A stretch of DNA of 35,095 nucleotides from positions 1 through 35,095 of the forward strand of contig JAGQMS010000004.1 in assembly GCA_020428535.1 (NCBI GenBank), given 5' to 3'. Of the stretch, positions 1 to 35,095 are shown piece by piece. The translations under genes and the position numbers were made by a program. The notes under the pieces are model-generated. The model saw only the letters and a list, made by a program, of their open reading frames with translations, made no database searches and was not told the origin of the DNA. This stretch comes from Candidatus Saccharimonadota bacterium. GTDB lineage: Bacteria > Patescibacteriota > Saccharimonadia > Saccharimonadales > JAGQMS01. Each line of letters opens with the position of its first letter. Position 1 is the first letter of the stretch.

Positions 1-1045
1 CAAATCAACACTTTTCAATGCTCTAACCGACAGCAATATTTTGGCGGCTAACTACCCTTTTGCAACTATTGAGCCAAACACAGGCATCGTTCCCGTTCCA
101 GACAAACGGCTAGATGTCTTGGCTGAAATGTATAAAACTCAAAAAGTTATCCCGGCTAGTGTTACTTTCGTGGACATTGCTGGTCTTGTGGCCGGAGCTA
201 GCAAAGGCGAAGGTTTGGGCAATCAGTTTTTGAGCCATATCCGGTCATGCGATGCAATAATCCAGGTTGTGCGCGGTTTTAGTGACCCAAATGTGGTGCG
301 GAGCGACTCAAGCCGAGAGCCTAGCTTCGACATTGAAGTAATAAACACTGAGCTTGTTCTAGCTGACCTCTCAACAGTCGAAAAACACCTGCCAAAGCTC
401 GAAAAAGAAGCACGTGCAAACCCAAAACTAAAGCCTTCTCTTGATGCGCTGATCGAAATAAAAACTTTGCTTGATAGCGGTAAGCCAATATTTAGTAGCC
501 ACGAGTTGTTAGCTACGAGCCTCGAGTTGTTGCCCCAGTTGCAACTCCTAACTATGAAGTCTGTAATGTATTTATTTAATGTCGATGAGGATGCCCTAAA
601 CAATAAAAGCCAACAAGCTGAGTGGTCGCAATTGGTTGCACCTTCACCCGCCCTGTTCGTCTGCGCTAAACTTGAAGACGAACTCAGAGCGCTCGACAAA
701 GAAGATAGAGAGATGATGCTCGAAAGCTACGGCTTGAGTGAGCCAGGCTTAGACAGAGTGGTTCATACTGCTTACGACTTACTTGGGCTTCAGAGCTACC
801 TTACCGCCGGCGAAAAAGAAGTTCGTGCCTGGACGATCCATAAAGGCTGGACGGCTCCTCAGGCCGCCGGTGTAATTCACGGAGACTTTGAAAAAGGTTT
901 TATAGCAGCGCAGATCGTTAGTTTCGATGACTTGGTTTCTGCCGGTTCAGAAGCATCAGCTAAATCGGCTGGCAAAATGCGGACCGAAGGCAAAGCCTAT
1001 GTGATGCAAGATGGCGACGTTGTTGAATTCAAATTCAATACTTAG
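1..1045 (+). CDS. ychF: Redox-regulated ribosome-binding ATPase YchF, 5' end outside window
   Basis: YchF is an Obg-family P-loop NTPase that prefers ATP and binds ribosomes. The reading frame is open from base 2, which encodes KSTLFNALTDSNILAANYPF. That is the second half of the G1/Walker A motif (GxxNVGKST) followed by the YchF switch I region, so the true start lies before the window. Next come PFATIEPNTGIVPVPD, the G3 region VDIAGLVAGASKGEGLGNQFL (shown in part: DIAGLVAGASKGEG), a coiled-coil-like helical stretch, and a C-terminal TGS-type domain (AWTIHKGWTAPQAAGVIHGDFEKGF is split across it) ending VMQDGDVVEFKFNT. About 348 codons are visible against a usual ~360, so only some 15-20 residues are missing. 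A start at 41 would remove the Walker A motif and is not the real one. Confidence 0.95.
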   Translation, partial: KSTLFNALTDSNILAANYPFATIEPNTGIVPVPDKRLDVLAEMYKTQKVIPASVTFVDIAGLVAGASKGEGLGNQFLSHIRSCDAIIQVVRGFSDPNVVRSDSSREPSFDIEVINTELVLADLSTVEKHLPKLEKEARANPKLKPSLDALIEIKTLLDSGKPIFSSHELLATSLELLPQLQLLTMKSVMYLFNVDEDALNNKSQQAEWSQLVAPSPALFVCAKLEDELRALDKEDREMMLESYGLSEPGLDRVVHTAYDLLGLQSYLTAGEKEVRAWTIHKGWTAPQAAGVIHGDFEKGFIAAQIVSFDDLVSAGSEASAKSAGKMRTEGKAYVMQDGDVVEFKFNT

Positions 1046-1132
1046 AATAATACTTTTACACATTTACATGGTAGAAAGCACTAGAGTTTTTGGCAACCAT
1101 CAACCTATATGGTAATATTTCAGAAAAAGTTT

Positions 1133-1138
1133 TATAAT
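1133..1138 (+). promoter_or_regulatory. -10 element for the 1149 gene
   Basis: A perfect TATAAT lies 10 bases before ATG 1149 and overlaps the alternative ATG at 1137. Transcription would begin near 1145, which makes ATG 1149 the likely start with an almost leaderless mRNA. I see no good -35 box at 16-18 bp. Confidence 0.5.
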
Positions 1139-1148
1139 GGGGGGACCA

Positions 1149-2039
1149 ATGGAGCAGCTTCCAACAGATCAAAAGATCCAGAACGAAACACACCACACAA
1201 CTAATATCGGGAATGATCAAACAACAGGGGACCATACAGAGTATAGCGCATTGGCAATGAAACCACAGACTGCACAGGTAGCCACGACAATGACGCCAAG
1301 CGAAAATCCCAAATTAAGTATTATCGCAATCTTCGGTTTAATATTCTCATTACTTTTTGCGCCCGCAGGTTTAGTGCTATCGATTATCGGGATTAAGCAA
1401 ACAGGAAAAGGTGAAGGAAAAAAGTCTGGCAGGTTGCTTTCAGTTCTAGGTACAATTATTTCAATTATTGTTTTAGTATCCGTACTGATAATTACAGTAC
1501 TCTGGTCGTATTTTTTTAACGAAGCAAATAAAACATCAACACCTGAGGTTGATTACAACAGCACCTCTACAGAAACCACACACACAAATATACCAGTAGT
1601 ATACACGGATAGCGTAAACGGATATAAGTTTGAACCTGGCGAAGGACTCTTAGCGGCAAACCCTCCATATCTATTTAGTGGCGTATCATCAGAGACAAAA
1701 TCGTTTACACTTATAGCAAGCGTAGATAAGTACAGCCCTACGTCGATATCCACTAATATAAAAAGAATACTCCAGGACTCTAAGATGAAAAGCTATGCTG
1801 GCGCCGACCCGGAAGAAACCCTGCTGACAAACAGCAAAGTACTAAACGCTTACAAAATAAATTACACATTTACGACCTCTTCTGGTGAAAAAAGTGAAGT
1901 TTGGCAATTAGGGTTTTACGCCAAGGAATCCAGCTCTGTGGTCGTACTATCAATAATACAACCTTACCTGGACAGCAGTACTTCAGCCAAGTTCTCCGAG
2001 TACTCCCAAAAAGTATTTAGGTCAGTAGAGTTGCTATAG
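1149..2039 (+). CDS. DUF4190-like two-TM membrane protein with exported C-terminal domain
   Basis: I do not recognise a specific function. The protein has a hydrophilic Thr/Gln-rich N-terminus of about 55 residues. Two hydrophobic helices follow, separated by a Gly-rich basic loop (GIKQTGKGEGKKSGRLLSVLG). This arrangement resembles DUF4190-type membrane proteins. A Thr-rich linker and a domain of about 150 residues, probably extracytoplasmic, complete it. An in-frame ATG at 1137 would add four residues, but TATAAT at 1133-1138 overlaps it, so 1149 is preferred. After the TAG stop the same frame stays open to 2141 and encodes one more hydrophobic stretch (see findings). The gene is the first of a group of small membrane-anchored unknowns. 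Confidence 0.75.
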   Translation: MEQLPTDQKIQNETHHTTNIGNDQTTGDHTEYSALAMKPQTAQVATTMTPSENPKLSIIAIFGLIFSLLFAPAGLVLSIIGIKQTGKGEGKKSGRLLSVLGTIISIIVLVSVLIITVLWSYFFNEANKTSTPEVDYNSTSTETTHTNIPVVYTDSVNGYKFEPGEGLLAANPPYLFSGVSSETKSFTLIASVDKYSPTSISTNIKRILQDSKMKSYAGADPEETLLTNSKVLNAYKINYTFTTSSGEKSEVWQLGFYAKESSSVVVLSIIQPYLDSSTSAKFSEYSQKVFRSVELL

Positions 2040-2251
2040 TCGATCGACACTACGACAAGAGTTGCCCTGTTGATTGTAGGCATAGTTATTTCATTGTTTT
2101 TTAATAAGGTCTTGCCACATTATTACTCTGTAGCGGTATAGAATCGCTGACCTTTTGGTGATGCTCGTATAACCTACTACTACATAAAAGGGTATATGCA
2201 TAATGATAAACACATTGAATGCCATTCATACTAATTCTATCGAGAAGATGA

Positions 2252-2257
2252 TAAAAT
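2252..2257 (+). promoter_or_regulatory. -10 element for the 2264 gene
   Basis: TAAAAT ends exactly 6 bases before the GTG start at 2264. This is the same leaderless geometry seen at several other genes in the window. No convincing -35 box is visible. Confidence 0.4.
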
Positions 2258-2263
2258 TAATTT

Positions 2264-2671
2264 GTGAAGAAATTCTATATTCCCATAATAATCGCAGCTT
2301 CCTGTATTCCGCTTTTGCTTATATGCACGCTCATTGTTTCTAATGCAATATCAGATAGTATATTAAAAAAGAACTTTAATTCAGACTTTGCAAAAATATC
2401 CGCAGGTATAGACAAGTATAAAATACAATACGGCAAGTACCCCAGTAGTACCGATGATCTAAAAAAGTCAGCGGTCGGCAGCACCCTGGACCTTAAATAT
2501 TCTGACAGGAACGGCACATACACCGAATTACTCACCGGCAGATCCTACGGAGCCTCTGGAGATTGTGGAAGCGGCATAAAAATTGGCCTATTCAAGAAAG
2601 GATATTTCGGCATGCCTGGAGATAATATCTTGGTTACATCAAAATGTTATACGTACGGAAAAGCAAATTAA
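2264..2671 (+). CDS. Small single-TM protein with pseudopilin-like domain
   Basis: The 135-residue protein has one N-terminal membrane helix (about residues 4-27). After it comes ISAGIDKYKIQYGKYPSSTD, which matches the pattern of GspG/type IV pseudopilins (helix, then K-x-x-x-G-x-Y-P). No prepilin peptidase site (G-F/M-T-x-x-E) is visible, so this is pilin-like at best. Two late cysteines could form a disulfide outside the membrane. Start choice: GTG at 2264 has no Shine-Dalgarno sequence, but TAAAAT sits 6 bases upstream. Alternative: an unrelated lipid-anchored or TM protein of unknown function. Confidence 0.65.
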   Translation: MKKFYIPIIIAASCIPLLLICTLIVSNAISDSILKKNFNSDFAKISAGIDKYKIQYGKYPSSTDDLKKSAVGSTLDLKYSDRNGTYTELLTGRSYGASGDCGSGIKIGLFKKGYFGMPGDNILVTSKCYTYGKAN

Positions 2672-2738
2672 TTTCGATATTCTAAAATCGATGCCCCTCG
2701 TCATGAAAACTAACGCCAAACTGCAACTATTAGGTATA

Positions 2739-2990
2739 CTATTCGCCGATTTCTTCGAGCGCGTGGCGTTTATTAATTTCTGCCACTATAGAATGGGCAG
2801 ATTTATTTAGCTTTTGAAATTCCGCCTGGTCTTCTTCGCTACCGCCACCATCCTCAAGATCTAGGTCATCAAGAGAATTATTTTTTGTGTATAGCATTTC
2901 GAGCCCCATCTGTACGCCTGCAAGTTCTTTTTGAAGGCGCTCCATAGAAAAGGTGCTAAGATCTGCTGATTCGAGTGTGTGCTCATCCAT
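2739..2990 (-). CDS. Small acidic soluble protein, unknown
   Basis: This is an 83-residue, strongly acidic, mostly helical protein without membrane segments. A predicted long helix (STFSMERLQKELAGVQMGLE) is followed by an Asp/Glu/Gly-rich patch and a second helix. No family is recognised. Support for it being real: TAAAAT (2998-3003, minus strand) lies 7 bases before the ATG, and the reading frame has codon use like its neighbours. It is separate from the adjacent membrane-protein genes in character. Confidence 0.55.
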   Translation of the reverse strand: MDEHTLESADLSTFSMERLQKELAGVQMGLEMLYTKNNSLDDLDLEDGGGSEEDQAEFQKLNKSAHSIVAEINKRHALEEIGE

Positions 2991-3020
2991 ATGATCTATT
3001 TTAGCAATATTTTGAATAAA

Positions 3021-3455
3021 CTATAACGTTCCAGATGAATGAAGATAATATTCTACGCTATAAACTTGATCGATACCGATAGTTTCCTCGGTTCTTGTAA
3101 TGGGAGGGTCGGTAGACGTAGTAAGTTCTTCTTCATAATGCGTAACTTGAGCATCTACTTTTGCATAATATCTGTAGCTTGGTTGGTCGTTTGGCAGTTG
3201 GGCTTTATCAAGTACCTCCGACATCCCCCAGGTAATACATTTATTGCTTGAAGCTGCCGTACTACCGCTTGAGTCTACTGTTGAGTATGCACACCCACCA
3301 CCACTCATACTACCCATGCCAATATATATAGTTTCTCTTGAACTGCTTAGTACTTTTTTGTCTGTGCCTTTATCCTTGAATATCTTGAATGTAGCAAACA
3401 CGAATATCGCCACTATGACAGTTACGATTAAAGATGTATATATTATTTTTCTCAT
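3021..3455 (-). CDS. Single-TM anchored small exported protein, unknown
   Basis: The 144-residue protein has an N-terminal anchor (RKIIYTSLIVTVIVAIFVFA) followed by a Ser/Thr/Gly-rich exported domain. That domain holds two cysteines (GGGCAYST and SNKCITW) that could pair. No family is recognised. TACAAT (3462-3467, minus strand) ends 6 bases before the ATG, giving the leaderless geometry. Its architecture matches the two genes to its right (short cytosolic tail, one helix, Cys-containing domain outside), so the three may serve one envelope process. Confidence 0.6.
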   Translation of the reverse strand: MRKIIYTSLIVTVIVAIFVFATFKIFKDKGTDKKVLSSSRETIYIGMGSMSGGGCAYSTVDSSGSTAASSNKCITWGMSEVLDKAQLPNDQPSYRYYAKVDAQVTHYEEELTTSTDPPITRTEETIGIDQVYSVEYYLHSSGTL

Positions 3456-3519
3456 ACAGGTATTGTAAAGTAATTTTTCAACATTGATATTCGATTCAAC
3501 TTAGATACTATAGTATCTT

Positions 3520-4182
3520 CTACTTCCAGCTGATTGACCGTACAAGCTTTTCCATTTGGCCTGAATTAGTTTGGTTATCTACACCCCAAATGAACAAGCA
3601 TGACATTGGTTGACCGTCTATAGTAGATCCAGTGGGAGGCTCAACTACTGCACTGTATGCACTTCTGCTGATGCTCCTATTTGATTCGTGCCTAAATATG
3701 ATTGCCCGGCCACTGTCTAGCTGTATTTCTTTTTTGTCAGTAACCAACATTGGGTCACCCTTTCCGGTTCTTAGCAACCCTAGATTTAGAATATCTAGTT
3801 CGTAACCATCCGCTAAACTATCTGGAATGAAATCGGCTTTTTCTTGCCATGAATAATCACCTATAAATACTTCTCCTACTGCAATTGGCGTATCGCCCAA
3901 GCCTTCATACTGCACTATAAACGAACAAGTTTTTCCTGGTTTTGAAGTACTAGTAAATTTGACGTCTACTCCAGCATTACTATTTAACTTCCCCATTGTG
4001 ACGCATCCAGCGTCATATAAATCTGAAGAATTTTTTGAATTATCAGCTTGGTTATTGTTTTCTTTCTTTAAGGATAGAGATCCGTTTAGGCTGGCCACAA
4101 GAACTACTGAAGCTATTACGATGGCTAGGATCTGGAGTACAACAGCGCCAATTATAAGTGGTAAATAGTTGGTTTTTTTCAT
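3520..4182 (-). CDS. Single-TM anchored exported protein, unknown
   Basis: The 220-residue protein has a membrane helix at about residues 7-32 (LPLIIGAVVLQILAIVIASV). A hydrophilic Asn/Ser/Lys linker and a domain with three cysteines (DAGCVTMG, KTCSFIV, MSCLFIWG) follow. No catalytic motif is recognised. The start follows the 4194 gene by 11 bases and has a weak AGAAAGA Shine-Dalgarno sequence, so the two are probably co-transcribed. The chain ends with a short amphipathic helix (MEKLVRSISWK) like that of small exported lipoprotein-type domains. Function is unknown. Confidence 0.65.
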   Translation of the reverse strand: MKKTNYLPLIIGAVVLQILAIVIASVVLVASLNGSLSLKKENNNQADNSKNSSDLYDAGCVTMGKLNSNAGVDVKFTSTSKPGKTCSFIVQYEGLGDTPIAVGEVFIGDYSWQEKADFIPDSLADGYELDILNLGLLRTGKGDPMLVTDKKEIQLDSGRAIIFRHESNRSISRSAYSAVVEPPTGSTIDGQPMSCLFIWGVDNQTNSGQMEKLVRSISWK

Positions 4183-4193
4183 AATTAATCTTT

Positions 4194-4790
4194 CTAAAGA
4201 CCCTCTATGGTCAATTCACTAAGTGCCGTATCAACTTCTGAATCAATGTTTTTATAAAATGCTGTCATGTAATTACCGCCTGTTTCAGAATAAGATGCGT
4301 CAATCTTGAGATACTTGCCATTACTCAAACCCAAATTGTAGATTCTGTAATATGAGTAACTATTACCCAAGAAGCAGCAATTATTGTCAAAATATTCAGA
4401 AGTGAATACAGTTTCATTAACTTTTAGATCTTTAGCGCTCTTCGGTTGACTTTTATCGTAAGTAGGGAGTGTAGGCGGCGATTTAGTTAGATTGTATGAG
4501 ATGTTCGCCACTAGATTCTTGCCATTCCCGATATCTAAGATCGAATATCTAACTACTTCTGGGCAAATAGCGCTTGGATCCCCCGTATACTCTATATAGC
4601 CAACATTTTGCAGATTAGTTTTTGCACTCAGACAGTCATTGTTTACTTCAGTTGTTTTTCCGCTCATATCAAGAGTCGATTTGCCATTATCATCAGCTTT
4701 ATTCAAAAGATATACTCCTGGGATAACCCAGAAAGATACTTGTAAAAGTATAGAAAATACTACGATCAATGCACTTTTATTTTTACTCAT
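4194..4790 (-). CDS. Single-TM anchored exported protein, unknown
   Basis: The 198-residue protein has an N-terminal membrane helix (ALIVVFSILLQVSFWVIPGV) and an exported domain with four cysteines: NNDCLSA, SAICPEV and the adjacent pair NNCCFLG. Two disulfides are plausible. It has the same plan as the next gene (3520-4182), and the two form a short operon. It follows tlyA by 36 bases but has its own promoter (TTGTCA, 17 bp, TACTAT) ending 6 bases before the ATG, so it can be expressed separately as a leaderless mRNA. No known family is recognised. Confidence 0.65.
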   Translation of the reverse strand: MSKNKSALIVVFSILLQVSFWVIPGVYLLNKADDNGKSTLDMSGKTTEVNNDCLSAKTNLQNVGYIEYTGDPSAICPEVVRYSILDIGNGKNLVANISYNLTKSPPTLPTYDKSQPKSAKDLKVNETVFTSEYFDNNCCFLGNSYSYYRIYNLGLSNGKYLKIDASYSETGGNYMTAFYKNIDSEVDTALSELTIEGL

Positions 4791-4796
4791 AGTGTA

Positions 4797-4825
4797 ATAG
4801 TACTAATGTTAAATTAAAATGACAA
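4797..4825 (-). promoter_or_regulatory. Promoter of the 4790-3520 pair
   Basis: Minus-strand -35 TTGTCA (4820-4825) and -10 TACTAT (4797-4802) are separated by 17 bp. The predicted transcription start coincides with the ATG at 4790. The -35 box abuts the tlyA stop codon. Confidence 0.6.
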
Positions 4826-4826
4826 A

Positions 4827-5588
4827 TTACTTGGTGAATTTGCAAAGATAGAAGCGCTCAACATTACCCTTTTCTCCAGGAGTATCTGAGTCTATTTTGT
4901 CTAGAACTACTACCTGTGTTTTGAGCCAAGTTTCAAAGTCGGTCAATATTTTTCTTCGTATTGATTCGTTTTTAACTACACCTTTGTTTGTCTGGCCCTT
5001 ACCCGCTTCAAATTGAGGCTTGCACATAAGTATTAGTTGCGAGTTTCGGGTAACAAGTCTTAGGATGTCTGGCAAAACATAGCGTAGAGAGATAAAGCTA
5101 ACGTCGCACACTACGATATCGATCTTCTCTTTAGTCTTGAAAACTCGAATGTCAGTTTTTTCATGAAGCTCTACTCTATTATCTGATGCAACTTTAGGGT
5201 GCATTTGGTTTGTACCAACATCAACAGCGATAACTTTTTTGGCACCTGCTTTGAGAGCGTATTCAGTGAACCCGCCAGTGCTAGAGCCGACATCCAATAC
5301 GGTCTTACCGGCAAATTGAACCTTGAACTTTTTATTAGCCCCAACCAACTTTAGCGCCGCCCTAGAAACATACGGGTTTGAGTCGCTGAGATTTACCTTG
5401 TCGGATTCATGGACTAACTGACCAGCTTTGGTGGTTTTTAACCCATTGATCGACACAAAACCACTACGGATGTATTCTTCCGCTCTCGAACGAGAAAACG
5501 AAATCCCTTTTTCAACTAAATAAAGATCCAACCTCATCGGAAAGTTGAGATTATAAACGTCAGTGTTTTTATTAAAATCTTTACTCAT
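4827..5588 (-). CDS. tlyA: TlyA-family rRNA 2'-O-methyltransferase
   Basis: TlyA methylates ribose 2'-hydroxyls in 16S/23S rRNA using S-adenosylmethionine. The N-terminal S4 RNA-binding domain is visible as RLDLYLVEKGISFSRSRAEE followed by IRSGFVSINGLKTTKAG. The FtsJ-like Rossmann domain has its SAM motif at VLDVGSSTGGFTEYALKAGA, then VIAVDVGTNQM, and VCDVSFISL for the catalytic region. The family usually begins at M-RLD, which here is Met18 (5537). A TATAAT at 5550-5555 sits 12 bases before that codon, so the real start may be 5537 rather than 5588. It follows efp by 21 bases. Length is normal. Confidence 0.9.
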   Translation of the reverse strand: MSKDFNKNTDVYNLNFPMRLDLYLVEKGISFSRSRAEEYIRSGFVSINGLKTTKAGQLVHESDKVNLSDSNPYVSRAALKLVGANKKFKVQFAGKTVLDVGSSTGGFTEYALKAGAKKVIAVDVGTNQMHPKVASDNRVELHEKTDIRVFKTKEKIDIVVCDVSFISLRYVLPDILRLVTRNSQLILMCKPQFEAGKGQTNKGVVKNESIRRKILTDFETWLKTQVVVLDKIDSDTPGEKGNVERFYLCKFTK

Positions 5589-5609
5589 TCATTTTGCTCA
5601 AGATGAATA

Positions 5610-6173
5610 TTACTTCTTGCGCTCTCTATATTCCCATGTTGTGGTGTCGACCGATATTTCATCTCCGACTTTGATAAAAGCAGGGGCTTTGACCGAAATG
5701 CCCGTCTCTAACTCAACATCCTTGAGAACTGAGCTCGAAGTGTCACCGCGGACTACATCTGGAGCGCTAATCACTTTTAGATAAACATTCTTCGGTAGCT
5801 CGACAGAAACACATCGACCATCGAGAATCATAGCTTTGACCGTATCTCCTTCTTTCATGAAACCTGACTGGTCGCCAATTACATCAGCTGGAAGTTCAAA
5901 CTGCTCATAATTATCATTATCCATAAAGAAGTACGTAGTGCCGTCGTTATACAGGTATTGAACGTTCTTGTAATTTAAATCAACATAATCAAATTGTTCA
6001 TTACCCTTGAAGGTTCGGTCAATCACCTTCCCGTCGAGCAAACTTTTTGTCTTTACATTCACAATGGAGCCGCCTCGGCCCATAACTTTTTGTGAATATT
6101 CAGTAACAATGTACGGAGTGCCTTCGTAGGCAAAAACCATACCTTTTTTTAGATCTGTAACACCTAAAGCCAT
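5610..6173 (-). CDS. efp: Translation elongation factor P
   Basis: EF-P rescues ribosomes stalled on polyproline by entering the E site. All three beta-barrel domains are present: domain I (MALGVTDLKKGMVFAYEG), the middle domain, and an OB-fold end (TGISVKAPAFIKVGDEISVD). Length 187 is typical. At the tip loop that carries the modified residue, the sequence is KVMGRGGS, so Arg33 replaces the usual Lys34 of PGKG. The upstream -10-like TATATT (6180-6185, minus strand) ends 6 bases before the ATG and lies inside the inverted repeat of the neighbouring four-helix cassette. No earP, epmA/B or ymfI gene is in the window. Confidence 0.95.
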   Translation of the reverse strand: MALGVTDLKKGMVFAYEGTPYIVTEYSQKVMGRGGSIVNVKTKSLLDGKVIDRTFKGNEQFDYVDLNYKNVQYLYNDGTTYFFMDNDNYEQFELPADVIGDQSGFMKEGDTVKAMILDGRCVSVELPKNVYLKVISAPDVVRGDTSSSVLKDVELETGISVKAPAFIKVGDEISVDTTTWEYRERKK

Positions 6174-6177
6174 AAGC

Positions 6178-6209
6178 AGAATATAGAAGTAGGAATCTAG
6201 AATATAGAA
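6178..6209. repeat. Left 32-bp inverted repeat of the cassette
   Basis: It contains AGAATATAGAA at 6178-6188 and 6199-6209. A further local palindrome (AGAAGTAGGA at 6185-6194 with TCCTACTTCT at 6210-6219) overlaps the stop codon of the enclosed gene. Confidence 0.75.
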
Positions 6210-6211
6210 TC

Positions 6212-6583
6212 CTACTTCTCTCCTTTCTCTTTATTTATTATCTGTAATCTACTCAACATTTTTTCGACCTCTGTACATATTCCCATCAAATCTCCAAGAG
6301 TATCTTTAGACAAATATCCTACGCCAAAACAAATTAGTAATTGATTTTCCACCTCAGTGAGAGATCCGTGTGCGATTGAATAAAACTGGTCTTTTTCTTT
6401 AACACTTTTTCTTCCAAAACCCTCTGCAATATTTGAGCAAATAGATACACTCGCCCGTCTAAGTTGATTTGTAATACCAAACTTCTCTGTATCTGGAAAA
6501 TCCATGGTGACCTTATAAATCGACAACGTGAGATCGTACGCTTTGCGCCACACATTTAAGTCTTTAAAACTTCTTGCTCCCAT
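6212..6583 (-). CDS. Four-helix-bundle protein (23S rRNA intervening-sequence / Avd-like family)
   Basis: The 123-residue, all-helical protein has clear family signatures: FKDLNVWRKAYDLTLSIYK at the N-terminus, QLRRASVSICSNIAEGFGR in the middle and FYSIAHGSLTEVENQLL later. This family is encoded by intervening sequences in 23S rRNA of Leptospira and others, and its fold is shared with the Avd protein of diversity-generating retroelements. Its molecular role is unsettled. Here it lies between ssb and efp rather than in rRNA. Both gene ends run into the flanking inverted repeats: the ATG overlaps the right repeat and the stop lies in a hairpin. Codon use resembles its neighbours. Confidence 0.85.
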   Translation of the reverse strand: MGARSFKDLNVWRKAYDLTLSIYKVTMDFPDTEKFGITNQLRRASVSICSNIAEGFGRKSVKEKDQFYSIAHGSLTEVENQLLICFGVGYLSKDTLGDLMGICTEVEKMLSRLQIINKEKGEK

Positions 6584-6614
6584 TCTATATTCTTACTTCT
6601 TTATTCTATATTCT
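6583..6614. repeat. Right 32-bp inverted repeat of the cassette
   Basis: It contains TTCTATATTCT at 6583-6593 and 6604-6614, the reverse complement of the two left-hand 11-mers with the same 21-base period. It ends one base before the ssb stop codon. Confidence 0.75.
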
Positions 6615-6615
6615 A

Positions 6616-7059
6616 CTAAAAAGGAATTTCAGATAGATCAATTGGTTCGTCAGAAATATCTTCAATCACTACATCTTTAGAGGGTGCTTTTGACGGCGAA
6701 GAATCATTATTTTCTCCACCTCCGCCACTTGGGCTACCTAGGAATGTAACGTCTTGAGCCAAAACTTCAACCTTGCTTCGTTTTTGGCCATCTTGCTCCC
6801 ATGACCTGCTCTGAATTCGGCCGTTCACTAAAACTTGTTTTCCTTTTTGGCAATATTGAGCAACTCGTTCTGCAAGCGGCCCCCAAGAAACTATGTCAAC
6901 ATAGTCAGTAGCTTCTTTCCACTCACCAGATGAATCTTTGTATGAGCGGTTCAGCGCCAAACTGAATTGACACACACTTTGCCCGCTTGGGATCGCCTTC
7001 AACTCAGGATCTCTGGTTAAGTTACCCATTAAAATGACTTGGTTAAATGACCTCGCCAT
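6616..7059 (-). CDS. ssb: Single-stranded DNA-binding protein
   Basis: SSB coats single-stranded DNA during replication and repair. The OB-fold domain covers about residues 1-110, with signatures NQVILMGNLTRDPELKAIP, FSLALNR and VNGRIQSRSWEQDGQKRSKV. A Gly/Ser/Asn linker leads to the acidic C-terminal tip DLSEIPF, which recruits partner proteins as DDDIPF does in E. coli. The start has a strong Shine-Dalgarno sequence (AAGGAGG, 6 bases upstream). A perfect 14-bp palindrome lies just above it. In many bacteria ssb lies between rpsF and rpsR; here a plus-strand gene separates it from that pair. Confidence 0.95.
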   Translation of the reverse strand: MARSFNQVILMGNLTRDPELKAIPSGQSVCQFSLALNRSYKDSSGEWKEATDYVDIVSWGPLAERVAQYCQKGKQVLVNGRIQSRSWEQDGQKRSKVEVLAQDVTFLGSPSGGGGENNDSSPSKAPSKDVVIEDISDEPIDLSEIPF

Positions 7060-7075
7060 AAAATACCTCCTTAAT

Positions 7076-7089
7076 AAGACATATGTCTT
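7076..7089. promoter_or_regulatory. 14-bp perfect palindrome upstream of ssb
   Basis: AAGACATATGTCTT reads identically on both strands. It lies 17 bases above the ssb ATG, immediately before the Shine-Dalgarno sequence. It could be an operator for a dimeric repressor or a small mRNA hairpin. No binding protein can be named. Confidence 0.35.
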
Positions 7090-7147
7090 GTGGTTTGTTG
7101 ATATTTATACTTTAGCAAATATGGCTTTATGATTCCACATAAGTATA

Positions 7148-7176
7148 TTGCTTCTTATGCTTTTTTATGCTATAAT
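7148..7176 (+). promoter_or_regulatory. Promoter of the 7192 gene
   Basis: -35 TTGCTT (7148-7153) and -10 TATAAT (7171-7176) have 17-bp spacing, and TATGC before the -10 gives an extended TG. The predicted start near 7183 leaves an 8-9 base leader without a Shine-Dalgarno sequence. Confidence 0.65.
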
Positions 7177-7191
7177 AAGAATTATTAGTAT

Positions 7192-8379
7192 ATGTATAAT
7201 AACCCTGAGATAAAGAAACCAAAAGCCAGCCCAGTTATTGCGCCTGGGATAATAAATGGAGATACTGACTCCAATGATAAAATTCCTGAGCAAATAGTTG
7301 AAAAGAATATCCGAGGCTGGAAAGATGGTGTGCTGGATTCTCCTCAAATGACCACAGAATTGATGACAGGGATAATAGAGTTGCCTGAGTGGCTGGGTGG
7401 TGAGCAAATTGAGGCTGAAGCTTTCGATAGAACTCCTGCCCAAGAAAGAGTAATTTTATATCTCCTGGGTATCGATGAAGTAAAAGATGAAGCTCTTGAT
7501 GAGGCCTCGAAAGGGCCAAAGAATGATGGAGAGGGTCTACCATTAGACCAAAAACTAATGTTGGAGAAGCCTTCGCGAAGGATGAAGCTAATTATGCACG
7601 AACTTCATCCAAATACTAGAGAAATTGTAGGCTATGAGATAGCTGCAGTTCTCAGAGCGCTAGAGCCAGTGTATGAATTATTTAGAAATAGCAATACGAA
7701 CAACAACGAAGAAGTCTCAATATTTTTAAAACGTTACGAGAGTATTAGTAAAATGCTGGATGCCAAACTACAAATGCGTCACAGGAAGCAAGATCATGCT
7801 GAAGCACTAAGAAGACGAAATGATCGAAGGTCCACGCTGATCGATCCGCTCAAAGGAAAGATACCCATCCCTCCTTATTTTGGTAGTTCCACTGGTTATT
7901 TGGATAATCGACCAGAAAGTCCATATCATAGGAAACTACGAAGACAAAGGGACCTCGATAGAGAAAAGAAAGTATTAGAGAAACAAGAAGCTTTATTTGC
8001 TATGGAGAATCCCCCTATGCATTTAGAGATCCTCAAATGTTTGCTTGAGGGAAATATGCCAAATATAAATGACCAACGGGGAGCTATTGCAGCATTAGAT
8101 GCCATAGCAATGAGATACGATTATATTTGCCCAGGTCACGAAATAGCGGATAGTCTACTTTGCAGAGTAAGGGATACTGCAAGCTGGTTGCTGTCATTCA
8201 AATCGTTAGTTTCGAGCTCAGACACAGGTTCCGGTGCATACAGAGCTGCAGTTGAGTCACGAATGATGAGGGGTACCAGGGTTCGGCCAAGGCACACTAC
8301 TGGCGACCCACCACCAGAATCACCAGCTGAGAGAAAGATGACACCAGTCGTCCCTATAGATAATGAAATCGTAGACTAA
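7192..8379 (+). CDS. Soluble protein of unknown function
   Basis: I do not recognise this 395-residue protein. It has no membrane helix or signal peptide. A Pro/Asp-rich N-terminus (about 1-60) is followed by mainly helical segments, including a very basic stretch ([20 protein letters not shown]) and a charged coiled-coil-like helix ([20 protein letters not shown]). The tail is low in complexity and Pro-rich ([18 protein letters not shown]). Basic patches could bind nucleic acid, but that is a guess. It is transcribed against its neighbours from a good promoter. Its TAA shares four bases (CTAA) with the TAG of rpsR. It splits the usual ssb/rpsF/rpsR neighbourhood. Confidence 0.7.
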
Positions 8380-8582
8380 TTGTTTGCTACGAACGGCAGT
8401 AGTGCGATGTGACGAGCGCGCTTAATTGCTTTTGCTAAGCGTCGCTGTTGCATTTCAGTCAAGCCAGTTCGCTTGCGAACTTCGATTTGACCATATTGGT
8501 TTACAAATCTTTGCAAAGTTTTGACATCTTTATAGTCAAAGAATACTGAACCGGTACTTGCTCGTGTGATCTTCTTTGCCAT
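8376..8582 (-). CDS. rpsR: 30S ribosomal protein S18
   Basis: S18 is a small-subunit platform protein that pairs with S6. The sequence [20 protein letters not shown] then [29 protein letters not shown] is diagnostic. At 68 residues it is slightly short, with a reduced N-terminus, and no zinc-binding cysteines are present. It starts 2 bases after the rpsF stop, so the two are translated together from the promoter at 9023-9051. Its stop overlaps the stop of the convergent 7192 gene by four bases. Confidence 0.95.
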
Positions 8583-8584
8583 GA

Positions 8585-8956
8585 TTATTTCTCCTCCTCT
8601 TCAGTCTCTTCTTTCTTTTCTTCCTGGACTTTGCGCTTTGCTTTGAAAGCTGCTGCTTTTGCTTCAGCACGTTCGTCTTCTTTAACGATCAAGAAGCGAA
8701 TTACTTCATCTGTAATATTTAAAGTAGCTTCAATTTTTTGAACTGAAGTAGACTCAACATCAAAAGTATAGAAAACATACACAGCGTGTTCATGACCCTT
8801 GACCGGATACGCAGTCTTTCGTTTGCCCCAGTTTTCGGTATCGGTCACTACCCCACCATTGTCGGTGATAACCTTTGTTACTTTTGCTTCAGATTTTTCT
8901 AGATCTATTTCAAGATCAGGGTGATATAGCACCGCTAATTCGTAGGTACTTTTCAT
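8585..8956 (-). CDS. rpsF: 30S ribosomal protein S6
   Basis: S6 binds the 16S rRNA platform with S18. [22 protein letters not shown], then [20 protein letters not shown] and [10 protein letters not shown] are family signatures (each shown in part). The C-terminal 25 residues are Lys/Glu-rich ([19 protein letters not shown]), an acidic tail reminiscent of the Glu tails added by RimK in other bacteria but encoded here. The start has a GAGGAA Shine-Dalgarno sequence. The leader of about 60 nt contains a small GGG/CCC hairpin that might serve S6:S18 feedback, although I cannot match it to the known S6:S18 motif. Confidence 0.95.
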
Positions 8957-9022
8957 TTAGAGTATTCCTCTCTGGTTAATAGCCAAGGGTCATTTGCCCA
9001 AAGCCGAGTTATTGATTAGATT

Positions 9023-9051
9023 ATTTTAGAGCATATCACCCCTGTTGTCAA
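9023..9051 (-). promoter_or_regulatory. Promoter of rpsF-rpsR
   Basis: Minus strand: perfect -35 TTGACA (9046-9051), 17 bp, -10 TAAAAT (9023-9028). Predicted start near 9016, leaving a leader of about 60 nt. It is divergent from, and 7 bp away from, the promoter of the large RNA. Confidence 0.8.
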
Positions 9052-9058
9052 GACATAT

Positions 9059-9087
9059 TTGCAAACATGGCTCATTTAGTGTAAAAT
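9059..9087 (+). promoter_or_regulatory. Promoter of the large structured RNA
   Basis: -35 TTGCAA (9059-9064), 17 bp, -10 TAAAAT (9082-9087). Transcription would begin near 9094, just before the first hairpin. Confidence 0.7.
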
Positions 9088-9093
9088 CTGCAT

Positions 9094-9668
9094 ATTCCAT
9101 TCAAGGTTGAGCGCAAGCTCCCTAGAAGTTGGATGAGGTGTTAACAAGAAGTTGAATACATAACGTTCAGTAGTTATCTTCCGCCATAGAATGTGGTCAA
9201 AGACAACTACTGAACGCGTCGTAAACACACCCTGGGCACGGCTCGCGAGGTGGATCAGGTGACATACGACGATAGCCGGCGAGAGTCGGTAAGGATGCTT
9301 GTGGTGAGAGGTGGGTCCGAAACTGTCTCAATGCATCCACCCCCTCCGAAGGCAACTTCAGAGGGGGACCACCGCTTCTGCTTGTGGCCTTCAAAGCTAC
9401 GAGCTCATGCCAGCAGGGTGAGATTCGCCTCCTGCCTCCTAGAAGAGGTTAGAACCTCAGCTCAACCCTGCTGGCACCTTCTCTTCGTGCAGTAATGCAT
9501 GAAGAATACATCTCCCGGGTCCCGCCCCCGGGAGAAATGCACAGGGCGGGATCCGCCGCCCGTGTCTGTGCCGGGTGCCCGGGGGAAACCCCGGGCCACC
9601 TAGCACACAATCAACTTCTCTAATACACCAATAAGCCCCGTTGAGCTTTCGCTCCGGGGCTTTTTGCA
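9094..9668 (+). ncRNA. Large ornate structured RNA, unassigned class
   Basis: This 750-base gene-free stretch has a promoter, dense stems and an intrinsic terminator, and it is far richer in G+C than its surroundings. Visible helices: a 5' hairpin with a GCAA tetraloop (9105-9135); a long-range enclosing helix, 9137-9141 with 9625-9629 and 9147-9155 with 9611-9619 (AGAAGTTGA/TCAACTTCT); 9164-9175 with 9205-9216 (12 perfect pairs); 9217-9223 with 9265-9271; 9276-9289 with a GAGA loop; 9293-9298 with 9333-9338; 9340-9346 with 9361-9367; 9409-9419 with 9465-9475 (11 pairs); 9482-9490 with 9497-9505; 9512-9519 with 9527-9534; 9544-9549 with 9556-9561; 9568-9608 ending in a CCCGGGG-GAAA-CCCCGGG hairpin. 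RNase P, tmRNA, SRP and 6S signatures are absent. Open frames across it look spurious. Confidence 0.75.
9633..9665 (+). terminator. Intrinsic terminator of the large RNA
   Basis: AAGCCCCG (9633-9640) pairs with CGGGGCTT (9655-9662). An inner GAGC/GCTC stem closes a TTTC loop, and the T-run is at 9661-9665. On the other strand it could weakly terminate the ftsK operon. Confidence 0.85.
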
Positions 9669-9709
9669 TTTATACGATACTAATCATCGGTTGTTTTTGG
9701 TTCGCCCCA

Positions 9710-10372
9710 CTATGAATAGCTAGTCATGTCAATTTCAAGTTCATCAAGCGCATCGTGTATTTCAGACATCTGCTGAGGCGTGAGCATATCAACTCCAGAA
9801 GAAGTACCAACCTGGGAATGATAGTAAGCTATAGCTTCAGGAACATTAAAATCTCCAACTTGAGAATGCTGGATACTATCTAGGCCGCTTTTTGTAAGGA
9901 TTAGCGATGGCATTTCAGGGACTAACAGCACCATATACATTTTCTCTAATACATCTTCGGTTTCTTCTTTAGGGTGCATATAGAGCCATACACCCACTGT
10001 GCCTTCATTCTTAACGATGTTGTTAATCTCTAAAATCTGCAGTTCATCACCATCTCCCACCCCACTAATAACGAATCCCGGGGAAAATGTCTCGATATGC
10101 CACTCCGGGCCTTCTACAATATCCTCAATATCTTCTAATATATTACTGTGAGCACCTTGATTTGCCAGTGAGTCCTGGAATTCATCAAGATGCTGTCTCA
10201 TTTCATCAGCCTTTCGAACTGCATTAGTGAAACACAGCATACTCATCATAGCCCTGGCCTGTTCGTAACTTAAAGGTACTTGGTCAGCTCCTAAGTTGGG
10301 CAAATACTTTGAAACAATACTTATTTCTGCAGCCTCATCATCCCCACCCAGAGGCTTAGATTCATGAGTCAT
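9710..10372 (-). CDS. Acidic soluble protein downstream of ftsK, unknown
   Basis: The 220-residue, acidic protein has no membrane segment. A helical N-terminal half (QARAMMSMLCFTNAVRKADE, QHLDEFQDSLANQG) precedes a probable beta-rich part (FSPGFVISGVGDGDELQILE, then GVWLYMHPKEETEDVLEKMY). No family is recognised. It begins 6 bases after the ftsK stop, so it is almost certainly co-transcribed with ftsK. A link to chromosome segregation or division is only an operon-based guess. Its transcript converges on the large RNA. Confidence 0.7.
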   Translation of the reverse strand: MTHESKPLGGDDEAAEISIVSKYLPNLGADQVPLSYEQARAMMSMLCFTNAVRKADEMRQHLDEFQDSLANQGAHSNILEDIEDIVEGPEWHIETFSPGFVISGVGDGDELQILEINNIVKNEGTVGVWLYMHPKEETEDVLEKMYMVLLVPEMPSLILTKSGLDSIQHSQVGDFNVPEAIAYYHSQVGTSSGVDMLTPQQMSEIHDALDELEIDMTSYS

Positions 10373-10378
10373 TGCTTG

Positions 10379-12628
10379 CTACGCCTCATCTGGCATGTCG
10401 TCGTAGACTTCGCCAGTCGAATCAGAGCCACCGAACACATCATCCATACTCGAGACCAATACGTCTCTTGGTTTTGAGCCGTCTGCCGGACCAACGATCC
10501 CACGCTCCTCCATCTCTTCGATAATTCTGGCAGCACGTGAGTAGCCGATTCGGAGTCTACGCTGAAGATAGCTCGTCGATGCCTTACCACCTTCAATTAC
10601 GCAGCGTACTGCGTCACGGAACATGTCTTCATCTGCATCCAAGCCCGCCCTGTCATGTCCACCATCGACAACAAGACCACCCTTGCCGTTAAATTGCACT
10701 GGCTGGCTAACAACTTCGTCGTCATATTGTGGCGGTCTTTGATCACGCAAGAAATCACATACTTTTCCTGTTTCATCATCTGAAATAAAGGCACCCTGGA
10801 CACGAATCGGCTTAGGCATTTCGCTTGTGACATAGAGCATGTCTCCCATTCCTAGAAGTTTTTCAGCACCCTGCCCATCAATGATAGTTCGAGAGTCCAC
10901 CTGGCTAGCAACCGTGAATGCTATTCGAGCTGGGATATTGGCCTTAATCAGACCGGTAATAACGTCAACCGATGGCCGCTGAGTTGCTAGAACTAAGTGA
11001 ATCCCGGCAGCGCGCGCTTTTTGGGCAATGCGTACTATCAAGGCTTCTACATCACGAGCAGCCATCATCATAAGATCGGCAAGCTCGTCGATTACTATCA
11101 CAATATATGGCATTTTTTCATCTTGAGTTATAAGGTTATATTCGGCAATATTGCGCTTACCAACCTCTGCAAAAGTTCTCAATCGACGCTCCATTTCAGC
11201 TACCGCCCACTTCAAAGCAGAGATACATTTTTCTGGCTCAGTAATAACTGGAGTCAACAAATGAGGAATATCATTATAAGGAGTGAACTCAACTTGTTTT
11301 GGGTCGACAAGAATTAATTTTAGTTGGCTAGGGCTATTTTTGTAGACTAAACTAGTTAACAAAGTGTTCATCATTGCGGACTTACCAGAACCTGTTTGAC
11401 CAGCAATAAGTAGATGGGGCATCTTAGAGAGGTTACCCACAACTGCCGTCCCAGCAATGTCTTTGCCGATAGCAAAACCAATAGGATCCTTATTATCTCG
11501 CCAATCACGACTCATCAAAACACTAGAAGCTCGAACAAGTGCAGGCCGTATATTTGGCACTTCAATTCCAACAGCTTTTTTACCAGGAATGGGTGCTTCG
11601 ATTCTAAGGCTTTGGGCACCTAGGTCAAGTGCGATATTACTTTCTAGAGCAGTAATTTTTGTCAGCCTAACACCCGTTGGTGGCTTCAAAGTGAATTGTG
11701 TAACTCTCGGCCCAACATTTGCCCCCTCCATCTCTACTTCTATATTGAAATGAGCTAAAGTTTGTTGAATTATGTCGGCATTCCCCTGCACATCACCAGC
11801 ATCAGCTTTGTCTTGCTTTTGGTTTAGCAAATCCATGCCCGGCAACTTCCAATTTGGATCGTCGGCAATAGTTAATGCTTCGTGGCTTTCATGAATTGTT
11901 AGCTCTTTAGCTGTATTTTTTAAAGAGCCATGGCGAATGGTTAATTCTTCCTTGGTTTGCTCCTGCTCGCCCGATTCACCTTTTTTGTGATGGATAATAG
12001 GCACAGCTTCATTGACAGCCAACGCATGAGCTTTGTGCTTTAGCGCAGCTAGATCTTCGTTTTCTTCTTCCTTCTTCTTGAATAATTTCTTTATCACGTT
12101 GAAAAGCCAAACAAAAAACTTTTTCGGAGTGACGCTAAATGAGAACAGCAATGAAACGAACATTAGAACTATCAACAAAACAAAGCCCGTAGTGCTATCC
12201 AAAAAACCTAGGAGCAAAGACGAAATAAAGTGACCGATCTGGCCTCCATACAGACCCTCAGCAGCCGCTTGAGATGCTTCTGAGCGATCAACAAAAATGT
12301 GCAAGATTCCGGCGAGGAGAGCTGGTGTCATCAACGAACTAATTAATTTCCCGAAAGGAACGGTATTGCCTTCTGTGCGAAATTTCATAATTGCGATATA
12401 ACCGAGAGTAAACGGCAAAAAGTACGCAGCCATACCGACAAGCCAGCTGGCTTTTTCGAAGAACCATTGTGGGAAAGCTCCGCCTGTTCCTAATCCACCG
12501 AGCATGAGAAATATTGCTAAGACAATTAGAAGGAATGCATAAACCTGCTTCCAAAATGGCGAAACCTTTTTTGGCTCGTCGCTACCCTTCTTACTTTTTG
12601 GCGGTCGCCCGCGTCGTTTTTTTGCCAT
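10379..12628 (-). CDS. ftsK: DNA translocase FtsK/SpoIIIE
   Basis: FtsK pumps chromosomal DNA through the closing division septum. A Lys/Arg-rich N-terminus (1-22) precedes four hydrophobic helices between about residues 27 and 168. A charged linker follows, then the motor: Walker A GQTGSGKS at 410-417 and Walker B IVIVIDELADL at about 509-519. The signature RPSVDVITGLIKANIPARIA and the C-terminal gamma winged helix (about 660-735; YLQRRLRIGYSRAARIIEEM) that reads KOPS-type sequences are also present. Length 749 is typical of the short SpoIIIE form. It has its own promoter and a leader of about 46 nt. Confidence 0.95.
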   Translation of the reverse strand: MAKKRRGRPPKSKKGSDEPKKVSPFWKQVYAFLLIVLAIFLMLGGLGTGGAFPQWFFEKASWLVGMAAYFLPFTLGYIAIMKFRTEGNTVPFGKLISSLMTPALLAGILHIFVDRSEASQAAAEGLYGGQIGHFISSLLLGFLDSTTGFVLLIVLMFVSLLFSFSVTPKKFFVWLFNVIKKLFKKKEEENEDLAALKHKAHALAVNEAVPIIHHKKGESGEQEQTKEELTIRHGSLKNTAKELTIHESHEALTIADDPNWKLPGMDLLNQKQDKADAGDVQGNADIIQQTLAHFNIEVEMEGANVGPRVTQFTLKPPTGVRLTKITALESNIALDLGAQSLRIEAPIPGKKAVGIEVPNIRPALVRASSVLMSRDWRDNKDPIGFAIGKDIAGTAVVGNLSKMPHLLIAGQTGSGKSAMMNTLLTSLVYKNSPSQLKLILVDPKQVEFTPYNDIPHLLTPVITEPEKCISALKWAVAEMERRLRTFAEVGKRNIAEYNLITQDEKMPYIVIVIDELADLMMMAARDVEALIVRIAQKARAAGIHLVLATQRPSVDVITGLIKANIPARIAFTVASQVDSRTIIDGQGAEKLLGMGDMLYVTSEMPKPIRVQGAFISDDETGKVCDFLRDQRPPQYDDEVVSQPVQFNGKGGLVVDGGHDRAGLDADEDMFRDAVRCVIEGGKASTSYLQRRLRIGYSRAARIIEEMEERGIVGPADGSKPRDVLVSSMDDVFGGSDSTGEVYDDMPDEA

Positions 12629-12680
12629 GATTAATACCTGTTTATTTTACACCTTAAAGGAAATAGGCGTAAGTAGTATT

Positions 12681-12709
12681 ATTGTAGCACATTTTACAGC
12701 GGTTGTCTA
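12681..12709 (-). promoter_or_regulatory. Promoter of ftsK
   Basis: Minus strand: -35 TAGACA (12704-12709), 17 bp, -10 TACAAT (12681-12686), with an extended TG before the -10. Predicted start near 12674. Confidence 0.65.
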
Positions 12710-12738
12710 GATATGCTCATGCTTAATTCCACTGAAAA

Positions 12739-12798
12739 GTGCCGCTATATTTGGATACGCTACTAGGTGCCGTGTACGTTTATCGACCGATGCGTACT
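12739..12798. repeat. 60-bp direct repeat, copy A
   Basis: It matches 12877-12936 at 56 of 60 positions, with a 138-bp offset. It carries only the left half of the structured element found at copy B. A shorter CCGTTAAGT motif follows it and also precedes copy B. Confidence 0.8.
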
Positions 12799-12876
12799 GC
12801 CGTTAAGTTTGCTCTAGGAATGCTGGAGTGCAAGGCGACGTATATTAGCAAACCGACCTTTTCTTAACACCGTTAA

Positions 12877-12936
12877 GTGCCACTATATTTGGATACGCTA
12901 CTAGGCGCTGTGTACGTTTATCGACCGAGGCGTACT
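12877..12936. repeat. 60-bp direct repeat, copy B
   Basis: It is the second copy of the 60-bp unit. It forms the 5' half of the nested stem structure at 12877-13000. Confidence 0.8.
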
Positions 12937-13000
12937 TAAAGGTACGTTGAGGGAGAGAAATGAGCACATCAACGACGTAGCGTGCCGAAGATAGTGGCAC
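12877..13000. other. Candidate structured RNA or DNA element between rnj and ftsK
   Basis: GTGCCACTAT (12877-12886) pairs perfectly with ATAGTGGCAC (12991-13000). Inside it ACGCTAC (12895-12901) pairs with GTAGCGT (12977-12983). Two hairpins lie within: 12912-12916 with 12931-12935, and 12945-12950 with 12969-12974. This gives a three-way-junction fold. The strand is unknown. On the minus strand it would be the 3' untranslated region of rnj. No promoter or U-run terminator of its own is evident. Together with copy A it accounts for most of the 388-bp gene-free gap at 12629-13016. Confidence 0.5.
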
Positions 13001-13016
13001 GTTCTAAAACGAATAG

Positions 13017-15086
13017 TTAATCGGGCTGGTCGGCACCAAGAAGCTTAGCCCGCATCTCCTGGAAACGCTTCTGTTGATCAGCTTTTTGTTCTTCTTCGCT
13101 TTTTGCAACTTGTTTGCCATTCCCATTCTGGGCGTTCTGCTGTTCGGTTTTACCACCAACGACATTTACAACCGGGATTACAATTGGTGTCCGTCCAGTT
13201 TCATCATAGAGAAAATGCGTAACATGATCTTTGATTTCGGCTTTGAAACGATCAAGGTCAATTCGCTTGAAACGTTGCAAGACGGCTCTGCGTAGTTCGG
13301 CGCGGAAGCGAGTCATTAGCTCTTCGTTATCTCGGATATAGATAAAGCCACGCGTAACGATATCTGGGCTGGTCAATAGCTGACCGCTCTTTCGGTCGAC
13401 TGTCAAAATAACCGCCACAAGCCCGGACTCGCTAAGCATAATACGGTCTTTAACTACAACGTTGCTTACTGGGTTGCCTGACTGGTCGACTAGAACACTA
13501 CCATGTGGAACTTGGCCAATGTATTCACATTTTTCTTGAGTCAGATGGAAGCTGTCTCCGTTTTCAGCCATAAATGTATTGTTGCGAGGGATGCCCTCTT
13601 CAATCGCTAGGTCGAAGTGCAATTTGCGGTTGTGTGGACCAGCATAGATTGGGATCATAAACTTTGGTTTTATGTAGCGAATCATATCGCGATGCTCGCC
13701 TCGGTAGCCGTGACCACCAACGTGCAGAAGGCCAGTATTGTAAACATCATGGTCTTTATTGCTGTAATAAAACGCGCCAAGTCGCACTATGTCATTACCA
13801 ATTTGCTGATAACTCAACTCGTTGCCCGGGATTGGGTTAGAACTTACAACTACTGTGTCACCTTCTTTAATCTTGATGTGTTTGTGTTCGCCAATGCTCA
13901 TGCGTTGGAGTGCTGAACCCGGCTCACCCTGACCACCCGTTAGGATGACTAAAACTTGATTGTCAGGGATATTAGGCATCTCGCGCATAGGCAAAACGAA
14001 ACCTTTGGGGATCTTGAGTAGGCCTTGGCGAACGGCAATCTCGGCATAGCTCATCATAGAACGACCATCAAGCGCAACTCTTCGCCCTGCTGCTACGGCC
14101 GCATTCACGATCATTTGAACTCGGTTCATGTTGGAGCTAAAAATCGCTACAAAAACACGACCCGAAGCATTGTTGATGACATCATGGAAGTTTTGTTGGA
14201 GGGTGTGCTCGGTAAGAGTACGACCTTCAACATTTGAATAGGTACTTTCACTCATTAGCAGTAGGACACCTTCATCACCGAGTTGCTTGAGCCGATCGAT
14301 ATCGCTCGGCATAGCGTCAAGTGGCTCTGGGTCTAGACGGAAGTCACCGGTGTTGATAATCTTACCAACTGGTGTATCTACGACGATACAGTTGCTTTCA
14401 GGGATAGAGTGCGTGATGCGAACCAATTCGATGAAAAACACACCAAGCTTTAGTTTCTCGTGATTATCAAGATTCATAATTACGGTGCTTGGCTTATACT
14501 CTAGCCCAGTATCGGCGGCAGCGTTTTCAAAGCTTTGTTCGATTACGCCAATTGAATATCTAGAGCCGTAAATCGGTGCAGGATATTTAGGCACGATGTG
14601 CTTAAGAGCGCCGATGTGGTCAAGGTGGCCGTGGCTGATCACATAGCCTCGGATCTTGTGTTTGATCTGCTCTAGGTAGGCAGTGTCAGGGATGGAATAG
14701 TTTACCCCCGGCAACTCTAACCCGAGGTTGAAGCCGCAGTCCAAAATTAGTGCATCGTCGCCGAACTCAACGACTTGCATATTTTTTTCGCCGATTCCGT
14801 CTTGACCGCCCAAGAATGTCACGCGAAGTTTATTTTTGTCGTCACTAATGACATTGGCTCGGTGTTCGAGCGGTTTATTCTCGGCGTCAAGATGCCCACT
14901 AGCAAGCTTTGTTGCCATTTCTGAGTTTCGGCGTTGAGCACGAATTGCCTCGCCACGCGATGTGCTCATTTGCTTAGATTGAGGGTTATTTGACCGCTGA
15001 TTTTGTGGTCGAGAATTATTGTTCCGACCACCATTTGGTCTTTGGCGACCTTTTTGACCTTTATTGTTATTTGATCTGTTATCCAT
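13017..15086 (-). CDS. rnj: Ribonuclease J
   Basis: RNase J is a metallo-beta-lactamase/beta-CASP nuclease with 5'-3' exonuclease and endonuclease activity, central to mRNA decay where RNase E is absent. A disordered Asn/Gly/Gln/Arg-rich N-terminal extension (about 1-75) precedes the zinc motif HGHLDHIG at 152-159. NTGDFRLDPEP and HVGGHGYRGEHRDMIRYIKP (beta-CASP and motif C) and the C-terminal domain follow. At 689 residues it is longer than the usual ~555, the excess being the N-terminal tail and a Gln/Asn/Lys-rich insert near the C-terminus. The tail probably binds RNA. It follows the uracil glycosylase gene by 30 bases. Confidence 0.95.
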   Translation of the reverse strand: MDNRSNNNKGQKGRQRPNGGRNNNSRPQNQRSNNPQSKQMSTSRGEAIRAQRRNSEMATKLASGHLDAENKPLEHRANVISDDKNKLRVTFLGGQDGIGEKNMQVVEFGDDALILDCGFNLGLELPGVNYSIPDTAYLEQIKHKIRGYVISHGHLDHIGALKHIVPKYPAPIYGSRYSIGVIEQSFENAAADTGLEYKPSTVIMNLDNHEKLKLGVFFIELVRITHSIPESNCIVVDTPVGKIINTGDFRLDPEPLDAMPSDIDRLKQLGDEGVLLLMSESTYSNVEGRTLTEHTLQQNFHDVINNASGRVFVAIFSSNMNRVQMIVNAAVAAGRRVALDGRSMMSYAEIAVRQGLLKIPKGFVLPMREMPNIPDNQVLVILTGGQGEPGSALQRMSIGEHKHIKIKEGDTVVVSSNPIPGNELSYQQIGNDIVRLGAFYYSNKDHDVYNTGLLHVGGHGYRGEHRDMIRYIKPKFMIPIYAGPHNRKLHFDLAIEEGIPRNNTFMAENGDSFHLTQEKCEYIGQVPHGSVLVDQSGNPVSNVVVKDRIMLSESGLVAVILTVDRKSGQLLTSPDIVTRGFIYIRDNEELMTRFRAELRRAVLQRFKRIDLDRFKAEIKDHVTHFLYDETGRTPIVIPVVNVVGGKTEQQNAQNGNGKQVAKSEEEQKADQQKRFQEMRAKLLGADQPD

Positions 15087-15116
15087 AATTTTATTGAATA
15101 TTTCCTTTAATTCTTA

Positions 15117-15758
15117 TTACTTTCTTAATTTTTCTAAAATCTGTGGGATGAGTGAAAAATCATCCATAAGTACTTGACGCTGGCTGCCGTTGTATAGGGC
15201 TGCAGCTGGGTGATAAAGCGGCAGGATGACTGCCGTTAGTATGGAGTTTGAAGTATGGAGTATCGAAGAGCCTGCGCCCTGATTCTTCATACTTTTAACT
15301 TCATACTTCATACTTATCTTCTTGGGTTGGCCATGGTCTTTGCTGATATGTAGATCCGGCAGGAATTGCATTCCACTGTGCCTTCCTAAAGTAACAACCA
15401 GCTTAGGCTTGATAATTTCAAGTTGCTTGATAAGGTACGGCAGGAACTCTTTCTTTTCTTCGGGCAGAGGATCACGGTTCTGAGGTGGGCGATATTTCAC
15501 AATATTTGTGATGTATACCTGCTCTCTTTTTAGGTGGATGCTAGCCAGCATTTCACTTAAAAACTTTCCACTTGCTCCAACGAACGGAAGTCCTTGCTCA
15601 TCTTCTTGGCGCCCGGGTGCCTCACCGATAAATACGATATCGGCATCTGGTGCCCCGTCACCAAAAACTAGCTGAGTCGCTTGCTCAGCCAGATTCGGGC
15701 AGACATTGTTTCTAATAATATCTGCCTTGATCTGGTCAAGAAGCTGCTGCTTGGTCAT
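15117..15758 (-). CDS. Uracil-DNA glycosylase, family 4-like, without Fe-S cysteines
   Basis: The enzyme removes uracil from DNA at the start of base excision repair. Motif A reads [17 protein letters not shown], then [20 protein letters not shown], and the catalytic-loop motif is [10 protein letters not shown]. In family 4 four cysteines hold a 4Fe-4S cluster. Here the RPP-motif cysteine is Tyr (VKYRPP), the next one is Phe/Leu (EFLPYL), and the N-terminal CxxC is gone; Cys20 is the only cysteine in the protein. A 77-bp imperfect palindrome (15238-15314) has been added in frame, lengthening the loop between HGQPKK and VILPLYHP. The gene lies between pnp and rnj, 11 and 30 bases away. Confidence 0.85.
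15238..15314. repeat. Imperfect palindromic insert within the uracil glycosylase gene
   Basis: 15238-15269 is an imperfect inverted copy of 15284-15314. Both arms are built from AAGTATGGAGT/ACTTCATACT-like iterations. The insert keeps the reading frame and falls in a loop. Confidence 0.65.
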
Positions 15759-15769
15759 AGTCTAAATAT

Positions 15770-17887
15770 TTAAGCCTTCTTCATGCTTAGGTTATTACGT
15801 CCTTTGTCATCAACGGCAACTAGTTTTACCTTCACAATATCGCCAACCTTAACTAAATCAGAAGGCTTTTCTACTCGTTCCTCAGCCATTTCGCTAACAT
15901 GCACCAATCCTTCATGACCCGGCATAAATTCAACGAATGCACCAAAGTCTAAGACGCTAACGACTTTGGCATTTTCGTAGACTTTGCCAACTTCTGGCTC
16001 GGCTACGATCTCGCTGATCCATTTCTTTGCCGCCTCAATCGAATCTTTACTTGGGCTAGCCAAGAAAATCTTGCCATCGTCTTTGATGTCGATTTCCGCA
16101 CCGGTCTCTTTGACGATGTTCTGGATAGTTTCGCCACCCTTGCCGATCACCATACCTATCTTTTCGGGGTCGATTTCGATAGATTCAACACGTGGCGCAT
16201 ATTCACTAAGCTCTTCCCGATATTTAGGCAAGGTCTTAAGCATTGAACCAAGAATTGTAGCCCTGCCCACTTTGGCTTGAGTTAGGGCTTTGCCCATAAT
16301 TTCTACGGTGATGCCCTTTACCTTGATATCCATCTGAAGAGCTGTGATTCCTTCGGCGGTTCCGGCAACTTTGAAGTCCATATCACCTGCAAAATCCTCT
16401 GCGCCCTGGATATCACTCAAAATCTTGTAGCCACCTTTGCCGTCAGTCACTAAGCCCATTGCGATACCACTAACTGGAGCCAAAATTGGCACACCGGCAT
16501 CCATCAGACTCAAACACGTTGAGCAAGTTGCCGCCATGGAGGTTGAGCCGTTGCTTGTCATGATTTCAGTGACGCAGCGAATTGCATACGGGAATGTAAC
16601 TTCATCAGGGATGACCGCCAAAATTGCACGTTCTGCTAGTGCGGAATGACCTGTTTCACGCCTGCCTGTACCACCAAGTCTTTTCACTTCGCCAGTTGTG
16701 TAGCCTGGCATGTTGTAGTGATGCATAAATCGTTTTTCGCGCTCGCCACTCATGTCGTCGATTAATTGCGCATAGCTCATTGGCGCAAGAGTTGTGATGT
16801 TCAGAGCTTGAGTCGTGCCACGAGTGAAGATGCTTGAACCGTGAGTTCTAGGCAATACTCCAACTTCGCTGGAAAGTGCACGGATTTCTTCAAGTTTTCG
16901 GCCATCAGGGCGAATGTCTTCTTCCAAGATCATTCGGCGGATGTCATAGTCGATGGCTTTTTGGGTTGCTTCCATGTATTCGCCACGGATTTCTTCCCAT
17001 TCTTCTTCGCTCATTTTTGCTGCAAAAGTTTCTTCCACGAGAGCCTTAAGTTCGTCCGTGTAGGCATCACGTTCAATCTTATTACCTCTGTTCTTTGTCC
17101 CAAGCTTGTCTTTAAGAAGCTTATCAACGTTTGCTTGAACTTCTTCATTTGGCAAAGCAAGCTCGAATTCAAATGGCTTAACGCCAACCTTAGCAACCAG
17201 TTCTTCCTGCAATTTGATTGCAGGTTGCATTTCGCTGTGAGCGGTTTCGATAGCCTTCAGCATGACCTCTTCACTGACTTGCTTTGCGCCTGCTTCAACC
17301 ATCATGATGGCATCTTTTGTACCAGCAACCACGAGATCTAGCTTACTGTCGTTTAGCTCTGTGACAGTTGGATTTACTACAAGCTTTCCGTCAGCATCCA
17401 TGCCCATTCGTACACCAGCAACTGGTCCAGAGAATGGTGAACCACTGATCATTAAAGCCGCACTAACGGCAATCATTGCCACAATGTCGCTACGAATTTC
17501 TGGGTCCAAACTCAAAACAAGGGCTACTGCCTGAGTTTCGTTTCTGTAGCCTTTCGGGAAAAGCGGTCTTATTGGTCTGTCGATCAAGCGACCAGCTAAA
17601 ATAGCATCGTCACCTGGGCGCGTCTCACGCTTGATAAACCTTGATCCGCTGATTCGTCCACTTGCATAGAATCTTTCTTCGTACTCAACAGTTAACGGGA
17701 AAAAATCCAAGCCTTCTGCCGGTTTTTTATTGACTGTGGCGATACCCATAACAACCGTATCACCGATCTGAGCTTTGACCATATTGCTCAAAAAGCCGTA
17801 TCGACCATACTCCAGGGTCAGTTCTCGACCACCGAATTGACCTTTTACAGTTACTATTTCTTTTCCAAAAGGGTGAATTGTACTCAC
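15770..17887 (-). CDS. pnp: Polyribonucleotide nucleotidyltransferase (PNPase)
   Basis: PNPase degrades RNA 3' to 5' using phosphate. Two RNase PH domains are present: the first opens GQFGGRELTLEYGRYG, and the second contains TRGTTQALNITTLAP and GTGRRETGHSALAERA. A KH domain (IGMVIGKGGETIQNIVKETG) and an S1 domain (GKVYENAKVVSVLDFGAFVE to the C-terminus) follow. Length 705 is normal. The start is GTG with a GGAAAGGA Shine-Dalgarno sequence. It follows rpsO in the classical rpsO-pnp order, with a 224-bp intergenic leader containing a strong hairpin, as where E. coli pnp is autoregulated through RNase III cleavage. Confidence 0.97.
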   Translation of the reverse strand: MSTIHPFGKEIVTVKGQFGGRELTLEYGRYGFLSNMVKAQIGDTVVMGIATVNKKPAEGLDFFPLTVEYEERFYASGRISGSRFIKRETRPGDDAILAGRLIDRPIRPLFPKGYRNETQAVALVLSLDPEIRSDIVAMIAVSAALMISGSPFSGPVAGVRMGMDADGKLVVNPTVTELNDSKLDLVVAGTKDAIMMVEAGAKQVSEEVMLKAIETAHSEMQPAIKLQEELVAKVGVKPFEFELALPNEEVQANVDKLLKDKLGTKNRGNKIERDAYTDELKALVEETFAAKMSEEEWEEIRGEYMEATQKAIDYDIRRMILEEDIRPDGRKLEEIRALSSEVGVLPRTHGSSIFTRGTTQALNITTLAPMSYAQLIDDMSGEREKRFMHHYNMPGYTTGEVKRLGGTGRRETGHSALAERAILAVIPDEVTFPYAIRCVTEIMTSNGSTSMAATCSTCLSLMDAGVPILAPVSGIAMGLVTDGKGGYKILSDIQGAEDFAGDMDFKVAGTAEGITALQMDIKVKGITVEIMGKALTQAKVGRATILGSMLKTLPKYREELSEYAPRVESIEIDPEKIGMVIGKGGETIQNIVKETGAEIDIKDDGKIFLASPSKDSIEAAKKWISEIVAEPEVGKVYENAKVVSVLDFGAFVEFMPGHEGLVHVSEMAEERVEKPSDLVKVGDIVKVKLVAVDDKGRNNLSMKKA

Positions 17888-17999
17888 TTCTATCCTTTCC
17901 TTACCTGCACCTAGGTTCTAGCAACAAATATCTAATCATAGATACCAAATGCCAGCCCCAAGATGCATCCTTATAATATTACCCTCGCGAGTTTCTACT

Positions 18000-18097
18000 G
18001 CGACCCATTCAAATTACTTTTTGGTCGCTTTCCTTATCGCGTTTGCCTAGCTCCTTTCTCCCGCTTCTGATTTTTTTTGCATTGCGGAAGGAGCTAG
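18000..18097 (-). promoter_or_regulatory. pnp leader hairpins
   Basis: In the rpsO-pnp interval, 18088-18097 pairs with 18047-18056 (10 bp, CTAGCTCCTT/AAGGAGCTAG) and is extended by CCGC/GCGG (18061-18064, 18084-18087). A second stem joins 18023-18028 to 18000-18005. No U-run follows on the minus strand, so these look like processing or regulatory hairpins rather than terminators. Their position matches the RNase III/PNPase autoregulatory hairpin of E. coli. Confidence 0.55.
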
Positions 18098-18111
18098 ACT
18101 ACTCAATAAGG

Positions 18112-18381
18112 CTATTTAACCCTAATACCGAGCTTGTCTACTAGCTTAAGATAGCTTTCAGGATTTTCCTGAGCAAGATATTTCAAAAGTCGTCGGCGCT
18201 TGCCTACCATTTGTAGTAAACCACGTCGAGCCATGAAATCTTTCTTTCTGGTTCGAAGATGTTCAGTGACCTCTTTGATCCTTGATGTCAAAATTGTAAT
18301 TTGTACCTCTGGTGAACCAGTATCTTCTTTGCTGCGAGCAGCTTCTTTGATCAATGCCTGCTTCTTATCTGCAGTTATCAT
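18112..18381 (-). CDS. rpsO: 30S ribosomal protein S15
   Basis: S15 is a primary 16S rRNA-binding protein. The 89 residues match the full family: [40 protein letters not shown] and [20 protein letters not shown]. It is transcribed from its own promoter (18437-18465) with a leader of about 49 nt, long enough for S15 autoregulation, though I see no specific pseudoknot. It precedes pnp. Confidence 0.97.
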
Positions 18382-18436
18382 GAATTCGTATTACCTTTCT
18401 GTAATTTGTTATACGAGATTGATGGCGTTGAAGTGA

Positions 18437-18465
18437 ATTATAACAGATGACTACTGATAAATCAA
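18437..18465 (-). promoter_or_regulatory. Promoter of rpsO-pnp
   Basis: Minus strand: -35 TTGATT (18460-18465), 17 bp, -10 TATAAT (18437-18442), with extended TG. It lies between truB and rpsO. Confidence 0.75.
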
Positions 18466-18467
18466 CT

Positions 18468-19178
18468 CTATTTCTGGTTAATGGATAGTTTTATTTTTTC
18501 GTAATTAATGTCTTCCAGATCGGAAGCGTACGATAGTTGAAGATTATCTATCGATGTTCTTCGTAGCTCACTCATATATGCTGGAGTACCGAGTTTTTTG
18601 CCGATATCTTTGACCAAGGATCTAATGTAGGTACCGCTTGATACTTCACAGGTAAATTTAGCTTTCGGGTAGGAATACGAATCAAGTTTAATTTTATATA
18701 CCACACATTTTCTAGGCTCAAGTTTGATCTCCCTGCCTGATCGTGCGAGTTCATAGGCACGTTTACCACCGATTTTGATAGCTGAATACGCCGGTGGAAC
18801 CTGCCATTGTTCACCGACAAAGCTGTTCAATATACCCAATAAATCTTCTTCGGAAGGAATTTTTGGGTTGGACTCATATTTGATCTCTCCTTCTTGATCA
18901 CCAGTCGAGCTCGAAGCGCCAAGTGTCATCTCTACTTCATACGTTTTATCATGTTTTATCAACTGTGGGACTAGCTTAGTAGCCTTGCCGATACATAGAA
19001 CAAGCAAGCCTGTTGCTGAAGGGTCGAGAGTCCCAGTATGGCCTACTTTGACATTTTTAATGCTTGGGTCGGTCTTTCGGTATTCGGACCGTAATATATT
19101 GCGCACTTTCGCAACAACATCAAAACTAGTCCAGCCTTTTGGTTTGTCAACTAGCAATATCCCATCTATCACTTCCAT
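18468..19178 (-). CDS. truB: tRNA pseudouridine-55 synthase
   Basis: TruB isomerises U55 of the tRNA T-loop to pseudouridine. Motif I is DGILLVDKPKGWTSFDVV. The catalytic aspartate is Asp52 in GHTGTLDPSATGLLVL. QVPPAYSAIKIGGKRAYELA and CEVSSGTYIRSLVKDIGKKL follow. The PUA domain typical of longer TruB proteins is absent (236 residues), as in other small bacterial forms. It lies 37 bases downstream of the DHH-like gene. The order DHH (nrnA-like)-truB-rpsO-pnp is a widely conserved bacterial neighbourhood. Confidence 0.95.
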   Translation of the reverse strand: MEVIDGILLVDKPKGWTSFDVVAKVRNILRSEYRKTDPSIKNVKVGHTGTLDPSATGLLVLCIGKATKLVPQLIKHDKTYEVEMTLGASSSTGDQEGEIKYESNPKIPSEEDLLGILNSFVGEQWQVPPAYSAIKIGGKRAYELARSGREIKLEPRKCVVYKIKLDSYSYPKAKFTCEVSSGTYIRSLVKDIGKKLGTPAYMSELRRTSIDNLQLSYASDLEDINYEKIKLSINQK

Positions 19179-19215
19179 AAAAAGATATTACCTATTTTGG
19201 GTATATATTCCAAAA

Positions 19216-20796
19216 CTACTGTGGGCTAGGCAAATTGAGTTCATCGTCACCCTGAGGTTGCATATAAGGTGGGACGGCCATAGGGGGCGGAACTGATGGA
19301 GCTGGTGGTATTTGGCTTTGCTGGTCTTGGTCTGTGGCTGGCATTTCTGCAGGAAGATCAAGTTTAGGTGCTTCAGCTTCTTCAATTACACCGGCAATTT
19401 CTTCTCGGGCCGCTTCTTGCTGTGCAAGATGAGGACTATCGACGGCTTTTTCTAAATCCGCAAGCGTCTGCTCTGGTGTTGGTTGATCACCCATAGTTTC
19501 GGGTATGATCGCGTTTTCTTCGGTTGATTGTGGCTGTTGGTCAGTATTGGCTTTTTGATCATCAAAAGAATAGCTACTTAGATCAGTTTTTGGCTTTGGG
19601 GGCTCAACATTCAGCGGCTGGATAACTTTCTGCTTGTGCGCATAGGCCTTCTCTTCTTCTTGGGCGGTTATATCAACCATATTGCCGTGCTCATCAATTT
19701 CTATCTCTGACGGCTCCACCTTTTCCTCTGTGGGGTGTTCTGATTTGTCGGTTACGTCAACACTGCTAGTACCAAGAAGATCAGCAGCTGCTTCAGGGCT
19801 TACCATCTCGGCAGTGCTATCTTCGTGAGAGACACTCGTTTCACTTGGATCAGCGGGTGCAGGGGCTGGAAGTGGCGCTGGGGCGTCTTCAACAGGCGCT
19901 GGCAATGGTGCTTCTTCTGTCTCTTCTCTCTCTATTACAAGCTCACCATCATTCGACGAATCCGACTGCGGTGCTTCTACTTGTGTCTCATCTGAAGTAG
20001 TCGCAACTGGAGTTGGCTCCGGTTGAATAGCTAACTGGTTGGCTATAAGTTGTTGGTTGGCTCCTGCCGCCATTAATTGTGCACTCATCGTCATTACTTT
20101 TGGCGAAGTTTTATCATTGCTGAATCTGTCAGTTTCGGCGACAATACCCGTTAAGAATGCTGTGGCCATCTGTGAATCTAGCAGGCCACTTTGGAATGAT
20201 TCTGAGATACTGACCAACATTTCAGATAGTGAACTGGCTGACTGATCGTGCCAGTTAATAGCTCCAATCTCTGCTTGTTTATTATCGCCAAATGAAAGAT
20301 CTATAACCGTAGCGTCATGCAAAATCTGACCATGTTCAATAATGGCGCTATCGAGGTCATCTTTGTTCTCAATCCCAAGTGCCATCACAACATCAACATT
20401 GAAGTTCCCTTGAGTAAACTCAAGGTCGTTTGAAGAAATGGAGGTACGATACGGAGTGATATAGATCCTCACTACATTATCTTCGACTTTATACCTGAGT
20501 TTATCTGCCTTAGCCTTGTCTAGAGAAATTATGAAATCTCTCAAAGAATCGGTATTCGTCTCAATTGTTTTTTCGGGCTGTAGAAACTCTAGAGTAGATG
20601 GTATTGCCCCGCTAAAGACAGCAGTGGCATGTTTATCGAGCTTGTTTAGCATCAGAGTCAAACCGATACATGCTGCTAGCTGATCAACACTTGGATCACG
20701 GCTAATAGTAACTAACACATTATTTGCATTCTTGAGAGCATCAGTTACCTGCTGCTTCGGTGATTGCTCTTTTTGTGGAGGGTTTTGGTTATCCAT
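19216..20796 (-). CDS. Degenerate DHH-family phosphoesterase-like protein with disordered tail
   Basis: The first 260 residues align in order with the DHH domain of NrnA/RecJ-type phosphoesterases: TISRDPSVDQLAACIGLTLM (motif I, normally SHxxPDGDA), then VDVVMALGIEN, VIDLSFGDNK, AINWHDQSASSLSEMLV and GIVAETDRFSNDKTSPKV. Catalytic residues are largely missing: motif I lacks the His and the first Asp, and the DHH triad is replaced by SFG/NK. The DHHA1 domain is not present. Instead there is a 260-residue acidic, Pro/Glu/Gln-rich disordered tail ending VPPPMAVPPYMQPQGDDELN. Its place before truB fits the nrnA position. It is probably a pseudoenzyme with a scaffold or binding role. Confidence 0.75.
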   Translation of the reverse strand: MDNQNPPQKEQSPKQQVTDALKNANNVLVTISRDPSVDQLAACIGLTLMLNKLDKHATAVFSGAIPSTLEFLQPEKTIETNTDSLRDFIISLDKAKADKLRYKVEDNVVRIYITPYRTSISSNDLEFTQGNFNVDVVMALGIENKDDLDSAIIEHGQILHDATVIDLSFGDNKQAEIGAINWHDQSASSLSEMLVSISESFQSGLLDSQMATAFLTGIVAETDRFSNDKTSPKVMTMSAQLMAAGANQQLIANQLAIQPEPTPVATTSDETQVEAPQSDSSNDGELVIEREETEEAPLPAPVEDAPAPLPAPAPADPSETSVSHEDSTAEMVSPEAAADLLGTSSVDVTDKSEHPTEEKVEPSEIEIDEHGNMVDITAQEEEKAYAHKQKVIQPLNVEPPKPKTDLSSYSFDDQKANTDQQPQSTEENAIIPETMGDQPTPEQTLADLEKAVDSPHLAQQEAAREEIAGVIEEAEAPKLDLPAEMPATDQDQQSQIPPAPSVPPPMAVPPYMQPQGDDELNLPSPQ

Positions 20797-20893
20797 TTTC
20801 TATTTGTTTGTTTTATCTATTCTTTATATTTGAAAATACCATAAGCACGAAGAAAAGTCCAGTATTTATATATGAATCCCCATTGACACGGTC

Positions 20894-20955
20894 TTTACTT
20901 CTTAATTGATCTGTTGTAAAATACCGTTTGTCTAAAATAACTCTATTAATACAAT
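20894..20955 (+). promoter_or_regulatory. rpsT promoter region (two candidates)
   Basis: TTTACT (20894-20899), 17 bp, TAAAAT (20917-20922) would give a leader of about 37 nt containing the AAGGA Shine-Dalgarno sequence at 20956. TTGTCT (20928-20933), 16 bp, TACAAT (20950-20955) would start too close to use it. The first is preferred. Confidence 0.45.
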
Positions 20956-20966
20956 AAGGAATATTC

Positions 20967-21350
20967 ATGCCGATTATCAAATCAGCCAAAAAACGAGTAC
21001 GCGTAGCCGCAAAAGCTAATGATCGCAACAAAGTTACTAGGTTAAACCTTCGAAATTCTATGAAGGCTTTCCTAGCATCTATCAGTAGTGGCAAAGGTGT
21101 TTCGGATGCTCAGGTTAAGGTCAATAGCGCCCTAGACCAAGCAGTCAAAAAAGGTGTAATTCACAAGAATAAGGCAGCACGAAAAAAGAGCCAAATTGCA
21201 GTTGCCGCAAAGAATTCAGGGGCAAAGCCAACCGTAAAAGCTACAAAAGTAGCTGCAAAGCCAGCAGCTAAGAAAACTGCCCCAAAAGCTGTAAGCAAGA
21301 AGCCAGCCACCAAAAAACCGGCTGCAAAAAAAAGCTCAACTAAGAAGTAG
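20967..21350 (+). CDS. rpsT: 30S ribosomal protein S20 with histone-H1-like C-terminal tail
   Basis: S20 binds helices at the base of the 30S body. Residues 1-85 match the family: MPIIKSAKKRVRVAAKANDR, NLRNSMKAFLASI and ALDQAVKKGVIHKNKAARKK. S20 normally ends here. This one adds about 42 residues made almost wholly of Lys, Ala, Pro, Ser and Thr (KPAAKKTAPKAVSKKPATKK), like the C-terminus of histone H1 or bacterial HU/H1-type proteins. The start has AAGGA 6 bases upstream. It is convergent with holA and divergent from the DHH-like gene. Confidence 0.95.
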   Translation: MPIIKSAKKRVRVAAKANDRNKVTRLNLRNSMKAFLASISSGKGVSDAQVKVNSALDQAVKKGVIHKNKAARKKSQIAVAAKNSGAKPTVKATKVAAKPAAKKTAPKAVSKKPATKKPAAKKSSTKK

Positions 21351-21375
21351 ATACTCATTCATTTTCGTCCGGGAA

Positions 21376-22296
21376 CTAGATACTCGAAAACTCTAGAATT
21401 AAAACTTTCACTACATCTGATGGTTCTACTTGCGTAGTTTTTATTTTTAAATCTGCATCCAGCGCAAGGTTAACAATTTCCTGTAATGTCTTTTTAGACA
21501 TTTTCTTGGTTACTTTTAGCGATTTTCCTACTACAAACGAATGCAACCCGGTCAACTTAGCGATTTCTTGTGCATTGTCTAGTCCAGAAAATTTTACTAA
21601 TGAGAATACGTGAATTTGCCATGCTATTAGTCCTAATATTTCAAGTGGCTCAACCTTATTTGCGATGAGATCAGAGTACAACTTTAGCGCCATATCTATT
21701 TGTCCGGAAAAGGTATAGTCAAGAAGTTCAAAAACCGTTCCCTTCAATGCCTGTTCGGTATGTGTGTCGATTAATTGTCTATCAATATTGCCAAAAACCG
21801 AAAGCTTTCTGAGTTCATTTGAAATAATGTTTTGATCTTCACCTACCCTTTCGATTAGGTACTCTACATCAGCGAGTTGGATTTCGCATTTTAAACTTTG
21901 GGAATATTCTTGAGCCCACCTGGTTAGTTCTGAACTTTGCAGGTTTCTAAATTCAGTTATAGATTTTCTATTTTGAAGTTCCTTGTATAGCCTAGTTCTC
22001 TTGTCTGCCTTAGAATCAACAATCACGCAATGAATGCTTTCAGGAATTGCATCTAACAGAGCTAATATTAGATCTTGAGTTACTTTGGAGTTGAATACAT
22101 TTTTTAGAAATACGAGCTTCGATTCCACCAAGAAAGGAAGCTGTAGTATCGCACTTCGGATAGTCGGAGTGTCGGCCTCGTCACAATTTATTCGCTCAAG
22201 TCCAATTGAATCATTAGCCTTTAAATAAGCCGCTGTCCTTTCATTGACAGCATGGGCTATTGCAAATTCATTTTGACCACACAAAAGTTCAATCAT
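21376..22296 (-). CDS. holA: DNA polymerase III subunit delta
   Basis: HolA is the clamp-loader subunit that opens the beta sliding clamp. The N-terminus (MIELLCGQNEFAIAHAVNER) and LPFLVESKLVFLKNVFNSK fit the delta Rossmann-like domain. LIERVGEDQNIISNELRKLS and LIAWQIHVFSLVKFSG are the helical lid and collar signatures. At 306 residues it is a little shorter than usual. The minus-strand -10-like TATAGT (22303-22308) ends 6 bases before the ATG, so it is probably leaderless. It overlaps neither neighbour and is convergent with rpsT. Confidence 0.9.
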   Translation of the reverse strand: MIELLCGQNEFAIAHAVNERTAAYLKANDSIGLERINCDEADTPTIRSAILQLPFLVESKLVFLKNVFNSKVTQDLILALLDAIPESIHCVIVDSKADKRTRLYKELQNRKSITEFRNLQSSELTRWAQEYSQSLKCEIQLADVEYLIERVGEDQNIISNELRKLSVFGNIDRQLIDTHTEQALKGTVFELLDYTFSGQIDMALKLYSDLIANKVEPLEILGLIAWQIHVFSLVKFSGLDNAQEIAKLTGLHSFVVGKSLKVTKKMSKKTLQEIVNLALDADLKIKTTQVEPSDVVKVLILEFSSI

Positions 22297-22343
22297 CTAA
22301 CAACTATAGTACAAATATTATTGAGCTTACGCCAAAAATAATC

Positions 22344-23210
22344 TTAAAGTTTTTGACATTTAGGGCAAAGATGAGTGCCTCGACCCGCAACTCGAGTTTT
22401 AATTATTACAGTGCCACAACGATAACAGGGTAGATTTTCTTTCCTAAAAACTCTGGCGAAATCTATATAACTTCCCTTTTTACCCTCCGCATTGACATAG
22501 TTTCTGTCAGTAGATCCACCTTTTTCAAGACTCAAATTAAGTACATATATTATTTCTTGGTGGAGTTTCCTTAGCTTACTTACAGAAACATCAGCTACTT
22601 TTGTGGCAGGATGGATTTTAGCACCCCAAAGTGATTCATCGGCGTAGATATTGCCAATACCGGCAAGAACTGTTTGATCAAGCAAAGCTGCTTTGATGGT
22701 GCTATTCTTTCGTCGCTTCAAACGAGACTCAAAAACTCTAAATGTAAAATCTTTTTCTAGTGGCTCAGGGCCCACCTTTTTCATGAAGTCGATGTTTGCA
22801 ACTTCAGGTGTTGGGATCATCCTTACCCAGCCAAACTTACGTTGATCATTAAAAAACAGGTGCGTTTTATCACTGAATTCAAAGATGACTCTTGTAGATT
22901 TATCCGGTAATTTTCCGATCAGAGAGTCGTTGGGGTGGCCAGCACCAAAATTTTCTGTTCCTCGATAGACTAATTGGCCGGTCATTTTTAGATGGACTAC
23001 AAGGCTGTAATTACTTGAAAGTTCTAGAATTAAAACCTTTGCCCTTCGGCGAATATCGACTATTTTAGAGCCTATCAAAAATTGATCAACATCTTCTTTG
23101 GCATTAGGAAAACTCTTTGGCCAATCATGCTCAACACTTGATACAGTTTTTCCGATTATTAGTCGGCTAAGACCCAACCTAACTGTCTCTACTTCAGGTA
23201 ACTCCGGCAT
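22344..23210 (-). CDS. mutM: Formamidopyrimidine-DNA glycosylase
   Basis: Fpg/MutM excises 8-oxoguanine and formamidopyrimidines and cuts the backbone. The catalytic N-terminal proline requires the chain to start MPELPEVETVRLGL, so the start is 23210, not an upstream ATG at 23225. LDQTVLAGIGNIYADESLWG, then the linker region GGSTDRNYVNAEGKKGSY and a C-terminal zinc finger (CYRCG and CPKC) are intact. The -10-like TATACT (23217-23222, minus strand) ends exactly 6 bases before ATG 23210, which independently supports this start and a leaderless mRNA. Confidence 0.95.
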   Translation of the reverse strand: MPELPEVETVRLGLSRLIIGKTVSSVEHDWPKSFPNAKEDVDQFLIGSKIVDIRRRAKVLILELSSNYSLVVHLKMTGQLVYRGTENFGAGHPNDSLIGKLPDKSTRVIFEFSDKTHLFFNDQRKFGWVRMIPTPEVANIDFMKKVGPEPLEKDFTFRVFESRLKRRKNSTIKAALLDQTVLAGIGNIYADESLWGAKIHPATKVADVSVSKLRKLHQEIIYVLNLSLEKGGSTDRNYVNAEGKKGSYIDFARVFRKENLPCYRCGTVIIKTRVAGRGTHLCPKCQKL

Positions 23211-23216
23211 GAGCAT

Positions 23217-23222
23217 AGTATA
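23217..23222 (-). promoter_or_regulatory. -10 element of mutM
   Basis: TATACT lies 6 bases upstream of the MPELPE start codon and overlaps the upstream ATG at 23225. No strong -35 is visible. Confidence 0.5.
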
Positions 23223-23229
23223 CAAGCTA

Positions 23230-23258
23230 TGGACGAAGTACTACATACTAAGTAATAT
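23230..23258 (+). promoter_or_regulatory. Promoter of the 23265 gene
   Basis: -35-like TGGACG (23230-23235), 17 bp, -10 TAATAT (23253-23258) ending 6 bases before the ATG. It is divergent from the mutM promoter. Confidence 0.45.
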
Positions 23259-23264
23259 TGGTTT

Positions 23265-23513
23265 ATGGACTCACTTAAGGACTTACTGCTAGCTAAAGAT
23301 CTTGACCAACCAAGTGATATGAAAGCCATTCAAGCATTTCTTGAAAAGAACTTAGACGCAAAATTTTCAATTTCCGACTACCCTAACCACCTTACAATTT
23401 CAGTAGGCAACGGAAAGTTAGCATATCATTTAAGAACAATGTTGCCCGCCCTGGTTGCATATTCTGCCCCCACAAAAGACATTCGTATTAGAATAGATTC
23501 AAATTTAGATTAG
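23265..23513 (+). CDS. Small DciA/DUF721-like protein
   Basis: The 82-residue protein has the pattern of the KH-like half of DciA (DUF721), the replicative-helicase loader partner used by bacteria without DnaC or DnaI. A helix (MKAIQAFLEKNLDAKF) is followed by HLTISVGNGKLAYHLRTMLP and IRIRIDSN, i.e. strand, polar helix, strand. Without a search this match is tentative. The presence of dnaG, holA and polA nearby makes a replication role reasonable but does not prove it. It is a single gene, divergent from mutM, with a predicted leaderless start. Confidence 0.6.
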   Translation: MDSLKDLLLAKDLDQPSDMKAIQAFLEKNLDAKFSISDYPNHLTISVGNGKLAYHLRTMLPALVAYSAPTKDIRIRIDSNLD

Positions 23514-23522
23514 AAGTATATC

Positions 23523-24080
23523 TTACCCGACGAGATCGCAAATCTGATGGAGTATATTCTTATGCTCCTCAAATAAAATACCCTGCATTCCTACTTCCTT
23601 GGCGGCTACAATATTGCGCGGTGAATTGTCTACCATGACAGAATCACCAGCTGGCGATTTTGTTGCAGCCAGAACGTGCAAAAAAGCTCTGTGATCGGGC
23701 TTAATATAGCCTATTTCGGAGCTTATAAAGATCTCGTCAAACAGACTATCAATGCCGAGTGATTTCATAACATCTGATAGATACGGACCTGAGGCATTAG
23801 ACAGCAACACATGACGATGATCTTTGAGTGATTGAATAGCCATGATGGTTTGCTTGTTGATGTTATGCTTCTTGAACTTACCCTCAACTTCACTAATTTT
23901 TTGGCCCAAGTCTGCCGCAATCCTTGCGCAATATTCATGCCATGAAATCCCGCCTAAATTTAAATCATTATGCAAGGCGTCAATCGTCTCTTGGTCTTCA
24001 GTTTTCTTGATTAGTTGATTAGATAGGCCCCAGTAATAGTCCTGTTCAACGACACCATAATAGTCCCAAACGATAAGCAT
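23523..24080 (-). CDS. HAD superfamily hydrolase-like protein
   Basis: This is a haloacid-dehalogenase-fold protein, probably a small phosphatase. Motif I is VWDYYGVV: the nucleophile Asp is present but the second Asp (DxD) is Tyr, as in some dehalogenase-like subfamilies. Motif II is HVLLSNASG, motif III is the Lys in GYIKPDHRAF, and motif IV is VMVDNSPRNIVAAKEVG. The helical cap lies at about residues 20-85. Start: ATG 24080 (MLIVWDYYG) has TAAACT 6 bases upstream. The ATG at 24086 directly abuts that hexamer and is less likely. The substrate is unknown. Confidence 0.8.
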   Translation of the reverse strand: MLIVWDYYGVVEQDYYWGLSNQLIKKTEDQETIDALHNDLNLGGISWHEYCARIAADLGQKISEVEGKFKKHNINKQTIMAIQSLKDHRHVLLSNASGPYLSDVMKSLGIDSLFDEIFISSEIGYIKPDHRAFLHVLAATKSPAGDSVMVDNSPRNIVAAKEVGMQGILFEEHKNILHQICDLVG

Positions 24081-24127
24081 ATACATAGTTTAACTAAAAA
24101 ACTACGAACATCACATATCTTGCCCAA

Positions 24128-24574
24128 CTATTCTATACTCGCTATCCAGAATTCACCTGATGGAAGCTCAACATGATCATTGGTTTTTTTACCTAAAAGA
24201 GTCTTTGCGACGGGCGATTCACTAGAGATTAGCCTATATCCGTCTGCAGATTCCCTGCCGACCCAAAATCCTCCGACCATTAGCCTTAACTCATTCTTGC
24301 CGTGCAGAATTATCTTTGAACCAACATCAATTTTTTCCTTTTTTTTATGATGTAATTTAGTAGACTCACGCCTAATAGTCCTTAGCTTTACAAGCTCCAT
24401 ATTAATTCTTGTTTGCTTTTCTCTAACTACATCAAAAGGAGCATTGTCGTGCCACGTTTCGCTAGATTGCTCTACTGCAACCGCAAACTCCTCCCCCAAA
24501 GAGAAGAGCTCCCTCTCTAACTCCTGAACGCGAATATTCAAGATCTCGAGATCTTCAAAAAGTATTTTTTTCAT
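24128..24574 (-). CDS. GreA/GreB-like transcription factor with altered tip
   Basis: Gre factors insert a coiled coil into the RNA polymerase secondary channel and trigger cleavage of backtracked RNA. The C-terminal FKBP-like domain is clear: IDVGSKIILHGKNELRLMVG, then YRLISSESPVAKTLLGKKTN. The N-terminal coiled coil is present (about 1-75). At its tip the usual GDLSENAEYDAA reads ETWHDNAPFDVV, so of the two acidic residues (Asp41, Glu44 in E. coli) one becomes Thr and one Asp. It may therefore cut poorly or act differently. Length 148 is close to the usual 158. A weak AAGG lies 7 bases above the ATG. Confidence 0.8.
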   Translation of the reverse strand: MKKILFEDLEILNIRVQELERELFSLGEEFAVAVEQSSETWHDNAPFDVVREKQTRINMELVKLRTIRRESTKLHHKKKEKIDVGSKIILHGKNELRLMVGGFWVGRESADGYRLISSESPVAKTLLGKKTNDHVELPSGEFWIASIE

Positions 24575-24663
24575 TTTAAAACCTTATTTATATATTAAAT
24601 TAATAGAATTTAAGAGATGCTATTTAGATCTCTCGAGTTCCAAAAAAAATTAACGAGATAAAC

Positions 24664-24708
24664 TAAAAAACTTTTTAAACACACCTAAAGATAGAAAGCC
24701 CTGTGTGT
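24664..24708 (-). terminator. Possible weak terminator below the 24763 gene
   Basis: Minus strand: ACACAC (24703-24708) pairs with GTGTGT (24679-24684). TTTAAAAAGTTTTTT follows. The stem is only 6 bp, so efficiency is doubtful. The rest of 24575-24762 is AT-rich with nothing recognisable. Confidence 0.3.
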
Positions 24709-24762
24709 AATCGTGTTTCATCATATAGCATCTAAAATACCACAAGATTGCCAAATTTCAAA

Positions 24763-26235
24763 TTAGAAACCAAATATCAAAATTAGCAAAGCACCAAACA
24801 ACATCCCGCCTACTAAGACTGCCATCAAATAGACATTTGCAACTATAGAGGTTGACTGCGCTGATGAGCTTGCATAGTTAAAGTCAGGTACGCTAGTTGA
24901 TAGGTTTGGCAGAGGTTGCATGTAAGGTGGGAGACTCTGAATTGAAGGCAATTTGTCATCCTTAATGGAAACATCTGGAAGCGTGTCTGGGTTATTTCTT
25001 TTGCTTAATGATTCTTTGGAGCTATGTTTTATAGCTTCTCTGGCGGATTTATCTAACTTCTCATATTTTTTAAATAAATCAGGATGCTGAATCTTTAGAA
25101 TATCTATTTGCCATTTTTTTAATTCTGGAATTTTGCCGGATTTCAGATCCTTCTCTAGTTGCAATATCCACTTAGGTATAACGCTCGCTGGTGAATCATG
25201 TATCTCTGGGCTTGGCTTCAGACTCGCTGTTTCTACTGCAGTGGTTTGAGGTACGGCAACGAGATTATCAGACTTAGATGAATTTGAATATTCCTTGGTC
25301 TGAGACAATCTAGCCCGTAGTGAATCTATCTCCTGTTTCATGCCTTTTGTTTCACTGTCTAGAATCTGCTTGGTTCTTTCCATGTTCTTTTTTATCTTTG
25401 GCAGCCTACTTCGACCTACAAATAATCCACCTAAAAAGGCCGCACTTCTTTTTGACACTTCGGTTTTTACATTTTTTCTTTGTCCATAATTCTCATAAGT
25501 CTGAGGTGGCCTATTTAATCTTGTTTGTCGGCTAAAGCCAGAGTAGTCTGAACTACCGCTGTCTGTATCAACTTGTGGCATCGGCAAATTCTCACCTTCT
25601 GCGCCCACACCGTTTTCGGCATCATCCCATGCATCGTGAACTCGATCGCTTAGTTCCGTTGCTGCTACACCAATATCATAGATTGGGCCAGTTTCGTCGT
25701 TCTGAGGCAGATCAACTAGGTCCCCTGAATGTATCTCTTCAAGGGCTTGCCTGGCTGATTCTAGAGCAGATACTTGCTCAGATACTTCTTCTGCCTCTAC
25801 GACCGACTCCTCAGTGGCTTCGATAGCCTTCTGTGCATCTTCGGCATCATGAATAAATTTAAGCGTCGCTCCTTCGCCCTCTTGCAGATCAGCTACATAT
25901 TCGCTCCCAGAAGATACAGTCATTTCAGGATCTTCTTTGGGTTTTTGGAGACTTTTTTCTGCAGCTTCCTTAATTTCACTCAGATCTTTCTTTGCATCTT
26001 TAATATCGTCTTTGGCTTCATCTGACTTCTTCTCAAGTTTTTGCTGTTTGGCCTTTAGCTCCTTGGCTTCTTTGTCTTTCTTTTTCTGGGTATCAGCTTC
26101 TTTTTTCGCCAACTTATCGGCAATTTCTTTTTCTTCTCTGAGTTTGCGACGCTTTTCTGCTTCAGCTAGATAATCAAAAGGCTCCTCTGCAGGAGTTTCA
26201 TCATAATTGTTTAAGCCGTAGCCTTCGCCGTACAT
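24763..26235 (-). CDS. Long charged coiled-coil protein with C-terminal membrane anchor, unknown
   Basis: The 490-residue protein begins with a Lys/Glu/Ala-rich predicted coiled coil (about 25-95). An acidic, mostly helical stretch, a Pro/Arg/Asn-rich linker, a second coiled coil (about 270-310) and a compact helical segment (WILQLEKDLKSGKIPELKKW, IQHPDLFKKYEKLDKSAREA) follow. A Pro-rich stretch and one C-terminal membrane helix (VYLMAVLVGGMLFGALLILI) end the chain. This is a tail-anchored layout with the bulk in the cytosol. The motif PPYMQPLPN near the end recalls the PPYMQPQGD tail of the DHH-like protein. Function is unknown. It follows the 26247 gene by 11 bases. Confidence 0.7.
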   Translation of the reverse strand: MYGEGYGLNNYDETPAEEPFDYLAEAEKRRKLREEKEIADKLAKKEADTQKKKDKEAKELKAKQQKLEKKSDEAKDDIKDAKKDLSEIKEAAEKSLQKPKEDPEMTVSSGSEYVADLQEGEGATLKFIHDAEDAQKAIEATEESVVEAEEVSEQVSALESARQALEEIHSGDLVDLPQNDETGPIYDIGVAATELSDRVHDAWDDAENGVGAEGENLPMPQVDTDSGSSDYSGFSRQTRLNRPPQTYENYGQRKNVKTEVSKRSAAFLGGLFVGRSRLPKIKKNMERTKQILDSETKGMKQEIDSLRARLSQTKEYSNSSKSDNLVAVPQTTAVETASLKPSPEIHDSPASVIPKWILQLEKDLKSGKIPELKKWQIDILKIQHPDLFKKYEKLDKSAREAIKHSSKESLSKRNNPDTLPDVSIKDDKLPSIQSLPPYMQPLPNLSTSVPDFNYASSSAQSTSIVANVYLMAVLVGGMLFGALLILIFGF

Positions 26236-26246
26236 ACCAATAGACC

Positions 26247-26840
26247 TTAAAGTGGCGCTAGGTTATACGTGCCATCAGAAGTCTTCGACAGGTTTGTATA
26301 GTCAGGAAATTGGTCTCTGAATAGTTGAGAAACACCATCTACATTGCCACCAAATGTGCCCGAACTAAGAGAACAAGTTGTAGTCCAGGTATCAACCTTT
26401 TTTTCATTGCCTAATTGGAGTTCATATAGAAAATGGTTGCCAGTTACGCATACCGACATAGGATTTCCCTCAACACCGTCCCTTTTTGCGCTAAACTGTG
26501 CGGCTGAAAGTGCGCCTAAGAACGCCTTGTATGCCGAAGTAGTATTCCCAAGAGTAGTAGACTTTTCTACCGCCTTATCATAGCCATGAAGGACCTCTAA
26601 GGTTCTGCTGTTTTTGCTAACCGTTAAGCGCGTTTCACGGTAATTCTCATTGGCTACAATCGGACTAGTTACCGTATATCTAGCAACGCTATCAATTGAT
26701 GAATCATCGAGTAAATTTATAGTTTGGGAGATATTTATTTTGGAGTTACCAGAGTTGACAGTTTTTACTAGGCCAATAACAACCAATACCACCACAACAA
26801 TGGCAGCTATGAAAGCCAAAAAACCAAAGAAGAATCTCAC
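26247..26840 (-). CDS. Single-TM anchored exported protein, unknown
   Basis: The 197-residue protein has an N-terminal membrane helix (FFFGFLAFIAAIVVVVLVVI) and an exported domain with two cysteines (PMSVCVTGNH, WTTTCSLSSG), probably disulfide-linked. No family is recognised. The start is GTG with AAGGAG 10 bases upstream. It is the first gene of a two-gene operon with the coiled-coil tail-anchored protein, so the two may form one membrane-spanning assembly (inference). Confidence 0.65.
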   Translation of the reverse strand: MRFFFGFLAFIAAIVVVVLVVIGLVKTVNSGNSKINISQTINLLDDSSIDSVARYTVTSPIVANENYRETRLTVSKNSRTLEVLHGYDKAVEKSTTLGNTTSAYKAFLGALSAAQFSAKRDGVEGNPMSVCVTGNHFLYELQLGNEKKVDTWTTTCSLSSGTFGGNVDGVSQLFRDQFPDYTNLSKTSDGTYNLAPL

Positions 26841-26932
26841 CTCTTGTTAACTCCTTAATTATTAACCTTATGATTATACCATACTTAAGAAGTTAACGCA
26901 AGCCCTTCTGATCTGTTAGGCGACCATAAGGG

Positions 26933-29572
26933 CTATAATTCTCCCCACTTCTGACCGATGTGAATGTCAACTTTCAGTTTTATGGGCAAATCAGGCGCAA
27001 TCTTTTCCATAATTTCGCACATCATATCACCAACAACTTGAGCATCCGCAGTTTGACACTCGACCAAAATTGAGTCATGCACCTGCAATACTTGCCTTGG
27101 CTTATTTTCAGTAGGCCACTTCTTTAGCTCGATCTCAAGTTCAATCATAGCCATCTTCATCAGATCTGCTTCAGTACCCTGAATCGGCATATTTATCGCC
27201 TGTCTGAACGCCGCTTCCCTAACAGCATAGTTCGAAGATTTAACATCTGGAGTAAGTCTTCTCCGACCATAGAAAGTTTCTACATAGCCATCGGAGATTG
27301 CTTGATGCTTGGTTCTTTCAATATAGTTGAGAAGTGGTGCGCGTTGGGCAAAATATCGATCGATAAAATCTTTTGCTTCACCAAAGCTCATGCCCGTACC
27401 GGCTGCTAAACCATGTGGAGTTTGACCATACAATATCCCAAAATTCACAGCTTTAGCTGCGTACCGCATCTCTTTGGTGACATCTTCAAGTGCTACACCA
27501 AACACTTGGCTCGCGGTCAAAATATGAATATCAATGTCGCTATTAAACGCTTCTATCATATCCGTGTCATCTGCAAGTACGGCGGCAAGACGAAGTTCAA
27601 ATTGGGAGTAATCGGCACTAACTAAAGTTGAACCAGCATCCGCAATAAATCCATCTCGAATTAATCGCCCCATCTCCGTTCTGACAGGGATATTCTGCAA
27701 ATTTGGGTCTACAGAGCTAAGCCTACCAGTCTGAGCCGTCGTCATATTGAATGTAGTATGCAAACGACCGTCGGGTTCAACGAGAAGTGGCAATGGGTCT
27801 ACATAGGTACTTTTTAATTTTGTAAGCTCTCGATATGAGCGTATACAGTCGATAATCGGATGGGCTTCGGCAAGTTTATCAAGTACATCGACAGCTGTTG
27901 AATAAGCACCATTCTTGCCTTTCTTTCCGAATGTCGGTAAGCCTAACTTTTCGAATAATACTCCCGCGAGTTGTTGCGGGCTTGAGATGTTAAATTCTTC
28001 ATCTGCATAACCATATATTGTCTGCTCTAGATCAGAAATTTGCCCTTCTAGCTTTTGAGACATTTTTTTGAAATGATCCAAATCTAGAAGCATCCCAAAC
28101 TCTTCCATACTTGCTAAGACCGGTATTGATGGGATTTCAACGTCACGATAGAGTTTGTATAGTTTGGCACTCTCTTGCTGGTTTAGCTCACGTTCAAAAA
28201 TCTTGTACAGCCTTAATAGAACTGAAGCTTCGTATAATGCCATTTTTTGTGGCTCTACGATTTCAGCTTCTAACTCTAGGTCTAGATAAGATCTAGCTAG
28301 ACCGATAATTGACTGATCGCGAACTAGAGAATTAACCATGAAGGAGGCTATTTGAATATCAAATACTTTGTTGAAATCTAGGTCGATTTTTGCTTTCCAT
28401 AGATGTTTGACAAGCGCTTTGGAGTCATACGCGATAACTATTTCGCCTTTTAAAATCTCAGAAATTTTAGATGCTTTCTTGGTAAGTTCTCCCACCGAAA
28501 CAACTGATGCTTTTAGTCCGTCGGAGATTATGATCTCGACAAGTTCTTTTTTGGCTTTATCGGCATATCGAGCATGCAACACTAATTTATCATTCTCGGA
28601 TTTGAGTGTATCCACGACTTCAACACTTTCAATGCCTTGTGATTTTGTTTGTTCCTTTTCGGGTGAATTCATGGCCGGTAATTTACTACTTGTCTTCATA
28701 ACATCAGGTAGTTGACGCACCAAACTTCGAAATTCTAGTTTTCTAAGCACATCTTCGACTGCATGGGGGTCAAGATTGGCCATATCCATATGTTTCAAAT
28801 CTAGCGGGACAGGCGCATCTCGCTTTAGCACCACCAACTCTTTAGACATATAAGCGAGCTCTTTACCTTGCTCAAGTTTCTTGGCCATTGCTCCTGTTAT
28901 TTGCCATAAATTCTCGTAAATTCCGTCGAGACTCCCGTACCTATTGAGTAAATCAACTGCACCCTTCTCCCCTATTCCTGGAACACCAGGAATATTGTCG
29001 GAACTATCTCCTTTTAGGGATTTTAGGTCAACAAATTGCTCCACCTTTAGCCCGTATTTTTGCTCAAACTCTTGCGGATAATAATGCTCAATGTTGCTTA
29101 GCCCACTCTTGAGCACATAATAGCTCGTTTTTGGGCTTAGGCACTGCAACATATCTAAATCACTACTTATTAAAATAGTCTCTACACCCTCTTTTTCTGC
29201 CTTGCTGGCAAGAGTAGCCATGATGTCGTCAGCCTCGTAATCATCGACTTCATAAAGTGGCCAGTTAAATGCCCTCAGGAGTTCGTGGAGAATTGGAATT
29301 TGAATATAAAAATCTGGTGGTGGTGGTTTACGGCCAGCTTTATATTCTGGGTAAATCTCTAGCCTTCTTCTAATGTTTGTTTTTGGCTTATCCCATGCAA
29401 CGCAAACGTAGTCAGGCTTAAGCCTCTTGATAACCTCAAGAGCCATAACTGCAAAGCCGTATACCCCACCTGTTGGCGTACCTTCACTAGTAGAAAGACC
29501 GGGCATGGCAAAATAACCTCTGTAAAAAACGGATTTTCCGTCGATTATAACTAAGCGCTTAGTCTCGGACAT
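26933..29572 (-). CDS. polA: DNA polymerase I, family A, without proofreading
   Basis: PolA fills gaps and removes Okazaki primers. The 5'-3' nuclease domain spans about 1-290 (MSETKRLVIIDGKSVFYRGY; DDYEADDIMATLA). The 3'-5' exonuclease domain is present in outline but its DxE and YxxxD residues are missing, as in Taq. The polymerase motifs are intact in order: TAQTGRLSSVDPNLQNIPVR, motif A ADYSQFELR (catalytic Asp654), O-helix RYAAKAVNFGILYG (Phe711) and motif C QVHDSILVEC (Asp833). Two unusual residues stand out: Phe658 replaces the motif A Ile, and Ser834 replaces the Glu of HDE. Length 879 is normal. A 32-codon upstream ORF overlaps its start. Confidence 0.97.
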   Translation of the reverse strand: MSETKRLVIIDGKSVFYRGYFAMPGLSTSEGTPTGGVYGFAVMALEVIKRLKPDYVCVAWDKPKTNIRRRLEIYPEYKAGRKPPPPDFYIQIPILHELLRAFNWPLYEVDDYEADDIMATLASKAEKEGVETILISSDLDMLQCLSPKTSYYVLKSGLSNIEHYYPQEFEQKYGLKVEQFVDLKSLKGDSSDNIPGVPGIGEKGAVDLLNRYGSLDGIYENLWQITGAMAKKLEQGKELAYMSKELVVLKRDAPVPLDLKHMDMANLDPHAVEDVLRKLEFRSLVRQLPDVMKTSSKLPAMNSPEKEQTKSQGIESVEVVDTLKSENDKLVLHARYADKAKKELVEIIISDGLKASVVSVGELTKKASKISEILKGEIVIAYDSKALVKHLWKAKIDLDFNKVFDIQIASFMVNSLVRDQSIIGLARSYLDLELEAEIVEPQKMALYEASVLLRLYKIFERELNQQESAKLYKLYRDVEIPSIPVLASMEEFGMLLDLDHFKKMSQKLEGQISDLEQTIYGYADEEFNISSPQQLAGVLFEKLGLPTFGKKGKNGAYSTAVDVLDKLAEAHPIIDCIRSYRELTKLKSTYVDPLPLLVEPDGRLHTTFNMTTAQTGRLSSVDPNLQNIPVRTEMGRLIRDGFIADAGSTLVSADYSQFELRLAAVLADDTDMIEAFNSDIDIHILTASQVFGVALEDVTKEMRYAAKAVNFGILYGQTPHGLAAGTGMSFGEAKDFIDRYFAQRAPLLNYIERTKHQAISDGYVETFYGRRRLTPDVKSSNYAVREAAFRQAINMPIQGTEADLMKMAMIELEIELKKWPTENKPRQVLQVHDSILVECQTADAQVVGDMMCEIMEKIAPDLPIKLKVDIHIGQKWGEL

Positions 29573-29657
29573 TAGCGACTTCTTTCTGCGGGATGAGCAC
29601 TAAAAACTTCTGCAATGTGACTATCTTTGCCTCAGCAATTTTCGCTACTTCGGTCAT
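29559..29657 (-). CDS. Small upstream ORF overlapping the polA start
   Basis: The 32-codon ORF opens MTEVAKIAEAKIVTLQKFLV and its TAA lies 14 bases inside polA in another frame. Its ATG is 6 bases downstream of a -10-like TATTAG that has TTGAAT 17 bp further up. It is therefore in the leaderless position, while polA itself has no clear Shine-Dalgarno sequence. PolA may be translated by coupling to it. The peptide is helical and amphipathic. Whether it is stable is unknown. Confidence 0.45.
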   Translation of the reverse strand: MTEVAKIAEAKIVTLQKFLVLIPQKEVANVRD

Positions 29658-29663
29658 TGTATA

Positions 29664-29692
29664 CTAATATTATACTCTTTAACGAAATTCAA
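29664..29692 (-). promoter_or_regulatory. Promoter of the polA transcript
   Basis: Minus strand: -35 TTGAAT (29687-29692), 17 bp, -10 TATTAG (29664-29669). An overlapping TATAAT (29669-29674) is an alternative -10. Both predict transcripts starting at or just before the small ORF. Confidence 0.5.
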
Positions 29693-29709
29693 CGATAGGT
29701 GATAATAAG

Positions 29710-31383
29710 TTGGTGGGTGAAAAACACGAAAGACATAAAGGTGCTATAGTCGTAACGGCAATAATCCTAGCCGTGACATTTTCCGTAATTCTTTTCCAGC
29801 AAATATTTAAAACCGATTCCCTACTGCCATTTGGCATAGTTAATGGGAAATTTACGAAAATAAATTCCGAGGGTACTATTACTCAAACATATGGTGAGCT
29901 TGAGAATAAAACATTCAAAATCAAAGCCGGGAGTGAAGAATATGTTTACACTGTCGGGGATTTGGGTGTTAGCCTAAACCAACAAGCGACTTTAGAAAAT
30001 TACAAAGTTAAAAACAGGCTTACTAGGCTCATTCCATTCAGCATTTTTGCTCAAATACTTCATAACTACCCGCCAATTTACAATTACAATAAAGATAAAC
30101 TAAGCATCACTGTTGCAGCGATTATCGATGGCTTAAATGTTGACCCTTTGAGTGCTTCAATCAGCGCTGATTCCAGTGGCGTAAAAGTAATCTCTTCGCA
30201 AAATGGCGTCAGATACAATGCTTCTAGGGCCATAGAGGATATCATCCAGTCAATCTCAAATCACAAATACTCCCTAAAGCTTGAGCCTGAATTAATCGAG
30301 CCAGACGTCACAACCGCAGAAATGAAAACTGCTGTTGACGCCTATGTTAAACAAATACCAGATGATTTTCAGCTGAAATATGGAGACAAAACAGTACCTT
30401 TAGACGAAAATACTATACGTTCTTGGATCATATCCTATAAGGAAAATGGCCAGCCAAAGTTTAATCTCAGTACAGTTCTGGTTCAAAGTTACGCTGATTC
30501 TGTTCAGGGCTCTTTTACATCTGAGTCCCTACCTACACCTACAATTATATCCTTCAAAGACGGAGTGGAGACGGGAAGATTGTACGGTTTTGATGGATAC
30601 AGAATTGATGGCGCACAGCTCACTAACGACATAGAAACTGCCCTTATGACAAAAACTCACTATGCAACAGTTAGTATAAAATATGCCCCATCAGAGGTTA
30701 AATACGCCTATTCGTTTAGCCATAGCCAGGCAGGGCTTCAACTTCTTCTCGATCAAATTACTGCAGGAAAAGAAATATCAATTAAATATATAGACTTGAG
30801 TGATCGTGGTTGGATTGCTGCCTCACGCGAACATACCCGCAGTCGAATGGCAAGTACATATAAAATGTTTGTACTATACTCTGTCTTAAAACGTATCGAC
30901 GAAGGCTCAATGCATTTTACCGATGAGGTTTTAGGTACAAATGTTGATGCCTGCCTCCAAACAATCATAATTGACTCAAATAATGAATGCGCCATAGCAC
31001 TATCCGACCGAATCGGCTGGATAAAAATTCAGGATGAGGGCAAAGCTCTCGGTGCAACAGAGTTAGACTGGCGGGAAGAGCTTTATGGCACCGTCAGTGA
31101 TGCGGCGGTAATCCCCTTAAAACTCGCTAAAGGTGAAATACTTTCCGAAAGTAGTCGAAATTACATGCTGGATTTGATGAAACGACAACGATTCCGTGAT
31201 GGTATACCAGCAGGAACCGAATCCGTCGTTGCCGACAAAGTTGGCTTCATTGATGGCTGGCTAAACGACGCGGCAATCGTCTACTCACCAGCTAAGCCAT
31301 ACATTTTAGCAATATACACATATGACGAATCATGGGCAAATATAGCCGAAATCACCCGGCAGATAGAGAACGTAGTTTTATAA
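29710..31383 (+). CDS. Membrane-anchored serine beta-lactamase/PBP-like protein
   Basis: An N-terminal membrane helix (about 12-30) places the rest outside the cell. Residues of about 50-330 resemble the repeated peptidoglycan-binding domains (PG_binding_4 type) of VanW/YkuD-associated proteins. The C-terminal third is a class A beta-lactamase-like serine hydrolase: Ser382-x-x-Lys385 (ASTYK), Ser423-Asn424-Asn425 (second motif) and Lys510-Val511-Gly512 (KTG-like). The omega-loop Glu of true beta-lactamases is not evident, so a peptidoglycan peptidase or transpeptidase role is more likely than antibiotic resistance. The start is TTG with AGGTGA upstream. It is divergent from polA and followed by an NlpC/P60-like gene. 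Confidence 0.8.
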   Translation: MVGEKHERHKGAIVVTAIILAVTFSVILFQQIFKTDSLLPFGIVNGKFTKINSEGTITQTYGELENKTFKIKAGSEEYVYTVGDLGVSLNQQATLENYKVKNRLTRLIPFSIFAQILHNYPPIYNYNKDKLSITVAAIIDGLNVDPLSASISADSSGVKVISSQNGVRYNASRAIEDIIQSISNHKYSLKLEPELIEPDVTTAEMKTAVDAYVKQIPDDFQLKYGDKTVPLDENTIRSWIISYKENGQPKFNLSTVLVQSYADSVQGSFTSESLPTPTIISFKDGVETGRLYGFDGYRIDGAQLTNDIETALMTKTHYATVSIKYAPSEVKYAYSFSHSQAGLQLLLDQITAGKEISIKYIDLSDRGWIAASREHTRSRMASTYKMFVLYSVLKRIDEGSMHFTDEVLGTNVDACLQTIIIDSNNECAIALSDRIGWIKIQDEGKALGATELDWREELYGTVSDAAVIPLKLAKGEILSESSRNYMLDLMKRQRFRDGIPAGTESVVADKVGFIDGWLNDAAIVYSPAKPYILAIYTYDESWANIAEITRQIENVVL

Positions 31384-31448
31384 AAGTTCAAAGTACCCGG
31401 AAATTTACTAGATGCATTAAAATAATTTAATAAGGTATCCTTAATAAT

Positions 31449-32255
31449 ATGACTGCTTTGGGCAAATGCCTACTAAAATATATTTACGATTACCAAATCC
31501 AATTAAATAACGGAACCTCAATTTGGGCACCGTACATCCGCAATGATATAAGAGTTGAGGCAGGAGATACAATCCCGCGTGGTCTTGGGAAATCTTCTCC
31601 CGAGCAAATAAAAATTGTAGCCGAGTACATAGCTTCCATAAATCCAAACTTTTCTGGGGATGAAATAAGAGCGGCTCTTATACGAGGCGACCTACCCGAT
31701 AAATCTATGAACTATAAGGGTGTTGATTGCTCAGGTTTTATGTATTACGTTCTGAAAAATACATTGTCAATGATGAATGGGATAGATATAAATAGTATTC
31801 TTTTCGTTTCCAAAAGTGAGGTTCTGAACGGCGCACTTAACTTCGAAGAATGGAAGGCGGCGCATTCATTATCGGACACCGAGATAAAAAACTTACCGGA
31901 AGATGTACCACTGGATTGGGTTGTGAAAACTTTCAAGCGAAAACCAGAAAATCTTTGTCGAGCCGCCAGCTTTATTAACCCACTAGTCTCGATAAAAATC
32001 GACTTTCAATCACTAAGAATTGGCGACTTAGTCTTCTTTAGATATGAAAATACAGATATTCCACATATCCTGATAATCACTGAATTAACTAAATCCAAGA
32101 TAGTAGTATTTCATTCAGGACGTAAAACAAGAAATCACATAGGAGGAGTAGAAAAAATAATAATCAATGTTGTCGATGACAGACTTGAGTTTGATAACGC
32201 AGAGATTAGTACTATTGATTACTATCGCCTAAAAGCATTTGATGCTTTGCATTAA
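31449..32255 (+). CDS. NlpC/P60-like cysteine hydrolase
   Basis: The 268-residue protein has the NlpC/P60 core: Cys94 in GVDCSGFMYYVL, then RIGDLVFFRYE, His206 in DIPHILIITEL and a third polar site near FHSGRKTRNH. These enzymes usually cut gamma-glutamyl-diaminopimelate bonds in peptidoglycan. No signal peptide or anchor is visible, so it either stays in the cytosol or leaves by another route. About 100 residues between the Cys and His are helical and unlike the compact family core. It lies 65 bases after the beta-lactamase-like gene on the same strand. Its TAA overlaps the convergent stop by four bases (TTAA). Confidence 0.7.
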   Translation: MTALGKCLLKYIYDYQIQLNNGTSIWAPYIRNDIRVEAGDTIPRGLGKSSPEQIKIVAEYIASINPNFSGDEIRAALIRGDLPDKSMNYKGVDCSGFMYYVLKNTLSMMNGIDINSILFVSKSEVLNGALNFEEWKAAHSLSDTEIKNLPEDVPLDWVVKTFKRKPENLCRAASFINPLVSIKIDFQSLRIGDLVFFRYENTDIPHILIITELTKSKIVVFHSGRKTRNHIGGVEKIIINVVDDRLEFDNAEISTIDYYRLKAFDALH

Positions 32256-32632
32256 GCAGCGCTTAGGTCCCTGCGCTCTAAAGCGCCTATTGCTCCCAGC
32301 AGTGCGCCAAGATCTTCCATAGTATATTCATATGGGCTAGTGCCTTCGCCATCAAAGTCTTCCGTAACTGCATCAATCTGTTCTGCACGGATGATTAAGT
32401 TCCCGTCGTATTTTGGATCGACGAAGACGTTGCCGACCACATTCATCATACTCTGACCTAGCCCACCTGGGTCTTTTGAAACTTCACCCCTTAAATAAAC
32501 CGTGAATGCCCTGTCTGATGCTCTAAACGACGCCTGGTTACCTACAAAACCACCATTTTCCCTAACCGCATCGAAAATACTTCTGAAGGTATCTTCACTA
32601 TTCAGTTCAATACTGTTTTTTAGTGCCTCCAT
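32252..32632 (-). CDS. Small soluble protein in the dnaG-rpoD operon, unknown
   Basis: The 126-residue acidic protein is predicted as alpha-beta-alpha: a helix (DTFRSIFDAVRENGG), strands (FRASDRAFTVYLRGE, NVFVDPKYDGNLIIRAEQID) and a C-terminal helix (MEDLGALLGAIGALERRD). No family is recognised. Its ATG lies 2 bases after the rpoD stop, with AGGT overlapping that stop, so it is co-translated with sigma-70. Its own stop shares TTAA with the convergent NlpC-like gene. A role linked to sigma factor is only an operon-based guess. Confidence 0.7.
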   Translation of the reverse strand: MEALKNSIELNSEDTFRSIFDAVRENGGFVGNQASFRASDRAFTVYLRGEVSKDPGGLGQSMMNVVGNVFVDPKYDGNLIIRAEQIDAVTEDFDGEGTSPYEYTMEDLGALLGAIGALERRDLSAA

Positions 32633-32634
32633 AT

Positions 32635-33744
32635 CTACCTAATGTAATCCAGAAGTTTTTTGGCGTCTTTGTGTTTTCGAAGTTTAGCAAGTGCTTTTGC
32701 CTCAATTTGCCTGATTCTTTCGCGGGTGACACTAAATTCGGCGCCAACTTCTTCAAGTGTATGGCTCTTGCCGTCTTCTAGCCCAAAACGCAGACGAATT
32801 ATTTTTTGTTCACGCTCGCTGAGAGCGCTTAGCATATCTTTTACTTGACTCTTTAGGAGCTGTTCAGACGCCGCTTCAAGAGGAGTTTTAGAATCTTCGT
32901 CTGGCAAAAAGTCACCAAGTGTCGAATCATCTTCATCGTCCCTAACTGTTTGATCAAGAGAATGAATATCTTGTTTGATCTTCATTATGTGTTCAACTTT
33001 TTCTACCTCAAGACCCATTTCTTTACCGATCTCTTCATTGGTCGGCTCACGGTTCAATTCTTGAGTCAATCTTCTCTGTGTGCGGAGAAGTTTGTTGATA
33101 GTCTCCACCATGTGTACTGGGATTCGAATAGTTCGCGCTTGGTCGGCGATAGCTCTGGTGATAGCTTGCCTGATCCACCAGGTAGCATAGGTTGAGAATT
33201 TGAACCCTTTGTCAGGGTCAAACTTTTCAACTGCCCTCAACAAACCGGTGTTACCCTCTTGAATCAGGTCGAGTAGATCGAGCCCTCTCCCTACATATCT
33301 CTTAGCTATTGAAACAACAAGACGCATATTGGCTTCAGCCATTTTATCTTTGGCACGCTTGTCACCTGCTACAACTTTTCTTGCGAGCTCAAGTTCTTCA
33401 TCACCAGTCAAGAGAGGAATTTTACCAATTTCTCGTAAATATAGTCTCACTGAGTCATCAGAAACGTCGTCGAGATATACCTTATCTTCAACGATAATTT
33501 CCTCATCGGCGTCAGCATCTTCAGCCCACACATCATCAAATTCGACTTCAGCTTCCGGTTCAACGTCATCAATTACTATTTCAATATTGTGCTCAGCTAG
33601 TTCTGTATAGAATTGATCAAGAGCAACGGCATTCTCTTTCTTATCTGGGATTAATTTAAAAATATCTTTTTGATCAATCTTACCTGTCTCTTTTGAAGAC
33701 TCAATTAACTGATCTTTAGCCTGCTGAAGTGCATCTTCCGCCAT
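32635..33744 (-). CDS. rpoD: RNA polymerase primary sigma factor (sigma-70)
   Basis: All sigma-70 regions are present in order. An acidic N-terminal region 1.1-like stretch leads to region 1.2 ([20 protein letters not shown]). Region 2 contains [20 protein letters not shown], then [20 protein letters not shown], which reads the -10. Region 3 is [20 protein letters not shown]. Region 4 is [20 protein letters not shown] for the -35. At 369 residues it is a typical short housekeeping sigma, consistent with the consensus-like TTGACA/TATAAT promoters in this window. AAGGAG lies 6 bases upstream, inside the 3' end of dnaG. The dnaG-rpoD order is classical. Confidence 0.97.
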
Positions 33745-33747
33745 TCA

Positions 33748-35095
33748 TTACTCCTTTATTAGGACGTTGTATGAACTGAGTAGTTCTTCGACACGAGCAT
33801 AATCGCCCAAGTCTTCCGCCTCTTTAATTGCATCTGAGATTTCAATTTGTTTTTGCTTTTTATGATCTTTCTGTAATCTTCTTACCAAATCGTTCACCTC
33901 AATCAAACGTGCTGAGGCATCTAGATCTTGATATAGCTCTTCGGCTCTTAATGTAATAATATTTACATAATCTTTCACAGATTGCAACTCTTCAGGTATT
34001 TCGCCACCGACAGTAACGTGCGGGTTGTTGGCAACGAACTCAAAAACATACTGCCTCTCAGTAGTAGCAAATACCGGATCAAAGTCCAACGTTTCAAAAA
34101 TTCTTCGGGTTATCGGGTAGAGCAACAGCAAGCCGAGAAGTTGATCTTGGTACGCAAGTTGATCGCTTTTCGGGTCTTGGCTTTCACTCGCTTTAGATTT
34201 TCTAAGCGCCGGCGTCTTAAGCGCTTCGGTTTTTTGAGCATACTTGCTCTTGATTGCTTCGAGAGAAATGTCAGTTACTTCTGCTAGTTTAGCTAGATAG
34301 AATTCCACCTCAACGCTATCTTGCAGTCTTCGTATTGACCGCATCAAATGATCGGTGTAATTCTTCTTGCCACTCGCTGAAGTTGGATTATGAATATTCT
34401 TATACCGCTCAAACAACCAATCCATCGCATAAATTGGCTTAGTAACTGCCTCGAGCCAGGCATTAGTGTCCTTATTAATTAACTCATCCGGGTCTTTGGC
34501 GTCTTTGATGTCAATCACCGACAATCTAATCTCCAACCCCTGTGATAGTTCTATAGCCCGTTCGGTAGCATTCAGCCCAGCCTGATCTTTATCAAAGCAA
34601 AGCCTGATATCGGACGTGAATTTATTAATTGTCTTCAGATGTCCTTCTGTTATCGCCGTCCCTGCGGTCGCTACACACTGGCGAACCCCTGCCTGATGGC
34701 TACTGATCACATCAAGATTTCCCTCCACTACAACTGCATATTTAGATGTTCTGATAGCTTCTTTGGCCTGACTTAGGGCAAACACGTGACGACCTTTGTC
34801 GTAGAGAATCGTTTGCGGTGTATTGAAATATTTTGGCGCATTTGGGTCGTCAACCAACAATCTTGCCGTAAAACCTACAATTCCACCAAATTGGTCCATC
34901 AAAGGCACCATGATTCTCCCGCGGAACATGTCACCTAAACCTTGGCGACGCCGCACCGCAAGACCTGCTCTAATCAGCTCATCGTCAGAGAACCCTCGTT
35001 TGGTTAACAGCTTCACAAGCCCATCGTAAACAGCCGGAGAATACCCAAGGCGAAAATCAATGATGGTTTGTCTGGAGAAATTTCGTTTAGCGGTC
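33748..35095 (-). CDS. dnaG: DNA primase, 5' end outside window
   Basis: DnaG makes RNA primers for replication. The frame is open to the window edge (TAKRNFSRQTIIDFRLGYSP upstream of the GTG at 35016), so the zinc-binding domain and the start lie outside. Visible parts are the core RNA polymerase fold (GDMFRGRIMVPLMDQFGGIV), the TOPRIM domain (VVVEGNLDVISSHQAGV; then CFDKDQAGLNATERA with the acidic pair) and a helical C-terminal domain of about 180 residues for helicase contact. About 449 codons are present. It ends 3 bases before rpoD. The GTG at 35016 is not the real start. Confidence 0.95.
   Translation of the reverse strand, partial: TAKRNFSRQTIIDFRLGYSPAVYDGLVKLLTKRGFSDDELIRAGLAVRRRQGLGDMFRGRIMVPLMDQFGGIVGFTARLLVDDPNAPKYFNTPQTILYDKGRHVFALSQAKEAIRTSKYAVVVEGNLDVISSHQAGVRQCVATAGTAITEGHLKTINKFTSDIRLCFDKDQAGLNATERAIELSQGLEIRLSVIDIKDAKDPDELINKDTNAWLEAVTKPIYAMDWLFERYKNIHNPTSASGKKNYTDHLMRSIRRLQDSVEVEFYLAKLAEVTDISLEAIKSKYAQKTEALKTPALRKSKASESQDPKSDQLAYQDQLLGLLLLYPITRRIFETLDFDPVFATTERQYVFEFVANNPHVTVGGEIPEELQSVKDYVNIITLRAEELYQDLDASARLIEVNDLVRRLQKDHKKQKQIEISDAIKEAEDLGDYARVEELLSSYNVLIKE

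Follow-up and report, generated by a model that had tools for sequence, protein, structure and literature searches.

A structured RNA gene of about 575 nt, predicted as a ring of 11 hairpins, between rpsF and ftsK in a Candidatus Saccharibacteria genome

Introduction

Very few large structured RNAs of unknown function have been described in bacteria, and those that have been solved were surprises. Long RNAs such as tmRNA and RNase P RNA have their ends joined via a long-range helix. ROOL, a stand-alone RNA with many helices and no known function, measures 659 nt in the solved example, and GOLLD is likewise a large ornate non-coding RNA (PMC12286853). OLE has an intricate fold of about 600 nt (PMC9723947), and symmetric loops self-kiss in both OLE and GOLLD (PMC12286853). 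The raiA-motif RNA (ModT) was solved as a monomer (PMC12286853) and is found in >2,500 species (PMC11706538).

Here, we describe positions 9094 to 9668 of the window (the whole 35,095-nt stretch of DNA that was analysed), which almost certainly hold a real structured RNA gene. The contig that carries the locus is 59 kb long and belongs to a genome of 783 kb (87% complete), whose matching relatives by rpsF-based synteny are Candidatus Saccharibacteria. A first-pass annotation, made from the sequence alone, had put the RNA in the range of OLE, ROOL and GOLLD. Its size and intricacy agree with that placement, and the likeness ends there: none of the three models matched, simple hairpins in a ring make up the predicted fold, and loop-loop complementarity is not in excess. 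As in ROOL, the RNA is stand-alone, of a similar size class and rich in helices, but ROOL is set in a prophage or tRNA island, whereas the window contains no tRNA and the neighbours are housekeeping genes. The comparison with OLE differs in the host (Saccharibacteria here, extremophilic Gram-positives there), and that with GOLLD, also large, intricate and non-coding, in the single multi-hairpin junction predicted here. With the raiA-motif RNA it shares a stand-alone, structured character, but it has no Rfam match and is an orphan, in contrast to the widespread raiA-motif RNA. The ends are predicted to be tied by a long-range helix, as in tmRNA and RNase P RNA; unlike tmRNA, there is no tRNA-like domain. 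The RNA may function in the manner of the large ornate RNAs, yet it belongs to none of those tested.

Results

The locus comprises the following features (window coordinates, strand, description and basis).

8585-8956, - strand: rpsF (S6), divergent neighbour (gene annotation)
9023-9051, - strand: divergent rpsF promoter, TTGACA-17-TAAAAT, 11 of 12 (promoter scan)
9059-9087, + strand: sigma-70-type promoter of the RNA, TTGCAA-17-TAAAAT, predicted start near 9094 (sequence motif)
9094-9668, + strand: RNA gene, ~575 nt, 55% G+C, z = -13.7
9633-9668, + strand: intrinsic terminator, 12-bp hairpin then U5 (sequence and predicted fold)
9710-10372, - strand: 220-aa orphan ORF that converges on the RNA and lies 6 bp behind ftsK (gene annotation and profile searches)
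10379-12628, - strand: ftsK (gene annotation)

The promoter and terminator reported by the first-pass annotation are both present. The promoters of the RNA and of rpsF lie back to back on opposite strands, and 900 bp contain 4 promoter-like sites where 0.9 would be expected. For the terminator hairpin (9633-9662, followed by UUUUU), the mean predicted pair probability is 0.97; a simple scan did not list it, probably because of a 2-nt bulge in its stem. As the genes on both sides are on the opposite (-) strand, the RNA does not lead into any gene, and the 575 nt are best read as a unit of their own. Its position between rpsF and ftsK, as first annotated, is right for the interval but not for the direct neighbour, which is the 220-aa orphan ORF with ftsK behind it; searches of Pfam, PHROGs, NCBIfam, phages and viral contigs with the acidic product of this ORF gave no match. 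The housekeeping neighbours are rpsF, rpsR, ftsK, RNase J and PNPase. The stretch is non-coding: open reading frames inside it score -0.29 to -0.48 per codon (training genes of the window, +0.08 to +0.36), a codon usage unlike that of host genes. As had been noticed, it is richer in G+C than its surroundings, by 13 points (42% for the window).

Elsewhere in the window, ssb is displaced (6616-8582), with rpsF and rpsR adjacent here and rpsF-ssb-rpsR the order in most relatives. A 395-aa orphan ORF (7192-8379, + strand) lies between rpsR and ssb. Positions 6212-6583 encode a 23S rRNA IVP/Avd-like protein, homologues of which occur near rpsR/ssb in several other Saccharibacteria (loci L040, L076, L080 and L086).

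The + strand folds at -282.3 kcal/mol (dinucleotide shuffles, -195.9 +/- 6.3), and when the whole window was scanned in 575-nt steps, the largest excess stability fell in the stretch starting at 9185. Control folds with the identical script gave z = -1.3 for the host RNase P RNA and -4.1 and -4.8 for two tmRNAs of relatives. The several GNRA tetraloops first noted were counted as five, out of 13 hairpin loops (GCAA, GAGA, GCAA, GUAA and GAAA); shuffles averaged 0.2 and reached five in 0/200. The reverse strand has one; with the GNRA excess limited to the + strand, the strand is settled and RNA is favored over DNA. A structured DNA element, such as a single-strand initiation or recombination site, would account for both strands folding beyond chance; it is nevertheless highly improbable, given the RNA's own promoter and terminator, the one-sided GNRA excess and a + strand that folds far better than the reverse (z = -13.7 versus -9.8).

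The predicted fold contains 18 helices, where at least a dozen had first been read directly. Its elements outside the terminator, all on the + strand and from the predicted fold, are as follows.

9096-9133, + strand: P0, 5' hairpin, GCAA (GNRA) loop
9137-9155 with 9611-9629, + strand: P1/P2, long-range closing helix (also shuffle test)
9164-9216, + strand: H1, 22-bp hairpin including a perfect 12-bp stem (9164-9175/9205-9216)
9217-9271, + strand: H2, perfect 7-bp stem (CGUCGUA/UACGACG), interior weakly defined
9275-9290, + strand: H3, hairpin, GAGA (GNRA) loop
9293-9338, + strand: H4, GGAUGC/GCAUCC stem plus inner hairpin
9340-9367, + strand: H5, CCCCCUC/GAGGGGG hairpin, GCAA (GNRA) loop
9380-9404, + strand: H6, 9-bp hairpin, 7-nt loop
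9408-9476, + strand: H7, perfect 12-bp stem (9408-9419/9465-9476) plus inner hairpin, CUAGAA loop
9482-9505, + strand: H8, 10-bp hairpin, GUAA (GNRA) loop
9511-9535, + strand: H9, 9-bp G+C-rich hairpin, loop UCCCGCC
9539-9565, + strand: H10, hairpin, loop GAUCCG (contains the palindrome GAUC)
9567-9607, + strand: H11, 17-bp hairpin, GAAA (GNRA) loop

The closing helix exists as first drawn, as five pairs (9137-9141/9625-9629) and nine pairs (9147-9155/9611-9619) separated by a 5x5 internal loop; its duplex energy (-19.3 kcal/mol) was equalled by 0/300 shuffles. Both perfect stems, first given as 11-12 bp, have 12 bp (in H1 and H7). Inside the closing helix, H1 to H11 are predicted as 11 consecutive hairpins on a single junction, and a 12-way junction arose in 0/200 shuffles (maximum, 11). 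P0, P1, P2, H1, H3 to H9, H11 and the terminator persist when the Turner 1999, Andronescu 2007 or Langdon 2018 parameters are used; all four full parameter sets, and folds with added flanks, retain the closing helix. H2 and H10 are replaced under Turner 1999 and Andronescu 2007 by a long-range helix (9235-9256/9550-9566); the alternative nested fold with this helix was set aside, its strength being that of chance (62/300 shuffles).

Loop-loop complementarity within the RNA is not enriched: there are five runs of at least 4 nt (8.3 expected) and none of at least 5. Being below chance, it lends no sequence support to tertiary or multimer contacts, and there is nothing yet in support of ROOL- or GOLLD-like multimers, the octameric RNA cage of ROOL included. 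Self-kissing is conceivable for two palindromic loops, GAUC (9550) and CUAG (9439); nothing shows an excess over chance. Exact repeats within the RNA are GUUGAGC (9106-9112 and 9640-9646), CCUAGAAG (9120-9127 and 9437-9444) and GAAUACAU (9153-9160 and 9503-9510), and the count of short exact repeats is about that of chance. The 5' end of the RNA (9102-9112) has a complement at 9460-9470.

Eleven hairpins predicted on one junction, several with a recurring GNRA-type loop, could also describe a sponge or hairpin array that titrates an RNA-binding protein by a CsrB-like logic. We consider this unlikely, as the loops share no sequence beyond GNRA, all seven GGA triplets, a motif that a CsrB/RsmZ-type sponge would expose unpaired in many hairpin loops, are paired (0 unpaired), and CsrB-type hairpins have much shorter stems than those found here.

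Among the Rfam 15 covariance models, none exceeded its gathering cut-off anywhere in the window; the Rfam search proposed by the first-pass annotation matched no family. On the RNA itself, cmscan at E values up to 5 returned chance matches only, with no tmRNA, RNase P, SRP, 6S, ROOL, GOLLD or OLE among them, and the group I and II intron models had no match. The earlier exclusion of RNase P RNA held: the host carries a copy elsewhere (G000:C2:6256-6613, 187 bits with the covariance model).

A divergent member of a known family, above all tmRNA, is the explanation that the host genome itself invites, having no tmRNA over the Rfam cut-off when a search of 31 genomes found one in 25; the RNA is also within a factor of 1.5 of tmRNA in size. 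It is still very unlikely. At E up to 5, no known family is listed on the RNA, ARAGORN finds nothing at the locus, and the 3' end has no T arm, the closing helix being followed by the terminator. Incompleteness of the host genome (87%) may explain the missing match, and several relatives likewise have none over the cut-off; the RNase P family, for its part, is accounted for by the copy elsewhere in the host.

No homologue was detected in any of the collections searched. We ran blastn against 61 relatives and against sets of 393 order-level and 380 phylum-level genomes, in which the host is the sole member of its family; the only matches measured 17 to 36 nt. RNase P RNA, used as a DNA query for a positive control, was recovered in 45/51 genomes, with identities mostly between 68% and 79%. 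Covariance models of three segments (R1 to R3), each built from the single sequence and therefore liable to miss distant forms, recovered the window alone in 295, 295, 198 and 230 genomes. Ornate RNAs are poorly conserved in sequence (PMC12286853). Searches of phages, plasmids and E. coli gave no homologue, and five patterns searched in viral contigs gave bare pattern matches only. An 18-nt match common to three loci (L010, L076 and L078) was a single hairpin in contexts that are not related, and we took it for chance.

The region upstream of rpsF held no counterpart in 30 relatives and 39 GTDB loci. Most of about 65 Saccharibacteria loci keep the genes in the order rnj-ftsK-rpsF-ssb-rpsR, and comparison of their rpsF-ftsK intervals, which the first-pass annotation had suggested collecting, turned up no comparable RNA in gaps of about 0.1 to 2.7 kb. 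A G+C-rich stretch in one genome (G056:C4, loci L052/L063), from another Saccharibacteria family, seemed structured and was discarded because by eye it looks like a repeat-rich protein gene; this apparent gene, with 60-70% G+C, lies between ftsK and rpsF.

The variable interval and the absence of the RNA from relatives fit a selfish RNA element (or its relic), mobile or recently acquired, that inserted between ftsK and rpsF, as do the G+C content 13 points above that of the window and the adjacent orphan ORF. We hold such an origin to be improbable, if less so than the other alternatives: the RNA is single copy in the genome, with neither terminal inverted repeats nor a convincing flanking duplication, no mobile-element protein is found among the scanned genes around it, and a high G+C content is expected of any structured RNA.

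Discussion

We favor, with a probability of roughly 0.6, the reading of positions 9094 to 9668 as a non-coding RNA of about 575 nt that is independent and lineage-restricted, acts in trans and serves as a GNRA-compacted structural scaffold. The RNA would be transcribed as an independent unit from its own promoter to its own terminator. The closing helix would then tie both ends and gather the 11 hairpins into a ring-like junction, and the GNRA loops may dock into neighbouring helices to give a compact, nuclease-resistant particle. Such a particle, made of RNA only or joined by a protein partner, would act in trans as a structural scaffold and would not switch a gene lying downstream. Restriction to the lineage is suggested by the genome comparisons, and the RNA sits in the variable ftsK-rpsF interval.

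The first-pass annotation had raised the possibility of a new class of large bacterial RNA. What stands is a large stand-alone structured RNA outside every Rfam family; a second member was not found, and for that reason we do not claim a new class in the usual sense of several homologues with covarying pairs. The lack of a homologue also means no covariation, hence no proof of selection on the pairs. Belonging to no known family and having no detectable relative, the RNA may be the first example of such a class. More tentatively, the class could belong to one family of ultra-small Saccharibacteria, with the 11-hairpin ring forming an RNA-only particle or the core of an RNP unlike ROOL, GOLLD and OLE.

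A strongly folded orphan RNA of this kind lends itself to SHAPE and cryo-EM. It also shows that comparative pipelines, which depend on homologues, can overlook RNAs like it where a lineage has been thinly sampled. Saccharibacteria have genomes of ~1 Mb or less, and half a kilobase given over to a non-coding RNA implies either a real benefit to the cell or a successful parasite.
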